Shown here in pieces: positions 1 to 64,000 of a DNA stretch of 64,000 bases (within the stretch, counting starts at the first letter, position 1; the number at the start of each line of letters is the position of its first letter). The DNA is from Planctomicrobium piriforme (GTDB taxonomy: Bacteria; Planctomycetota; Planctomycetia; Planctomycetales; Planctomycetaceae). Position numbers and translations under genes: made by a program. The stretch covers positions 1 to 64,000 of the forward strand of contig CAMATH010000004.1 in the NCBI GenBank assembly GCA_945860955.1, given 5' to 3'. Under the pieces are notes generated by a model. The model did not search any database. It saw only the letters and a list, made by a program, of their open reading frames with translations, and was not told where the DNA came from.

Positions 1-129
1 GCGACTGCGACCCCCGCACCCGAGACCGGATAATGGCAGCGGCCTGAGGCAACTTCTCCACCTCCGTAAACTCGCGCACTCAATCGACGCCTGCGACGAG
101 CGCCGCCGGACCGCGCGCCGACCGCGGGG

Positions 130-1200
130 TTATTGAGCAGTTACCTTCCGATCGTACAGGGTGTCGTCGGTTCCCACGAATCCCAGGTTCTGGCGTTGCA
201 TCTCCTGAACCTGCGCCGTCGGAACCCAGTCGGGGAGCGCGATCCAGCTTGGAGAATGGGTTTCGACATGTCCGTCGAGGTACGCGACATTCGCCGTCAC
301 ATTGTGACGGAAATGAGTATTCGGAAACGCGCCACTGGGGGCTTCGAGAGTCCACGACTCTTCGAAGGTGTTCACGGTGCATTCCGGCCAGTTACTGCAA
401 AAGACGGCCGCTGAGTCCGCGAACACGATGGTCTGGGTCGAAGATCGCACATCCTGCATGCGATAGTTGATGGGCTTCATGGGATCGACCTGCATCGTCA
501 TCCAGTCGATCGCCAGTTGCAGGCCAGGACCAAGGTATTGGTAGTTGTAGCCATAGCCACTGGTCATCTTGCCAAACTTCACCTTGGTGACACTATTCTC
601 ATTGAAATTCGGGCATTGGTAGCTCTGCTTTTGATTCTCCATGAAAGATGCCAGGCATCCTTTGGTGAAATCCAGATTGCCCGACGGGTCGACCTCGCCG
701 AACCAGTACCGGCGTTCGCCCCCAGGTTGACCCACGGGAATCGTCCAGTTGTAAACATCGGAGGGCATCAGTCCCCCTTTCCAGTTGTCGCTGTACATGT
801 GCAGCGACATGACCAATTGCCGCAGGTTGTTCTTGCATTGAGAACTGCGGGCCGCCTCACGCGCCTGTTGAACAGCGGGCATCAGCAACCCGACCAGAAT
901 GCCAATGATCGCGATGACCACCAGAAGTTCTATCAGAGTGAATCCGTGCCGCGCGCCACGTGACGCGTGGTCAGCAACAACCAGGCCACGGGAAGGCGAG
1001 TCTCCTGCCGAGCCGCCACTGCGCTGCCGCCTGATGCAACTCGTGCTCCGGGCAGCAATCGCCCCGGTTTTTCCAGGCGCACTCCCACTCGAGGCCCCTG
1101 ACGTGTCCTGAAGAGCAACTGGCGAATCGGAGGGGAGACGTGGATTAAAACCCGCGTTACGTCCCCTCGATCGCACCCGTCGACGCCGAAGAATGAACAT
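130..1200 (-). CDS. DUF1559 prepilin-like protein (H-X9-DG), start unresolved
   Basis: This is a type IV pilin/pseudopilin-like exported protein of the large planctomycete DUF1559 family, whose role is unknown. The sequence shows a class III signal with the cleavage/methylation motif [13 protein letters not shown] and a hydrophobic helix, then an extracytoplasmic domain ending in [12 protein letters not shown], which fits the H-X9-DG signature. From the first ATG the prepilin motif lies about 85 residues in, which is too long for a leader, and I see no in-frame ATG, GTG or TTG nearer to it. A palindromic repeat (1130-1168) lies inside this extra 5' part. The annotated start is therefore only the longest frame; a non-canonical start or a frameshift near 970-1010 is possible. 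Confidence 0.85.
1130..1168. repeat. palindromic repeat upstream of DUF1559 domain
   Basis: Imperfect inverted repeat: GAGGGGAGACGT at 1130-1141 pairs with ACGTCCCCTC at 1159-1168 apart from a two-base bulge. The interior GTGGATTAAAA and the nearby ATCGCACC downstream recur at 35961-36008, so this looks like a member of a small dispersed palindromic family. Confidence 0.55.
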
Positions 1201-1677
1201 CCAACAGATCCTCGCTGCAAGGGAGGCACCAGGGGGCCACCCACCAAGAGTCTGTCGATCTCAGAAAATGCGCCCATCACCCCGCGCCTGCGAACAGCGG
1301 CGAACACATCCCGGCGCGCAGCTTCGCACCCGGGAGCGCACACCCGCCCGTCGCCCGATTCTCCCGGCGCGAAAGTCGGCGTCTTCTCCACGAAAGACAA
1401 GCACTCGTTCTCGACCACTGGGCAGGTCTTCTGGCTTCCGGATCGTTCAGTTCTCCGCACCTTCCCACAGGTGCGATCGTGGCGATTGACTCGCCTCAAC
1501 CGCGGCCTGGCAGTGGCACACGCGGAAACTGTCCCCGGTTACAGCGGCGGGACCGCGACGGACTTCCACCGTCTTCCCTATTCTTCCCGACGACGACAAG
1601 CCGGCGGGACACCCAGGTCGACAATCCGCGAACCCGCAGACTGCTTGGCGAGCATCATAACACTCCCGATGCGGGAG
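1201..1677. other. intergenic stretch without a recognisable gene
   Basis: About 480 bases between the DUF1559 protein and glmM. The open frames crossing it on either strand are arginine- and proline-rich with no domain character, and I see no RNA gene. It may hold the promoter and 5' region of the DUF1559 gene and the 3' end of the glmM transcript. Confidence 0.4.
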
Positions 1678-3045
1678 TCAATCAACGGCACACCCGGGTT
1701 TCGTCACCTCCTGAACGACCTCCATCGCCTGGCGACACAGCTCCCTTGCCAGATCACCGTCCGGGGCCTCAGAGATCACCCGCACGATCGGCTCGGTATT
1801 GCTTCCCCGCACCTGCACCCAGCGGTCGGGCCAATCGAGACGCAGGCCATCTCCTTCCTGAACCTGCGCGCCGGGCATTCGGACCTTGAGTGCCTGGCAG
1901 GCACGTTCAACCAATGCCCGATCGCACGTCACCTTATCTTTGACGATTGTGTACTTGGGGAGTTCCGCCACCCAGGTCGAGAGAGGCTGCCCGCGGCTGG
2001 CGAGTTCCGCCAGCACATAGGCCATCGAAACGAAACTGTCGCGCACCCATCCGACCTTCGGCTCAATCAGTCCACCATTCCCTTCCCCGCCAATCACGGC
2101 GTTCAACGCCTGCATCTTCGCGACAACGTTGGCTTCACCAACATACGACCGCTGAAAATCACAGCCATACTTCGCCGCGATGTCGGCGGTGACCCTGCTG
2201 GTCGAACCATTGACCACGACCGGCCCGCGGCGGGTCCGCAACACATGGTCGACGCACAACGCCAAAGTCAATTCCTCCCCGATATATCGCCCGTTTTCGT
2301 CGACGATCGCCAGGCGGTCGGCATCGGGATCCTCTGCGAAGCCAATGTCGGCACCAACCCGCCGTACTTCGGAACACAACCCCTTCAGGTTCTGTTCTGT
2401 CGGTTCGGGGGGATGTTCAAACAAGCCATCGGGTGTCCCCCCCAGCACATGCACCTCGCAACCAAGCGTTTCGAGCAGGCGTGGCCCCAGCAGGCCGCCG
2501 GAACCGTGTGTGCAATCGAGAACGACTCGGGGTTTCCGGTCACGAATGACCGACGCATCAACCAGCGCCAGAACCCGGGCGAGGTGTGGCGCGTGCGGGT
2601 CGGAAAGTCGTTCGATCGTTCCCAAATTGTGGCCGTCGCGAAAACGGAAGGCGCGCGATTCCAGCAGCTTGATCAACTGCTCGCCCCGCGCCTGGTCGAA
2701 AACCGATCCTCCCGGCCCGAATGGTTTGAGTCCGTTCCACTCAATGGGATTGTGGCTCGCTGTGATTTGCAAACCGCCGGCGGCTTTCAAATGTTGAACG
2801 AGGACGCCGCACGTGGGTGTTGACGCGATTTCCGCGTCGAGAACCCGACAGCCAGTCGCCAGCAATCCCGCCAGAACGGCATGTTTGACCATGGGGCCGG
2901 TCGACCGACCGTCACGACTGAGGATGACGACTCCCCCGTCATACATCGTCCCCAAAGCGCATGCGAAGTCGACCAGGTATCCTGGTTCCAATCCGTCGCC
3001 AACAATTCCGCGAAGGCCCGAAATGCTCAAAATCCGTTGAGGCAT
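1678..3045 (-). CDS. glmM: phosphoglucosamine mutase / phosphomannomutase family
   Basis: An alpha-D-phosphohexomutase of 455 residues, probably interconverting glucosamine-6-phosphate and glucosamine-1-phosphate for UDP-GlcNAc synthesis in the cytoplasm. Visible motifs are the catalytic phosphoserine loop T-A-S-H-N-P (Ser97), the Mg2+ loop DPDADRLA, the sugar-binding GEGNGGLI and the C-terminal phosphate-binding RGSNTEP. The start was set at the ATG leading MPQRILSISGLRGIVG, because the 60 residues of open frame upstream are not family-like. Phosphomannomutase or phosphoglucomutase activity cannot be excluded from sequence; the compact form resembles archaeal-type GlmM. Confidence 0.85.
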   Translation of the reverse strand: MPQRILSISGLRGIVGDGLEPGYLVDFACALGTMYDGGVVILSRDGRSTGPMVKHAVLAGLLATGCRVLDAEIASTPTCGVLVQHLKAAGGLQITASHNPIEWNGLKPFGPGGSVFDQARGEQLIKLLESRAFRFRDGHNLGTIERLSDPHAPHLARVLALVDASVIRDRKPRVVLDCTHGSGGLLGPRLLETLGCEVHVLGGTPDGLFEHPPEPTEQNLKGLCSEVRRVGADIGFAEDPDADRLAIVDENGRYIGEELTLALCVDHVLRTRRGPVVVNGSTSRVTADIAAKYGCDFQRSYVGEANVVAKMQALNAVIGGEGNGGLIEPKVGWVRDSFVSMAYVLAELASRGQPLSTWVAELPKYTIVKDKVTCDRALVERACQALKVRMPGAQVQEGDGLRLDWPDRWVQVRGSNTEPIVRVISEAPDGDLARELCRQAMEVVQEVTKPGCAVD

Positions 3046-3145
3046 GAAATCTCTGTCTGAATCAATGTTGTTGGAGTGGGGCAATGAAAATGGACTCAAT
3101 GGAAGGCGATCTTCCCACGTCTCGCTCCATCGCTCGCGGTTTGGG

Positions 3146-3913
3146 TCAACGTCGCATGTGGTTGCCTCCCCGCTGGAGCCACTCTTCGGCCTCCGCCTGG
3201 CACTCCGCGATTCTGCTTCCGACAAGCGCGATCAATTCCGCTTCACGTCCCCGCTGTTTCAAAACTTCGATCTCCCCATTGGGAAACGGTTCGCCGAAAA
3301 CCACACACACGCGAGCCGGGCGGAGGAACCAGCTCCCGCGGCCGAGCGCCCGGTTTGCGCCGGCGATTCCCACTGGAAAAATGGGGGTCGCAGTTCGGCG
3401 AATCAATGCCGCGAAGCCGGGTTTGACTTCGCCAAGTCGACCATCCACGCTGCGAGTTCCCTCGGGAAAGACCCCCACCAGGAACCCCTGATCCATCCGC
3501 CGAATCGTTTCGCGTAATCCCCCCGTGGCACCGGTGTCACGATTGAGGGGGACCACATAGGTCGCACGCAGCAGCCAACCCAGCACGGGGACGCGAAACA
3601 GTGAATCGCGGGCGAGAAAGCTGACGGGGCGACGCAAGGGAAGTCCGATCAGCAAGGGGTCGAGAAAGCTCTGGTGGTTCGACAGCAGCAATGCCGGCCC
3701 GACAACGGGAATTCTGTCGGCCCCGCGCGCGCGATAGCGCAACCAGACCGCGAATACAACCTGCACGATCTGCTGCAGGCTGAACCACAGCCAGTTTCTG
3801 CGAGTCGGCGAATCGGTCGCGCGGGAATCGGCAGGAATGGAATCGTGAGGTGAAGACACGTGGGTAAAGCGGCACGGAGACGACACGCGTCGATGAATTG
3901 AATCAGGAAACAC
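3146..3913 (-). CDS. PlsC-type 1-acylglycerol-3-phosphate acyltransferase
   Basis: A membrane-associated acyltransferase of the PlsC/LPLAT family, probably acylating lysophosphatidic acid in phospholipid synthesis. The catalytic NHx4D motif appears as N-H-Q-S-F-L-D and the substrate-binding block as F-P-E-G-T-R-S. A hydrophobic segment (WFSLQQIVQVVFAVWL) precedes the catalytic block. About 40 N-terminal residues before it look non-conserved, so the real start may be internal. It lies 100 bases upstream of glmM on the same strand, so the two could be co-transcribed. Confidence 0.85.
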   Translation of the reverse strand: MFPDSIHRRVSSPCRFTHVSSPHDSIPADSRATDSPTRRNWLWFSLQQIVQVVFAVWLRYRARGADRIPVVGPALLLSNHQSFLDPLLIGLPLRRPVSFLARDSLFRVPVLGWLLRATYVVPLNRDTGATGGLRETIRRMDQGFLVGVFPEGTRSVDGRLGEVKPGFAALIRRTATPIFPVGIAGANRALGRGSWFLRPARVCVVFGEPFPNGEIEVLKQRGREAELIALVGSRIAECQAEAEEWLQRGGNHMRR

Positions 3914-4076
3914 TGGTATAGTCGAACGGCGGGGATATTCGCAAACGGAACGCCCCCGGTGGCTCGATGAAGCCGTGCTGGTATTCGGCGGGCAGATGGC
4001 TCACCCCAGGGCGTCGGATTGGTAATCTGGGTTTGGTGTGCGACAAATACTGCTCAACGCACGAGAAAAATGACAT

Positions 4077-5174
4077 TCAACCTGGCTCCTGCCCCTCAGG
4101 AAACTCCACCCCCAATTTCCCGGCGATCTCCTTCAACGGCCGCAGGTACTCGTCGGAGAGCGGCAGGCCGTTTTTTAGTCGGTCGCGTCGGCATTCCAGG
4201 CTGCGATCACCCGGGAGTTGAATCTGATCCACCCCCGGTTTACAACGGGCGCTTCTCACGAACGCGATCAACCGTTCCGCCTCGGTAAGAAAATGCTCCC
4301 GGCCGGCGAATTGCCCGGGATTCCAGACCACCAGCAGCACATTGTTCCACTCCAGCGCGCCCGGCTCGGCGGGAGGACAAAACCCTCCCGACAATCCCGC
4401 CGCCAGAATGTCAAAGACCAAGCCCAGCCCGAATCCTTTATAGGCCTGGTCACCACCAAACGGCAACAGAGAACCGGGCGGATCCGCGAGCATGACCTCG
4501 GGGTCGGTCGTGGGATTTCCCTCCGCGTCCTGAATCCAACCCAACGGCACAGGGCGCTGCGCAAGACGGGCGATTTTGAGTTTGCCATTCGCGACGGCGC
4601 TGGTCGACATATCAAGAACCAGAGGTTCGTCCTCCGTGGGAATTCCGATACCAATCGGATTCGTACTCAGTCGGCGGTCGATTCCGCCAGGGGGAGCGAC
4701 CGTGTAGATCGCCCCGTTGTCATTGACTGCGATGAGTGCCGCGAAACCAAGTTTCGCCGCCTGCTCGACCCATTCCCCCAACCGCCCGATATGTCCGCAC
4801 CGGGTGAGTGTTCCGCAAACCGCCCCCGCAGTCATCGCTTTTTCACAGCAGCGATTCACGAATTCGCGACACTGCACCTGGCCAAACCCCAGACCGGCGT
4901 CACAGACCAAGGCCCCCGGCAGGTCGCGTCGAACAACCAAAGGGGCACCGGGTTGTAATTCGCCCGATTGAATCTGACTGAGGTACCACCCTGCCAACAC
5001 GATGCCGTGGGAGTCGTGACCCCGCAGGTTCGATTCCACCAGACTCTCGGCGATTCGGTCCGCCTCCACCGGGGTGACCCGGGCGGCGACGAACAATTGA
5101 GAGACGAAGTGTCGCAACTGGCCGGCGGTGTAGTTCACGACTTTGGGCATATCCGATGCGGGGGAACGATTCAT
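4077..5174 (-). CDS. Ldh2/MdhA-type malate/L-lactate dehydrogenase family
   Basis: An NAD(P)-dependent 2-hydroxyacid oxidoreductase of the Ldh2 superfamily (malate, sulfolactate, ureidoglycolate or diketogulonate dehydrogenases). This fold is unrelated to classical LDH. The family block R-G-H-D-S-H-G-I near the N terminus and the later STSAVANGK and GYKGFGLGL-like segments are recognisable, and 366 residues is typical. The start chosen (MNRSPASDMPKVV) overlaps the mutL stop as ATGA, which implies translational coupling; an ATG eight codons later is the alternative. The substrate cannot be predicted. Confidence 0.82.
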   Translation of the reverse strand: MNRSPASDMPKVVNYTAGQLRHFVSQLFVAARVTPVEADRIAESLVESNLRGHDSHGIVLAGWYLSQIQSGELQPGAPLVVRRDLPGALVCDAGLGFGQVQCREFVNRCCEKAMTAGAVCGTLTRCGHIGRLGEWVEQAAKLGFAALIAVNDNGAIYTVAPPGGIDRRLSTNPIGIGIPTEDEPLVLDMSTSAVANGKLKIARLAQRPVPLGWIQDAEGNPTTDPEVMLADPPGSLLPFGGDQAYKGFGLGLVFDILAAGLSGGFCPPAEPGALEWNNVLLVVWNPGQFAGREHFLTEAERLIAFVRSARCKPGVDQIQLPGDRSLECRRDRLKNGLPLSDEYLRPLKEIAGKLGVEFPEGQEPG

Positions 5175-7351
5175 CCCAGTCGACCGAACTGGCGATCCAG
5201 TTCGGCCCGGCTGAGAACCAGGGCGGTTGGCCTGCCGTGCGGGCAATGATGTGCGTCGTCGATCAGGTGGCGTTGCGCGAGCAGACTGTCGATTTCGTCG
5301 GCGGTCAGCCGTTGTCCCGCTTTGACCGCCCCCTTGCACGACATCATGTGCAACAGACTGTCGAGCATGTCCCGCCGCGAGGGGTCGCGACCGGTTTCGA
5401 GAATCTGTTCGGACAGATCTTTCAACAAAGCCGCTGGGTCCAGGCGGCGGAGCATCACGGGATACGATGTGACCAGCAGGGTGTTGCCACCAAAATCCTG
5501 CAACCGCAGTCCAAAACTCGCCAGCAGCTCCAGATGTTCGAGCAGTGCCGCGACTTGCGCAGGAGGCATTTCGACAGGCAACGGAACCAGCAGCCGTTGT
5601 GACTCGACTCCGCCCGACAACACGCGCTTGCGCAAGTGTTCGTAGAGAATCCGCTCGTGCAGCGCGTGCTGATCGACCACCGTGAGTCCCTCATCCGATT
5701 CCACGACCAAATAGGAGTCGTGAATCTGCATCGCCCGCACGTTGTCGGGGAGCATGGGGGGACTTCGGCGGACCGCCTCGGCGGCGGCGTTGAGCGCCTC
5801 GCTGGGAGGAGGAGCCTGGGGCGACTCGCCCATCGAGACCGATTCCACAGAATGCTCAGCTACGCTTCCCTCTGCGAATGGGGCAGAGGCCACGGGAAGG
5901 GACGGGGAAGAACCGGCGGAATTCGGTTCGTCGAAAGTGTGCCCCAAATCAGCGGCTTGAGAATCCTCCCGCAGGGGATCACGCCAGTCGCCAACGGACG
6001 AATCGTTCCGCGGCGGATTCCAATCCCTGGTGACCAAGGGATCCGTCCCGGGGCGCTCCGACGGCGATCCCGTTGAGGACGGTTGTAAAGGACTGGTTTC
6101 GCTGCCGGTATTCCAGCCGAAGTCCGGATTCGTGGCGGGACTGTTCCACTCCGCCGAACTCCCTGGGGTCAGTTCGGACGGGGCGGTTTTGTTAACAGGT
6201 GGTTGTGAGCCGGGAGCGCTCCAGAGGGTCGCCTGTTGTTTCACCCAGTCGACCAGTTCCTGCTGAACCGCCTTCTGCTGTTCGGGATCTGCAGTTTTGG
6301 GCTTCAGTGGCTCCAGCTTGAGGCCGCCCCCTTTGCCTGCGACGTCGAGTGAACTGTTGAGGTCCATCCCCAAAAAGCGATTGCGAATCGTTGAGAGGAT
6401 CAGTCGATACAACGTCTGACTGTCGCGAAACCGGACTTCCGCTTTGGTGGGATGGACGTTGACATCGACCGAGTCTGCGGGAGTTTCCAGGAAGAGAAAG
6501 GTGATGGGATTGCGGCCCACCATCAACAGCCCGCGATACGCTTCCGAGAGCGCGTGCTGCAACGACCGGTCTTGAATCCAGCGACCGTTCAGGAACAGGT
6601 ATTGTCCTTTACGCGTCGACCGGCTTTCCGCTGGATGTCCCACATAGCCCCACAATCGAGATCCTTTGAAGTCGGCTTCGACCGCGATCAGTTGACCGGT
6701 CAACTCGCCTCCAAAAAACAACTCGATCCGCTCCAGCAGACGGTCCGTGCCGGGGAGTTCATAGACGATGCGGTCGTTATGACGTAACACCAGATGGACG
6801 CGGGGATTGGCCAGGGCGATGCGGGTGAACTGTTCGCTGACGTGGCCAAATTCGGTCGCCGCCTGTCGCAGGAATTTGCGTCGGACGGGGAGGTTGCAGA
6901 ATAGGTCGCGGACTTCAATGGTTGTTCCGACCGGACAGCCACACGGGACGATCGGTTGGATTTGGCCGGCGTCCACCACCAGTTCGGCCCCGGTGGGGAA
7001 TTCCTCCTGTCGGGTGCGGAGTCGAAACTTGCTGACCTCGGCGATCGAGGCGAGGGCTTCCCCGCGAAATCCCATGGTCTGGACTCGGAACAGGTCGTCA
7101 GCTTCGCGCAATTTGCTGGTGGCGTGACTGGCGACCGCGAGCAGCAGATCGTCGGGGTGAATTCCCTCACCGTTGTCGACTATGCGAATGAGTTCCGTTC
7201 CCCCGGCGGCGACATCGACTTCGACGCGGGAGGCGAGCGCGTCAACGCTGTTTTCAAGCAACTCCTTGACGACGCTCGCCGGCCGTTCAATCACCTCGCC
7301 GGCGGCGATCTTGTTAATGACGTGGTGGTCGAGCTGTTGGATGCGGGGCAT
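5171..7351 (-). CDS. mutL: DNA mismatch repair protein MutL
   Basis: The mismatch-repair mediator that couples MutS recognition to strand removal. The N-terminal GHKL ATPase shows E-L-L-E-N-S-V-D-A, D-N-G-E-G-I and T-M-G-F-R-G-E-A. A long Pro/Ser/Glu-rich linker follows, then a C-terminal dimerisation domain with the metal-dependent endonuclease motif DQHALHERILYE (DQHAx2Ex4E) and the late C-P-H-G-R-P block. It is therefore predicted to nick DNA itself, as in bacteria lacking MutH. The start is the ATG of MPRIQQLD; an in-frame TTG eleven codons upstream is less likely. The stop overlaps the start of the Ldh2-family gene. Confidence 0.95.
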   Translation of the reverse strand: MPRIQQLDHHVINKIAAGEVIERPASVVKELLENSVDALASRVEVDVAAGGTELIRIVDNGEGIHPDDLLLAVASHATSKLREADDLFRVQTMGFRGEALASIAEVSKFRLRTRQEEFPTGAELVVDAGQIQPIVPCGCPVGTTIEVRDLFCNLPVRRKFLRQAATEFGHVSEQFTRIALANPRVHLVLRHNDRIVYELPGTDRLLERIELFFGGELTGQLIAVEADFKGSRLWGYVGHPAESRSTRKGQYLFLNGRWIQDRSLQHALSEAYRGLLMVGRNPITFLFLETPADSVDVNVHPTKAEVRFRDSQTLYRLILSTIRNRFLGMDLNSSLDVAGKGGGLKLEPLKPKTADPEQQKAVQQELVDWVKQQATLWSAPGSQPPVNKTAPSELTPGSSAEWNSPATNPDFGWNTGSETSPLQPSSTGSPSERPGTDPLVTRDWNPPRNDSSVGDWRDPLREDSQAADLGHTFDEPNSAGSSPSLPVASAPFAEGSVAEHSVESVSMGESPQAPPPSEALNAAAEAVRRSPPMLPDNVRAMQIHDSYLVVESDEGLTVVDQHALHERILYEHLRKRVLSGGVESQRLLVPLPVEMPPAQVAALLEHLELLASFGLRLQDFGGNTLLVTSYPVMLRRLDPAALLKDLSEQILETGRDPSRRDMLDSLLHMMSCKGAVKAGQRLTADEIDSLLAQRHLIDDAHHCPHGRPTALVLSRAELDRQFGRLG

Positions 7352-7473
7352 GAGGGGGCTGGTCGGGACACGCACGGGGGCCAAACCGCCAGCCTATCGA
7401 AACCGGATCGGTTTCGGTAGATCGAGCATTCGATCGAAAGGCAGCGGGTCGGCAACAACGAGAGGAGGCCGAC

Positions 7474-8058
7474 TCAGGTCGATTTGGGGGATTTCGCCCG
7501 CTTCGTTTTCGATGCGGGAGTGAGCTTGGACTTGGAGGGGCTGGCGGCCTTTTTCGCGGCCGGCTTCTTGCCAGCGGACTTTTGGGTCACCGACTTTGAG
7601 GCGGCGGATTTCACCCCCTTCTGTTTGGCGGCCGGTGACTTTTTGACTGATTTCGTGTCGGCGGCCGCACCCGCCTTGGGCTTCTTGGCGTTGCCATAAC
7701 TGGCCCCGGCCGCCTTCTCGGCGATTCGCGCTTCGACCAGTTTTTTGACCAGCGCTTCGGGGAGTGGTTGACCGGGCTGGAAGCGGACTGTTCCGGTGCT
7801 GGTATCGTATCCCTGGAGATCGTCGGCATGGGCGGCGACGGTGCTATTACTCATCAGGAACAAGGCGCAGTGCTTTTCGGTCGCGCCATACCCGACCAGC
7901 ATACCTTTTTGACGAAACGCGCAGATCTGATAGCTGATGCACTCTTCCGCGAGCGGGGCGATTGCTTTGATGGCCTGTCGCAAGGATTGCAACGCCTCGC
8001 GTTGATCTTGCGGGAGATTGGCGAGGTAATCGTCGTGAGTTGTGGGCGGAGTCGGCAT
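7474..8058 (-). CDS. DUF1801 (YdhG-like) protein with Lys/Ala-rich tail
   Basis: A 194-residue protein whose first ~115 residues form a DUF1801/YdhG-like domain (D-D-Y-L-A-N-L-P, then E-E-C-I-S-Y-Q-I-C-A-F, later the A-L-F-L-M-S strand). DUF1801 proteins are small cytoplasmic proteins of uncertain function, some called iron chaperones. From about residue 122 to the end it changes to a Lys/Ala/Ser/Pro-rich tail with repeated KKP, KKSPAAK and KSPKS units, resembling the C-terminal tail of histone H1 or extended HU proteins. The tail is probably disordered and nucleic-acid binding (inference). The start is at MPTPPTTHDD because the preceding 30 residues are not family-like. Confidence 0.8.
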   Translation of the reverse strand: MPTPPTTHDDYLANLPQDQREALQSLRQAIKAIAPLAEECISYQICAFRQKGMLVGYGATEKHCALFLMSNSTVAAHADDLQGYDTSTGTVRFQPGQPLPEALVKKLVEARIAEKAAGASYGNAKKPKAGAAADTKSVKKSPAAKQKGVKSAASKSVTQKSAGKKPAAKKAASPSKSKLTPASKTKRAKSPKST

Positions 8059-8359
8059 GATGAGTGGCGGGACGTGAGTGATATTTGGCGATTCTTGATG
8101 TCGCTTCGCTGACGGGGGTGATCCCCGGGGATTCAACCTGTGTCGCATTACGTTTCTTTACGACTCACTGACAGCATCGTCAAGGATAGGAAGTGATAGG
8201 GAGGACGTGGGTGCCGAGTTATTGCGGTCGGTTACACATGAGATTTCCTCTCACCGTTGTTTCGATTTATCATAGGGCGGACTTGACGAACAAGCGCGTC
8301 AGCGCCAACAATCTCCCCATTGTCGTTTCCCGTTTCCAGTTCAGGTTCAAGAAGTCCAC
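8059..8359. other. divergent intergenic region
   Basis: About 300 bases between the divergently transcribed DUF1801 gene (minus) and a small gene (plus). It should carry both promoters. I see no gene or convincing structured element beyond short GC-rich palindromes such as GATCCCCGGGGAT-like sequence near 8120. Confidence 0.4.
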
Positions 8360-8689
8360 ATGGCCAAGTCGTCCTCCAAGTCCCAGCTCATCCGTCAGGC
8401 GTTGCTCGAAAATCCTGGCAAAGGCCCGTCGGAAGTCGCTGAGATTTTGAAGTCCAAGGGTGTCGTTGTTTCGAACGCGTACGTGTCGGTGGTCAAGAGT
8501 ACGATGAAGAAGAAGGGGCGGAAGCTGAATCGCGCCGCCCGGGGAGCGCAAGCGGCTCCTAAATCGCAGGCCGCTCCCGGCACCGTCGAAGCGGCAGCCG
8601 ACTTTGTCTCGTCGGTCGGATCGTTCGAGGAAGCCCGCGCCGCTCTCGAAAAGTTGCAGAAGATCAGCCAGATGCTGGGCGGCCGCTAA
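8360..8689 (+). CDS. small basic protein, possible helix-turn-helix
   Basis: A 109-residue protein with no family I can name. The first ~55 residues are basic and helical (QLIRQALLENPGKGPSEVAE, then S-N-A-Y-V-S-V-V-K-S-T) with spacing that suggests a winged or simple helix-turn-helix like those in small nucleoid or transcription factors. An Ala-rich linker follows and then a C-terminal helix (FEEARAALEKLQKISQML) that could oligomerise. GC-rich third positions and a plausible start support real coding. A hairpin at 8725-8753 follows the gene and may end the transcript. The DNA-binding role is inference. Confidence 0.7.
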   Translation: MAKSSSKSQLIRQALLENPGKGPSEVAEILKSKGVVVSNAYVSVVKSTMKKKGRKLNRAARGAQAAPKSQAAPGTVEAAADFVSSVGSFEEARAALEKLQKISQMLGGR

Positions 8690-8724
8690 GGTCGGTTGAT
8701 ATCGTTGGGGAAGTTACCAGGCGG

Positions 8725-8753
8725 CGGCGTGAAGCGGGACTAGCTTCGCGCCG
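8725..8753 (+). terminator. hairpin 3' of the small basic protein gene
   Basis: Stem CGGCGTGAAGC / GCTTCGCGCCG with a 7-base loop, one G-T mismatch on the DNA level, located 36 bases after the stop codon at 8689. No strong T-run follows, so it is a weak intrinsic terminator or an RNA-stabilising hairpin. Confidence 0.4.
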
Positions 8754-8913
8754 TCTCTGGCCGACGTCCGGTCCGCTTGGATTTTTTGAGAATTGTTCAA
8801 TTTTTGCCCCCTCGGGTTGAGGATTTTGGTTTCCACTCCTGAGAATCAGTTGGGCGGTCGCTGCGATTTGGGCGAATCGACGGTAGCATCATGTCTGACA
8901 ATTCCCTTGTTCG

Positions 8914-8944
8914 CCGACAGTAAGCTGGCGAGCAGTACTGTCGG
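8914..8944. repeat. inverted repeat before the two small membrane genes
   Basis: Perfect 9-base arms CCGACAGTA and TACTGTCGG separated by 13 bases, centred about 85 bases upstream of the start at 9013. It could be a transcription-factor site or a leader hairpin for the following gene pair. Confidence 0.4.
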
Positions 8945-9012
8945 CTTCGCGCCCCAACAGCCCTGCCATGTCGCCTTCCTGCGCGACATCTACTACCTCT
9001 GGGATTCGTCTC

Positions 9013-9189
9013 ATGTCTGAAGCAGAATTTCCCACCCCCACCGAAGAAGGTCGCTTCCATACGTATGTTGGAAGCGAGATCCCCTGGTACGTGCGCGTCG
9101 CCTGGATCATCTTCTGGGTCGCGTCGGCGGCGTACGTGCTGCGTTATCTGCTCCCCGCGCTCCAGCGCGAGATTGGTGCCCCTTCCTGA
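9013..9189 (+). CDS. 58-residue single-span membrane protein
   Basis: A small protein beginning MSEAEFPTPTEEGRFHTYVG with one clear transmembrane helix (YVRVAWIIFWVASAAYVLRY). I do not recognise a named family. It ends one base before the start of the DUF4405-like membrane protein, so both are surely co-translated; small single-span subunits of this kind commonly accompany respiratory membrane complexes, which is only an analogy here. An ATG 15 codons upstream is in frame but its leader is Ser/Thr-rich and unlikely. Confidence 0.7.
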   Translation: MSEAEFPTPTEEGRFHTYVGSEIPWYVRVAWIIFWVASAAYVLRYLLPALQREIGAPS

Positions 9190-9190
9190 C

Positions 9191-9673
9191 GTGAGTGAAA
9201 CTTCGCAATCCCCGTCACCGCGTGAGGCGTCGTCCGCGGCTGTGGACCATAAACCCGCCGCAGTCGGGACCGGTGCGTCGGGGAAACGCTGGTCGATGTC
9301 CTATGTCAACTTCTGGCTGGACGTTGTCGCGCTGCTCGCTGTCACGTTCACGGGCTGGGTGGCGGCGATGTTGCAGGCGGTGTTTCCACCCCCTTCCCAA
9401 TCTGCCGGCTGGGTGTTGTGGGGTTGGGATTACGACGCCTGGGCTCGGGCGCAATTCGCCGCCATCTGTGTTTGCGCCGTCGTCATTTTGCTGCATATCA
9501 TGCTGCATTGGAACTGGGTCTGTTCCATTGTCGCCACAAAAGTGCTGCGACTGAAAACCCGCCCCGATGATGGCATGCAGACGATCTTCGGTGTCGGAAC
9601 ACTGGTTGTCCTACTGCATCTGATCCTGGGTGGGATCATCTGGGCTATGTTCGCGGTGCAACGCCCCGCGTAA
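9191..9673 (+). CDS. DUF4405-like four-helix membrane protein
   Basis: A 160-residue inner-membrane protein starting from GTG one base after the upstream stop. After a polar N terminus there are three to four hydrophobic helices. Histidines lie in the second block (VVILLHIMLHWNWVCSIV) and again in VVLLHLILGG, and such positions ligate haem in cytochrome b-like folds, to which DUF4405 is related. A role in membrane electron transfer is plausible but unproven. It is paired with the 58-residue membrane protein upstream. Confidence 0.75.
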   Translation: MSETSQSPSPREASSAAVDHKPAAVGTGASGKRWSMSYVNFWLDVVALLAVTFTGWVAAMLQAVFPPPSQSAGWVLWGWDYDAWARAQFAAICVCAVVILLHIMLHWNWVCSIVATKVLRLKTRPDDGMQTIFGVGTLVVLLHLILGGIIWAMFAVQRPA

Positions 9674-9794
9674 CGGGCGTGTCCGACACACGACCGTTCC
9701 AGTTCCAGTGGCATCCGTGCTTCGGCTAGAACGATATTTGGCTTTTGCGTTCTGTTCGCCACCCTACCACGAATCCCGTCTGTCACCGCCCGCC

Positions 9795-12700
9795 CTACTG
9801 TGCCTCCTCTTTCGCCGCCTCGTCGTTCTGCTGAACGCTCCGCAGCGCCTGCGGCAGCCATTGGGCCTTCTGCGATTTCACCATGCGCACCAGTGTCGCT
9901 TCCAGCACCTCGCGGCGACGTTGCCAGTCGGCGGAGGGGATTCCCGCCTCGCCAGCCAGCCGGTCCATTTCGGTGAAGGTCTTGTCGACGGCGACCAAGG
10001 TCTGGTCGGCGTCCCCCACGAGTTGCCGGGCGGTTGACGGCTTGATGTTCGCACGCGCTTGCCAGCGCCGTTCGAGAGCCTGCAACAGGCCGTTCAGATC
10101 GTCCCAGCGCTGCACCGGGTCCAGTTCTGTTTCAGGATGGTCGCGCAACAATTCCAGCGCCGCCAGAACGTTTCGCAGCGACGCGTCCCGCATGGATGAG
10201 AACCAGGTCGAGTGCAGCCGATGGTGCAGCTCCGCCGCGTAGTTGTGTTCGGAGGAAAACCGGTACAACTCCGCCGACTCCTGATGCAGAAAGAAACTCA
10301 GCAGCGGATCGTAAGGGGTCTCAAACCGACTCAGTTTCGCGATATCCTCCGACGTCTTGGTCTTCACCGCGCGACCTAGCAATTCGAAGTACGCCAGGCG
10401 TCGCCGATCTTCCGTGTGCATCCGTTTCGGCTCGTCGAGCGAGGCCTGTTGAATCTGCGACCGCGAGCGTTTCGACACCTGCTCACGCAATGTCGCACGG
10501 TAGGCCCAATACTGGTCAGCGTACCGGACCATCAAGTCCTGCTGCGCCTTCACTTCGCCCAGCCGTCGCAAAAGGATCGGCTGACTGGAATCCGGGGAAA
10601 TCCAGTCCAACAGCCGGCCGGCGAGAGGTTGAACCGCGCGATGCGATTCGTCGATCTTCAGTCCCCAGCGCATCACCTCACGTGGCAATGCCAGGGGCAT
10701 CAGACTGCTCGCGGCACTGTTCGCGATGAGCGGGGCGGTGTGCGCCGCTCCTTCTCCCTGAAACACTTCCTCCGATGTGAACACACAGCTCGGAAGGCGG
10801 GGTTCTTTTTGGGGCAACTCGGCGGCAAAAGCCACCAGCCCGTACTTCTCAACGGCTGACAGGTTTAGCACCATCGACCAGTCAATGCCCGATTCTCCCA
10901 GCACATTGCGAACATGTTCCTGTTCCAACCGATTGGGCAGCTTCCCGCGATAGAGTCCCTTGGGTGAATTCGTCCCCAGGAACAAGTACTCACCCGCTCC
11001 CGCCTCGACCATCACCACGTCGGCAAATGCCTGCTGCATAGTCTGAGCGATGACTCGTAGCGGCGCGGGACCAAAGTCAAACGCCTGAATCCGCTGGCAG
11101 AAGATGCCGTCGGTCGCCAGCCGTTGACTTGCCAGTGCGTAGAATTCGCGAGTCACGCAGACTTGCGAATGCAACAGCGCGATCGCGTCAGGAGCCGAGA
11201 CGATGACGTCGCATCCCTCCTCCTCACTCGCCAGAGCGAGAATCGCGTCGCAGCTTTTCAACGAGAGCTTTTCATCGTCCCAGGGATTCGGTTCGGTGGA
11301 GTCATCGGTCGCTCGTTTGACCAGATTGACGAGTGCCGGGTCGACCTCGGCACAGACCACCGACTCCAGGGGGAACTTCATCCCGACCGACAACGCCTCG
11401 CCCGTTCCCAATCCCAGCAGCATCAGGCGACGGGGACTTTCGTGCAGCGTCAGGGGGACCACCACCTGCAGAGTTTCCGAGAGATGTCGTGGGAACACGC
11501 TCGGATCGGCCGACACGACCCCCTTCGGGATCCCATTCGCCCGGATCTGAAACTGATGGCCGGCGTACTTCCAGACCGTGTAGACCCCCCGACTGCCCCG
11601 AACGGTTTCGACCAGGCGTCCCTCATCCAGATAGGGGAGCAGCTCGCTCTGCATGCCGGTCGCGTACGCGGTGAATGACTGCGTGCTGAATAGAGTTCGC
11701 GCCGACCGAGCCGGGTTGTAGGCACCGGGAACCGCCGACCCGACGGCCATGACCGCCAGGAGGAGAGCTGCCATCGCGCGACTCCACCGACCCGCCGGCA
11801 GGTTCGAATGCTTCCAGTCGGCCAAACCCGCGAGCGCGACTCCGCACCAGCCACAGAGCGACAGCAGCAAGACGGGGCCACCCAGAGAATTAATCAACGC
11901 CGGGGCGCAGATCCAGCCCGCGACCGCCAGCAGAAACCCCGCGACATTCCAGCCCGTGGCGTTGTTTCGCCTGGCGGTTCCCCGCATGAGCAGACAGACC
12001 GCGGGAGCCACCACCAACAGCGACACGGTCGCCGGCAGCAGCGTGCGAATGGTCGCCAGCAGTCCCGTGGAACTGATCGAGGCGCTCCACCACAAATTGC
12101 AACGGACGAGGACGGGAAACGCCGCGATGATCCCCAACGGTGCCGCCCCTTGAACGAGGGCCGCGAACAGCGAGGCGGTCGAACTGTCTTTACGCCGACC
12201 TGCCAGAATCAGCCCCAGGCCGGCCCCTGTCAGAACGCCCAACAGCATGCCCCCTGCGACAAACGCGGTCGTCGGGGCAAGCTGGGAGCAGACTTCGTTG
12301 AGGGCTCCGAGGGCGAGGCCTGCGAGCGGCGAAGAGGCAAGCACCAAGCTGGTTGGGATCGCGAATGCGGGGGAGGATATTGCGGAGAGGGCGGCGTTCT
12401 GCGCTACGGGCGCATTGGACGAACGGTTTTTCACGGCGGACAAAGTGGCTGCGCCGATCGCAGGGAACAGACACGCCAACGCGGCGGCATAAGGCCCGAG
12501 CCATTGAGAGAGCAACAGTCCGCCTCCCGCGAATCCCAGAGCGGCACCCATCAGAAAGCCAGCGGGAGAGCGCCCGGGATGCCGATCGGAGCCAGGCAAC
12601 GCCGACAACCAACCGACAAGAATGGCGGGAACACCCAGAAACAGGCCGGTGGCCACCACCAGCGCCATCGCGGTCACTCCCCCCGCATCCGGACGAATCC

Positions 12701-13037
12701 ACTCGGGTGAGAGCAATCGATCGGTGATTCCCGAGAGAATCCAGGGAGAACCCGCACACCATGCCGCCAGAGACAGGATCGCGAACAGGCGACCGAATGC
12801 CGCCAGTCTGGGCGACGCTGGCGATGGAAGTAATCGCCCCAGCGCGAGCAATGCCGCCACACAACCGACCAGCCCGAGCGCGACGGGGTGAGACGTCCCC
12901 AGGCGAACCGTCCATTGCAGGCAAAGCAGTGCCAGGACTGTTGCTGAACCCGCTCCACTCAGAACGGCCAAACGCGGAATGGCGGCCCAGCCGGCTTGAA
13001 CGACGGCGCGGGGCGAGAAGGAGATGAGTCGCAGCAT
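9795..13037 (-). CDS. membrane protein with spermidine-synthase-like domain
   Basis: A 1080-residue fusion. The first ~430 residues hold about a dozen hydrophobic helices of transporter-like character. Near residue 540 a Rossmann methyltransferase-like domain begins, with L-M-L-L-G-L-G-T-G (SAM/dcSAM loop) and C-A-E-V-D-P (acidic residue binding the cosubstrate), followed by T-R-E-F-Y as in spermidine synthases. The catalytic I-x-D-x-x-D block reads IVSAPD, so the usual first aspartate seems to be missing, and true aminopropyl transfer is doubtful. The last ~380 residues are a helical region without a recognised domain. Planctomycetes have many such fusions of unknown role. Confidence 0.75.
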   Translation of the reverse strand: MLRLISFSPRAVVQAGWAAIPRLAVLSGAGSATVLALLCLQWTVRLGTSHPVALGLVGCVAALLALGRLLPSPASPRLAAFGRLFAILSLAAWCAGSPWILSGITDRLLSPEWIRPDAGGVTAMALVVATGLFLGVPAILVGWLSALPGSDRHPGRSPAGFLMGAALGFAGGGLLLSQWLGPYAAALACLFPAIGAATLSAVKNRSSNAPVAQNAALSAISSPAFAIPTSLVLASSPLAGLALGALNEVCSQLAPTTAFVAGGMLLGVLTGAGLGLILAGRRKDSSTASLFAALVQGAAPLGIIAAFPVLVRCNLWWSASISSTGLLATIRTLLPATVSLLVVAPAVCLLMRGTARRNNATGWNVAGFLLAVAGWICAPALINSLGGPVLLLSLCGWCGVALAGLADWKHSNLPAGRWSRAMAALLLAVMAVGSAVPGAYNPARSARTLFSTQSFTAYATGMQSELLPYLDEGRLVETVRGSRGVYTVWKYAGHQFQIRANGIPKGVVSADPSVFPRHLSETLQVVVPLTLHESPRRLMLLGLGTGEALSVGMKFPLESVVCAEVDPALVNLVKRATDDSTEPNPWDDEKLSLKSCDAILALASEEEGCDVIVSAPDAIALLHSQVCVTREFYALASQRLATDGIFCQRIQAFDFGPAPLRVIAQTMQQAFADVVMVEAGAGEYLFLGTNSPKGLYRGKLPNRLEQEHVRNVLGESGIDWSMVLNLSAVEKYGLVAFAAELPQKEPRLPSCVFTSEEVFQGEGAAHTAPLIANSAASSLMPLALPREVMRWGLKIDESHRAVQPLAGRLLDWISPDSSQPILLRRLGEVKAQQDLMVRYADQYWAYRATLREQVSKRSRSQIQQASLDEPKRMHTEDRRRLAYFELLGRAVKTKTSEDIAKLSRFETPYDPLLSFFLHQESAELYRFSSEHNYAAELHHRLHSTWFSSMRDASLRNVLAALELLRDHPETELDPVQRWDDLNGLLQALERRWQARANIKPSTARQLVGDADQTLVAVDKTFTEMDRLAGEAGIPSADWQRRREVLEATLVRMVKSQKAQWLPQALRSVQQNDEAAKEEAQ

Positions 13038-13124
13038 GGCATCCTTGCCGAACTGGGTCTACGTTTGTGCGGGAATCTGGGCTTTGTAGTGAAATCGGGG
13101 GCAGTGGGGCAAGACCAATGCGAT

Positions 13125-14186
13125 TTACCCCAGCATTTTCAACGGCAGATCGACCGGCTGATTGAGAGCCGCGCTCCGGGCGACCGCTTCCGTGAACTCC
13201 ATATAACGCACTCCGGTCGCGAAATCGGTCCGCGTGACCCGCTCCAGACCGCGGATCGCCGAGATGAATTCCGCCTCAACCCGCCAACCCCCCCGCTTTT
13301 CCTGGGGGATCTCCAGAACCTTCATTGCCGACTCTCCCGCGCGTCCGCATTCCAGGAATTCTCCTTCGGGAAGCGACCGGTATCGCAACGTCCCCCGGCT
13401 GCCATACAAATGGATCTGCTTCCCCGGTCCAAACAGATTCACACCACTGAAGTGGTAAATCCCCCGCGCGCCCCCTTCGAGATACGTCAACACCTGCACA
13501 CTGTCTGGAACGGAGATATCGACCCGCCCCTGACTGTCGCGTCCCGGCCGACGGGGCTCGAAGATTTTGGTCTGCGCGAAGACCCGGGTTGTCGCAGGAA
13601 CCCACCGGGCGGCGGTTTCGTGCAGAATCCCCAACGTCAACACGTTGAGTCCGCTGATCTCCGCCTCCTGCCGCCAGTGCAACAGCTCGGTGTAATCCCA
13701 ATACGCGTCGTCGGCCCCAATCACCACCAGCTCACGCAGGTCGCCGATATATCCCTCATCGACCAGTGTCTTCACGAACCGGTCCTGCTCCAACCCGAAC
13801 GGGCTGGGGACAATCTGCGAAACCAGACCCGGATGCGACTGAGCCGCGACCAGCATGGTATGGGCTTCTTCGGCGTTCCGAGCCATGCGGGCTTCCACCA
13901 GCACATGCTTGCCGGCGGCCAAAGCGGCACACGCGATTTCACAGTGCGTGTTGGGCCATGTCCCAATACAGACCGCATCCACCTGGGGATCATCCAGCAC
14001 CGCCCGCCAGTCGGAATATGCCCGAGGCAGCTCGTATTCCTTCGCCAACTGCTGTGTCGAAGCCAGGGTACGGTTGGCGACACCCACAATCTCGACGCCG
14101 GTCACGGCGCGAAAACCGGGGATGTGTCGTAACTTGGTGTTGGCCCCCGCGCCAATCAATCCCACTCGAACCAGTTTTTCACTCAT
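13125..14186 (-). CDS. Gfo/Idh/MocA family oxidoreductase
   Basis: A 353-residue NAD(P)-dependent sugar or polyol oxidoreductase. The N-terminal Rossmann fold shows V-G-L-I-G-A-G-A-N, and the C-terminal alpha/beta domain carries the usual E-A-R-M and the D-D-A-Y-W region. The start at MSEKLVRVGLIG was chosen because the 58 upstream residues of open frame are Arg-rich and unlike the family. No signal peptide is present, so it is cytoplasmic. It lies 88 bases upstream of the spermidine-synthase-like gene. The substrate is unknown; these enzymes are highly expanded in planctomycetes. Confidence 0.88.
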   Translation of the reverse strand: MSEKLVRVGLIGAGANTKLRHIPGFRAVTGVEIVGVANRTLASTQQLAKEYELPRAYSDWRAVLDDPQVDAVCIGTWPNTHCEIACAALAAGKHVLVEARMARNAEEAHTMLVAAQSHPGLVSQIVPSPFGLEQDRFVKTLVDEGYIGDLRELVVIGADDAYWDYTELLHWRQEAEISGLNVLTLGILHETAARWVPATTRVFAQTKIFEPRRPGRDSQGRVDISVPDSVQVLTYLEGGARGIYHFSGVNLFGPGKQIHLYGSRGTLRYRSLPEGEFLECGRAGESAMKVLEIPQEKRGGWRVEAEFISAIRGLERVTRTDFATGVRYMEFTEAVARSAALNQPVDLPLKMLG

Positions 14187-14319
14187 GTCTTGTGTCGTCT
14201 CGATCTGGGTTCGCCCTGCAAAACGGGCGAGTCTAGTCCGCCGTCCGCGAGGCTGGCAACAGGCGTCGCCCCGGAAATTTACTGGGAAGAGTCGCGATCT
14301 CCCCGGTGCGTGACAGTCG

Positions 14320-16338
14320 TTAGCGTTGAACCGCTCCCAAACTCCCCTGGCACGCTTCAATCACTTTCTTCTGCACCGCGTCGACTTCATCCGCCGTCAA
14401 TGTCCGGTCGGGTGCGCGGTAATGCAGCCGAAAAACGTATGACTTCTTGTCGGCCGGAATCTGCGGGCCACGGTACTGACTGGCGAATGTCGCCCATTCC
14501 AGCAGCGGGCCGGCGACCTTTCGTACCACCTCTTCCAGCTCTCCCCAACTCACCGCTTCATCCAGCACGAAATTCAAATCACGCTCAATCGCGGGATATT
14601 CGGGGACCGGGCGGAACTCGGGAGAAAATTGCGCGAGCTGGTCCAGCACCGCCAGATTGATCTCGAAGAACGACGCGCCGTCGTGCAGGTCGAGCTTGTT
14701 TCGGACCTCGTCCGAAACCTCTCCCAGCCACCCCAGTCGCTGTTCCCCCACCTTCAACTCCGCGCCGCGCCCCGGTTGAAACCACGCCGACTCGGTGTGA
14801 ACGGTCGTTAGATGCAAGGCGTGGTTTGTCACATCGAGCAACTGCTCCACGACCCCTTTCAACTCGGCGAACGATCGGCCGCTGACCGCAGACAGCACCT
14901 TGGGCTCGGCGGCCGGATTTCCCGGCTCGGCGGCGAGAAACACCCGGGCGATCTCAAATAGCTGCGCGTTGAATGTCCCGTGCCGTTCGTTCTGCCGACG
15001 AACCGACAACAGACTCGGAACCAGCGACTGCCGCAGGATACTCTCGCGATGCCGTGACGAATGCTCGACATGCAACGGCGGCCGGTCGGTCCAGGGGCGA
15101 ACGAGTCCATGCAGATCTTCCGAGACAAACGACAGCGTGACTGCCTCGAAGAAGCCGGCTCCAACCAGTGTTTGCGACAACCGCTCGCACAATCGGTCGT
15201 GGGGCGTCGTCGCGCTGATCGCCAGAGGGACAACTGCGTCTTCCGGAATCTTTTCGTAGCCGTGAACGCGAGCCGCCTCTTCGATCAGGTCGATCTCCCG
15301 AGACAGATCACGGCGCCATGACGGAGGAACAAACGATACCGCCCCCGGCCCGGGCGCGGGGCGCTGTTCGAGTCCCAGCACCTTGAGAATCCGTTCGACT
15401 TCCGCCTGGGGAATCTCGATCCCCAGCACACGCGGAATCTGCGACAGCCGCAATGTGACCGGGTCGCGATTCGCCTTTGGCGGCTGGCCAGCGGCGATCA
15501 CACCGTCGCACAATTCTCCGCCGGCGGTTTCCAGGATCAACTGGGCGCAACGTCGGCTCGCCCAATCGAGATTCGACCGGTCGACTCCGCGTTCAAAGCG
15601 GTAGGAAGAGTCGCTGTGCAGGTTGAGCTTTCGGGCGGTCGCGCGAACCGACATGGAACTGAAATCCGCCGCCTCGATCAGCACGTTGACCGTCTGGTCG
15701 TTGATCTCTGAATCGAACCCTCCCATCACGCCGGCAATCGCCGCCGGCCGAACCGCGTCGGCGATCACACACATGTCCGCTGTCAGTTCATACACCTTCT
15801 GGTCGATCGCGGTGATCTTTTCGCCCGCGACAGCCCGGCGGACGACAATTCGGCGGCCTTCGAGTTTGTCGAAGTCAAACGTATGCAACGGCTGGCTGCA
15901 TTCCATCAAAACGTAATTCGTGACATCCACCACGTTGTTGATCGGACGGATCCCCAGCGTCTTCAGCCGGCGCTGCATCCAGTGCGGACTGGGGCCGACC
16001 TTCACCCCGCGAATCACGCGTGCGGTATACATCGGACACAAGTCGCCCGCTTGCAGATCGACACTTGTCAGCGTCGCGACGGCAGGTCCGGTCGCTTTGG
16101 GGTCGGCTGGGGGGAGTTTCCAGTCCCGTTCAAACAGGGCGGCGGTCTCGCGGGCGACACCCAGGTGACACAGACAGTCGGGACGGTTGCTCGTCACCTC
16201 GAGGTCGATCGCAATGTCCCCCTCGACATCCTCGATCGATTCCAGGTTCAGTCCCGCCATCATCAGACGGTTCGCCAGCGTCTCGGCGGGCATGTCGAGC
16301 CGAACGTATTCTTTGAGCCAGTTCCAACTGACAATCAT
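14320..16338 (-). CDS. pheT: phenylalanyl-tRNA synthetase beta subunit, short form
   Basis: The beta chain of the alpha2-beta2 PheRS, which charges tRNA-Phe. Segments visible are the N-terminal WNWLKEYV, the B3/B4 editing region (T-S-N-R-P-D-C-L, then NNVVDVTNYV), the B5 region, the core, and the C-terminal FDX-ACB anticodon-binding domain (PEYPAIERDLNFVLDE). At 672 residues it is about 120 shorter than E. coli PheT. The sequence passes from the N-terminal block directly into DIAIDLEVTSNRPDC, so the EMAP-like tRNA-binding domain is absent. The first ATG four codons upstream is an alternative start. pheS is not in the window. Confidence 0.95.
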   Translation of the reverse strand: MIVSWNWLKEYVRLDMPAETLANRLMMAGLNLESIEDVEGDIAIDLEVTSNRPDCLCHLGVARETAALFERDWKLPPADPKATGPAVATLTSVDLQAGDLCPMYTARVIRGVKVGPSPHWMQRRLKTLGIRPINNVVDVTNYVLMECSQPLHTFDFDKLEGRRIVVRRAVAGEKITAIDQKVYELTADMCVIADAVRPAAIAGVMGGFDSEINDQTVNVLIEAADFSSMSVRATARKLNLHSDSSYRFERGVDRSNLDWASRRCAQLILETAGGELCDGVIAAGQPPKANRDPVTLRLSQIPRVLGIEIPQAEVERILKVLGLEQRPAPGPGAVSFVPPSWRRDLSREIDLIEEAARVHGYEKIPEDAVVPLAISATTPHDRLCERLSQTLVGAGFFEAVTLSFVSEDLHGLVRPWTDRPPLHVEHSSRHRESILRQSLVPSLLSVRRQNERHGTFNAQLFEIARVFLAAEPGNPAAEPKVLSAVSGRSFAELKGVVEQLLDVTNHALHLTTVHTESAWFQPGRGAELKVGEQRLGWLGEVSDEVRNKLDLHDGASFFEINLAVLDQLAQFSPEFRPVPEYPAIERDLNFVLDEAVSWGELEEVVRKVAGPLLEWATFASQYRGPQIPADKKSYVFRLHYRAPDRTLTADEVDAVQKKVIEACQGSLGAVQR

Positions 16339-16372
16339 CGCGGCATCCAAAGACAGACTGGGATTAAAGCAA

Positions 16373-16404
16373 CCAGCCCGGCTGCCGAAAGACAGCCGGG
16401 CTGG
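16373..16404 (-). terminator. intrinsic terminator of the MFS gene
   Basis: A perfect 12-base stem, CCAGCCCGGCTG and CAGCCGGGCTGG, with an 8-base loop. On the minus strand it is followed by TTGCTTTAATC. It sits 35 bases beyond the MFS stop and 35 bases before the pheT start, so it should separate their transcripts. Confidence 0.7.
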
Positions 16405-16438
16405 GAATCAGCTCAAGTGAAGAACCTTCCAACCGGCA

Positions 16439-17929
16439 CTACGCTTCGCCGGGACCAGCGGTTCCACCGGTGTAGCGTTCACCGTCCGGTTCGCCCGTGA
16501 TGTGTTCGACTTTGTAGCCCCCCTTCGTCATGAAGTAGACGACGAGCAACAGGTAGCCGGCCCCCATCATGGCGGGAACCCAGGCGGTCATACGCAGAGC
16601 ATATTTACCGCTGTTGAGGTTGCCTTCCACAACCTTCTTTTCCTCGGGCGACTGGTCCTCGACCTTTTTCGCACGGATGTCTTCGAGTTTCTTGCCATTG
16701 AAGCCCGCGACGGTGGGCAGTCCGGGGAGGAACGACTTGGGTTCCCCTTCCTTGTACTCTTCGTACAGCTTCGGCTCGGCTTTGGAGAACTCATTGGCGA
16801 CGTAGTAGTCCTGCTTGTAACCGATGCCAGGACCGCCGAGGTACCCAGCCGACAGCATCCCGATGCCGCCGATCACACCCATCGTCAACGCTCCCCCCTT
16901 GGGGAATCGTTCACCGACCACACCCAGCATGGTGGGCCAGAAGAACGTCTTGCCGATGCCGTAGACCGTTCCCATCAGCAGAATGGTCGTTCCGGAAATT
17001 CCTTCGGTTCCCAGGCCACGCAGCCCGATGAAGGCCAGCACGGCGCTGATCAGCAGCAGCCCGAGGGGATTGATCTTTTCGACAATCGGCCCGGCGAAGA
17101 ATCGCAAGGCGAACATGATGCCCGACGTCCAGATGAAGAGCCATGTCGCCCCCTTGCCGATCGACGCGTTCATGATGTTCTGAATCCACCCGTCGGTTCC
17201 CAGTTCGACATACCCGACCATCGCATGCAGTACGAACAGGAACAGCAGGATCGGGCTGGCGAATTCGACCAGCATTGTGGAGAACGGAATCCCCGCCGAC
17301 TTCGTTTCCGACTCGGGGAATTTTTCCTTGAAGATCACGAATCCGTAGTACAGAGCCGGTGGGATGAAGAACGCGACCGCGACTTCCCACGGCAAGTGGA
17401 CGATGTAGGCATCTTTGCCGCAGAACAAGAGGGCGAGAACGCCCCCCAGAATCAAGCCTCCCGGCCAGCCAGCGTGCAGAATGTTGAGGTAATGCGTCTT
17501 CTGCTTCGGATACAGCGTCGCGACCAGCGGGTTGATCACCGATTCGCACACGCCGTTCCCCAGTGAAAACAGCAGCGCACCCCAGTAAAGACAACTGTAA
17601 GCCGCGTCGCCGCCATTCGACTTGTAAAGCGCCGTCGCGGCGAAGGTGACCACCGCTGACGCCATGTGGAGCAGGAACGCCAGAATCATCAACGGCTTGT
17701 AGCCAATGCGGTCGGCGAACAGACTGCAGACGATGATTGTGAAGCCGAAGCCTTGTAATCCCCCCCCGGTGATCCCCCCAAGCCGGGTTTTGTCAAATTC
17801 AAACGCGGCGCTCCAGTCGTCGAGGATCGCCCCGCGAATCGAAAACCCGATCCCGGCGGCAATGAGGGTGAAGAAACTCGCGAGAAACAGCGCGCGGTTG
17901 CTGCTTGAATTGGCGTTCGGTGTGCTCAT
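16439..17929 (-). CDS. MFS transporter (nucleoside/sugar:H+ symporter-like)
   Basis: A 496-residue inner-membrane transporter of the major facilitator superfamily with about 12 hydrophobic helices (first: FLASFFTLIAAGIGFSI). The loop after helix 2 has D-R-I-G-Y-K-P, equivalent to the MFS motif A. A charged insertion of about 70 residues (rich in Glu and Lys, around residues 390-460) separates the last helices. The start at MSTPNANSS was chosen over an upstream frame start. Substrate unknown; FucP/NupG-type families are the nearest impression. A strong terminator follows. Confidence 0.85.
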   Translation of the reverse strand: MSTPNANSSSNRALFLASFFTLIAAGIGFSIRGAILDDWSAAFEFDKTRLGGITGGGLQGFGFTIIVCSLFADRIGYKPLMILAFLLHMASAVVTFAATALYKSNGGDAAYSCLYWGALLFSLGNGVCESVINPLVATLYPKQKTHYLNILHAGWPGGLILGGVLALLFCGKDAYIVHLPWEVAVAFFIPPALYYGFVIFKEKFPESETKSAGIPFSTMLVEFASPILLFLFVLHAMVGYVELGTDGWIQNIMNASIGKGATWLFIWTSGIMFALRFFAGPIVEKINPLGLLLISAVLAFIGLRGLGTEGISGTTILLMGTVYGIGKTFFWPTMLGVVGERFPKGGALTMGVIGGIGMLSAGYLGGPGIGYKQDYYVANEFSKAEPKLYEEYKEGEPKSFLPGLPTVAGFNGKKLEDIRAKKVEDQSPEEKKVVEGNLNSGKYALRMTAWVPAMMGAGYLLLVVYFMTKGGYKVEHITGEPDGERYTGGTAGPGEA

Positions 17930-18287
17930 AGGTCCAGCCGGGTATCGAAAACGAAGTCCAGGAGCGTACGACCATGCTCGTTCGACGTTCCGTCGGGGCA
18001 TCGCCAGGAGCGCCTGGCGACCCGCAAGGCTGCCCATACTAGCGGCAGGTTCGCCCGAATTCCACCACGGGGCGGTTCGATTGCGGGTGAGTCGCCCCGT
18101 TCCGTAAACTAGAGCTCGCGCGATTGGCATTCAGACCAGATTCATCGAACCGCTCCCGTCCGGAAGTGAAGTCCTTCATTCCGCTTCCCGACGGGCGCGG
18201 CTCGGTTGTGCTTCATTCTCGTTTGGCTGTAATTTCGCGTTCAGTCGCCTGACCGCCCGCTTCACGACACTTCGCAGGAGTCGACGC
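17930..18287. other. divergent intergenic region with palindromic repeat
   Basis: About 360 bases between the MFS gene (minus) and a secreted-protein gene (plus). It contains the imperfect palindrome at 18147-18203, described separately. No gene is evident. Confidence 0.5.
18147..18203. repeat. palindromic repeat, copy 1
   Basis: Imperfect hairpin with arms 18147-18168 and 18181-18203 around a 12-base loop. The right arm (CCGCTTCCCGACGGGCGCGG and onward) matches the right arm of the perfect palindrome at 30327-30382 with a single substitution, so both belong to one family. Confidence 0.7.
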
Positions 18288-19808
18288 ATGTTCCGTCCCG
18301 TGTTCGCGTCTGTTATCGCTTTGATTCTTGTGTGGGGCTCGGCATCCGCGCAGGCGGCCGGCGATCTCGACGAACTGCTCCGCGTCATTCCGGAAGACGC
18401 CAATGTGCTGATGGTCGTCCGCGTGCAGGACATTCTCAAAAGCCCCCGGGCGGCCAAGGAAGATTGGGCCAAGAAGCAGGAAGAGGCGTACTTGGCCGGT
18501 GCCGAGGCGATTCCTCCCTGGTTGTCCGTGATTGTCCGCGCCACGCACCTGCACCTCGAAGATTCCAGCATTGGCTGGTCGGTGGGGGTAGCCCGCACCA
18601 TGGGGCCGGCGAACATGCAACGGATCGCCGAACACAATTCGGGAATCGTCGAAAAGATCGGCAAATCGCAAGTCGTGAAGACGCAGGAAAAGGGCTTTTT
18701 CACGCAGCTCGGACCGAAGATGATCGGGGTGATCGCCCCCGCCTATCGGCAGCAGGCCGCCAAGTGGTTAAAATTCGCCAGTTCGAACACCGAGTCAAGG
18801 CTCCCTGCCTACCTGGCCGAAGCGGCTCAGAACCCCGCTCCAATCGTCATCGCGATCGATACGCAGGACATGATCGACCCCGATTCCCTGCGGAACTGGC
18901 TGAAAAGCACCAAAAGCCTCGAAGGGAAACCGGGCAAGGTCGACGGCGTCTCGTACATTTACAACAACCTGAAGGGGATCACGGTCGCTGTTACATTTGG
19001 TGAACAGACCACCATGCAGTTGACCCTCAATCTGGGGGTTCCCGTCGGAATCAACAGCTTGGAAGTGAAGCGGACGTTGATTGAATACCTGGAAGATTCG
19101 GGTGCCGCCTTCAGCGATCTCAACAACGCCGAGCTGACGGCGAAAGATAAAGTCGTCACTCTCACCGCGCCACTGACCGACGCCGGCCTGCGGCGGATCT
19201 TCTCGCTGATCATCACCCCAAACCCGGGGGGCTCGCACAGCATGAGCGAAACCCCACCCGTCCCCCAGGCCGACGTTGACGCGAAAAAGAGTAAAACCGC
19301 TTCGCAGCGGTACTTTACGCAAGTCGACCAGATGATCGACGATTTGTCGAACAAGACCGCCCGGGCGAACAATTACGATCGGACCGCAGTGTGGCACGAT
19401 TCTTACGCGAAAAAGATTGACAGTCTGTCTTTGAAGGATGTCGACCCGGCACTCGCCGACTATGGTCGCAACATCAGCCAGAAGCTGCGTGCGATTGGGG
19501 CGTCGTTACGCGGGGTGTCCTTAAAGCTCAGCACCGCGCAGAATTCTCTGGTGGTGGATTATTCGGTGGACGCGGGGAATTTCGGCGGCTGGAACGCCGG
19601 CGGCTACCTGGGTGGGGCGGCGATGTATTCCCCCCCGACGTGGCGCGCCACCAGCAATCTGGAAGACGTGCGTAAGAGGCAAGCGGACGCGGTGGTAAAG
19701 GGTGCCGACCAGCGCGAACAGATATGGCAGTCGATCGAATCCGACCGCCAGGACATCCGCAAGAAAATGCTCGAAACGTTCGGCGAGGATTTCACGCAGG
19801 GGAAGTAG
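18288..19808 (+). CDS. secreted protein of unknown function
   Basis: A 506-residue protein with a signal peptide (MFRPVFASVIALILVWGSAS, cleavage near A-Q-A-A-G). I recognise no catalytic motif. The mature part begins with a domain on the pattern L-R-V-I-P-E-D-A-N-V-L-M-V-V-R-V, reminiscent of planctomycete periplasmic proteins that start with two repeated alpha/beta modules; the C-terminal 200 residues are helical and polar. It stands alone on the plus strand, with the CotH giant convergent downstream. Probably periplasmic. Confidence 0.7.
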   Translation: MFRPVFASVIALILVWGSASAQAAGDLDELLRVIPEDANVLMVVRVQDILKSPRAAKEDWAKKQEEAYLAGAEAIPPWLSVIVRATHLHLEDSSIGWSVGVARTMGPANMQRIAEHNSGIVEKIGKSQVVKTQEKGFFTQLGPKMIGVIAPAYRQQAAKWLKFASSNTESRLPAYLAEAAQNPAPIVIAIDTQDMIDPDSLRNWLKSTKSLEGKPGKVDGVSYIYNNLKGITVAVTFGEQTTMQLTLNLGVPVGINSLEVKRTLIEYLEDSGAAFSDLNNAELTAKDKVVTLTAPLTDAGLRRIFSLIITPNPGGSHSMSETPPVPQADVDAKKSKTASQRYFTQVDQMIDDLSNKTARANNYDRTAVWHDSYAKKIDSLSLKDVDPALADYGRNISQKLRAIGASLRGVSLKLSTAQNSLVVDYSVDAGNFGGWNAGGYLGGAAMYSPPTWRATSNLEDVRKRQADAVVKGADQREQIWQSIESDRQDIRKKMLETFGEDFTQGK

Positions 19809-20085
19809 CTCAGTTCAGCAATTCGCCGAGTCACTGCAAAACCCCGGCGAAGCGCGAGAGCCATCACATCCGATGCGAAACGGACCTCTACGGGGACACG
19901 TGACATTGCAATGATTCGCGACTTAACGCTCCGAAACTACCGTGGGTTCCAAAATCTCACGGGTTGGAAACCATTCTGTCCAAAAATCGAACGGCACAGG
20001 ACGGAGGTTGACCTCCAGCGATTCCCGCCAATTCGTCTGGAAACCAAATTGGCAGGAACACGCGCGTCAACAACTTCCGCCTCGC

Positions 20086-23000
20086 CTATTTCAACGACTG
20101 CAAGTACGCGAGCAGGTCTGCCAGTTGCTCCGGGGTCAGATTGGCCACGACGCCTTCGGGCATCGCGGAAATTTTCTGCACGACCCGTTCTTCAACGTCG
20201 GCCTTCTTAATTTCGCGTCGCACACCGTCCGACTGTCGAATCACCGTGGCATCGGCACGCTCACTGACAACAAATCCCTGCAATGTCAGCCCGTCGTTCG
20301 TCAAGAACGACCAGGTTTCGTATCCCTGCGCCAGTTTCGCGCTCGGTTTCAAAATGGACTCGACCAGTTCGGCCGGCTTGTAGCGTTTGCCGATTTCAAA
20401 CAGATGCGGTCCTTTGGGAATCTGTCCATCGGCTGTTGTGTGACAAGCGACGCACGATTGCGATTGAAACAACTCCTCACCCTTCTTCGCGTCGCCGCGC
20501 GCCGCCAGCGCTCGGGCGCTCGCCGCTTCGAAGCCCAGGTTTCCCAATTGATTGGGATTCGCCGGGTCGGCCTTGGGAACGACGAGTTGGACTTCTTTTT
20601 CCTGACTGGCGACTTCCACCGTATTCGGCACACCAACCAGCGCGACGCTGTGCCGGGAAAGCTCCTTCTTGAGCGCGGTCGCGGTCTCCGGATCGCTATC
20701 CAGAATCGCGGTGGTTACGACAGTGGCGATCCGATCGGTCATCTCCCACGGAACGCGATCGTAATACGGACCCGTGTTGTCCGGTCGAATCCCCCACCAC
20801 GATCCCTCGTAGTCGGCCTCGCGATTGTGTAGCCGAATCAGCGCGGTCAGAATCCCCTGTCGAAGTTCCGGCGTCCGCGCGGATCCGAGGTGTTTGATCA
20901 ATCCTTCCACCCCCTTTCGATCGTGCATGGACCGCAGCGTCCACAGCGCACCGTCCGCATACGGTCCATCGAGCGCCTCGAGGCAGACGTCGACCGCGTT
21001 GAGCGCGACCAGCGCCCGCACAGCGAGATGTGGCATGACGCGTCCCGGATCGGGTTGATTCTGCAACGGACGCTCGGTCGGCATGACCGAACCGGGTTCG
21101 CGCATCGTCATTGGGAGAATCGCTTTCGCGGCGGCAGGGTTTTCGAGTCTTCCCAAACTGATCAGCGTTTGAGCGCGAACCCGGGGGGAGTCATCACCCA
21201 GTGCGTCAACGAATGGCTTGAGCGGTAGCCCCTTCCCGTCGGCCTTGCGATCGGTGAGCGCACGCAACACAAACTCACGGATTCCCGAAGTATTCGCCAG
21301 CTTGAGGAGGGCCGGGTGTGAGTCGGCTCCATCCAGTTGCTTCAGGGTGAAAATCGCGGCGACCCGACTTTCCAGCGACGCTTTCGCGTCGGAAGCCAGA
21401 ACCACAACGCGTTGGGTGGTTTCCGGTTTTCGCCCGCGCGCCAGAATCTCTCCCTGCGCATGATGACGGGTCACGGAATTTGGCGACGCCAGAAGCTGGA
21501 CCAGTTCCGCATGGGACGCTCGCTTCAAATCGGGGAATGGCGTGACCGCCAGATCTTTGGGTGTGACTCGGGCGACGAATCCGATATTTGGCCCCACGAA
21601 CACGGCGGCTTCACCGCCACGCCAGCTCGCGACATACAGCCGGCCGTTTCCGTCAATATCCATCCCCGTGGCGCGCGGAATCGAAATGAACACTTCCTGT
21701 TTGAGATCAAACGTCGGGCCGTTTGGCTTCAGGTCGTGCCGGTAGACTTCGCTGCGTCCCCAGTCGCCGGTGAACAGCGTGTTTCGGTACGCTGCGGGCC
21801 AGCGGGGATCCTGGATGAACAGCCCCCCGGTTCCGCCGCTGTTTCCGAATGTCCCCAGCGTGGGCATGATCTCCTCCGTGAAATTGGCGAAGAGCTGGGT
21901 GTAGCCGTACAGCGCCGACTGCTTGAGCAGGCTGACGCGCGTATCCCAGCCGGCTCCATCATTCGTGTTGTCGCGCGTGAAGATGTTCAGGAACGGATCG
22001 ATCGCCAGGTCGAATGGATTACGCAGCCCGGCACAATAGACTTCCAACTCCGTCCCATCCGGTCGGACGCGAACGATGCCTCCACCTCGCAAGACGATTT
22101 TCCGTCCATCCGTTCCCTCGGCTTCCTTGATTCCATAATCACCCACGCCAATGTAAAGCCAGCCGTCGATCCCCATCCGAACGCAGTTGGTGGTATGGTC
22201 TCCACCGCGATTGGCGATCTGATCGGTGGTCAAACCGGTGACCAGCACTTCGTGCGAGTCGGCGACACCATCGCCATCATTGTCCTGAAACACCGACAGT
22301 TCCGGCGGGTGCATCACCCAGACTTTTCCGTCACGGTAAGTCACGCCCCGGGGATGCTCGACCTTCGCGAAGATTGTGACATCATCGACTTTGCCATCAT
22401 TGTTACTGTCAACGCAGCGCAGGATCCGTCCTCCTCCTGGAGTGCGGCCGAGAGATCCCTGTTCGTCCACCGCGACGTACACAGCACCCGTTGGCTCACA
22501 GGCGATCGCGACGGGATAACTGACCTTGGGCGGGGTGGCGAACAGCGTCGCTTCGAATTCGGCCGGGACGCGAACGCTTTCACGGAAAGTCGCTTCGTCG
22601 ATTGGCTTCGTGTTGTTACCACCCGCTGTGCCACCTCCCGGCGGAGCGCCGAAAGTCGGGGGCTGCGGGACGAATCCCCGGCTCGTGCTGCCAAGTTGCG
22701 CCGCCACCGACTTCGTTCGCGTTTCGACAAAGGTTTTGATATCGGGGGGCTGCGGTCCGCCCGGCGCGCCGAACTGGGCCGCTGGTGCCGGCCGTGCCGC
22801 GACCGCCTTCTGTTCTTTGTCGCGGATCTCCTGGGTCGCTGTGTTGATCCCGTCGGATTGACTCAGAAGCCGATCCGCCGTGAACACAGTCGACGTGAGT
22901 TCCTGAAGCAGTTTCTTGTAGCGAGCGGCGATCTCCGGGATTGCCAACAGTCGATCTGGCAGCTTGTTTTCCCCCGGCCAGGGCTTCATCACGCTCAGAT

Positions 23001-24027
23001 CCATCAATTGCTCAGCAGTCCCCATCAGCAGGAGGTTGGCGAATGAGAACTCCAGATCGCCGGGGACGAAATGAAAGAGGTGGGTTGTCGGATCGAGGTA
23101 CAGGGTGTAGTTGTGCCCCAGTGCCAGAAAACTCTCGAGATTGGACGTGAGCGCGTTGGCGGCCGTGAAGCGGAGAAATTCCTCGACGTCGATATACGAC
23201 GCGATCCTCTTTTCAAACTCTTCGGGGGACGCCGAGTTGATGAGTTTCGCGAAAGCGATGACCCGTTGTTGTTCGTCTTCCGTCGCGTCGCGGCGCGGCT
23301 GATACGGTCCCTTGTACGCCGCCCAGGATTCGCCGAGAAAATCAACGCCCCGGACCCGAAACGGCTTCATCGCGAGCCCCTTGTCCGATCCGAAGCGGTC
23401 GGCGAGGAACTTCGCATCGACATCCTCAACGACTGTGTACAGCCCGAGGTATTCACGGTCGTATTTGCCGGGAACGGTGAGTGTCACTTCTGCGAACGCG
23501 GTTCGCGAAGCGGGAACGCCACAGGCGCGAAACACCGCGTAGGCGAGGGCCTCGCGGGATTTCGATGCATCCAATGGCATGGCGTGTAACTGAACGGCCG
23601 ACAGACCGCCGAATTCCTGCGCCTCGAATTTGTCGAAGGCGATCTTCAGCGGGCGTTTCAGACCAGCCGCCGAGACGAGATAGGTAATATCGCCGGCATA
23701 ACGGAGGCCGACCTTTTTCAGCGATGTCTCACCAATGGTGAAGTCCGCCTCGACCCAGCGAAACTCGGTGCCAAACAAACTCGTCTCACTGGCGCGCTTT
23801 CCTGGAGTCGGCGGCACGGGGGGTGCGCCAAACCCGCCGGGTTGCGGCGGTTGCATCGCCTCGAACTCTTTCGCGGTGACATCCAGGTGAATGGTCCAGA
23901 CTTTGGTCTGCCCAAACAGGCCAGGGTCGTCTTTCGCCGGCTGCGCGAAAATCGCGCCTGGGAACGCGATCAGTCCCGCCAACAGGATCAATCGAGCAGA
24001 AAAGTACCTCCCAAACGACTGACGCAT
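20086..24027 (-). CDS. CotH - PVC dehydrogenase propeller - HEAT - cytochrome c fusion
   Basis: A 1313-residue secreted fusion. The signal peptide is RYFSARLILLAGLIAFPGAI. Residues ~30-480 resemble the CotH kinase-like fold (A-G-D-I-T-Y, then Y-L-G-L-Y-T-V-V-E-D-V-D). A Pro/Gly-rich linker leads to a glucose/sorbosone dehydrogenase-like beta-propeller (~510-850, with N-C-V-R-M-G-I-D-G-W-L-Y-I-G), HEAT-like repeats, and a C-terminal c-type cytochrome with C-V-A-C-H near residue 1190. It is probably periplasmic and redox-active. The start at MRQSFGRY is favoured over an ATG ten codons upstream because AGGAG lies about ten bases before it. The convergent neighbour is separated by ~280 bases. Confidence 0.85.
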   Translation of the reverse strand: MRQSFGRYFSARLILLAGLIAFPGAIFAQPAKDDPGLFGQTKVWTIHLDVTAKEFEAMQPPQPGGFGAPPVPPTPGKRASETSLFGTEFRWVEADFTIGETSLKKVGLRYAGDITYLVSAAGLKRPLKIAFDKFEAQEFGGLSAVQLHAMPLDASKSREALAYAVFRACGVPASRTAFAEVTLTVPGKYDREYLGLYTVVEDVDAKFLADRFGSDKGLAMKPFRVRGVDFLGESWAAYKGPYQPRRDATEDEQQRVIAFAKLINSASPEEFEKRIASYIDVEEFLRFTAANALTSNLESFLALGHNYTLYLDPTTHLFHFVPGDLEFSFANLLLMGTAEQLMDLSVMKPWPGENKLPDRLLAIPEIAARYKKLLQELTSTVFTADRLLSQSDGINTATQEIRDKEQKAVAARPAPAAQFGAPGGPQPPDIKTFVETRTKSVAAQLGSTSRGFVPQPPTFGAPPGGGTAGGNNTKPIDEATFRESVRVPAEFEATLFATPPKVSYPVAIACEPTGAVYVAVDEQGSLGRTPGGGRILRCVDSNNDGKVDDVTIFAKVEHPRGVTYRDGKVWVMHPPELSVFQDNDGDGVADSHEVLVTGLTTDQIANRGGDHTTNCVRMGIDGWLYIGVGDYGIKEAEGTDGRKIVLRGGGIVRVRPDGTELEVYCAGLRNPFDLAIDPFLNIFTRDNTNDGAGWDTRVSLLKQSALYGYTQLFANFTEEIMPTLGTFGNSGGTGGLFIQDPRWPAAYRNTLFTGDWGRSEVYRHDLKPNGPTFDLKQEVFISIPRATGMDIDGNGRLYVASWRGGEAAVFVGPNIGFVARVTPKDLAVTPFPDLKRASHAELVQLLASPNSVTRHHAQGEILARGRKPETTQRVVVLASDAKASLESRVAAIFTLKQLDGADSHPALLKLANTSGIREFVLRALTDRKADGKGLPLKPFVDALGDDSPRVRAQTLISLGRLENPAAAKAILPMTMREPGSVMPTERPLQNQPDPGRVMPHLAVRALVALNAVDVCLEALDGPYADGALWTLRSMHDRKGVEGLIKHLGSARTPELRQGILTALIRLHNREADYEGSWWGIRPDNTGPYYDRVPWEMTDRIATVVTTAILDSDPETATALKKELSRHSVALVGVPNTVEVASQEKEVQLVVPKADPANPNQLGNLGFEAASARALAARGDAKKGEELFQSQSCVACHTTADGQIPKGPHLFEIGKRYKPAELVESILKPSAKLAQGYETWSFLTNDGLTLQGFVVSERADATVIRQSDGVRREIKKADVEERVVQKISAMPEGVVANLTPEQLADLLAYLQSLK

Positions 24028-24102
24028 TCGCAGGTCTCCTGAAGGAAAAATCCACATGGTCTGGTACTACGGGAGAGCCGTCGGCGCGGGAATCGCCAAC
24101 GG

Positions 24103-26283
24103 TTATCGCTCGGAGCGTGTTTGCGTGGGGACAGACAAGGGGAACAGCGATTCCTCAAGGGGATCACCAGTCATTTCGCGCCATTTCCACGCCTGCTCTT
24201 TGGTGAGTACCTGAAGTATCCGTTCGTTCGGAGAGAGTGCTGATTCACCCCCGGCGAATCGTCCTCCGGCATACACCGACGGATTGCGCGCTCGCATCCA
24301 GCCAAACTTCGTGTCGTCTTCAATCACGCGAATCTGTTCGCGTTGCCGTGGTGAGAGCCCGATCGCCAGCGCGACTTCCTGGTCGCGAAACGCGGCGGCC
24401 CCCTCCGACTGCAATCCGATTTGTTTCAACCTCCACTGTTGTGACGGAGTCAGCAGGGAATTCAACTTGGAGTCATTCACTCGCGCCTGACTGAAGATCC
24501 TGCGGGATCTCTCCGTCGGGGAAATGAGGCCGAGGTCTTTGAACGAATCCATCCACTCCCGACCGACGTGCGCGGTCAATTCTTCGATTTCCGGAAGCTG
24601 CGACGGTGTGATGTTCAGATCTTTCAGAACCGCCGGCTGGCAGAGCAGGTAAAAATGCGTCGCGGAACGAAGAACTTCGAGGTCCGCGAGGATTTTTTCG
24701 ACCCGGCTCGTGGTTTCCAGCAATTCGGCCCGTTCGTCAGGATGATCGTGCCGGTCGACCAGAAATTCCTGGTAGAAGCCGACCGCTGATCGCAAGACGC
24801 GCTTTCGCAAAATGGCCATTTCCGGGCGGTCGGCGAGTTCCTCTTCGCTGATGTGCAACAACTCGTCGACGGCCCGCCGCGCGAGGCGCAAACGTGACTC
24901 CGCCTCCTCGGCCCGCAACCGCTCGGCTCGATACGCAGCCCGAGTGCGACGCTGTTCGGCGCGGGTTCGTTCCTGTTCCGCACCGACCAGAATCGCGATC
25001 ACGATTGACGCCGCTGTCAAAAAGAACAACGTGATCGCCCCGGCCATGAGCGACGTGGGGTGCCGGCGGGTCCAGATGCGAAAATGTTCCGCCAGTCCGG
25101 GAGGGCGGGCCAGGATCGGACGGCGATCCAGAAATCGTTGTAAATCTTCGGCCAGTTCCTGTGCGGTCGCGTAACGGTCTCCCGGATCTTTGCGCAACGC
25201 CTTCAGAACAACCGTTTCCAGATTCTCCGGGATGTCCGGAACAACCGACCGCAGGGAAGGCGGCTCCTCATCAACGATCTGTCGCAGCAATTCGTGGCGA
25301 TCGGAACCGTTAAACGGGGGACGCAATGTCAGCAGCTCATAAAGTGTCGCTCCCAGCGAATAGACATCGCTGCGATGATCGGCCACGCCCCGACGTCCCA
25401 GTGTTTGTTCCGGGCTGGCGTAACGCAGTGTCCCGAGCATCTCCCCGGTCATGGTCAACCCGCCATCATCCGCGATGTGAGCCAGACCGAAATCGGTGAT
25501 CCAAAGCTGTCCGCGAGTGTCAAGTAATAGATTGCCCGGCTTCACATCGCGGTGAATCACCCCCGTCTGATGGGCATGCTCCAGCGCCCGCGCCGCCTGA
25601 ATCCCGAGCCGCGCGATCCAGTCAAAGTGAGATGACCGACTGGAGTGCTTTTCGGTCGAGAGCTTCGCCACGGGACCGGTCGAGCCCGCCGGCTGACCTT
25701 CCTGCGGTTGCCGCATCTGAGTGATGAGTGCCGAGAGGCTCTGACCTTCGACGAACCGCATCGCGAAGTAGTGTACCCCCCGCTCACAGCCGACCGAGTA
25801 GACCGAGACGATATTCTCATGCATCAGATGAGCAGCGGCGATTGCTTCGTTCTTGAATCGCTGCAACTGTCGGGGATCGAGGGCGGATGCGAACGGCAGG
25901 ATCTTGAGTGCCACCCGCCGTCCCAAAGAAATTTGTTCCGCCTCGTAGACGATTCCCATGCCACCGCGCCCGACTTCGCGGAGGAGGCGGAAGTCACCCA
26001 GACATCCGTTGACCGTCTCGGGTGGGGCGACACGTGAGGCATCCGTCGTCGCGCCCCTGAACCGATCGTCGGCATTCTGCTCCACGTTTCGAATGACGCC
26101 GCCAAGACGTTCCAGACGGTCGCGTTCACAGAAAAATAGTGCCAGATCTTCGGCTAGTTCGGGATGTCTGGCGAGGATCTCTTCTTGATCTGGTTGTCCT
26201 CCCGCCTCACAGGCTTCGACGTAGTCCAGCAGGATGTTGTTCAGACGGTCCTCTCGACTTTGTGACTGCGGATGCAAACTCAT
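24103..26283 (-). CDS. membrane-anchored Ser/Thr protein kinase
   Basis: A PknB-type (Hanks) kinase of 726 residues. An N-terminal ~95-residue region (EDRLNNILLDYVEACEAGGQ) precedes the kinase domain, which shows the glycine loop V-G-R-G-G-M-G, V-A-L-K (ATP lysine), V-I-H-R-D-V-K-P-G-N, and I-T-D-F-G-L-A, then A-S-P-E-Q in the activation segment. One transmembrane helix (GAITLFFLTAASIVIAILVG) and a coiled coil follow, and the C-terminal domain is unrecognised. All catalytic residues are intact. Its ATG overlaps the stop of the upstream ECF sigma gene, so the pair is translationally coupled, as in ECF groups associated with kinases. Confidence 0.92.
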   Translation of the reverse strand: MSLHPQSQSREDRLNNILLDYVEACEAGGQPDQEEILARHPELAEDLALFFCERDRLERLGGVIRNVEQNADDRFRGATTDASRVAPPETVNGCLGDFRLLREVGRGGMGIVYEAEQISLGRRVALKILPFASALDPRQLQRFKNEAIAAAHLMHENIVSVYSVGCERGVHYFAMRFVEGQSLSALITQMRQPQEGQPAGSTGPVAKLSTEKHSSRSSHFDWIARLGIQAARALEHAHQTGVIHRDVKPGNLLLDTRGQLWITDFGLAHIADDGGLTMTGEMLGTLRYASPEQTLGRRGVADHRSDVYSLGATLYELLTLRPPFNGSDRHELLRQIVDEEPPSLRSVVPDIPENLETVVLKALRKDPGDRYATAQELAEDLQRFLDRRPILARPPGLAEHFRIWTRRHPTSLMAGAITLFFLTAASIVIAILVGAEQERTRAEQRRTRAAYRAERLRAEEAESRLRLARRAVDELLHISEEELADRPEMAILRKRVLRSAVGFYQEFLVDRHDHPDERAELLETTSRVEKILADLEVLRSATHFYLLCQPAVLKDLNITPSQLPEIEELTAHVGREWMDSFKDLGLISPTERSRRIFSQARVNDSKLNSLLTPSQQWRLKQIGLQSEGAAAFRDQEVALAIGLSPRQREQIRVIEDDTKFGWMRARNPSVYAGGRFAGGESALSPNERILQVLTKEQAWKWREMTGDPLEESLFPLSVPTQTRSER

Positions 26284-26858
26284 CGGTTGCCCTCCTGTCC
26301 CGCGCGAAGCAACTCCCGCAGACGCTTCAGCGCACGGAACAACAGGCCAACCACCGCCGGTCGGGTGCGGCCGAGTTCCACGGCGACCTCGGCAACCGTC
26401 TGCCCCTTGAGGTGGTGCAGTTCCACCGCGCGCCGTTGGTCTTCGGGCAAGCGCAGTAGCGCTTCCGCCAGCCGCAACAGCTCTTCGGTTCGGACCGCCA
26501 TACCACTGGGGGACGACTGGTCCGCAGCCAGAATGCGTTCCAGCCGGGCCGACGACTGCTCGAGTTCCGACTCAAGAGAGAGTTCGCGACTCACGTTGCG
26601 GGCCGCTGTGGCGAATTCCCGCGCGACCATCCCGAGGACATTCGCGAGAATGGTCCGCAACCACCCCAACCACTCGGCATCGGTCCTCCCGCGAAACTGA
26701 TCGCGACTGGCGTGGGCGAGCAGGATGGTCTGCTGAACCACGTCGGAAGCGTCCAGCTTGGAGCGCATTTGGGTTCCCATCTGCAGGCGCGCGAGGATCC
26801 GCAGGTAATCGCGGCACGCCGCGAGTGACCGTTCGTCGGTGCTTGTCGTCTCGGTCAT
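26280..26858 (-). CDS. ECF-type RNA polymerase sigma factor
   Basis: A 192-residue sigma-70 family factor. Region 2 is recognisable in DASDVVQQTILLAHASRDQF and E-W-L-G-W-L-R-T-I-L-A-N, and region 4 in L-P-E-D-Q-R-R-A-V-E-L followed by the helix-turn-helix T-V-A-E-V-A-V-E-L-G-R-T. It is of the planctomycete/verrucomicrobial ECF type. The start at MTETTSTDERSL replaces an upstream frame start whose 88 extra residues are not sigma-like. It overlaps the kinase gene by four bases (ATGA), so the kinase probably controls sigma activity (inference from known ECF/STK pairs). No anti-sigma factor is adjacent. Confidence 0.9.
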   Translation of the reverse strand: MTETTSTDERSLAACRDYLRILARLQMGTQMRSKLDASDVVQQTILLAHASRDQFRGRTDAEWLGWLRTILANVLGMVAREFATAARNVSRELSLESELEQSSARLERILAADQSSPSGMAVRTEELLRLAEALLRLPEDQRRAVELHHLKGQTVAEVAVELGRTRPAVVGLLFRALKRLRELLRAGQEGNR

Positions 26859-27152
26859 GTGTGAGAAGTCTCTCCGCTCTATTCCAAGATGCGAGACGCC
26901 CGCCAGTGTCACGCGGAATTTTAGCAATTTTTTCCGATCCCCGAATTTGGACGCGATCAACAGCAAATCTTCACCGATCGCACACAATAGGCGAATTTCC
27001 TCAAGGTCAACCCCTGCGACTGCAACTGGCAGAGTCCCGGTGCGCCGGAATCGTCCTCCTGCGGGGCACTCCCTTGTCACGGACGAGCCATTTCCTACGA
27101 TGAACTCCGTTAGCGTTGCCACTTTGCCCCTACCACTCTCAAGGTTGTCTCG

Positions 27153-27641
27153 ATGTCTGAACTCGCTCCGGAATGGCCCGCCGAAGGTTCAAAGGCCCCC
27201 GATTTCAATCTGGTCGCCGACGATGGCAGCAAGGTCAAACTCTCGGCTCTCAAGGGGCAGCCCGTGGTGGTCTATTTCTATCCCAAAGATGACACCCCCG
27301 GCTGCACCAAAGAGGCGTGCGCATTCCGCGACCAGAAGAAAGCCCTCGAGAAACTGGGGGCGGTGGTCCTGGGAGTCAGCCCCGACGACTCCGCCAGTCA
27401 CGTCAAATTCCGCGACAAATTCGAACTCAATTTCCGACTGTTGTCGGATCCCGATCACAAGATCGCCGAAAAATACGGGGCATGGCGCGAGAAAAACATG
27501 TACGGCAAGAAATCGATGGGGATTCAGCGATCGACGTTTCTGATCGACACCGAAGGAAAGATCGCCAAAGTGTGGAAGAAGGTCAGCGTCGACGGCCACG
27601 ACCAGCAGGTCCTGGAGGCGCTGGCGGAATTGACCAAATAG
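27153..27641 (+). CDS. bcp: thiol peroxidase, Bcp/PrxQ-type peroxiredoxin
   Basis: A 162-residue thioredoxin-dependent peroxidase reducing H2O2 and organic hydroperoxides in the cytoplasm. The family signature [11 protein letters not shown] shows the peroxidatic Cys51 and the resolving Cys56 five residues on, as in atypical two-Cys BCP enzymes. Length and the F-Y-P-K-D strand are typical. It is divergent from the ECF sigma gene (295-base gap holding both promoters) and convergent with the Cys-rich peptide operon. It could act on oxidative stress connected with the adjacent metal/thiol pathway, but that link is only positional. Confidence 0.95.
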
Positions 27642-27762
27642 AATGAATGGCCAACCGCTTCAGCGACAGGCGGACGTCGCGATCCAGTCAAAACCAGGGA
27701 CTGCGGCGAGTGGAACCGGGGGCAATGGCCGACTCTCCTGTCCGGCCGTGAGTCTCATTCAT

Positions 27763-27792
27763 GGTTTGACAGAATGGGCAATCTGTCAAACC
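27763..27792. terminator. bidirectional hairpin between bcp and the RiPP operon
   Basis: A perfect 11-base stem, GGTTTGACAGA and TCTGTCAAACC, with an 8-base loop, 121 bases past the bcp stop and overlapping the last codons of the DUF2063 gene on the other strand. No T-run follows on either strand, so a role as terminator is likely but not certain. Confidence 0.5.
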
Positions 27793-28760
27793 ACGAGATC
27801 GGGCTGCGAGGGGTTCTTAGCAGCTTCGTACTCATAACCCAGGAAAAAGCCCGCCGCCGTCCAGTCGGCAAACCACCGCTCGATCTGATTCGCGAATTTC
27901 TCAATCGGTTCGTCCCCCATCTCCGCCGCCACCGCCAATGCGTCGCCCACTGCGACGCCCGCCTGCATGGTCGCGAGCAGTGTGTACTGGGAGCGAGTGA
28001 GAGACCGCCGTTCCGTCCGGTAACTTCGTCGACTCACCGCGACGTAAGATTGATCCGGCCGAGGAATCGCTGGTCGCTCGTCGCGCAAAATCGCCGCGAA
28101 GTACTCGTCGACCGGAAAACGCGTCTCCAACAGTCGCACGCAGGGTGCCACAATCAAACGCGCCGTTGCGAAGTCGTCGGCGGAGAGCTTCGCGAGGTCG
28201 TGGGCCGAAAAGGGCGGTAGATTCTCGTTTCCCGGCCCGTCAAACACCTGGTTCACCGTCTGCTCGAGTCGCGCGAGATCGATAAAAAAGTCGGCCCAAT
28301 TTCCGATCGGGTTCTCGTCGCTCTCCGGGTTCGACTCTGACATGCGGTCGGACTCGGCGGGGCGCGTCGCTTCCAGGAACTCGACAAAACGATCCCCCAG
28401 TCGCGCCAGCGTGTAACTCTCAGACGGGTAGACCCGGAGATACTCCATTGCGAATTGATCGAACAGTTCCGTTCCGAATGCCCGACAGAGAACCGAGTAT
28501 TCCTCCCGTAACACTTCGATCAGTCGGGCGACGTAGGCACGCTGATAAATCTCCAGCCGCTCTTCGCTCGACAGTGCATGCGACGGGGCGACATGGTCGG
28601 CGACACTGTCCGAGATCCGTTCCGAGTCATCCCCGTCCGAAACCGACGATCCAGTGATCGCTCCATAGAGCCAGCGCTGCAATTGTTGCAGGCCGAAGTT
28701 GGAATTCGCCCCGCTGACGGAGTCTCTGCGAGTCTCGGGAATGGGCTCGCCGGAGTTCAC
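27786..28760 (-). CDS. DUF2063 (HvfC/BufC-like) RiPP partner protein
   Basis: A 324-residue cytoplasmic protein. The N-terminal ~120 residues match the DUF2063 putative DNA-binding fold ([12 protein letters not shown], then [14 protein letters not shown]). In characterised MNIO systems this partner is a RiPP-recognition subunit that binds the precursor leader rather than DNA. The second half resembles the C-terminal region seen in HvfC/BufC proteins. The start is GTG overlapping the DUF692 stop as GTGA, so it is translationally coupled. It is the last gene of the operon. Unlike many genomic DUF2063 genes, it sits directly with both precursor and enzyme. Confidence 0.82.
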
Positions 28761-29689
28761 TTGTCACCCGCGGACACAACGAATGACAGCGGATGAGGCA
28801 GTGCCCGGTCGGTCGAGTGTGTCGTCGGCTGTCGCCGGGGTGTCGGCCGACTCTCCACGTCGCGGCGCGGCCCCGACAACAGCTCGCGTGCCTTGAGGAC
28901 TTCGGCATGCACCACGGGAAACGGCGGAATGTTGGCGTCCCATTCCAGCAATGTCGATCGTTCCCCCGTGCGCTCGGTGGCGTACCGGTACAGATCCCAG
29001 ACGGGGTCAATGACCGCGCCGTCGTGGGTGTCGATGCAGTGCGTTCCACAGTCGGTGTGCCCCGCCAGGTGGTACTGAGTCACGCGGTCGTGCGGAATTC
29101 CCGCCAGGTATTCGTACGGGTCAAAATCGTGATTCACGCTTGAAACGAAGACGTTGTTCACATCCAGCAGCAGTCCGCAGTCGGCTCCTTCGACCACTCG
29201 CGTCACGAATTCCCATTCCGAGAGCGTCGACGAGGTGAACGTCACATAGCTGCTGGGATTCTCCAGGATCAGGGGCCGACCGAGAAAATCCTGTACCACC
29301 TTCACCCGTTCGATCACGTGGGAAACCACCGTGTCGTTCATCGGCAACGGAAGGAGGTCGTGCGTATTCCGCCCCGCGACACCAGTCCAGCACAAATGGT
29401 CCGAGATCCAAGCGGCTCCGATCTCATGCGCCAGTCGCTTGAGTTTTCCCAGATACTCAAAGTCGAGCGGGTCGGTGCTGCCGATGGACAGCGAGACGCC
29501 GTGCATGACAATTGGATACCGCTCGGCGATCTGCCGCAGCACATGCCGGGGGCGTCCCTGCGAGTCGATGTAGTTTTCGGAAATGATCTCAAACCAGTCG
29601 ACGGGGGGCGATTCGCGCAGGATGTGGGCGTAGTGCGTGGCACGCAGGCCGACACCAAACCCCAACGAATCGCGAGGAAGCTCGGGCAC
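28757..29689 (-). CDS. DUF692 MNIO enzyme (HvfB/BufB-like)
   Basis: A 310-residue member of the multinuclear non-haem iron oxidative (MNIO, DUF692) enzymes, TIM-barrel proteins that modify cysteines in ribosomal peptides (MbnB, TglH, BufB families). Candidate metal ligands lie in family blocks: [44 protein letters not shown], and L-L-E-W-D-A-N-I-P. It starts with GTG overlapping the last base of the precursor's TAG, and its own stop overlaps the DUF2063 start. Its presumed substrate is the neighbouring Cys-rich peptide, with Fe2+ and O2 as cosubstrates. Confidence 0.93.
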
Positions 29690-30168
29690 TAGTCTTCCTT
29701 TTTCTTTTTCGCCGGCGCTTCACCGAATTCTTTCTTCGCCTGCTTCATTTCCTTTTCGAAAAACGCCCGCGCGTCCTTCCAGGCGGTCGCCATCAGCGGG
29801 ACATGGCATTTTCCCTGCCCTTTGCAACTGTTCTGGGCGGCTGTTGTGCCGCACCCACCCTGCCCTTTGCACGCGTTGTCGCCGCCACAGGAATGATGCG
29901 TCGCGGGTGTCGCGCAATCTCCCTGACCGGCGCATTCGTTGGCTTCGCCCGCGCCTTTTCCCTTGCATGTGTTCAATCCCCGGCACACGTGCATGTCGCT
30001 GGCGAAGATATCGACGGGAGACTCGCTCGCCGCCTCGCCCCCCTTTTTCGCGAACGGGGGAGCGACCGCCGGCGGATCTCCGCAACCGACCAGGGCACCG
30101 CTCATCACGCCCCCCAGGGCGGCGACCGACAACCGATGAAACGCGCGACGGTTCAACTCAGACGACAT
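29689..30168 (-). CDS. Cys-rich exported RiPP precursor candidate
   Basis: A 159-residue peptide with a twin-arginine leader (N-R-R-A-F-H-R-L, hydrophobic region to L-V-G-C-G), which gives a lipobox with Cys29. Nine further cysteines at residues 62, 68, 79, 85, 94, 100, 106, 115 and 121 form five C-x5-C units; three are close copies of C-[KA]-G-Q-G-x-C. The C-terminal ~35 residues form an amphipathic, Lys-rich helix. I know no named family for it; it is not DUF2282-like. Preceded by a good AGGAG about eight bases from the ATG. It heads a three-gene operon with the MNIO enzyme and its partner, so it is probably their substrate and possibly a metal-binding peptide. Confidence 0.85.
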
Positions 30169-30186
30169 GTGGCGACTCCTGCGACC

Positions 30187-30210
30187 ACGCCCCGGGTGGG
30201 GGCGTTTTTT
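30187..30210 (+). terminator. intrinsic terminator-like hairpin in the precursor leader
   Basis: Stem ACGCCCC / GGGGCGT with a 5-base loop followed by six T on the plus strand. It lies 19-42 bases upstream of the minus-strand precursor start, so it points against the operon. It could stop antisense transcription, or form a hairpin just upstream of the ribosome-binding site in the operon mRNA. Confidence 0.6.
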
Positions 30211-30217
30211 CCATGAA

Positions 30218-30241
30218 TTCCTGAAACAGATTCTTCAGGAA
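30218..30241. promoter_or_regulatory. inverted repeat, possible operator of the RiPP operon
   Basis: Perfect 8-base arms TTCCTGAA and TTCAGGAA separated by 8 bases, about 50-73 bases upstream of the precursor start. Symmetry and position suit a dimeric repressor or activator site. The palindrome ACAGGAAACCTGT at 30255-30267 is a second candidate. Confidence 0.45.
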
Positions 30242-30326
30242 ACGTTAGTCACCCACAGGAAACCTGTCCAGTGCGCGATCGCGACTGAGTTGTATTCCGT
30301 GCGGTCCGCGTTGAGACATTTTGATG

Positions 30327-30382
30327 GAGCCGCGCCCGTCAGGAAGCGGGAGTTTGATTCCGCTTCCTGACGGGCGCGGCTC
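30327..30382. repeat. palindromic repeat, copy 2 (perfect)
   Basis: Perfect 23-base arms at 30327-30349 and 30360-30382 around a 10-base loop; the arm begins GAGCCGCGCCCGTCAGGAAG. Immediately left of it, 30301-30326 (GCGGTCCGCGTTGAGACATT) is a second module that recurs in inverted orientation beside copy 3 near 36172-36200. Confidence 0.85.
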
Positions 30383-30415
30383 GGCGTAACCCACACACTT
30401 TCAGTGCTGCGGATT

Positions 30416-31093
30416 CTAGTACAACCGATTGGTATACGATTCCTCAATATGCACTCTCAGGGTCTCGGCAGTCTGTCCGTCAATCTGGGTCTGATCGGCG
30501 AGGATCTGGGCGAAATCGGGGAGCGCCGAAGGACACGACGACGTTAAACCCTCCCACAGTTTCGAACGGATCAGCGCTTTGCCACATTGCAGAAAGCACT
30601 CTTCGATTTCCACGCCGATCGCGACTTGTGGTGTCTTGCCCTGCACCGTCAGCGGAACAAGAAATTCTTCGTCACGCATTACACAGGCCCGCCCGTTCAC
30701 CCGTAGCGTCTCGGCTGTTCCAGGTCGCATAAACAGCAGCCCGACCCGCCCAGTTTCAATGATATTCCGCAGACTGTCGGCCCGCCGATTTCCCGCCCGC
30801 TCGGGAATCACCAGGGTCTTGGAATCGATGACCGTGGCGATCCCCGGGGCGTCGCCACGCGGTGAGACGTCGAGCCTGCCGTCGCGTCCCACGGTTCCCA
30901 CCAGGACGAATGGACTCTCAGCGAGAAACGTCCGCATGTGCTGATCGAGTTCCATCCGCTCCTTTTTGATCGCCAGTTCGCTGGGTGTACCGATGAGGGC
31001 CGCGAGGTCAGCCGCGCTGTCGAGTGTGCGGCGGAAGGAGGAAAGCGCCATGGCGGGGTGCGATGCGTAGGGGATGAGACGGTCGAAGATCAC
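30416..31093 (-). CDS. PPOX-type flavoprotein (MSMEG_1061-like)
   Basis: A pyridoxamine 5'-phosphate oxidase-fold protein of 225 residues, binding FMN or F420 in a split-barrel. Family features visible are the L-V-G-T-V-G-R-D-G-R-L-D-V-S-P-R-G-D strand-loop and the N-R-R-A-D-S-L-R-N-I helix, typical of the MSMEG_1061 subfamily. The start is a GTG codon; an ATG 14 codons later (MALSSFRR) is equally plausible. The substrate is unknown; these proteins are often annotated as general-stress or heme-related flavoproteins. It stands alone, with a palindromic repeat beyond its 3' end. Confidence 0.8.
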   Translation of the reverse strand: MIFDRLIPYASHPAMALSSFRRTLDSAADLAALIGTPSELAIKKERMELDQHMRTFLAESPFVLVGTVGRDGRLDVSPRGDAPGIATVIDSKTLVIPERAGNRRADSLRNIIETGRVGLLFMRPGTAETLRVNGRACVMRDEEFLVPLTVQGKTPQVAIGVEIEECFLQCGKALIRSKLWEGLTSSCPSALPDFAQILADQTQIDGQTAETLRVHIEESYTNRLY

Positions 31094-31135
31094 TCCACGG
31101 TGAGGGACTGGGTTCGTTTTTGCAACCCCTGCTGT

Positions 31136-31340
31136 TTACACACAACTGCGCCAATCGTCTGGACCGAACGCGATCCAGTCGACGGCAAAGTCGGTCATTC
31201 TTCGAATTCCGACCCAGATTGGTTGGGGTCCGACGGGGAATTCGGTGGCTCGGTTGTTGTAGCCGCCGAGTTGCGATAGCAGTTCCATCATCACAGACGG
31301 GATCGGTGGCCTTTTCGGGAGCGGTTTCTTCTTGACCACC
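31136..31340 (-). pseudogene. IS4-type transposase C-terminal remnant
   Basis: A short minus-strand frame carries P-L-P-K-R-P-P-I-P-S-V-M-M-E-L-L-S-Q-L-G-G-Y and ends W-V-G-I-R-R-M-T-D-F-A-V-D-W. This pattern (LGG, then W-x-G-x-x-R-[LM]-x-D, ending W-x-x-F-G) is the C-terminal end of Tn5/IS4-family transposases. No DDE catalytic region, upstream body or inverted repeats remain, so it is a decayed fragment. The rest of the 323-base gap before the WD40 gene holds nothing I can identify. Confidence 0.65.
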
Positions 31341-31415
31341 GGATGCTTGCTTCGACATCCCGTACACAAATCAATGGCTGCGGTCTCATTTTGTGGCCTC
31401 CGAACAGGGTTTCGT

Positions 31416-32801
31416 TCAAGGGATCGGGTCGGCGATCGCATCGGCCGAAACAACAAAGATGATTGTTCCTTCACGCAGCATCTCCAGGTAGGTCGGATCC
31501 GGGTCGAGCAGCCGGTCGTAGAACCTTACGAACACAGCCACTCCCTTGGGCTTCTCAAGCGACTTGAGTAACTCGCCCGAATCCACACGTTTCCCGTGGA
31601 CGTCGAACGCGCGAATCGACTCGCCCATCGCAACCGGTTTCAGGTACCGCCACTTCATTCCCTCGGCAGCGACCGCCTGCCGCGGCGTCAGGTATTCGGG
31701 ACGACAAATCTGAATGACAATTTCCCCATTTTGCTTCTCGGCGGACGCCCTCCAGAGTTGTGGCGGTTCGTTCGAAGGTGGCGCGAAATCCCACAGGCCA
31801 ATCGTCGAGTCGTCACATCCTGCAACGAGCGTCTTTCCCGTGTTGTCAAACGCGACACACCCAACCCGCCCTCCCTGGCTATCCCATTCAGTTTCCAGTT
31901 TTCCGGCGGCGGAATCCCAGATTCTGACGACAGCATCGTGTCCACAAACCGCGAGCGTCCTGCAATCCGCGGCCAAGGCGACGCATCGGACGAGCCGATC
32001 GGGAAACGAATGGGAAAAAATTTCCTTCTGGGAGGCGAGATCCCAAACTTTCACGTCCCCTTGTCCGGATCCCTCGACCGACCTCCCACCTGGCTTCTCG
32101 GTCCTGTTTCCGCTTCCCGAAGCCAGAAGTTTTCCATTCGCGGCGAATGCCAAAGACCAGACGAAATGCGCATGTCCGCTCAACGTGCCGGTGCACTTGC
32201 CGGTCTGCGTTTCCCAAAGTCTGATGTTGGTTTCGAAATGGCCCGATGCGATCGATTTCCCATCGGGTGCGAACGCGACGGAATACACAGGTCCGCCATC
32301 ACTTTCCAGCGTCGCGAGCTCACTTCTGGAGGCGACTTTCCACAGCTTGACCGTGCCGTCATAGCTCCCGGAGACCAAAGTCTCACCATCCGGACTGAAG
32401 GCGACAGAATACACGGCGGCGCGATGGCCGCGCAGGACTGCGCTCGCGGTTCCCTTCGCGACATTCCAGATCCTGACGGTTCGGTCCGTGCTGGCGGTCG
32501 CCAGCAACCCGGCGTCGGGGCTAATTGCGACCGACGTGACTGGTTCCTGATGTCCCCGAAGCTCGGCCTTTTCTTTCCTGGTTTCGACGTCCCAGATTTT
32601 GACCGTATGATCCCAACTGCCAGAAACAAGCGTCTTGCCGTCACGCGTCAACGCGACAGCGGAAACCAGTTCACCATGACCCGCGAAGTTCACACGTGCC
32701 GGGCGATCGCTGGCGGCAGCGCGCTTTCCATGGAATCCATCCGAATTGGGAAGGTTCCCGACCAGAATCAGTGACGTGATCAACAACTCGCGAAATCTCA
32801 T
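31416..32801 (-). CDS. secreted WD40-repeat beta-propeller protein
   Basis: A 461-residue protein with a signal-like N terminus (M-R-F-R-E-L-L-I-T-S-L-I-L-V-G) and about seven WD40 repeats. Typical blades are G-S-W-D-H-T-V-K-I-W-D, A-S-T-D-R-T-V-R-I-W, and S-G-S-Y-D-G-T-V-K-L-W; the set is complete enough for one closed propeller. A ~100-residue C-terminal extension (IQICRPEYLTPRQAVAAEGM) is unrecognised. WD40 proteins are protein-interaction scaffolds; no enzymatic role can be assigned. The start was moved to MRFRELLI because the 48 upstream residues are not exported-protein-like. Confidence 0.88.
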   Translation of the reverse strand: MRFRELLITSLILVGNLPNSDGFHGKRAAASDRPARVNFAGHGELVSAVALTRDGKTLVSGSWDHTVKIWDVETRKEKAELRGHQEPVTSVAISPDAGLLATASTDRTVRIWNVAKGTASAVLRGHRAAVYSVAFSPDGETLVSGSYDGTVKLWKVASRSELATLESDGGPVYSVAFAPDGKSIASGHFETNIRLWETQTGKCTGTLSGHAHFVWSLAFAANGKLLASGSGNRTEKPGGRSVEGSGQGDVKVWDLASQKEIFSHSFPDRLVRCVALAADCRTLAVCGHDAVVRIWDSAAGKLETEWDSQGGRVGCVAFDNTGKTLVAGCDDSTIGLWDFAPPSNEPPQLWRASAEKQNGEIVIQICRPEYLTPRQAVAAEGMKWRYLKPVAMGESIRAFDVHGKRVDSGELLKSLEKPKGVAVFVRFYDRLLDPDPTYLEMLREGTIIFVVSADAIADPIP

Positions 32802-33237
32802 GGCGTATCTCGTGTGAGGGTTGAACGGAGATTGTTGTCGCTTGCGTGAACAGCCTGCCCGCAGTGGGTATCGCGGCTTGCCGCAAACACCTTCATTTCT
32901 TCCGATACAGAACTGTACCGAGTGCGACCCCGGACTGCTGCCCATTCGACCGCATCAACTCGCCGTGACCGAAGCTGATTGTTCAACAAACTTAGGGCGG
33001 AACGGTTGGAAGACTCAGTCCATGAAACTTCCGTGCGATGGGGCTTCGGGAGCCGCTTTCGGGTTTGTGGGTTCGTCCGTCCCGCGACAGGGTCGGTCGG
33101 CACCCGCCCTTCAGCGATTCGGTATCGATCAAAGCCCCCCCCCCACGTCCCCCCGCCTTGAATTCCCCCAATTCCAACCTTATCCTTTACTGCACCGTGA
33201 TTTCCGCTTTCACAGCCTCTGACTTGAGATTCCTCTC
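32802..33237. other. divergent intergenic region
   Basis: About 435 bases between the WD40 gene (minus) and the FKBP gene (plus). Open frames here are poor and no RNA gene is visible. A tract of ten C at 33135-33144 stands about 95 bases before the FKBP start. Confidence 0.45.
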
Positions 33238-33819
33238 GTGGCGTCAGTTTCCTCGCGACCCAGTCGGCTTTCCGCCTCTGTACGTCAATCGCTCTGCGCA
33301 GCTCGATTTGTCGTCGTAGGGCTGTTGCTGGCGACGGGTTGCGCTCCGGAGAGCGCTCCGCCGAAACCGATGCCGATTCCAGTCGCCCCCGCAGAGACGC
33401 CCGACGCGACCTCCGACGACGAGGGGCCGATCGAGTTCCCCAAGCTCCCCAGCGGTGCCGGGCCGATCGACGACGATGCCTCGAAGGAATTCTCCACGAC
33501 CAAAACCGGACTGAAGTACCGGATTTTGCGTGTGGGTGAGGGCAAGAAGCCCACTGTGCTCAATACAGTCGAAGCACACTACCGCGGCTGGCTGAACAAC
33601 GGGAAGGAATTCGACAGCAGTTACAAGCGAGGCAAACCGACTTCGTTCCCTCTCAGCAAGGTGGTGGAAGGGTGGCGGGAAGGGATTCCGTATTGTGCCG
33701 AAGGGGGCATGATCGAGCTGATCATCCCCGCGAAACTGGGTTACGGTCCCAACGGTCAGGGGATTATTCCCCCCAACTCGACATTGCATTTCCTGGTTGA
33801 AGTCAAGTCGGTCAAGTAG
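33238..33819 (+). CDS. FKBP-type peptidyl-prolyl isomerase, lipoprotein
   Basis: A 193-residue periplasmic, lipid-anchored prolyl isomerase. It starts from GTG and has a lipobox L-L-A-T-G-C near residue 35, followed by a Pro/Ala-rich linker. The C-terminal ~105 residues form the FKBP domain: [31 protein letters not shown], and L-G-Y-G, all typical. The active-site core is intact. Likely function is folding of envelope proteins. Confidence 0.92.
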
Positions 33820-33938
33820 CCGGCCGTTTTGTCGGGCCTGCTTGGATTTCTTTCACTTCCACCATTCCCTGTGAACCCCCCGCACCCTGGCGTTGTCTTC
33901 TGGCTGGGCTCCTCCCTCTTCTTTTTCGAGAAACTCCC

Positions 33939-35720
33939 GTGTCCGTCGAATCGAAACCGCGAACCACCCACACTGTCACCAACGGGGCCGACATTCTTGT
34001 CGAAGCCATGATCCGGCAGGGCGTGGAAACGGTATTTGCCTATCCCGGTGGTGCCAGCATGCCGCTGCACCAGGCGCTGACGTACCGACGTGACGAAGTC
34101 CGGACCATTCTTCCCCGGCACGAACAGGGGGGTGTCTTCGCCGCCGAGGGATACGCGCGGTCGACAGGCAAAGTCGGCGTCTGCATGGCGACCAGCGGTC
34201 CGGGGGCGACGAACCTCGTCACCGGACTCGCCGACGCCAAGATGGACAGTTGCCCGCTGGTGGCGATCACCGGCCAGGTGTCGCGAAAGTTCATTGGAAC
34301 CGATGCGTTTCAGGAAACGCCCATCGTCGAAGTTTGTCGCGCGATCACGAAGCATCATTACCTGATCACGCGGTTTGAAGACATTCCCCGCGTGGTGAAA
34401 GAGGCGTTCTACATCGCCCGCAGCGGCCGGCCGGGCCCGGTGTTAATCGACTTCCCGAAGGATGTGCAACTCGAGAAGACGACCGAGGTTGTAGACTACG
34501 ATCCGCCGATTCAGCTTCCCGGCTACCGTCCCGAGCCGCGCCCCGTGAACATGGCGCAGATCAAGCAGATTCTCGCCGCCATCAAGCGGTCGCATAAGCC
34601 AATCATTTACGCAGGGGGCGGCGCGATCAACAGCGACGCGTCGGCCGAGCTGACCGAATTCGCCAAGCGCACCAAGATTCCCGTCACGATGACGTTGATG
34701 GGGCTGGGGGCGTTTCCGGGGAGTGACCCGCAATCGCTCGACATGCTGGGAATGCACGGGTCGGCCTACGCCAACTACGCGGTCAACGACGCCGACCTGC
34801 TGCTGGCGTTCGGCGTGCGATTTGATGACCGCGTGACCGGCAAGGTGTCGGAATTCGCGACACACGGAAAGATTGTGCATGTCGATTCCGATCCGTCGGA
34901 GATCCACAAGAACAAGGAGGCGCACATTCCGGTGATCGCCGACCTCCGCGAGGTGTTGCAGGCGCTGAACGAGACGATCACCGACGACGATCTCCCCGAG
35001 ATCGACGACTGGTGGAAGCAGATCAACCAATGGCGAACGGCGCACCCCTTCAGTTACCGCGATCCGGGGAACGATTCGATTCTGCCTCAGGCGGCGATTG
35101 AGGAACTGCACCGCCAGACTGCGAGCAGAGACACCTTTATCGCCGTGGGGGTGGGTCAGCACCAAATGTGGTCGGCCCAGTTCTATAAGTTCGACAAGCC
35201 GCGACATTGGATGAGCAGTTCGGGACTGGGGGCGATGGGATTTGGGTTGCCCGCCGCCATGGGGGTGCAGGCGGCCCACCCCGGGAAGCTGTGCATTGAC
35301 ATTGATGGCGACGGCTCGTTCCAGATGAATATCCAGGAACTGGCGACACTGGTTTGCGAAAAACTGCCGGTGAAGATGTTCGTGTTGAACAATCAGCACC
35401 TGGGGATGGTGGTCCAGTGGGAAGACCGGTTCCACGCAGGGAACCGGGCGCACACGTACCTTGGCCCGGTGGATCATCCCGAAGCCCGGGGTCAAGGTTC
35501 GGGAGAGATTGGGGTCACATACCCGAATTTCACGCAGATCGCGGCGGGTTATGGGGTTCAGTCGCGTCAGGTCCGTTCGAAAAAGGAACTGCCGGCGGCG
35601 ATCGCCGAGATGATTTCGACCCCCGGCCCATTCCTGCTGGATGTCGTGTGCCCGTATCAGGAACAGGTTCTGCCCATGATTCCCGGCGGAATGACGGTCA
35701 AGGAGATTATTTTGGAGTAA
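33939..35720 (+). CDS. ilvB: acetolactate synthase large subunit
   Basis: A 593-residue ThDP-dependent acetohydroxyacid synthase, the first committed step of valine/leucine/isoleucine synthesis (pyruvate plus pyruvate or 2-ketobutyrate). The start is GTG. The N-terminal block ([18 protein letters not shown], with catalytic Glu in R-H-E-Q-G), the FAD-domain and the C-terminal ThDP motif [14 protein letters not shown] are all intact, and the length is normal. No regulatory subunit gene is adjacent. A distinctive hairpin with a T-tract follows at 35780-35845. Confidence 0.96.
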
Positions 35721-35779
35721 TCTGGCAAATCGGTGGACGTGGTTGTTGTAATCCACGCCACCGCTGCTAGAATGTGATT

Positions 35780-35845
35780 GAAGCCGGTTGATGATGCGTT
35801 TCGGTCCCTGCCCCACCGATCCTGCGTCTCCCGGCTTCATTTTTT
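35780..35845 (+). terminator. structured terminator after ilvB
   Basis: Arms GAAGCCGG (35780-35787) and CCGGCTTC (35831-35838) enclose a 43-base loop with a minor CGGT/ACCG pairing, followed by ATTTTTTCTTT. It resembles an intrinsic terminator with a long loop, or a small structured RNA. Confidence 0.5.
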
Positions 35846-35960
35846 CTTTGGGTCTCCTTAGCGTGGAATTTATTCCAGGCGACTCCCTTCAAGCGTTTCG
35901 CACGAGCCTTTTCTGTTGGAGTAGCGTTCCGCGCCGTGCGGTGAGAAGAACGGGCCGTAC

Positions 35961-35999
35961 GGGAGTGTCAAGTGGATTAAAATCCACACTACCCTCCCC
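35961..35999. repeat. palindrome related to 1130-1168
   Basis: Core GTGGATT-AA-AATCCAC at 35972-35987 flanked by GGGAGTGT and ACACTACCCTCCC. The GTGGATTAAAA core and a following AATCGCACC are shared with the element near the DUF1559 gene. Confidence 0.5.
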
Positions 36000-36138
36000 C
36001 AATCGCACCTGCCGCGCGACATCCGCAGTAGCCCTGTTAAGCGGTGAAAACGAGGTGTTGACGCAGCTCGGGCTCATTGGCGCGTTTTCCAGCGTTTCGA
36101 GTCTATACCTCGCACGGCCGGAAACGAGACAAATTCAG

Positions 36139-36200
36139 GGAGCGGCGCCCGTGAGGAAGCGGGAGTTTGAACTCCATCAAAATGACTCAACGCGGACCGC
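36139..36200. repeat. palindromic repeat, copy 3 (degenerate)
   Basis: 36139-36170 matches the left arm and loop of the copy at 30327 (GGAGCGGCGCCCGTGAGGAA), but the right arm is missing and replaced by the inverted flanking module (CTCCATCAAAATGACTCAAC). It appears truncated or rearranged. Confidence 0.65.
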
Positions 36201-36280
36201 GCGGAGTCTAGACAATTTCGTCCCCAGCCGGCGTCTCTTTATCGTACGGACTCACTTCCGCCATCGCCTGGTGTTTCACG

Positions 36281-37594
36281 ATGCCTCCTCCCGCGATCCT
36301 GCTGTCGACAGTCGTTCTATTGTTCCAGGGGGCACCGCCGTTCGACGCGGTCGAACCGCTGGCTCAACGCGGCGATCGGCGTATCGCGCTGCAAGACGTC
36401 GCAATCGAAGCGGCAGACGACCGGGCAACAGAAATTCTCGTCGAATTGCGGACGCTCAAATTCACCGCCGACACGCCCCTCTGGTGCGCCCGCTTGCAGG
36501 AACTCGCCGGCATCGGTGCCGAGGCGGTTCCCGCGATTTGTGCAGAACTCGATCGCACGACCGATGACCAGATGCTTAGGCAACTGGGGTTCGTGCTGCG
36601 TGCGATCGGCGATCCCCGTGCCGTCCCCGCGTTGATTCGCGCGATTCCCAAAACGCTGGTTCCGGCCAACAGCGATTTTGGCATGACCGTCGACGACGAC
36701 GACCTTCTGAAGTTCATGCAGGAGAACGACCTCAATGAAGAGAACCGCGGAATGGACTTTGGGTTTGGTCGGTCGGTGCGCGAGATCCTCGGCGCTCTCC
36801 ACAAACTGACCCGCCACGATTTCGATGATTGGCGATTGTTCCAAGTCCATTTGCGGCGGGATCCGCGCGGCAAGGCGCTCCAGGTCCGCCTGTTTCGGGA
36901 TCAGTCGATACGCTGGCAGGAATGGTGGGAGAAGAATGCAGGGACGTTCGTTTCCGACAAGGAACACCAGCAAGTCGGTTTGCCAAAGTGGAAGGAAGAG
37001 CCGCTCCCGGAACCGGGATTGGGGAAGAATCCCACGATCGAAGGGGGAGTCGCGGGAATGGTATTGTCTCCCCCGGGAGAGACCGCCCGCTATCGCACGC
37101 TGTTTATGGATCTCGACACCGGCGCGACACCGGGCTGGCCGAAGAGCATTCGCGAAGAACGCACAGCGGCGGGTTCCGCGGAATTGGGCGAATGGATGAA
37201 ACAGAACGGTGTCGATCTGATGGCGATTGAGCACAAATCGCGCGATGGTTCCGTCAGCACGGCACTCCAGGCGATTGACATGAAAGTGTGGGAGATTGAC
37301 GTCGACCAGGCGCAGCGCTGGGCAAAAGGGCTCGATTCCGCCGAGATTCCCGACAGCAAGGCGGGGAGCGGTCTGCTCCTGCATCGCGATTCGGTGTCGG
37401 GTGAGTACGACCCCGAAACCTACGCCGCGTTCCTTTTGGAAACACGCGAAGGGGGGTACGTGATTCTCCAGGTGACAGATCGCATCACCCGGCTCTTCAC
37501 TGCGGAAGAACTGAAGGGGGGACTGCGAGAACTCCCGAAAGGTGCCGGCTTCGCCAGGGGTGTGCAGTTCACCTACAACCGGATTGCGAACTAA
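36281..37594 (+). CDS. secreted HEAT-like protein of unknown function
   Basis: A 437-residue protein with a short N-terminal signal (A-I-L-L-S-T-V-V-L-L-F-Q-G-A-P). The next ~120 residues show HEAT-like pairs (G-I-G-A-E-A-V-P-A-I-C-A-E-L, then G-D-P-R-A-V-P-A-L-I-R-A-I). The rest has no recognised domain. It ends four bases into the C-terminal codons of the convergent transposase gene, so its 3' end was very probably the transposon target. Function unknown. Confidence 0.7.
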   Translation: MPPPAILLSTVVLLFQGAPPFDAVEPLAQRGDRRIALQDVAIEAADDRATEILVELRTLKFTADTPLWCARLQELAGIGAEAVPAICAELDRTTDDQMLRQLGFVLRAIGDPRAVPALIRAIPKTLVPANSDFGMTVDDDDLLKFMQENDLNEENRGMDFGFGRSVREILGALHKLTRHDFDDWRLFQVHLRRDPRGKALQVRLFRDQSIRWQEWWEKNAGTFVSDKEHQQVGLPKWKEEPLPEPGLGKNPTIEGGVAGMVLSPPGETARYRTLFMDLDTGATPGWPKSIREERTAAGSAELGEWMKQNGVDLMAIEHKSRDGSVSTALQAIDMKVWEIDVDQAQRWAKGLDSAEIPDSKAGSGLLLHRDSVSGEYDPETYAAFLLETREGGYVILQVTDRITRLFTAEELKGGLRELPKGAGFARGVQFTYNRIAN

Positions 37595-38127
37595 GAGCCT
37601 GAAGCGTCAGCGAAGAAACTTGGCCCAGATCTCCCATCAAACACATCCAAGGGTTCACCTTGGCCGTGCAACGTGTACGCCACCGCCGCCGCGACGCTCT
37701 CTTCGTTCCACAAGTAGCGCGTGCTGCCGTGCTGGGTCCAGCGTTTGCAGTCAGCCGCTTCGCCCAGTTGCTCTTTGAGTCGCCGACTGGCATAGGCCTT
37801 GAAGTCGGACATGACCTTCTCGGGATTGGTGTCGGCTGTCACGACCACGTGTACGTGGGTGGTGCGGATATGACACGCCAGTAGGTGCCATTTCCGGTGC
37901 ATGGCGACTTCCTGTATGGTTTTCAGGATGATTTGTCGACGATGCGTGTCAAGAATGTAGGCTGTTTCCCGCATATTGGCGCGCATCTGCGCTTCTTGAA
38001 TCGGGTCCGGCGGGAGGAATGGAGTTCCGGGTTCATTGTGCTGCTTGTCGACGGATCCGATTTCGCGACCGTGGAGCCAGACGCCGTAGGCGGTGAAGGT
38101 GATGAAGTAGGCGAGGGGTTGGGGCAT
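37591..38127 (-). mobile_element. REP-associated tyrosine transposase (RAYT, IS200-like)
   Basis: A 178-residue Y1/HUH-type transposase. The HUH metal motif is H91-V-H93 within T-T-H-V-H-V-V-V, and a candidate catalytic tyrosine is Tyr112 in F-K-A-Y-A-S-R-R-L. Such RAYT proteins mobilise or maintain palindromic REP sequences. The gene stands between an inverted repeat: GAGCCTGAAGCGTCAGCG (37595) on one side and its inverted relative at 38136-38163 on the other. The left copy lies within its own last codons (A-D-A-S-G-S). It may be intact and mobile. Confidence 0.85.
37595..37617. repeat. inverted repeat flanking RAYT, copy 1
   Basis: The sequence GAGCCTGAAGCGTCAGCG and following bases. It matches the reverse complement of 38136-38163 (GAGCCTGAAGCGTAAGCG) except for one base and a 5-base AGCGA-like duplication. 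It overlaps the RAYT stop. Confidence 0.75.
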
Positions 38128-38135
38128 GATGTCGC

Positions 38136-38163
38136 TTCTTCGCTTCGCTTACGCTTCAGGCTC
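38136..38163. repeat. inverted repeat flanking RAYT, copy 2
   Basis: Located 8 bases upstream of the RAYT start, in inverted orientation to 37595-37617. It contains TTCGCTT repeated twice, so a slip-type duplication distinguishes it from copy 1. Confidence 0.75.
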
Positions 38164-38192
38164 GGTGGGTTTCGTGTCGAGTGCGCGATTGC

Positions 38193-39746
38193 TCACGCTG
38201 CCGCTCGTTGCTCGCTGGCACGCCTGGGCACGCGGACCGAAAACGTGCTGCCCAGACCCGGTCCAGGGCTCGCTGCTGAGATCGTTCCGCCGTGCTGGTT
38301 GATGATGCGATGGCTGATCGATAACCCCAGCCCGGTTCCCTGGCCCGCCTGCTTACTGGTATAGAACGGCTCGAACATGTGATCCATCACCTCCGGGCTC
38401 ATCCCACAGCCGTCGTCCCGGAATTCCAACACCACGTGATCCGTCTGCTCGATCAGTCGCACTTCCATCCGCCCCCCCGGTCGCATCGCGTCCAGTCCGT
38501 TCGCCACCAGATTCAACACCACCTGTTTAATCTCCGGGCCATTGACCTCGGCGAAGCAGGCGGGAGTCTCAGGAAATTCGATCGTCTTGTCGCGATATTT
38601 TCCCAGGTACTTCACCATGGCGAGTACCTCGGTCACGATGTGCGTCAGGTCAGTGTTTTCACGGACCGCGTCACGTCCCCGCGAGAAATCGAGCAACCGT
38701 TCGGTGATCTGCTTGCAGCGGAATGACTCGTTCTGGATAAGCTGCAAATACTGCCGAACGATGCCTGCGTCGCCAGTGGGGAGCGCCCCCAGGACGGCGT
38801 CGATCCGATTTTCGAGCGACTCGGCCGCCATCGCGACCGCCGACAGGGGGTTGTTGATCTCATGCGCGACACCGGCGGCCAGGAACCCGACCCCCGCGAG
38901 CCGTTCCGACCGCACAAGCTGTCGGCTTCGTTCCTGCACCTGGCGATCAAGATCCCCCGCGATTTCCTGGAAGCGGGCGGTCATCTGATTGAACGCCTCG
39001 GCAAGTTCCGCCATTTCGTCGCGGGTCTTCAACGTCACTCGATAGTCGAAGTCTCCATGCGCGACCCGTAGCGCCCCCTGATGCAGCTTGCGGATCGGGT
39101 CGAAGATCCAGACATAGCCTTGCCGTAATAGGGATAGAAACAGCACCAGGCAAATGGTGGAACTGACCGCGACCGCGATCAGCGCGCTGCGATAGACCCC
39201 CTTTGCCCGCGCGAGCGAATTCGCCGGCCCATCCACCGGATCGGGTAGCTCCACCACCTGCGACAGCATGTCGACCGATCGGGCCTGCACCTCGGCTACG
39301 ACGTCGGCACGTCCCTCCAGTTCACGAAGTCCTTCCGACCGCGCCTCCAGAGCCAGAATCTGTTCATCCAGTCCCGCGAGGATGGGATACAAAACCGCGA
39401 ACTGACGCTGGAAATCCGGTCCCGAGGGAAGGTTCGCACACCGCCGGTGAAACTCTTCCAGCGACTCCTTGACGGCGGCAATCTGTTCGAGCAGCAGTTC
39501 GTGCTGGACCCGGGCTTTCACTACATCGCCCCGCGGCGAGTGCCGAACGGGCAACTGCAGCCGGCCAATCGCCTCGATCAGTTGGGCCTTTTGCGGAGCC
39601 TCGCTGATTTCGAATTCCAATTCCCGAATGGACCGACGATACGACGCCAGCCCCAATAGACTCCCCGCCGACAGGAACAGCAGCATGGCGAGAACCATGC
39701 CGACCCCCAGCAACAGCTTGCGACGGATTGTTCGCGTAAACAGCAC
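38193..39746 (-). CDS. sensor histidine kinase
   Basis: A 517-residue membrane histidine kinase. It has an N-terminal helix (LLLGVGMVLAMLLFLSAGSLL), a ~150-residue helical sensor domain, a second helix (SALIAVAVSSTICLVLFLSLL), a HAMP segment, the H-box G-V-A-H-E-I-N-N-P-L-S, the N-box N-L-V-A-N-G-L-D-A-M, G1 D-D-G-C-G-M and G2 G-Q-G-T-G-L-G-L-S. All catalytic parts are intact. The start preferred is a GTG preceded by GGAGG; a TTG seven codons upstream is in frame. No response regulator is adjacent. It follows the two DUF3299-like genes closely, suggesting one operon. Confidence 0.92.
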   Translation of the reverse strand: MLFTRTIRRKLLLGVGMVLAMLLFLSAGSLLGLASYRRSIRELEFEISEAPQKAQLIEAIGRLQLPVRHSPRGDVVKARVQHELLLEQIAAVKESLEEFHRRCANLPSGPDFQRQFAVLYPILAGLDEQILALEARSEGLRELEGRADVVAEVQARSVDMLSQVVELPDPVDGPANSLARAKGVYRSALIAVAVSSTICLVLFLSLLRQGYVWIFDPIRKLHQGALRVAHGDFDYRVTLKTRDEMAELAEAFNQMTARFQEIAGDLDRQVQERSRQLVRSERLAGVGFLAAGVAHEINNPLSAVAMAAESLENRIDAVLGALPTGDAGIVRQYLQLIQNESFRCKQITERLLDFSRGRDAVRENTDLTHIVTEVLAMVKYLGKYRDKTIEFPETPACFAEVNGPEIKQVVLNLVANGLDAMRPGGRMEVRLIEQTDHVVLEFRDDGCGMSPEVMDHMFEPFYTSKQAGQGTGLGLSISHRIINQHGGTISAASPGPGLGSTFSVRVPRRASEQRAAA

Positions 39747-39785
39747 TTCCACCTCCGTGTGGATCAACGGGCCAGCCGGCCCCGG

Positions 39786-40655
39786 CTACTTCTGGATGAT
39801 CTCGGCGTCGTCGATATGGAACAGTTCGTAGACTTCTTTCACGTCGTCCAGGTACTCGACGTGAATCCGGAACGTCCCCACCACGTCGAACGGCCGCAGC
39901 TCAATGTACTTGGTCGACGTCCCCTTCTTGAGGGTCACTTCAATCAGATCATAAATTTTCCCCGCCGGCCCAAAGCAGCAAAGCCCAGTATCTTTCACAA
40001 AAAGGAATCGGCGAATCCCCTCGTTCAGCACGTCAGGCTTCATAAAGCCCCGGAGCCGAACCGGCTTTCCGTCGAGCGCCCGCAGCCATGCCGGCATTTT
40101 CTCGACACAGTCGGGGGTGACCGGATCCATTTGCAGCAGCTTGAGCAGGTCCAGATCGTCGTAGGTGATTCGCAAGGCACCGTGCGGCCCTTCCGCGCGA
40201 AATTGTCGTGTTGGATTTGTCTCCGCCACCTGGCCCCCGACTGCGGCAGTCGTCGTTTGGCTGGCGACACCGGTTGCCTGGCCCGCCGATTTCGACTCCG
40301 CCGATGCGGACTTTGTTCCTGCCGGATCGTTCTCCGATGCGGGCAACGAACCAGTCCCGGCAGGTTCCGCTTTTGCCACAGACTCGCCCGATGTCAGTGC
40401 GATCGGATTGGATTCGGATGTGCGTTCGGTCGCCTCCGAATCCGTCGGCTCTTGCCCGGCCACTGTCTGTTCAGTCCCGAAATCCTCCGGGGGCTGGTTC
40501 AGAGCCCGATCGGATCCCTTTTCAGGCTCTGACGCCGACGGCGAACCTCCTTGAGAGACAGGACGCGGATTGGTCCCGCTTTCCTGGCAGCCACACATCG
40601 CCAGACTCAGGAGACAGATCGACAACGATCGAATCAGCGTCGGGCGAAGGTTCAC
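39786..40655 (-). CDS. lipoprotein with DUF3299-like domain
   Basis: A 289-residue lipoprotein: lipobox L-A-M-C-G-C near residue 20, then a ~120-residue Ser/Ala/Glu-rich linker, then a C-terminal DUF3299-like domain. The domain reads R-L-R-G-F-M-K-P, F-L-F-V-K-D-T-G-L-C-C-F-G, and I-E-V-T-L. The same core (K-D-T-G-x-C-C-F-G) occurs in the next gene upstream, so the two are paralogues. DUF3299 function is unknown. It precedes the histidine kinase by about 40 bases and follows the paralogue by nine. Confidence 0.75.
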   Translation of the reverse strand: MNLRPTLIRSLSICLLSLAMCGCQESGTNPRPVSQGGSPSASEPEKGSDRALNQPPEDFGTEQTVAGQEPTDSEATERTSESNPIALTSGESVAKAEPAGTGSLPASENDPAGTKSASAESKSAGQATGVASQTTTAAVGGQVAETNPTRQFRAEGPHGALRITYDDLDLLKLLQMDPVTPDCVEKMPAWLRALDGKPVRLRGFMKPDVLNEGIRRFLFVKDTGLCCFGPAGKIYDLIEVTLKKGTSTKYIELRPFDVVGTFRIHVEYLDDVKEVYELFHIDDAEIIQK

Positions 40656-40664
40656 GGCAGCATC

Positions 40665-41432
40665 CTACTCAAAATGGGTCGCGTCGAGTGTGTACAACCC
40701 GACGATGTCGCCCGCCTTGTGAATTCCCGCGATGTGGAAGACGCCGGCGACCGAAACGAGTTGCTGTTCGCGGTATTTCACCCGCAAACCATCCTTCATG
40801 TGGACTACAATCATATCGGTCAGTTTGGGTTGCTTGCCAAAGCAGCAGTCCCCCGTGTCTTTCACCAGCACGAATTCCTTGAGTCCCTCCCGCTGCCGAC
40901 TCGGAACCATGTAACCCTTGATGAAGATGGGCTTTTCCTTCATCTCGATGACTTCCGGGGGGAGCAACACGTCATTCCCCTCAATCGTCATCTCCTGTTT
41001 CGACAGCCACGAAAACGTCACCCGCTGATGCCCCTCGGGAACTTCGGTCGCGTAGGTGAACCCATGGTAACCCCCCGCCCCCAAAGTCAGCGCCAACGAC
41101 AAACCCAACCCCAACTTCGCGATCAGCGCCCCACCGAGCGCCCCTTCCGACCGCCGAATCTGCCACATCGCCAGCAGACCGCACAAACTCCCGATGATGC
41201 CAATCGCCAATGCGGGAACTCCCAGGAATCCCGCGATGGCACAAATCCCCAAAAACATTGAGATTGGGGCCAACGGGGGAACGGGTCGGTAGGCAAATTC
41301 CTCCATCGCCTTGGCATCGACGTGCGACTTCGCCACCAGCTCGGAATCCTCGAACAACGACTTGGATTTCGGCAGTTCCGCCTCGACAACGGGAGTTTCG
41401 ACGTTTTGCTCGCTCATGAGGACCACAGGCAT
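40665..41432 (-). CDS. membrane protein with DUF3299-like domain
   Basis: A 255-residue protein with two hydrophobic helices (FLGICAIAGFLGVPALAIGI and the following GLLAMW), then a third (LIAKLGLGLSLALTLGAGG), and a C-terminal DUF3299-like domain. The domain has F-I-K-G-Y-M-V-P-S, F-V-L-V-K-D-T-G-D-C-C-F-G, and T-D-M-I-V-V-H-M. It mirrors the lipoprotein gene nine bases downstream. The start at MPVVLMSEQN has an AAGGTG ribosome-binding candidate; MSEQ five codons later is the alternative. The paired DCC/LCC cysteines could bind a metal or disulfide (inference). Confidence 0.78.
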   Translation of the reverse strand: MPVVLMSEQNVETPVVEAELPKSKSLFEDSELVAKSHVDAKAMEEFAYRPVPPLAPISMFLGICAIAGFLGVPALAIGIIGSLCGLLAMWQIRRSEGALGGALIAKLGLGLSLALTLGAGGYHGFTYATEVPEGHQRVTFSWLSKQEMTIEGNDVLLPPEVIEMKEKPIFIKGYMVPSRQREGLKEFVLVKDTGDCCFGKQPKLTDMIVVHMKDGLRVKYREQQLVSVAGVFHIAGIHKAGDIVGLYTLDATHFE

Positions 41433-41598
41433 CAGAATCACCTTCCGCGACTTGAGTTCCTCACCCACATGGGCTGAGGAAACACCTGTCCATAGAATAC
41501 CACGACCGGGCGTTGAATCCAGCCCTGTTTGCGATTCAATCCGAGTCCGCCTCGAATTCCCGCAGCCAGCGCTCGAGTTCTTCCAGCGCCAATTCAGG

Positions 41599-42432
41599 TC
41601 AATCGTCCAGTTTCCACAACTCGGACAGATCCCCAAATTCTCGCAACCAGAACGCCAGATCACTGTCGACCGTTGGTTTGTCACCCGGCGGAGACCGCGA
41701 AGCGTTTCCCCGTGGTTTTCGCCGACCATGGGCTGATACGAGTCCCGGGTCAGAGTTGTTGGCCGGACTTTGCGATTTCGATGGATGTGCTGCGGTATCG
41801 GCGGGCGCGGTTCCCGTTTCCGGTCCCCGAGCCGAATCGTCCTCGGTCGGCTCAACGTTGTTAGGTTTTCGATCGGGCCGTTCCCGCCGAGTCTCACGCA
41901 ACAGCTCTTCCAGTCCCGCCGACTGCAGATCCCCAAAGTAATGCGCCCACAACGCGGCCTCTTCCGGGGTCAATCCGTCGACCGGCTTGGCGTCATCCGA
42001 CTTCGCCGTGGTCGCGGACTGTTCCTGTCGCCGTCGCAGCTCCTCCAGGAAGTCACGACTCTCCAGAAACTGCGCTCCCACCCGCCGGGCACCGCGCTGT
42101 AACTCGCGGTCACTCGACACCAACGTCACATGCCGGGGAGCCTGATGGGCCTCCAGCCATTTCGTGATCACCACGTCGGCGTCCCCTTCAGGCCGGGCGA
42201 AGATCACCCGCAGTCCTGCGTAGATCGTGCGATGCGGGCGATCGACCGTTGGATCGCGGGCGTCGAAAATCACCGTCGCCCTCGCCCGCTCGGCGAATGT
42301 CAGCTTTTCCGCCACATCGCGCAGCAGTCGTTCACGTCGACGCTGCATCTCCCCCTGCCGATAACGCGTCAGGGCGAGTCCCGCCGCATGCAGCAGGTTG
42401 TACCCGTCGATCAGCAGGAAGCGTGCGCCCAC
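41599..42432 (-). CDS. NYN-domain (YacP-like) predicted ribonuclease
   Basis: A 277-residue protein. The first ~150 residues are a NYN/PIN-like domain, starting F-L-L-I-D-G-Y-N-L-L-H with Asp, followed by T-V-I-F-D-A-R and the late V-S-S-D-R-E-L block with acidic residues; this is the YacP/Rae1 type, RNases acting on mRNA or tRNA. The rest is a charged, low-complexity Arg/Pro/Glu-rich tail, probably disordered, with a short W-L-R-E-F-G-D-L-S-E end. It is seven bases downstream of pyrB on the same strand, so probably co-transcribed. Confidence 0.82.
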   Translation of the reverse strand: MGARFLLIDGYNLLHAAGLALTRYRQGEMQRRRERLLRDVAEKLTFAERARATVIFDARDPTVDRPHRTIYAGLRVIFARPEGDADVVITKWLEAHQAPRHVTLVSSDRELQRGARRVGAQFLESRDFLEELRRRQEQSATTAKSDDAKPVDGLTPEEAALWAHYFGDLQSAGLEELLRETRRERPDRKPNNVEPTEDDSARGPETGTAPADTAAHPSKSQSPANNSDPGLVSAHGRRKPRGNASRSPPGDKPTVDSDLAFWLREFGDLSELWKLDD

Positions 42433-42438
42433 GACCGT

Positions 42439-43842
42439 TCACGCCGACCCTTTCTTCTTGTACGGAGAACAGCCAAACCGCAGTGCCGACTCTTCGTCGG
42501 CGAACAGCAGAATGTCGTCGGGAATCGTCTCCCAGCGGGTGCGATTTGGTTCGAATTTGTGAGTCGACTGACGCCCCACAAATTCGGGGATCATTTCGTG
42601 TTCGCAATATTGACAGCGCGCGAGCAGCCGGACTTCTTCCGAAATGATCAGAAAGTGCGACTTGAGATAGCGCTGTTCCGAAGCCAGTCCCGTGACACAC
42701 TTGGTGTTCTCGCACGCCATGGTCCCCTTGGTGTAGGGAAGATGCTTCTTCGTCGGCGCGGGGCCGGCCAGCAGCTCGGGGCGGATCTTCAGCAGCGCCG
42801 CGATCAGCGCCATTCGCACCGGAACGCCGTACGCCGCCTGCTTGAAGTACACCGCCCGCTCGTCGTTGTCGAGGTCGTACCCAAGTTCTTCGACCCGGGG
42901 GAGCGGATGCATGACGCTGCTCGACTTGTACCGACGATCTTTCAGAAACGCCGCGTCAATCACCGGATACGACGAATCGACCACGGTTCCGTCTGCGAGC
43001 CGTTCGCGCTGCAAACGGGTGACGTAACAGGCGTCGATCTTGGCGAGCGCGTTGGGAGGAAGCCGGACGCCCAGAATTTCCGAGCCTTTTTCGGGGACAT
43101 CGGAAAACAACGACCGTTGGTGCGGCTTTTCCGGCGTCACATAGACTGCGTCGACCGGAAACTTGTCGCCACGGGCCTTCACCACTTCGTCGTTGGTGAG
43201 CGGGGTGCAATCGTAATCGCGGAGCAGCCGGCGGGTGACATGCTCGGGCAATCCGAATCCCTCCGCGGGCATCGGGATGATGCGGGCACCGAACCGGGCG
43301 AGCCCGTAGACCAGTGAATGAACAGTGCGGCCATTGCGCAAATCGCCCCAGAGCAGCACGTTCAGATCGCGTAACGTCCCCTTTTCGCGTTGCAGGGTGT
43401 AGAGGTCGCATAACGTCTGCGTCGGGTGTTCGTGACCACCATCCCCCGCATTGATGATCGGCACGTCGGCATAGTCGGCGGCGACGCGGACCGCTCCTTC
43501 ACACGGATGACGGATCGCGATCACGTCGGCGTAGTTCTGCAACACGCGGACCGTGTCGGCGATTGTCTCTCCTTTGGCCGCCGAGGTGGTTTTCGGGTCG
43601 GCCGACGACAGAATCAGTCCCCCGAGCCGATACATCGCCGACTCGAACGAAAACCGCGTGCGAGTACTCGCCTCGTAGAACAGCGTCGCGAGAATGAAAT
43701 CCCCCGCCAGGTTTTTCCGACCGCGAATGCGGTGCGGAGTCTCTGCGGTTGCCAGATCTTTGAGGAACTCGTCGGCCAACCGGAAGATCGCCTGAATTTC
43801 TCCCTCAGACAGATCGTCAATCGTGATCAGATGTCGGACCAT
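42439..43842 (-). CDS. pyrB: aspartate carbamoyltransferase fused to PyrI-type zinc domain
   Basis: A 467-residue ATCase, the first step of pyrimidine synthesis. The catalytic chain shows the carbamoyl-phosphate loop S-T-R-T-R-F (residues 59-64), H-P-T-Q-T-L-C-D-L-Y, and P-L-P-R-V-E-E-L. The C-terminal ~100 residues carry C377-E-N-T-K-C382 and C410-Q-Y-C413, matching the four-cysteine zinc domain of the PyrI regulatory chain (C-x4-C ... C-x2-C). The allosteric nucleotide-binding domain of PyrI is not present. The start at MVRHLITIDDL was chosen over 72 extra upstream residues. Likely consequences: structural zinc and altered oligomerisation. Confidence 0.92.
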   Translation of the reverse strand: MVRHLITIDDLSEGEIQAIFRLADEFLKDLATAETPHRIRGRKNLAGDFILATLFYEASTRTRFSFESAMYRLGGLILSSADPKTTSAAKGETIADTVRVLQNYADVIAIRHPCEGAVRVAADYADVPIINAGDGGHEHPTQTLCDLYTLQREKGTLRDLNVLLWGDLRNGRTVHSLVYGLARFGARIIPMPAEGFGLPEHVTRRLLRDYDCTPLTNDEVVKARGDKFPVDAVYVTPEKPHQRSLFSDVPEKGSEILGVRLPPNALAKIDACYVTRLQRERLADGTVVDSSYPVIDAAFLKDRRYKSSSVMHPLPRVEELGYDLDNDERAVYFKQAAYGVPVRMALIAALLKIRPELLAGPAPTKKHLPYTKGTMACENTKCVTGLASEQRYLKSHFLIISEEVRLLARCQYCEHEMIPEFVGRQSTHKFEPNRTRWETIPDDILLFADEESALRFGCSPYKKKGSA

Positions 43843-44112
43843 GTTCGTCGATGGGAAAGAGGGGGGATGTTCAGGCGGCGGAGTCACACCCTGGAATCTG
43901 GATTGCCGAGAGGCTCGTTCCACACCGTGCGGTCTGGTGAATGGACCACAAGGGGATCCTGTTGCGACGTCAACCCGCAGAGGAGTATACCGCGTTTGCA
44001 CTCGTTTCGCACCGGGTAGTACCACAGTTCCGATTGCGATTTGGACTCCGTTCGGCAATCATCGCGGTCCGCGTCTTGTGAGAATCCGCTGTGGTCTTCT
44101 TCCGGAGTCGAC

Positions 44113-45153
44113 ATGATGACCCGTTCAACGAATGCCCGTGTGGGCTTTTTCCTTCTGACCACGTTTGTGACTGCGCTGTGTCTGTCCCAATTCGCACGTG
44201 ACGGCGACGCTGCCGAGCCTTTGAATTGGGTGAAGGTCACGGGTGAAGCGGGGTGGCGACCGCGTGACTCGCAGGGGGAGGCGGTCTTTCGCGATCGACT
44301 CTGGGTTCTGGGAGGCTGGTTCGATTCGTTTCAGGCTCCGCCACGCGACGTCTGGAGCAGCGCCGACGGCAAGACGTGGAAACAGTCCCCCGGGGAAGCT
44401 CCCTGGAAACACAGTGACCTGCCGATGACGCTGGTGTTTGGCGATCGCATGTGGCTGATGGGGGGCTGGTACAACGGACGTCTCCCAGGACACTCGGCGA
44501 GCGCCGAGGTCTGGTCCACTCGCGACGGCGAGCAGTGGGAACAAGTGACCGACAAGGCGGGCTGGACACCCCGCATTGCCGCTGTCGCAGTCGTCTTCCA
44601 GGGAAAGATGTGGATTCTGGGGGGGACCGAAAACTACTACTTCGGCGACGATACCAGCGCGAAGAACGATGTCTGGTCGTCAAGCGATGGGAAGAACTGG
44701 GAACTGGTGACCGACAACGCCGGCTGGTCTCCCCGGGCGTATCACCAGGCGGTCGTACTCAACGACCGGATGTATGTGATGGGGGGTGGGAATTACGTCC
44801 CGAAATACCACGCGGTGAACGACGTCTGGAGTTCCGCCGACGGGAAAACCTGGGTCAAAGAAACCGCCGAGGCTCCCTGGTCACCCCGGTTGTGGTTTTC
44901 GTCAGTTACCTATCGCGACCGCATGTGGGTTTTGGGAGGCTGGTCGAACAATCCCTCGAAGAACTGGGGGGACGTCTGGTATTCGCGGGATGGCAAGTCG
45001 TGGAACGAACTGAAGACCGGAACCCGCTGGAAAGAACGTCACGAACACTCGGCGTACGTGTTTCAGGATCGGCTGTGGATCGCGGGGGGGCATGCGCAAC
45101 CCCTGAGCAGCGAGGTCTGGTCGATCGACATTCCCACCGACGCGCTGAAGTAG
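44113..45153 (+). CDS. secreted Kelch-repeat beta-propeller protein
   Basis: A 346-residue exported protein with a signal segment (A-R-V-G-F-F-L-L-T-T-F-V-T-A-L-C-L). About six Kelch blades follow, each on the pattern L-W-V-L-G-G-W-F and D-V-W-S-S-A-D-G-K-T-W, for example M-W-L-M-G-G-W-Y and M-W-I-L-G-G-T-E. It resembles the galactose oxidase/neuraminidase central domain without added catalytic parts. The start at the first of two adjacent ATG codons has GGAG six bases upstream. It stands alone and divergent from pyrB. Probably a carbohydrate- or protein-binding scaffold. Confidence 0.88.
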   Translation: MMTRSTNARVGFFLLTTFVTALCLSQFARDGDAAEPLNWVKVTGEAGWRPRDSQGEAVFRDRLWVLGGWFDSFQAPPRDVWSSADGKTWKQSPGEAPWKHSDLPMTLVFGDRMWLMGGWYNGRLPGHSASAEVWSTRDGEQWEQVTDKAGWTPRIAAVAVVFQGKMWILGGTENYYFGDDTSAKNDVWSSSDGKNWELVTDNAGWSPRAYHQAVVLNDRMYVMGGGNYVPKYHAVNDVWSSADGKTWVKETAEAPWSPRLWFSSVTYRDRMWVLGGWSNNPSKNWGDVWYSRDGKSWNELKTGTRWKERHEHSAYVFQDRLWIAGGHAQPLSSEVWSIDIPTDALK

Positions 45154-45299
45154 CGGGAGTCGGGCGCCGCGCTGGCCGTTCGTGTCGTCTCCACGCGACC
45201 CGCTTTGAGACGTTGGCGACAAACCATTTTACCCCTGGGAATGTGAAACGGCCCCGTTGCAAACGCCCCTGCGAATTCCGGTTGTTGAAATCCTGAAGT

Positions 45300-45475
45300 T
45301 CAACAGAGCACGACGACTCACGATTCCGAGGACAATGAACATCGCCGCGAGTGGCTGGAAGACGACAATGTGGTCACCCACCGTCAGACACAGCGCGAAC
45401 AGCGTGACGCCCCAGGTGACGGTCGCCCCCCACCTACGTCCTTCCGCCAGTGGATTCTGGGTGTCACCATTCTTT
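45300..45475 (-). pseudogene. fragment paralogous to the purL-linked membrane protein
   Basis: The minus-strand frame reads G-D-T-Q-N-P-L-A-E-G-R-R-W-G-A-T-V-T-W, then L-C-L-T-V-G-D-H-I-V-V-F-Q-P-L-A-A-M. The intact membrane protein at 47895-48479 has [19 protein letters not shown] and [18 protein letters not shown]. The N-terminal helices and a start codon are missing. It is a truncated duplicate about 2.5 kb from its parent. Confidence 0.75.
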
Positions 45476-45644
45476 GGGTGCAACGTCCAGCGAACGAAGC
45501 GCGTCGGCCGTGCGAGTGTCGACGGACATTGTGGTTGGGATTCGGGTGATCCTCGCCCCGAAGCGGTCCGTTGAAGAATTCTGACCGAACTGCGGAGTGT
45601 GGTTGTGCGGCTCTGAGAGTGTGTACGACAGACGCAACGAATTT

Positions 45645-45799
45645 GACAGGATGAAGAGGATGAAAGAGATGAACAGGATGGAGTTGCTCGCCATTCCTGC
45701 TCTCTGGATAAGTGGCTGAAATCGAAAAACTCCCAGTCCCCGCGATCGACGGTCGCCTCAGCAATCCTGTCCATCCTCTTCATCCCTTTCATCCTGTCC
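45645..45799. repeat. imperfect inverted repeat of a GGATGAA-type unit
   Basis: Left arm 45645-45681 (GACAGGATGAAGAGGATGAA and on) and right arm 45764-45799 (ATCCTGTCCATCCTCTTCAT and on) are inverted copies with a few differences, about 80 bases apart. This resembles a small inverted-repeat element with internal hexamer repeats. Confidence 0.55.
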
Positions 45800-45900
45800 A
45801 AAAACTCAACGGCCCATTTGCCGAGTACGGGTCGCTTCTGTGGAACTCGGATCGGTTGCCACCCAAAGACCGATTTTCGCCATTCGAGAATTGCTCCTGC

Positions 45901-46368
45901 ATGCGCTCGCTCACCCCCTATCCAATCTGGATCGGACACGCCAACGACGGACGAGAGTTCCGCACGATCCTCGAATTGGGAATCGAAGCCATCGTTCAGT
46001 TGGCGATGGAAGAGGCGGCAATTCAGCCGCCGCGTGAACTGATCTCCCTTCGATTTCCACTTCTCGACGGTGCAGGCAACAACCGGAATGTGCTGCGTCT
46101 GGCAATCGACGGGGTCGCCAACCTGATCCGTCGCAATGTGCCAACGCTAGTCTGCTGCGGAGCGGGTATGAGCCGGTCCCCCGCAATCGCGGCCGCGGCC
46201 ATTTCCGTCGTCACGCATTCACCCGTCGACGAGACGCTCCGGACCATCTTTCAACACCATTCTGTCGACATATCCGCAGCATTGTATTTGGAACTGCGGG
46301 CGGTACTGAGCGCACCCAGGAATGCTCTGGTCATAAGCGATCACGAAACTCAGTCGGGAAGCGGTTAG
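45901..46368 (+). CDS. dual-specificity / tyrosine phosphatase-like protein
   Basis: A 155-residue cysteine phosphatase of the DSP family. The P-loop is V-C-C-G-A-G-M-S-R-S-P: C86-x5-R92, with a Cys at 85 where the family usually has His. The general acid is probably Asp56 in F-P-L-L-D-G, and the AIAAAAI helix after the P-loop is typical. Its substrate is unknown. The start at MRSLTPYP is preferred to an upstream frame start lying within the inverted repeat. The next gene is convergent, 23 bases beyond the stop. Confidence 0.85.
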   Translation: MRSLTPYPIWIGHANDGREFRTILELGIEAIVQLAMEEAAIQPPRELISLRFPLLDGAGNNRNVLRLAIDGVANLIRRNVPTLVCCGAGMSRSPAIAAAAISVVTHSPVDETLRTIFQHHSVDISAALYLELRAVLSAPRNALVISDHETQSGSG

Positions 46369-46391
46369 AGAGACTCGCTTCGAGTGGGTAA

Positions 46392-47546
46392 CTATTTCCC
46401 ACGTGTCGCGAGCCGCACTTTGTGGTTGTCGCTGTCGCCGATGTAGACCCGGCCCTCCCGGTCGACGAAGACGCCATGTGGCCGACCGAGCTGGCACGAC
46501 TTCCCCGCTCCGTCCGGGCCGTCGCCCGCTTTCCCCGTACCCACGATCGTGTCAATGATTCCCGTCTCGGCGTTGATTACCCGAATCGTGTGGCTCTCGG
46601 TGTCGGCGAGGTAGACGTCTCCCTCGGGTCCGACCGCGATCCCCTTGGGACCAGCAAGCAGCGCGGTCTGCGCCGGGCCACCGTCTCCCGCGTATCCCGA
46701 CTTCCCCGTGCCGGCGACATGCCGCATTTTGTTTTTTGTCAGATCCACCTGATAGACGGCGTTGCCCTCCCGCAGCGCCAGCCACAACGTGGTCTCGTTG
46801 GCGAAATCGAGCGCTCGGGGGCCATCCAGAGCGGTTCCCTTCCACGAAGCGCCGTCCGAGGTCTTGGCCCGTGCCCCGGTCCCGCTCACAGTGTCGATCC
46901 GGCCACTCTTCAAATCGACTTTCCGAACGCGATGGTTGCCAATGTCGGCGATATACAGCCCTCCCACTCCGTCCAGCGCGATCGAATGCGGAGACTTCAA
47001 CGTCGCCTGCCGGGCGGGGCCTCCATCGCCTGAGAAGCCCGCAGTCCCCGTTCCCGCGACTGTGCTGATGATGCGCGTCTTCGCATCCACGAGACGGACC
47101 AGATGATTCTGCATTTCGACGAAATACATGTTTCCGTCGGCGTCAAATCGAACCTCGTACGGTTCGTTGCAGAGGGCGTCGGTCGCGAGGCCACCATCGC
47201 CGGCGTAACCTTTCTTTCCGCGCCCCGCGACGGTTGAGATCGTTAGAGTCGAAGAGTCAATCCGCCGGACGACGTGATTTCCGATCTCGCACACATAGAT
47301 TCCCTGGTCCGGCCCCACCACGACCCCAAACGGTCCCGAAACCGCCGCCTCCACGGCCAGCCCGCCATCGCCCAAGTACACCTGCTGGCCATTCCCGGCG
47401 ATCGTGCGCACAACCCATCCGTCGTCGGCGGCCGCTGCGGACGAAACGCAAAGCGCGAACGCCGCGACACAGTGTGCCAGTAACGACCGCCTGAGTCGAG
47501 CAGTGTGATGAACCGAGGTTTGGCAAGTGAGGGCGGTGCGTGGCAT
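46392..47546 (-). CDS. secreted NHL-repeat beta-propeller protein
   Basis: A 384-residue exported protein with a signal region (SLLAHCVAAFALCVSSAAAA) followed by six or so NHL repeats. Repeated blocks are T-V-A-G-x-G-x-x-G-Y-A-G-D-G-G-L-A and I-A-D-I-G-N-H-R-V-R-K-V-D, e.g. V-C-E-I-G-N-H-V-V-R-R and L-A-D-T-E-S-H-T-I-R-V. The 'AGDGGPA' turn is typical of planctomycete and acidobacterial NHL proteins. No enzymatic residues. The start at MPRTALTC avoids 79 upstream residues that look non-coding. It is convergent with the phosphatase gene. Confidence 0.9.
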   Translation of the reverse strand: MPRTALTCQTSVHHTARLRRSLLAHCVAAFALCVSSAAAADDGWVVRTIAGNGQQVYLGDGGLAVEAAVSGPFGVVVGPDQGIYVCEIGNHVVRRIDSSTLTISTVAGRGKKGYAGDGGLATDALCNEPYEVRFDADGNMYFVEMQNHLVRLVDAKTRIISTVAGTGTAGFSGDGGPARQATLKSPHSIALDGVGGLYIADIGNHRVRKVDLKSGRIDTVSGTGARAKTSDGASWKGTALDGPRALDFANETTLWLALREGNAVYQVDLTKNKMRHVAGTGKSGYAGDGGPAQTALLAGPKGIAVGPEGDVYLADTESHTIRVINAETGIIDTIVGTGKAGDGPDGAGKSCQLGRPHGVFVDREGRVYIGDSDNHKVRLATRGK

Positions 47547-47894
47547 GATGGCAGGCTCGATTGGAGGAATCGGAATTATACCGTGAGCGGCACGAATTGA
47601 GACATTTCGAGTCCGAGACCCCTGCCTCCTTGGGGCTGTCGGTTTTGTAGCGACGACGCTCCGCGGCGACTCTCCGGTTGTGGTTCCCGCGAATCGGAAC
47701 TGCGACGATTTGCGACCAATCGCTGTGGGATTCGGACGGGATTCAATTGACGTCGATCTTGTCTGACAGAGCGAGGATCTCATTCACCAATCCACACGAG
47801 ATGGATGGGGTCTTGATCGAGGAAGGAGACCATTTTTCTAGCTACCGATCTCATTCACCATCCGGGCGAGCCGGATGGGGTCTGGGGACACGAC
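47547..47894. other. repeat-bearing gap between NHL and membrane genes
   Basis: About 350 bases without a gene, holding the two related ~37-base direct repeats at 47776-47813 and 47847-47883. A degenerate trace near 47595 (GAATTGAGACATTTCGAG) resembles the flanking module seen at 30308. Confidence 0.5.
47776..47883. repeat. pair of direct repeats, one with REP-like palindrome
   Basis: Both copies begin GATCTCATTCACC and end GGATGGGGTCT. The second copy contains the perfect palindrome CATCCGG-GCGAG-CCGGATG at 47859-47877, while the first has diverged there (CCACACGAGATGG). This is a REP-like intergenic unit. Confidence 0.6.
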
Positions 47895-48479
47895 TCATGA
47901 TTCGCCACCCGGCGCGACATCGACGCACCAGAGTGACCGCGTCGCTCCAACCGCCGTCAGCAGCAGAATCGCCGTGTTGATCCAGCGCGACATCTCGTGC
48001 AGCAACTGAAACTGCTGCGGGTACGGGGGACGTCCCAGCATCGCCGCGAGTGGCTGGTAGACGACAAAGTACTCACCCACCGCCAGACACAGCGCGCACA
48101 GCGTGACGACCCAGGTGACGGTCGCCCCCCGCCGGCGACTTCCCGCCAGTGGATTATGGGTGTCCCCACCCTGAGTCCTATGATTCTGGGTGGCCCCATT
48201 CTTGGTCGCATTCGTTTTCGCCGGTCCGCTCCAGGCATCTCCACGAGCGGTGAGGTACCTCCCCAGTCCCGACACCGCCGCCATTCCGAGCAGGGTGAAC
48301 TCCAGGGTGTAATAGGCGGGGAACAGAACCCTCGGATGATTGTCTTTCGTTTCGGTCGAAAACAGTGGCGAACCGCGGAGCGACATCAGCAGGGCGAGAA
48401 ACATGATTCCCATCCCCAGCCAGCCGACGAGAGACAGGCGTTCGACAAACAGGCAGACGCGTCGCATTGGATCGCTCAA
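47895..48479 (-). CDS. four-helix membrane protein of unknown function
   Basis: A 194-residue inner-membrane protein. Hydrophobic segments are [47 protein letters not shown], and [11 protein letters not shown]. No family is recognised. It starts with TTG overlapping the purL stop (TTGA); an ATG four codons later is the alternative. Because it is coupled to purL, its function may not be related. A truncated copy lies at 45300-45475. Confidence 0.78.
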
Positions 48480-51388
48480 TTCCAGTCGAGTGGGGCCTTC
48501 CAGGCGTTCTTGAGATCCGCGATTCCCACATCAATTCGCGTCGCGTTCGTCATGCCGCGCACCACCAGCCGGGGGAGGGCCGAAACCGTTCCCAGCTCCG
48601 CCAGCGGGAGGCCGGCGAACAGTTCCCGCACCCGCGCCGCCGCGGCCTGCGTCACTTCGATCACAAAACGCGTGTTGCTTTCCGAGAACAACAGCGTCAG
48701 GTCCTCTTCCAGCCCGCAGCGGGCCCCCATGACCCTCAAGTCGATCTCGGCCCCCAGATCGCCGGCGAACGCCATCTCGGCCAGGGCCGCCGCCAAACCT
48801 CCCTCGCTCAGGTCGTGGCAACTGCGAATCAATCCCGCGGAAATCGCCTGCGACACCGCGGCAAAAATCCGCGGGGCTTTCCCCAGATCGACCCGGGGAA
48901 CACGCCCTCCCGCCAGACCATTCACCAGCGCGAAATGACTTCCCCCCAGCTCATCGTGCGTCTGCCCAACCAGGAACAGCAGGTTGCCCGCGTCTTTGAA
49001 ATCCATCGTGACCGCGTCGGTCACGTTGGGAATCTGACCCAGGGCGCTCACCAGCAATGACGCGGGAATCGCCACCGTTCGGCGATGTCCCGCGGCGTCC
49101 TGATACGAGAACTCGTTGTTCAGACTGTCTTTTCCGCTGATGAAGGGGGTTCCATACGCGACCGCCACGTCGCGACACGCCAGCGCGGCGCGGACCAGGC
49201 TTCCCAAGGTCTCGGGGCGTTCGGTGTTGCCCCAGCAGAAATTGTCGAGAATCGCGATCCGCGACGGGTCGGCCCCGACCGCCACACAGTTACGCACCGC
49301 TTCATCGATCGCCGAGGCGGCCATCCAGTACGGGTCAAAGTCCCCGAATCGCGGGTTCATGCCATTGGCCACCACCAAACCACGCGACGAATCGAGATTC
49401 GGTCGGATGACGGCGGCGTCGGAGGGACCGTCGTTCTTCGCTCCCACCAGGGGCTTGACCACACTTCCCGCCTGCACTTCGAAATCGTACTGCCGAATGA
49501 TCCACTCTTTGCTGCACACATTGAGCGAGCCGAGAATCCGCAACAGATCGTCATCGCACCGGTTGCGTGCGGGGAGCGAAAGGGTCACGTCGGCGGGGGG
49601 AGCATACTCAGCGTTTCGCACCACCGGGGGACGCCCTTCATGCAGAAACTCCATCGCGACGTTGCCGACCTCCTGTCCCTGGTACTTCAGAACCAGACGC
49701 TTCGTGTCGGTGAATTTTCCGATGATCGTCGCCTCGACCCCTTCGGCCTGGCACAACTGTTCGAACTCGGCCATCTTGTCTTCAGTGACAGACAGCACCA
49801 TCCGTTCCTGGGCCTCGGAAATCCAGATCTCGGTGTACGAGAGTCCGTCGTACTTGAGCGGGGCTCTCTCCAGCCACACTTCCGCACCGGTCTCTTCACC
49901 CATCTCGCCGACCGCGCTGCTGAACCCGCCGGCACCACAATCGGTGATGGCCGTGAAGAGTCCCAGATCACGCGCCTGCAGGATCACGTCGAGGACCATC
50001 TTCTCGGTGATCGCGTTCCCGATCTGGACCGCTCCGCCGGAAAGGGTTTCGCTCTCCTGCGTCAGTTCCGCCGACGAAAACGTCGCGCCATGAATCCCGT
50101 CGCGTCCCGTGCGACCACCCACCGCGACAATGTACTCACCCGGACTGACGTGCTTCGATTCCATCCCCACGGGAATCATGGCCACGTTGCCACAGTACAC
50201 CAGCGGGTTCCCGAGGTACCGTTCATCGAAAAACACCGCCCCATTCACTGTCGGAATGCCCATGCGATTGCCGTAGTCGCGGACACCCGAAACAACCCCG
50301 CGGGTGACAACGCGCGGATGCAGAACGCCCGGCGGCAGGTCTTTATCAGCGACATCCGGCGGGGCGAAACAGAAAACGTCGGTGTTGCAGATCGGACGGG
50401 CACCCAGCCCGGTTCCGAGGGGATCCCGAATCACGCCCCCCAACCCGGTGTTCGCACCGCCGTACGGTTCGAGCGCGCTGGGGTGATTGTGCGTCTCGAC
50501 CTTCATGCAGACGTTTTGCGTTTCGTCGAAACGCACCACGCCAGCGTTGTCTCGAAACACACTCACGCACCAGTCGTCTGCGCCGAGCCGTTCCCGAATC
50601 TCGGCGGTGGCCGCGAACACCGTTTCCTTCAACAGGTTTTCAAACTGAATGTCGCGGGCTTCGTCGCGGTAGTGGACCCGGCCGCGGAGCGTCTTGTGCG
50701 AACAGTGTTCACTCCAGGTCTGCGCGACGGTCTCCAGTTCGGCATCCGTGGGGTCGCGTCCCTGCTCGCGAAAATAGGACTGAATCGTCTGCATTTCTCG
50801 CAGACTGAGGTACAACTGACCTTCCTTGCTTAGCCGGGTGAGGTCGGCATCGGTCATCGCCGCCATCGGCACGGTGATCTTGCGAAAACCGTAATCCGAA
50901 CCGACATCCAGGCTGGTGATCGACAGCGCGCCCGGCAGCACCTGCTGAATCGCGTCGTTGGCGATCACTTTCGATGAAACCCGCTTCAACTCCGCAGGGT
51001 CGGCGTCGACGTTGAACCAGTATTTCTGGCAACTGCGGACGGCGTCGACCGAATAGCCGGCGTCGCGCAGCGCCGGCAGCACGGTCGCCGCCACATTGTC
51101 GGTGACCCCGGGTTTGAGCAGCACGTTGAACAATTGCCCGTCGGCAGTCGAAGTCCCGGTCGACGGGAGTGGCCGAACCTGAAGCGTCTCGACGACCAGA
51201 TCGGCAAGCAACCCCCTCCCAAGCCGCTCGGCCTGCGAACGATCGACATCGCCTTGAACGAGAAACGAACGGGCCGACCGGACGTTGCGGATGCTCGAGA
51301 GTCCCAGCGCCTGGCACTGCGAGAGAACGCCCTGCGCCTCGCGGTCCAGTCCTTCGGGGCGGGTTTGAATCTCAACTTCCCAGAGCAT
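48476..51388 (-). CDS. purL: FGAM synthetase PurL with two N-terminal PurS domains
   Basis: A 970-residue subunit of formylglycinamidine ribonucleotide synthetase in purine biosynthesis. Residues 1-75 ([17 protein letters not shown]) and 86-155 ([15 protein letters not shown]) are each PurS-like, so PurS is fused in tandem. The PurL core follows with [17 protein letters not shown], and D-C-G-A-G-G-F-S-S. No glutaminase domain is present; PurQ must be supplied elsewhere. The start at MLWEVEIQ was chosen. Its 5' end overlaps tyrA by 17 bases, and its stop overlaps the membrane-protein start. Probably cytoplasmic with PurQ. Confidence 0.95.
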
Positions 51389-52310
51389 CAGTATCCTCGA
51401 CAGTGGTTGAAAGGTCGGTGGCTCCCGCCGGGGCATTGAAGACCCGCAGCCAGAGTGTACGTGTATTCTGTCCCGCCCGCAGCAGTTCGCACAGCGCGGT
51501 GGCGTCGCGCTGTTCAATCGCGGCCCGAAAAGCGGCGACTTGCGATTCCAATTCGCGCAAACCGGCGGCGACGTCGGTGTCGTTTTGCAGCAGGATCGAG
51601 GTCCAGAGATCGGGATCCCCCGAGGCGATGCGCGTCGCGTCGCGAAAACCGGTCGACGCGACGGGAAATGCCTGAGTGGGCAGGATCGCGGCGAGGGCGG
51701 CCGCGGCGATATGCGGCACGTGGCTCGCCCGTGCGACGGTCGCGTCGTGTTCCTCGGGTGACATCACCAGGACATTCCCCCCGATGCCGCGCCACAACTG
51801 AGACGCCCGGTCGACCGCTTCTGGTGGCGTGGATTCCACCGGAGTCACCACACACCGCCGTCCGACAAACAATTCGGAATTCGCGTGTGTGCAACCCTGC
51901 TGTTCGCCCCCGGCCATGGGGTGTGACCCGACAAACAGCGTCCCCGCGGGCAGACCGGTCGCCAGCGGACGGCAGATCGACTGTTTCACGCTGCCCGCGT
52001 CGGTCAACAGAGTGCCCGGGCGACAGACCGCCGCCGCCTCTCGAATGCCCGCTTCAATCCGATCGACCGGAGTGCAAAAGACCATCAGGTCCGCCTGCCG
52101 GGCGGTCTCTTCGAGCGACGTGGAATAGCGGTCGATCAGTTGAAGGTCGACGGCGCGACCCAGCCGGCCGGCGTCGCGGCCAACTCCCACCACTTCGCGC
52201 GCCAATCCGCGCCGCCGCAACGCCGCGGCGATCGAACCGCCGATCAACCCGACACCGACAATGGCAGCGGTTTGGTACAGTGGCTGAGATTTCGGAGGGG
52301 GAGCCGTCAT
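51372..52310 (-). CDS. tyrA: prephenate dehydrogenase
   Basis: A 312-residue NAD-dependent prephenate dehydrogenase, the committed step to tyrosine. The Rossmann loop is [14 protein letters not shown], followed by D-A-G-S-V-K and the G-S-H-P-M-A-G-G-E block with the active-site His and Ser region; the dimerisation domain is C-terminal. No ACT or chorismate-mutase domain is fused. The start at MTAPPPKS avoids 14 upstream residues. It overlaps purL and lies 16 bases after the GNAT gene, so an operon is likely. Confidence 0.92.
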
Positions 52311-52326
52311 GCGTGACCTGGTCGAA

Positions 52327-52779
52327 TCAGCCTGTCGCCAGGGATTTTTCAAAGATCACGAGATTGTCACCCCGATCGGGATCCCAGCGGATGCCGACGA
52401 TGTCGTAGCGCCGGGCGATCGCCAGGTGCAACATCGGGCGATGCTGGTTGTGACACTCAAATCGAATCGATTCGTACCCTTGTTCGTGCGACCAGGTGTG
52501 AACCGCGTCCATCAGTTGCGAGGCGATTCCCATTCGCCGAAATGGGGGCGAGACCCCGTAAAACCAGGAAAAGTAGACCGTCGGCTTCAGTTCGAACCCG
52601 ATGTAAAAACCGACGTTCTCCCCCTGCTGGCTGGCCACCAGCATCAGCACATTGCAGCGCCCCTGAAAACGTCGGCGAAAGAACGCCGCGTCATGGGTCG
52701 GGCGGAATATCTGGTTGTACAACTCGGAAATCGTGGGGATATCCGCCGGCCCGACGATGTCGATCTTCACGTTTGACAT
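52327..52779 (-). CDS. GNAT-family N-acetyltransferase
   Basis: A 150-residue acetyl-CoA-dependent acetyltransferase fold. The CoA-binding region A is Y-G-V-S-P-P-F-R-R-M-G-I-A-S-Q-L, with the R/Q-x-x-G-x-G/A pattern as R-M-G-I-A. Upstream strands (V-L-M-L-V-A-S-Q-Q-G) are typical. The substrate is unknown. It begins an operon continuing into tyrA and purL, starting 31 bases after the preceding dehydrogenase stop. Confidence 0.85.
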   Translation of the reverse strand: MSNVKIDIVGPADIPTISELYNQIFRPTHDAAFFRRRFQGRCNVLMLVASQQGENVGFYIGFELKPTVYFSWFYGVSPPFRRMGIASQLMDAVHTWSHEQGYESIRFECHNQHRPMLHLAIARRYDIVGIRWDPDRGDNLVIFEKSLATG

Positions 52780-52810
52780 GGTTTCTCCAGTGACCGGTGA
52801 TCCCGCCCCT

Positions 52811-55800
52811 CTACTTGAGGGTCGACAGGTATTCCACCAGATCCCGCAATTCGAATTTCGACAGCTTCTTCACGAGGTCTTCCGGCATTGCCGACTTGCC
52901 TCGCGCGCGCTCATCGATATCGGTCTTCTTCACAACCACGATGTTCCCCTCCGCAGTGATCAGCTTCACCTGATCGGCGTCCTCTTCGCGCAACGTTCCG
53001 TTGATCTGCTTGCCGTCGGTCGTCAGGATCACCACCGGCTCGAATCCCTTGGCGATCGCCTTGTCCGGGACCACGATCGACTCCAGGAGATAGTCGCGCG
53101 GATGTTGGCCGGCGACCTTGGTGAGATCGGGGCCCACCTCGCCTCCACGGTTCGTGATCTTGTGACAACGAACACAGTAGACGTCGCCCTTTTCATAGAA
53201 GAGCCGACGGCCCCGCTCGGCGTCGCCACCAACGAGCGCCGGCTTGAAGTCGGCGAGGGGATCGTTGGCGTTCGCTTTCGCGATCGCTTCCAGTTTCGCC
53301 GACAGGGCCGGCTGATTCCGACGCTTCCCCGCCTCCAACAAATCGAGGATCAAGCCGGCGGGAACGTCGCCTCCCGGAATCCGATCCAGCCACTCTCCCA
53401 GGAGTTTCTGGGCCTCGTCCGCATTCATTTCCCCCAGAGTGGCGGCGGCCGATTGCCGTTCCACGAGTTCCCCTTTTTCAAGCGCGACGGGCAACCGCCG
53501 CAGCGCGGCGGGAGCGTCCTGTTGTGCCAAAACCCGCAGACCCGCGGCCCGGACGATTGGCTCCGTGTCGTCCAGGGATTTGGGAAGCGCCTGATCGAGT
53601 CGGCTGTCTTTCAACAGCGCCAGCGACCGGACCGCGTCGGCCCGAATTGCCGGCGGTTCTTTTGCGTCGAGAACCAACGCCAGCAACGTCGCCCCGATTT
53701 CTTTGATCCCCAGTTTCACAGCCGCCTCGGTTGCGGACCTTCGGACGTTTTCGTCACCCGAGAGCATCCCCGCGAGATGCGAACGAATCGCGGCGACGGC
53801 GATCTCGGCATCACGCGGTGGCACGGGACGCCACAGGCCCAGGACTCGATCCCGTCCCGATGGCTTCGCCCAATCACCGAGCGCTTTCGCCGCTTCGATT
53901 CGCAACGCGGCTGGCACATCACCCCGGCTTGCGATGGACGCTGTCGCCACGGCGGCGGCCGGGGTTCCCAATCGGAAGTTCGCCGCGATGACCCGATACA
54001 GTGTCGGTTCCGTCAATCCCGTTCGTCCCGCCAGACCGGCCAGTGCCGTCATGCCATCCCCGAGCGGAACGTCGTAAATCGCGCGGGCCGCCTCTTCCAC
54101 GACTCGGGGTTCCGCGTCGCCCAGAAACTGCGCGACGTCGGCTCGGCGGAGTTTCCGTAGCGCCAACACCAAGCCCAGTCGCACGCTGGCATTCGGATCT
54201 CGCACATGGCGGTTCAATTCCAAAGCCGAATTTAACCCTGCCAAACCCATGACCGCCGCGTGCCTCAAATACGGGTCACGGTCGGCGTTGTCACGCAGCA
54301 CCGTCACCAGCGCGTCGGCGACTTTGGAGAGTGAATTGGAATCCAGACGGGCGACCTTTCCCAGCGCGATCGCCGCGAAGAACCGCACGCGGGATTCCGG
54401 GTCTCCCAGTGCCGCCATCAACGGCGCAATGGCGGCGACTTGGCGACATTCGCCCAGCACTTTCGCCGCCTGTGAACGCACTTCGACATCGGGATCGCTC
54501 AAGAGCGCGATCACCGGGCCGAACAGATCCTGTTTTTGTCTCGCGGAAATCGGCCCGTTGGCGCGGACATGAGCACGATACGCCTGGCCCAGTCCCCAGA
54601 TCCCGTGCAGTCGGGCCAGCCGATCGGGGCCGCTGGTCGCAATGGTATCGCGAGCGCGATTCAAAAAGTGGCCGGCGGCTTGCGGGAGCGGCAGCTCGGC
54701 GATCGCGAACTGCGCTTCCTGACGCACCGCCTGGCTCGGGTGCGACAACAGCGACTCCAATTCCGCCGGGGGCCGACCTGCAAATCCCGCCGACATCAAT
54801 TCACGCGTCTGATTCGCGATCGGGTTGGAGGCCATGCTGTCGGGCGAGATCCGGTAGATTCGCCCCTTTCCTGGTCCATTCCAACCTTCGACCCAGTCGG
54901 TGAGGTACATCGAACCGTCTGGCCCGAAATCGACGTCCGTCGCCAAAACCTGCCACGCAAATTCTTTGTTCTCGACCACTTCAAATGCGGCTCCCTTCGG
55001 TTCCAGCCGAACGCTGCGGATACCGCTTCCTTGAGCCGCGCCGCGGAAGTCGCACAGATAGAATCGCCCCTGGTACTCACCGGGAAACCCGATGCCCGGC
55101 GCATAGGTCAAACCTGAAGGGCCGTCGGCGAGATTCGCCAACGGGGGGACGATGAACGCGGCTTGCCCGTCATGCTGCGGGTGCCACAGCTTTTCGCGAT
55201 TCCACGGGCCCCGATCGGCCAGATATTGCAGGCTCATCCGCCAACCACTGTCGGCCCCTTCCGTGACATAAACCCACCGGGCGCGGTCGCCGCTGTCGGA
55301 GTTGTTGTCGCCTGTGAACAGATTGCCAAACTCGTCGAACGCGAGTTCCTGCGGATTTCGCAACCCTGCGTGAACAACCTCCAGTTCCGTACCGTCGGGA
55401 TTGCAGCGTAACACCGCTCCCTGGTCGGGATAGAAAAGCCGCTCTTGCTCTTTCGTCTGAACGTTGAAGCCGCGATCACCGATGCTGAAGTACAACCGCC
55501 CGTCGGGGCCGAAACGCAGTCCATGGGAATCGTGGCCTCGAAACGCGACTCGCACACCATACCCAGTGTGCAGAGCCGCGCGAGTGTCGGCGGTGCCATC
55601 CCCCGTGTCATCGCGCAGCGACCAGACGTTGGGAATGTTGGTGTAGTAGACCGTCCCTTTGCGAGCGAGGACGCCGGCTCCGGTTCCTTCCAGGATCCCG
55701 CGAAAACCGCCGGCGAACAGCGTCGCTGTGTCCGCCTTGCCATTCCCGTCGGTGTCTTCAAGCAGTCGGATCTGATCGTGTTCCTTGCCGTAGGATTCGA

Positions 55801-56194
55801 TCTTCTGGCCCAAGTGCTTTTTGAAATAGTCGAGCCGATCTTCGACCGTCATGGCGGCCAGATCATCATCGAGCCAGTTCATGTGGTCACGATTGTCTTC
55901 GACCCCTTTCAACTGGCGAAACGTCTCGGCGACGTAGATCCGCCCCTTCTCATCAATACACAACGCGACCGGATTCGCGAGCAACGGTTCCGCGGCCCAC
56001 AGTTCGACCTTGAACCCCTTGGGGACTCGAATCTGCGGAATCGCCCGTTCCCCTTCGTCCGACGCCGGAGCGATTTTCGGTTGGTACGCCTCGTCGGGTT
56101 CGGCCCCTCTGAGTGACGCGCCCACCGTCACCACCGAAACCATCAGTGCGGCGACAACTGACAACACGGGCCGCTTGGGGGATTCAACGTTCAC
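52811..56194 (-). CDS. PVC-type membrane dehydrogenase with HEAT and cytochrome c
   Basis: A ~1127-residue secreted protein. After a signal region (V-L-S-V-V-A-A-L-M-V-S-V-V-T-V-G-A) comes a glucose/sorbosone-dehydrogenase-like propeller (A-E-P-L-L-A-N-P-V-A-L-C-I-D-E-K-G-R-I-Y-V-A-E), then ~350 residues of HEAT-like repeats, then a c-type cytochrome domain with C-V-R-C-H (near residue 1005) and K-S-A-M-P-E-D. It lacks the CotH domain of the other giant. The start is uncertain: the GTG used leads directly into the signal, but an ATG about 28 codons upstream is in frame. Periplasmic redox role inferred. Confidence 0.85.
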   Translation of the reverse strand: MNVESPKRPVLSVVAALMVSVVTVGASLRGAEPDEAYQPKIAPASDEGERAIPQIRVPKGFKVELWAAEPLLANPVALCIDEKGRIYVAETFRQLKGVEDNRDHMNWLDDDLAAMTVEDRLDYFKKHLGQKIESYGKEHDQIRLLEDTDGNGKADTATLFAGGFRGILEGTGAGVLARKGTVYYTNIPNVWSLRDDTGDGTADTRAALHTGYGVRVAFRGHDSHGLRFGPDGRLYFSIGDRGFNVQTKEQERLFYPDQGAVLRCNPDGTELEVVHAGLRNPQELAFDEFGNLFTGDNNSDSGDRARWVYVTEGADSGWRMSLQYLADRGPWNREKLWHPQHDGQAAFIVPPLANLADGPSGLTYAPGIGFPGEYQGRFYLCDFRGAAQGSGIRSVRLEPKGAAFEVVENKEFAWQVLATDVDFGPDGSMYLTDWVEGWNGPGKGRIYRISPDSMASNPIANQTRELMSAGFAGRPPAELESLLSHPSQAVRQEAQFAIAELPLPQAAGHFLNRARDTIATSGPDRLARLHGIWGLGQAYRAHVRANGPISARQKQDLFGPVIALLSDPDVEVRSQAAKVLGECRQVAAIAPLMAALGDPESRVRFFAAIALGKVARLDSNSLSKVADALVTVLRDNADRDPYLRHAAVMGLAGLNSALELNRHVRDPNASVRLGLVLALRKLRRADVAQFLGDAEPRVVEEAARAIYDVPLGDGMTALAGLAGRTGLTEPTLYRVIAANFRLGTPAAAVATASIASRGDVPAALRIEAAKALGDWAKPSGRDRVLGLWRPVPPRDAEIAVAAIRSHLAGMLSGDENVRRSATEAAVKLGIKEIGATLLALVLDAKEPPAIRADAVRSLALLKDSRLDQALPKSLDDTEPIVRAAGLRVLAQQDAPAALRRLPVALEKGELVERQSAAATLGEMNADEAQKLLGEWLDRIPGGDVPAGLILDLLEAGKRRNQPALSAKLEAIAKANANDPLADFKPALVGGDAERGRRLFYEKGDVYCVRCHKITNRGGEVGPDLTKVAGQHPRDYLLESIVVPDKAIAKGFEPVVILTTDGKQINGTLREEDADQVKLITAEGNIVVVKKTDIDERARGKSAMPEDLVKKLSKFELRDLVEYLSTLK

Positions 56195-56290
56195 TTCGAC
56201 ACACACTGGAGAAGTCCGATTCGTTCGGGGGGAATGACTGCCCGAATCTGGTGGCGAGTCTAATGGGTGCGGAGACATTCCGACAAGCAG

Positions 56291-56322
56291 CGACGGCTTT
56301 CGGCACATGCCGAAAGCCGTCG
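56291..56322 (-). terminator. perfect hairpin after the repeat-rich TPR gene
   Basis: A perfect 14-base stem, CGACGGCTTTCGGC and GCCGAAAGCCGTCG, with a 4-base loop, 55 bases past the minus-strand TPR gene. On the minus strand the T-tract precedes rather than follows it, so the form is atypical. A second stem, CCCGTTCC/GGAACGGG, lies at 56342-56361. Confidence 0.55.
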
Positions 56323-56376
56323 AAAAACCAACCGAATCGAACCCGTTCCAACCGGAACGGGCCGAGCCGGGGCAGA

Positions 56377-58746
56377 CTACTTCGCGAACATCAATCCGGG
56401 ATCGTTGGGAGGGCCACCCACCATCTCGAATTTGAACTTGTTCGGGCCGGCGTCACTGACCCGGGCGATCATCGTTTGACCCTGTTTGTTTTCCAGAACC
56501 AGCATGTCCTGGTTGACTTCGTACTTGCCGGCAAATTCGGTCTTCTGCGGACCGTTGGCGAACTTCCAATCGAACGTCCCATCGTCCTTCATGGCGAGTT
56601 CAATCTCACCACCCCCAATGCCGGGAGCCTTCCAGTCACCAACCAAAGTCGCAGGCGCTTTGTTGGGGGCAGCCTGAGGAGCGGGTTGATCCGGCGTGGG
56701 GGCCGCTCCGACAGCGGCGGGTTCCTCTGCGGGCGAAAGCATTTTCACCAGTTGAGAACTCAACTGATCGCCTGGTTGCAGCGCGACAACCTGCTTGTAC
56801 TGCTTGAGTGCCGCGTCCTTGTGCCCGGCACACAGGTAGTGGTACGCCAGAACGAAATGTCCGTCCGGAGCGTTCGGATTCGCCTTGGTGTACGCTTCGA
56901 GTTTGCGAAGCTGCTCGGTATAGACCGCGACCGAGGGATAGAACGCGCTCAGGCTGGTCCAGTCCCAACCCGGTTCCACCGAGAGGACCGCGAACAACGT
57001 GCCGGCGGTGTCGGGGTACTTTCCGAGTGCGAACAACGACAGGGCGCGGAACTGGTGCAGCGTGCTGTCGCTGGGCAGTTTGGCCAGCGCCATCTCCGTC
57101 TGCTTCAACGCGGTCTGGTAGTCGCCTTGCTTGAACGCGTCGGCACCCGCCGCGTAGGCGGCGTTCGCCTCGTCCTCGGCCGTCGGAGCCTGGGCGACTC
57201 CGGGCGCAGGGCCTGGGTTCGCAGGATCGTTCGCGGGAGGTGTCGTGGTCGCCGTCTGATTGGGGTCGTTGTTGACGATAATGGTCGTGTTCGACGGCTC
57301 CTGGTAATACGCCTGCGTGGCGATCGGTTCCGAGTAATTGACAGCCGGACTTTCGTAAACAACGTACTGGGTCGGGGCGTAGTACGGGTTCGAATACGCG
57401 GCGTACCCGCAGTTGTAATACATCGAACCGAGCGCCCAACTCCCTAAGCCAACGGCAGCCGTGGTGGCGGCCCAGGCACCCCAGGGATGACTGTACCAGC
57501 CGCCCCAGCGCCCGTAGCCGGCTCCCCAGCCACCGTAACCATAGTGGCCGCCACCCCAGAAGTTGTTGTTGTTATTGATGTTGACGTTGTTGTTGCTCCA
57601 GTTGTTGTTATTCCAATGGCCACTGTTTCCCCAGTGGTTGCCATTGCCAATGTTTCCGTTCCCAATGTTGCCATTTCCCCAATTCCCGTTACCGGGGCGG
57701 TTACCGTTCCCCCAGTTTCCGTTGCCGGGGCGATTCCCATTGATGCCGTTGTTTCCCCCAGGACGGTTGATTCCGGGGAGTGTCGCCACCCCGCCAGGTC
57801 GATTTCCATCTCCCGGACGGTTGCCAACGCCGGGGCGATCACCGACGCCGGGGCGATTGCCTCCTCCGATGTTGCCAGGCAGCGTTGTCGCACCGCCATT
57901 TCCAATGCCAGGACGATTGGCGATGCCGGGACGATCTCCCGCGCCTTGACCGGGGCGATTGCCACCGCCAATGTTGGGACGATCACCACCCCCTTGTCCT
58001 GGTCGATTGCCACCGCCGATCGATGGTCGATCACCACCAGCGCCAGGACGGTTTCCACCGCCGATTCCAGGACGATTGCCTCCCCCCACGTTGCCGGGAA
58101 GTGTGGTCGCTCCGCCGCCGGGGCGATTCCCAGCGCCGATTCCGGGACGGTTGCCGCCGCCGGCTGTTCCCGGAAGCGTGGTCGCTCCGCCGCCAGGTCG
58201 GTTGCCTCCGCCCACATTGGGACGATTGCCTCCCCCGACGTTGCCGGGCAGAGTCGTCGCACCACCACCGGGACGATTCCCCCCACCCAACGCGGGACGA
58301 TTGCCAGCGCCGGCACCTCCATTCGGACGATTGATCCCCGGGGCACTTCCGCCGGCCGGCCGTTGGGCCGGTCGATTACCGGCCATGTTGCCCCCACCCG
58401 GCCGATTCATCCCTTGACCACCAGCCGGCCGCTGCATACCAGCACCGCCAGCCGGGCGCTGCATTCCCCCGCCCCCCGCAGGGCGCGAAGGCATGCTGGG
58501 GCGAGCCCCACCTCCTCCACCAGCAGGCCGAGACGGCATACTCGGGCGGGCCCCGCCTCCACCACCTGCAGGCCGGGAAGGCATGCTGGGACGAGCACCG
58601 CCCCCGCCGCCACCCATGCGCGCTCCACCTCCTCCGCCACCGCCGCGCATCCCCCCACCGCCGCGGCCGGCGAAACATTCCGGTGAAGTCATCAACAGGG
58701 CGAGACCCAGGGCCACGCCCCGTGTCCATGTGAGTTGCTTGTGCAT
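56377..58746 (-). CDS. Gly/Asn/Arg/Pro-rich secreted protein with TPR domain
   Basis: A 789-residue protein. A signal (VALGLALLMTSPECFA) is followed by ~300 residues of low complexity: first Gly-rich with RPSMPSRPAGGGG repeats, then GGGNRPG-type repeats, then Asn-rich NGNRPGNGNWGNG. A hydrophobic, Tyr-rich stretch and a linker lead to TPR-like helices (A-D-A-F-K-Q-G-D-Y-Q-T-A-L-K-Q-T-E-M-A-L) and a ~100-residue C-terminal beta domain (V-G-D-W-K-A-P-G-I-G-G-G-E-I). Function unknown; the repeats look disordered and possibly surface-exposed or wall-associated. Two hairpins lie beyond the stop. Confidence 0.8.
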   Translation of the reverse strand: MHKQLTWTRGVALGLALLMTSPECFAGRGGGGMRGGGGGGGARMGGGGGGARPSMPSRPAGGGGGARPSMPSRPAGGGGGARPSMPSRPAGGGGMQRPAGGAGMQRPAGGQGMNRPGGGNMAGNRPAQRPAGGSAPGINRPNGGAGAGNRPALGGGNRPGGGATTLPGNVGGGNRPNVGGGNRPGGGATTLPGTAGGGNRPGIGAGNRPGGGATTLPGNVGGGNRPGIGGGNRPGAGGDRPSIGGGNRPGQGGGDRPNIGGGNRPGQGAGDRPGIANRPGIGNGGATTLPGNIGGGNRPGVGDRPGVGNRPGDGNRPGGVATLPGINRPGGNNGINGNRPGNGNWGNGNRPGNGNWGNGNIGNGNIGNGNHWGNSGHWNNNNWSNNNVNINNNNNFWGGGHYGYGGWGAGYGRWGGWYSHPWGAWAATTAAVGLGSWALGSMYYNCGYAAYSNPYYAPTQYVVYESPAVNYSEPIATQAYYQEPSNTTIIVNNDPNQTATTTPPANDPANPGPAPGVAQAPTAEDEANAAYAAGADAFKQGDYQTALKQTEMALAKLPSDSTLHQFRALSLFALGKYPDTAGTLFAVLSVEPGWDWTSLSAFYPSVAVYTEQLRKLEAYTKANPNAPDGHFVLAYHYLCAGHKDAALKQYKQVVALQPGDQLSSQLVKMLSPAEEPAAVGAAPTPDQPAPQAAPNKAPATLVGDWKAPGIGGGEIELAMKDDGTFDWKFANGPQKTEFAGKYEVNQDMLVLENKQGQTMIARVSDAGPNKFKFEMVGGPPNDPGLMFAK
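57640..58660 (-). repeat. coding tandem repeats of GGGNRPG type
   Basis: Degenerate short repeats inside the TPR gene. On the plus strand they read as repeated CGATTGCC, CCGGGACG and similar ~15-30 base units; on the minus strand they code for GGGNRPG, GAGNRPG, or RPSMPSRPAGGGG. They have no spacers and are not CRISPR-like; unit number is probably prone to slip. Confidence 0.75.
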
Positions 58747-58827
58747 CGTGAAAAACCCGAGATGGTGCTGTGCGTTGGATTGTCGCGCGGAGGCCGCGCA
58801 CTGCGAACGATGTGTTGCGACGAACTG

Positions 58828-60030
58828 CTATTTGCTTTCCGACACTTCTTCGACGACCACGACTTCCTCGACGTCGGGCTGTGGCCCTTTGCGCACCACC
58901 TGAACTTCCGGCGTGTCGTCCAAAAGCTCATCCCCCGCGATCCGGTCTCTCGATTGCCAAGTCCAGCGTTCGTCACTGATCAGCGTCATCACACTGGTGC
59001 CAGCGGTCACTTCCCCTTCGCCATTGACGCCGTGGTATTTCACCAGCCACTGATCCCCCACGCGGGTCCACACTCCCTCTTGGAATCCGCCATTCGAATC
59101 GAAGACCCACGAGCGAATCTTCTTCGCCATCGGATCCCAGCCAATCCGCTGCGTTCCCGAAAAGGCTTCTTCTCCAGACATTTTCACCGAGAATTTGCCC
59201 ACGATGAACTTGTCGCCGTCCGACCATTCGTAGCGAGTCTCGACCACCGCGTCGGGGCTTTCGTCGACCCAGTCACCAATGAGAAACACCAACGGCAGCA
59301 GATTTTCGGCATGATCCAGCGTCTGTGCCGGCGTATCGCGAGCGAGCGCCATCAGCCACTTCCCCTCACGGGACTTGACGTGGACAACGCTGTAGTCGTT
59401 CAGGATCGCGGTATCACCGGGCGAAGGAATCAGTGTGGTCCGACCGGTTTCAATCGCGAGATTGCTGCCGATGTACTTCAGGTCGCTGACATCCGTGACG
59501 ATGACCGCATCGGGATTCGCTTCGAACAACTCGACGAAGACCTCTTCGATCGCCTCGCGCCCCTGAACCGTCGTGCCATCCTCGTCGATGATCTGCGCTT
59601 CGGGAGTGAACAGGGCGGCGATCGCTTTCGCGTCGCGGTCGTTGTACGCCTTTTCAAACTCGTCGATCACTTTGGTAATCGCCTCGTCGTCCGCCGTATG
59701 ATCGACTTCGGTCGCGCTCGGTTTTGCCTCTTCTTTGGACTCTGGTTTCGCCTCGGCTGGCTTTTTGGTTCCAGCGGCGTCGGCCGGCTTCTTTTGAGCG
59801 ACCTTTTGCGCTGCGGCCGTTTTGTCGGGGGCAACCTTTTCGGCCACTGCCTTCTCAGCAGAAGGCTTATCGGTCGCGGTCTTTTGAGCGGCGACCTGTC
59901 GCACATTGGACTTCGCCGACTCAATGGCCTGTGCTTTTCGAGCGGCGGGGGCAGCCTGCTGCGCGGAAACCGCGCTCGCGAGAAGGGCTGTCAAAACGAC
60001 CGCCGCACCCACCAGTGTGGAGCGAATCAT
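58828..60030 (-). CDS. secreted SnoaL/DUF4440-like protein with Lys/Ala-rich linker
   Basis: A 400-residue exported protein. The signal (STLVGAAVVLTALLASAVSA) precedes ~100 residues rich in Lys, Ala and Glu (KAVAEKVAPDKTAAAQK), then a nuclear-transport-factor-2-like domain (A-I-T-K-V-I-D-E-F-E-K-A-Y-N-D-R-D-A-K-A-I-A-A-L-F), and a second ~130-residue beta domain (F-S-G-T-Q-R-I-G-W-D-P). DUF4440/SnoaL folds act as cyclases, isomerases or binding modules; no catalytic set is clear. The start at MIRSTLVG is preferred. It sits between the TPR gene and the tRNA. Confidence 0.75.
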   Translation of the reverse strand: MIRSTLVGAAVVLTALLASAVSAQQAAPAARKAQAIESAKSNVRQVAAQKTATDKPSAEKAVAEKVAPDKTAAAQKVAQKKPADAAGTKKPAEAKPESKEEAKPSATEVDHTADDEAITKVIDEFEKAYNDRDAKAIAALFTPEAQIIDEDGTTVQGREAIEEVFVELFEANPDAVIVTDVSDLKYIGSNLAIETGRTTLIPSPGDTAILNDYSVVHVKSREGKWLMALARDTPAQTLDHAENLLPLVFLIGDWVDESPDAVVETRYEWSDGDKFIVGKFSVKMSGEEAFSGTQRIGWDPMAKKIRSWVFDSNGGFQEGVWTRVGDQWLVKYHGVNGEGEVTAGTSVMTLISDERWTWQSRDRIAGDELLDDTPEVQVVRKGPQPDVEEVVVVEEVSESK

Positions 60031-60214
60031 CAGTTGTGTCTCCGGAGAAGTGAACGCGAAGAGTGTAGTTCCCCGGTCAATTTCCAGCCCGGAATTCCCG
60101 GCCCGGAATCCCCACGGGGCGTCGATGATCAATTGGCTTTGAACATGCCAGAGAGGAGGCAGGCGAAGCCGCCATCATGTGGCCCGACCTGCGACACGGC
60201 CCTGGCAAACTCAG

Positions 60215-60288
60215 TACACCCGGAGGGAGTCGAACCCCCAACCTATGGATCCGAAGTCCATTGCTCTATCCAGTTGAGCTACGGGTGC
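60215..60288 (-). tRNA. tRNA-Arg, anticodon TCG
   Basis: Read on the minus strand, the full cloverleaf is present: acceptor GCACCCG with CGGGTGT, D-arm GCTC/GAGC, anticodon stem ATGGA/TCCAT around loop CTTCGGA (anticodon TCG, reads CGA), five-base variable loop AGGTT, and T-arm with TTCGACT. One G-T pair closes the acceptor. CCA is not encoded. It is single, not in a cluster. Confidence 0.95.
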
Positions 60289-60556
60289 ATGAGATCAAGA
60301 ATTAGAAAATACGCTATCGGAACGATCCTGACAAGGAAGTGGTCACGCGAAATCGCGGTCAGCCCGCATTTTCTCCCCAGATTCCCCGGTCAAGTCCGCC
60401 GTCGAATTCTTCCTTCGCTTGCGTTCTCGCGATGGGCACGAAACACTGGCATGCGACAAGCATCCGCCGGTCGGTTTTTCGTGATCCGAGACACCACTCG
60501 ACCGTGGGTTTTGACTCCAGTACCCCCGGCCTTCTCCCGCCCTCCAGGTTCGTCCC
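60289..60556. other. intergenic region before gcvT
   Basis: About 270 bases between tRNA-Arg (minus) and gcvT (plus). It must hold the gcvT promoter. I looked for a glycine riboswitch and saw none of its conserved core. Confidence 0.45.
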
Positions 60557-61657
60557 ATGTCGCTCTTGCGAACTCCACTTTATGACTGGCATGCTTCCCA
60601 CGGCGCACGCCTGGTGGATTTCGCCGGCTGGGAAATGCCCGTCCAATACTCGTCGATCGTCCCCGAACACAAGGCGGTGCGCGGGGCGTGCGGATTGTTC
60701 GACATCGCCCACATGGGCCGGTTGCGATTCACCGGACCCGACGCCGCCCGATTTCTTGATCACCTGCTGACGAACGACGTTTCATCGCTCGCCGTCGGAC
60801 AGATTCGTTATTCGCTGGTGACCAACGACACCGGCGGAATTCTCGACGATGTCCTTGTCTACCGCCTGCCCCAGTCTCACATGCTGGTGGTCAATGCGTC
60901 CAACCGCCTGAAGATTGTCGATTGGATCGAAAACCACCGGTCGGGGTTTGATGTCGTCATCGAAGATCTCACCCTGTCTCACTTCATGCTCGCGCTCCAG
61001 GGACCGCGAGCGCTCGAACTCCTGCAACCGCTGGTTCCCGTCGAATTGTCTCAGATCCGCTACTACCACGCCGTCGAGACCACGATTCTCAGTCGTCCTG
61101 GACTGGTCAGTCGGACCGGTTACACCGGCGAGGACGGGGTCGAGGTGATCGTGCCGGCGGCTGACGCCCTGGCTCTTTGGACCACACTGTTCGACCAGGG
61201 GACACCCATCGGCCTGCTTCCCTGCGGGCTCGGCTGCCGCGACACCCTCAGGCTTGAGGCGGCGATGCCCCTGTATGGGCATGAACTCAACGAATCGATC
61301 GACCCCTTCTCGGCGGGACTCGCGTTCGCCGTGAAACTGGAAGGTCGCGAATTCCCCGGGCGGGACATCCTTGCCGCCAGACAACACGATCCGCAGCGTC
61401 GCAAGCGAGTCGGACTGAAGCTCGCCGGCCGCCGGATCGCCCGCGAAGGGGCGACCGTCTGGATTGGCATCCAGAAGGTGGGAGACATCACCAGCGGCAC
61501 ATTTTCTCCCACGCTTGAGCAATCGCTCGCCATGGCGTATGTCGACCCCGGCTCTGCCGTCGAGGGGACCGCCGTCGAGGTCGAAATTCGCGGGCAACGC
61601 GAATCGGCGACCGTTGTCAAACTGCCGTTCTATCGGCGTCCCGTCACCAAGTGTTGA
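60557..61657 (+). CDS. gcvT: aminomethyltransferase, glycine cleavage T protein
   Basis: A 366-residue tetrahydrofolate-dependent aminomethyltransferase of the glycine cleavage system. Conserved parts are D-F-A-G-W-E-M-P-V-Q-Y, F-D-I-A-H-M-G (start of the T-protein core), S-R-T-G-Y-T-G-E-D-G, and C-R-D-T-L-R-L-E-A. The length is typical. The other subunits (gcvH, gcvP, lpd) are not in the window, so the operon is split here. The next gene starts four bases after its stop. Confidence 0.94.
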   Translation: MSLLRTPLYDWHASHGARLVDFAGWEMPVQYSSIVPEHKAVRGACGLFDIAHMGRLRFTGPDAARFLDHLLTNDVSSLAVGQIRYSLVTNDTGGILDDVLVYRLPQSHMLVVNASNRLKIVDWIENHRSGFDVVIEDLTLSHFMLALQGPRALELLQPLVPVELSQIRYYHAVETTILSRPGLVSRTGYTGEDGVEVIVPAADALALWTTLFDQGTPIGLLPCGLGCRDTLRLEAAMPLYGHELNESIDPFSAGLAFAVKLEGREFPGRDILAARQHDPQRRKRVGLKLAGRRIAREGATVWIGIQKVGDITSGTFSPTLEQSLAMAYVDPGSAVEGTAVEVEIRGQRESATVVKLPFYRRPVTKC

Positions 61658-61661
61658 TCGC

Positions 61662-62804
61662 ATGAAACTGCTCGATACCGGTTCCATCTATTCGCCCGAC
61701 GGTGCGCCCGCCAACGATCGTGTCGCCGCTTTCACCAGTCTGTTCGTCGCCGAATCGGGCACGATTGTCGCGGGATTTCAAATCGGCTCCGCGAAGCACG
61801 CGGTCGATTCGTCCCTTCGGCTGTGCCGATCACGGGATGGCGGGTGTCATTGGGACACGCTGATCGCTCGGTTTCCCACAACGCTCGACGGTGTTCCCGG
61901 TTCGCTCGCGGGGGCCGAGATTGTCGAGTCGACCCCCGGACGCTGGCTGCTGTTTTCCACATGGTTTGACCGCTCGGAACCCGAGCGTCCGCTGTTCGAT
62001 CCGGAAACGGAGGGGATTCTGCGGAGCAAACAACTGGTGTCGGTTTCGACCGACGACGGGGTGACCTGGAGCGATTGGCGGGTGATTCCGACACCCGGGC
62101 TGACCGGTTGTGCGGCGACGGGGCCTGCGCTCCGATTTCACGACGGCTCGATCGGGTTCGCGTTCGAGAGCTTCAAGGAATTCTACGACCCGGCACCGGC
62201 GCGACATGGTGCCTGGCTGGCGATCTCCCACGACGGCGGCGAGTCTTTTCCCGAAATGCACCTGGTCGCTCAGGATCCCGCGCACCAGGTTTATTACTGG
62301 GATCAGCGGCTCTGCACGACGCCGGCGGGGGATGAATATGTCGCGCTGTTTTGGACGCACGACCGCAAGACCCAGAAAGACCTGACGGTTCACGTCGTCG
62401 CCGGCGCACCCGGGGGTACCGAACGGGCGACCCCCTGGGACACACGGGTAACCGGGCAGATCGCCGCCCCGCTTTTGCTCGATGATGGTCGGCTGTTGAT
62501 GTTCGTTGTCGATCGAGTCTCTCCCGCGACGATGTCGCTGTGGATCTCGCCCGATGGAGGCCGATCGTGGCCGGCGAACCAGCGACTGGTCGTGTATCGC
62601 CACGATGAACAGGGTCGAACGACCCAGGGGACCGACAACGTCGACTTCGCCGAGTATTGGGAGGACATGCGCAAATGGACCTTCGGCCACCCCGCGCTGC
62701 GCCGCCTGAGCGACGGTACGGTGTTGGCCGTCTGGTACGCCGGGGTTCCCGGACTGATGGGGATTCGCTGGGCCCGGCTGACTGTGGATCCGTCGGGAAT
62801 CTGA
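61662..62804 (+). CDS. Asp-box (sialidase/BNR-like) beta-propeller protein
   Basis: A 380-residue protein with four Asp-boxes, S-x-D-x-G-x-[TS]-[WF]: S-R-D-G-G-C-H-W, S-T-D-D-G-V-T-W, S-H-D-G-G-E-S-F, and S-P-D-G-G-R-S-W. Such six-bladed propellers occur in sialidases and related glycoside hydrolases, but the sialidase arginine triad and nucleophile tyrosine are not evident here, so enzymatic activity is not assumed. No signal peptide is seen. It starts four bases after gcvT, so the two are co-transcribed, without known functional link. Confidence 0.85.
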   Translation: MKLLDTGSIYSPDGAPANDRVAAFTSLFVAESGTIVAGFQIGSAKHAVDSSLRLCRSRDGGCHWDTLIARFPTTLDGVPGSLAGAEIVESTPGRWLLFSTWFDRSEPERPLFDPETEGILRSKQLVSVSTDDGVTWSDWRVIPTPGLTGCAATGPALRFHDGSIGFAFESFKEFYDPAPARHGAWLAISHDGGESFPEMHLVAQDPAHQVYYWDQRLCTTPAGDEYVALFWTHDRKTQKDLTVHVVAGAPGGTERATPWDTRVTGQIAAPLLLDDGRLLMFVVDRVSPATMSLWISPDGGRSWPANQRLVVYRHDEQGRTTQGTDNVDFAEYWEDMRKWTFGHPALRRLSDGTVLAVWYAGVPGLMGIRWARLTVDPSGI

Positions 62805-62903
62805 GTCGGGCGAGTTCACCCCGGCTTTGACAGACGCGGTGAACGGTTTCAAGATGCCGTGACTCGGGGCGTTTGTGTTGCGACCACTGTTCACGAGGTT
62901 CGA

Positions 62904-64000
62904 ATGCCAAATACTCACGCACCTATCCGTCTGCCAAAAGTCACCAATCCAAAAAACGGGTTCGCCGTCGGAAGCTGGCTCTGGACGGGACTGATCCTGG
63001 CGAGCTTCTTGGCTGGTCCGGTTCGGGCCGATGTCGAGTTCGTCAATCGAAACGCGGACTTGGGGTTGCAACCGGGAGGCGAGTCGGCCTGCTGGGCCGA
63101 CTTTGACAACGACGGCTGGGTCGATCTCTGCACGTCGGGCAAGGTGTGGAAGAACAACGGCGGGAAGTCGTTCACGCCATTGGGCGAGGTTTCGAACGCG
63201 GTCGCCGCCGACTTCGACAACGACGGTTTCGTCGATTTGTTTTCGTGGTCGCACCTGAAACTGTTTCAAAACGACGGGGGCCAAGGGTTCCGCGAGTTCA
63301 AACTTCCCGAGCTGCCCAAAACGGTTTCCCGGGGGGCCTGCTGGGGCGATTTCAATGGGGACGGGTTTGTCGACCTATACCTGGGGGGATACGAAGACTG
63401 GGACGCCGGCATCACCTGGCCCTCGCTGGTGCTCATCAACGAAGCGGGAAAATCGTTTCGGCTGGGGATGACCGATGCCCGGTACCGCGCCCGCGGAATC
63501 ACGGCGTGCGACTTCGACCAGGATGGGGATCTCGACGTGTACGCCTCGAACTACCGTCTGCAACCGAATGTGCTGTGGATCAACGACGGCAAAGGACAAT
63601 TCGAAGACCAGGCGGCGAAATACAACGCCCTCGCAACGTCCCCCGGCTTTGATGGAGGGCACTCGATCGGAGCGGCCTGGGGAGATTTTGACAACGACGG
63701 CTTGTTCGATCTCTTCGCGGGAAACTTCGCTCATCAGGACAATCGCGGGGACCAGCCCAAGTCGCGGTTTCTGCGAAACCAGGGTGGCGAACACAAATTC
63801 CACTTCGAGGACAAAGGGGAATGCGGGGTGTTCTACCAGGAATCGTACGCCTCACCGGCGGCCGCCGACTACGACAACGACGGCGATCTCGACCTGTTCT
63901 TCACGACAGTCTACGGCGTCGCCTCATTCGGCCGACCGAACAACCCCGTGCTGTTTCGGAACGACGGGAACTTCGTCTTCGCCAACGCGACGGCGGAGTC
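62904..64000 (+). CDS. secreted FG-GAP/VCBS-repeat protein, 3' truncated
   Basis: Starts MPNTHAPIRLPK and runs off the window end, so it is partial (365 codons visible). A transmembrane-like signal (W-L-W-T-G-L-I-L-A-S-F-L-A-G-P-V-R-A) is followed by calcium-binding FG-GAP/VCBS repeats on the D-x-D-x-D-G-x-x-D pattern: D-F-D-N-D-G-W-V-D, D-F-D-N-D-G-F-V-D, D-F-N-G-D-G-F-V-D, D-F-D-Q-D-G-D-L-D, and D-Y-D-N-D-G-D-L-D. It resembles the propeller part of CRTAC1/ASPIC-type proteins; the diagnostic C-terminal domain would lie beyond the edge. It lies 99 bases after the Asp-box gene. Confidence 0.88.
   Translation, partial: MPNTHAPIRLPKVTNPKNGFAVGSWLWTGLILASFLAGPVRADVEFVNRNADLGLQPGGESACWADFDNDGWVDLCTSGKVWKNNGGKSFTPLGEVSNAVAADFDNDGFVDLFSWSHLKLFQNDGGQGFREFKLPELPKTVSRGACWGDFNGDGFVDLYLGGYEDWDAGITWPSLVLINEAGKSFRLGMTDARYRARGITACDFDQDGDLDVYASNYRLQPNVLWINDGKGQFEDQAAKYNALATSPGFDGGHSIGAAWGDFDNDGLFDLFAGNFAHQDNRGDQPKSRFLRNQGGEHKFHFEDKGECGVFYQESYASPAAADYDNDGDLDLFFTTVYGVASFGRPNNPVLFRNDGNFVFANATAE

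Follow-up and report, generated by a model that had tools for sequence, protein, structure and literature searches.

If a small cysteine-rich peptide is encoded directly ahead of a DUF692 (MNIO) enzyme and a DUF2063 protein, does it found a new class of RiPP precursor or vary a known one, and by which route does its product leave the cytoplasm? The question is raised by three genes of Planctomicrobium piriforme (Table 1), which lie in a window of 64,000 nucleotides, the whole stretch of DNA that was analysed (assembly GCA_945860955.1, contig CAMATH010000004.1, positions 1 to 64,000). A preliminary description of this DNA had placed three overlapping genes at 27786-30168, joined by TAGTG and GTGA junctions: one for a Cys-rich precursor, one for a DUF692/MNIO enzyme and one for a DUF2063 protein. 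These coordinates proved exact and the gene assignments and both junctions were confirmed; the strand, which had been left unstated, is minus for all three. The order is A-B-C (precursor, MNIO, DUF2063), as in bufABC. The three genes are a real functional unit, and the observation is far beyond chance, because 42 of 99 related genomes encode precursor homologues (E<=0.001) in which the leader, the cysteines and the tail are shared; the majority are strong matches. Among the carriers of the operon is a cultured planctomycete, strain Pan216 (CP036279). On our best reading, the precursor is a Tat-type, nine-Cys variant of bufferin 2 that is both real and well conserved.

Table 1. Features of the precursor locus and its flanks (window coordinates).
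Feature	Position	Strand	Details
Precursor gene (bufA2-like)	29689..30168	-	159 aa; 9 core Cys + lipobox Cys; ORF
Leader, residues 1-29	30082..30168	-	NRRAF twin-arginine motif (RR 30145-30150) and LVGC lipobox (30082-30093)
Nine-Cys core, residues 62-121	29806..29985	-	C-x5-C units reading as triplets 2+2+3+2
Conserved C-terminal tail, residues 124-152	29713..29799	-	PL..W..AR..FE..M...GK..G.AP; predicted helix 127-143
MNIO/DUF692 enzyme gene (BufB-type maturase)	28757..29689	-	310 aa; GTG start
DUF2063 + RRE-type partner gene (BufC/PME-type 1)	27786..28760	-	324 aa; GTG start
Shine-Dalgarno-like AGGAG	30176..30180	-	7 bases 5' of precursor ATG; direct sequence reading
Flanking gene upstream, same strand as operon	30416-31093	-	MSMEG_1061-type PPOX flavoprotein
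Flanking gene downstream, converging	27153-27641	+	Bcp/PrxQ-type peroxiredoxin

The view that this is an MNIO/DUF2063 RiPP operon is supported by both of the downstream genes. The MNIO scores 369 bits against PF05114 (cut-off 25) and 362 bits against the NCBIfam BufB model NF050167 (curated cut-off 310), its active-site His, Asp and Glu columns are invariant in 90 relatives, and it is homologous to the solved 3bww, to TglH (8hci) and to MbnB; it is also the single PF05114 gene of the host genome (98.9% complete). The DUF2063 protein scores 66 bits against PF09836 (cut-off 27.2), and its structural model (pLDDT 85.7) matches TglI (8hi7) and NGO1945 (3dee), two proteins of solved structure that are partners of MNIO enzymes or resemble such partners. 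It has both the DUF2063 signature and the RRE-type fold that characterise a PME-type 1 partner.

The nine core cysteines (62, 68, 79, 85, 94, 100, 106, 115 and 121), the additional lipobox cysteine at position 29, and the five C-x5-C units (CRGLNTC, CAGQGDC, CGGDNAC, CKGQGGC and CKGQGKC) had been described correctly. All nine columns are kept in 46-47 of 47 aligned sequences, and nine core cysteines are present in the window precursor as well as in 81 of 91 non-redundant relatives of the tail-bearing type. The C-terminal tail is likewise conserved, with P124 invariant and W130, R134, E138, M141, A151 and P152 each kept in at least 90%, and its predicted helix is the best-predicted part of the precursor (pLDDT about 80); the core was left unpredicted (mean pLDDT 49.9), and the precursor model was therefore omitted from the fold search. 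As had also been stated, the precursor shows neither of two familiar patterns: the window protein has no Pfam match, and so no DUF2282 domain, and its sequence holds no EGKCG repeats. Comparison with these two patterns, however, missed a third known family, BufA2/Buf_6/12Cys/'Cys-Lys'.

Profile comparisons identify the precursor as a homologue of these BufA2 (Buf2, 6/12-Cys, 'Cys-Lys') bufferins, and the proposal of a distinct precursor class is not supported. The precursor family matches a set of planctomycete 12-Cys BufA2 proteins at E 8e-51 (100%) in profile-profile comparison, the set including two bridging proteins described below, and matches six proteobacterial 6-Cys BufA2 sequences at E 1.8e-10. 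The search against BufA families that had been suggested for the precursor did return the NCBIfam BufA2 model NF050166 (28.8 bits, E 1e-6), a model also matched by 42 of 46 relatives at E<=0.01, but at a score below its curated cut-off of 60 bits. The homology of the C-x-G-x-N-x-C-K-G core and the bufABC gene order that mark BufA2/Buf_6/12Cys are both present, and the rule of 6 or 12 conserved core cysteines is broken by the nine found here. Because the score lies under the cut-off and the cysteine count departs from this rule, we class the protein as a BufA2-related variant and not as a member, and both points count against a bufferin-2-like reading.

The nearest planctomycete relatives suggest how such a variant could have arisen. 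Planctomycete genomes also encode 12-Cys BufA2 proteins built of four C-x5-C-x5-C triplets, and alignment of the precursor to their core requires two gaps, which take out exactly the three missing cysteines; the C-terminal helix is absent from the 12-Cys proteins. The two bridging proteins have 11 core cysteines, an RR leader and the tail, and one of them (L202) exceeds the BufA2 cut-off (65 bits vs 60). Apparently, then, the family is a divergent nine-Cys subfamily that arose from 12-Cys BufA2 through two small deletions, which cost it three cysteines, and that gained a C-terminal helix. The 12-Cys proteins of Planctomycetes and Phycisphaerae (L203, L205, L208, L214, L216-L218 and L227) align with the window precursor throughout the core and many carry RR leaders, but they have three more cysteines and no tail, and their MNIOs fall mostly in a separate clade. 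This natural series of 12, 11 and 9 cysteines is useful for mapping recognition by the enzyme pair.

Among characterised systems, bufferin 2 (the BufA2/Buf_6/12Cys/Cys-Lys captophorins, e.g., Caulobacter vibrioides Buf2) shares with the window its C-x-G-x-N-x-C-K-G units, the A-B-C order, a BufB-type MNIO, a DUF2063 partner, an exported product (here predicted) and the occurrence of some lipoproteins; it differs in having 6 or 12 cysteines, a plain Sec leader where the window has RRxF, no added helix, an adjoining DoxX gene, another residue at the MNIO selectivity position and a precursor above the BufA2 cut-off. Oxazolin/HvfA and fontiphorin (EGKCG captophorins) also combine an MNIO with DUF2063, a signal peptide that serves as leader (shown for HvfA) and a copper-binding product, but have EGKCG repeats, other MNIO selectivity residues and a Sec leader. 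The lipidated DAG-RiPPs, among them NedA and DybA (PMC12636315), resemble the window precursor in being lipobox-bearing MNIO precursors and differ in their core motifs; a Tat motif is unmentioned in that paper.

Several further observations concern the precursors themselves. Pfam PF24646 (DUF7640), a domain whose function is unknown, is matched by nine of the 46 relatives (best E 1.5e-7), which may reflect only a shared Cys-Gly repeat pattern. One locus (L076, 9294-10672) carries a tandem pair of diverged precursors 5' of a single MNIO, and more than one precursor gene is also present in five genomes (G015, G025, G028, G035 and G042). Neither the nine-Cys precursor nor a 12-Cys one from planctomycetes had a match in a plasmid collection.

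Another view is that the cysteine-rich protein is an unmodified, metallothionein-like lipoprotein and that the MNIO pair serves another substrate. About a third of precursor genes lie away from any MNIO, which speaks for this alternative and against the bufferin-2-like reading. Yet co-occurrence is perfect even when the genes are unlinked: among 80 genomes searched, a BufB-type MNIO is encoded in 39 of the 39 with a strong precursor match vs 0 of the 41 without (Fisher p 1e-23, uncorrected for shared ancestry, with 35 genera on the positive side), and the few MNIOs of the 41 precursor-less genomes score <300 bits. Three of the 39 enzymes come from partial or damaged copies, two cut by a contig end (G022 and G044) and one with an in-frame stop (G034). 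The preliminary description had staked its reading on the Cys-rich gene being linked to DUF692 elsewhere; the precursor lies directly 5' of the MNIO in most loci, and the partners persist where linkage has been lost. In precursor-carrying genomes where the MNIO is separated, no other Cys-rich precursor lies beside it, and across 127 loci MNIO/DUF2063 is the one neighbour family that is widely shared (142 of 142 downstream and on the same strand). We consider this alternative very improbable, and a metallothionein-like protein with no relation to the MNIO was rejected on the basis of co-occurrence. Across the loci there are no conserved copper, DoxX or regulator neighbours, the other shared neighbours coming from small groups of loci; the lack of a copper or DoxX neighbour is a further point against a bufferin-2-like function. 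Of the widely shared neighbours, none was recognised as belonging to either family that flanks the operon in the window, the PPOX flavoprotein or the peroxiredoxin.

Two genomes illustrate the dispersal: in G054, precursor, MNIO and DUF2063 gene lie on three contigs (L037, L111 and contig C61), and in G037 the operon parts lie at L040 and L113, with all three parts retained in both cases. Such loss of linkage in certain lineages, with retention of all parts, is likewise useful for mapping recognition by the enzyme pair.

What the enzyme pair does to the core would follow from its family. All characterised pairs of an MNIO and a PME-type 1 (DUF2063) partner convert Cys to 5-thiooxazole, and their products bind copper (PMC12668002); from family membership we infer both the thiooxazole chemistry and the copper binding in this branch. 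A rival view holds that the MNIO does something else, or modifies only some cysteines and leaves the rest as metal-binding thiols or disulfides. The MNIOs of Cys-Lys captophorins have Asp after the catalytic Asp, at the position of FonB Phe250 (PMC12668002), and the window enzyme reads EWD-A-N, with Ala where Asp or Phe would be expected, an exception that also weighs against the bufferin-2-like reading. In addition, only 3 of the 9 core cysteines stand in a Cys-Lys context, and Buf1 is modified at its central cysteines only. Against this rival are the uniform chemistry of the characterised pairs and the score of the window MNIO above the BufB cut-off, and we judge a different or partial chemistry unlikely.

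The selectivity residue is Ala or Ser in nearly all MNIOs of the nine-Cys branch. As a marker of nine-Cys precursors it was rejected, since it tracks lineage and not cysteine count, Ala also accompanying some 12-Cys precursors, and we dropped it as an argument for co-evolution. In the MNIO tree, the enzymes of the nine-Cys, tail-bearing branch form part of one clade of 75 rows (100/95), separate from the majority of enzymes that accompany 12-Cys precursors, a split that is imperfect because a locus whose precursor has no RR (L211) falls inside. Two enzyme loci are unusual. At L046 (3622-5595, minus strand), one open frame of 657 aa matches both MNIO and DUF2063 and is either naturally fused or the result of a missed stop codon. 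At L234 (100-3391; Pseudoalteromonas piscicida, NZ_CP074588.1), the MNIO shares 57% identity with that of the window and keeps the EWDANIP motif; it lies directly 3' of a gene for a 775-aa protein with 16 Cys, there being no small precursor at that locus; transfer and a large-protein substrate are possible.

The leader, with the twin arginine and lipobox already described, is conserved across the family. All 46 aligned relatives have R7, R8 and F10, and 90 of the 91 non-redundant precursors of the tail-bearing type show R-R-x-[F/L]; the one that does not is an ORF lacking its leader. The RR pair is never replaced by KR, RK or KK in the 46-sequence alignment; the nearby basic residue 12 varies (R in 19 and K in 17 of a 47-sequence alignment). 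These leaders show what is expected of a Tat substrate, an invariant RR and, before the h-region, a hydrophobic residue at +2; Tat-signal models match some relatives (PF10399, Rieske TAT signal, 13 of 46; TIGR01409, 5 of 46), and the host genome encodes TatC. The Tat-signal models do not match the window protein itself, and the hydropathy of its h-region does not distinguish its leader from Sec leaders; hydropathy was consequently dropped as a discriminator, and both results stand against the Tat component of our reading. The RR motif occurs in none of the proteobacterial BufA2 leaders examined, and in 20 of 27 planctomycete precursors without the tail. The proposal of export through Tat is well supported by the leader sequences, and the real novelty, on this comparison, is a twin-arginine leader across a planctomycete branch where known bufferins have a Sec signal.

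The main alternative is that the same bufferin-like pathway ends in Sec export, and that RRxF is kept for recognition of the leader by the DUF2063/RRE partner. Signal peptides double as RiPP leaders in bufferins and HvfA, according to PMC13419390, which cites Junger et al. 2026, and those of Buf1 and HvfA are of the Sec type. Leader positions outside the motif, A17 and G20, are invariant as well, and planctomycete precursors show a recurrent A-A-x-x-G-x-x-A-G pattern whether or not they carry RR. However, MNIOs of the wider family serve precursors that lack the pair (L209 and L211), so that some such MNIOs can do without RR, and RR followed by F fits the Tat consensus, with some members matching Tat-signal models. 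A role in recognition is compatible with Tat export and does not exclude it; recognition combined with Sec export seems to us a rather poor bet.

Tat is specialised for folded cargo, and because it normally exports folded proteins, a Tat leader would solve the puzzle of premature export, i.e., how modification comes to precede export. The main survey of MNIO enzymes reports Sec export only and argues that some mechanism must block export before modification is complete, how this is achieved being an open problem (PMC12452194). We lean towards the view that Tat, and not Sec, exports the products of an entire bufferin-like RiPP branch of Planctomycetota and Verrucomicrobiota, whose twin-arginine signal would double as RiPP leader and as a gate through which only the finished, perhaps folded or metal-loaded, product passes. 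A search confined to open-access papers, where the export route described is always Sec, gave none that links Tat to MNIO precursors, an absence that counts as weak evidence. A branch with an invariant twin-arginine leader offers a direct comparison with Sec-type precursors on the matter of premature export.

The lipobox is a less constant feature. The window LVGC conforms to [LVI][ASTVI][GAS]C, C29 is kept in 37 of 47 aligned sequences, and a lipobox is present in 62 of the 91 non-redundant relatives; because it is present in only these, it is inessential to the family. Lipidated MNIO RiPPs, bufferins among them, have already been reported (PMC12636315, PMC12452194), and about 16% of bufferin 2-type precursors are lipoproteins (PMC12452194).

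Homology, the gene unit, co-occurrence, motif conservation and the fold of the partner are established here. Our preferred explanation, which as a whole (cytoplasmic modification, Tat export, lipidation at Cys29 and metal buffering) we regard as probable, would begin with synthesis of the precursor in the cytoplasm, where, by analogy with the family, the DUF2063 protein would bind the leader through its RRE portion. The MNIO would then oxidise several core cysteines, most likely to 5-thiooxazoles. Since the leader carries the invariant RRxF motif, the modified protein would be exported via Tat and, in this species, would be lipidated at Cys29 and anchored in the membrane facing the periplasm, the Tat route and the lipidation being read from sequence only. 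The anchored product may bind and buffer copper, as the family suggests, or another soft metal, and the conserved C-terminal helix may serve in docking or folding.

Upstream of the operon, a promoter scan at the locus gave nothing exceeding chance. The intergenic region 5' of the precursor gene holds a 23-bp perfect palindrome (GAGCCGCGCCCGTCAGGAAGCGG arms; within 30327-30383) and has very strong predicted folding (z -7.65). Because near-copies of one arm recur elsewhere in the window (18181-18197 and 36146-36162; 4 matches vs 0.03 expected), the palindrome is a dispersed REP-like repeat.
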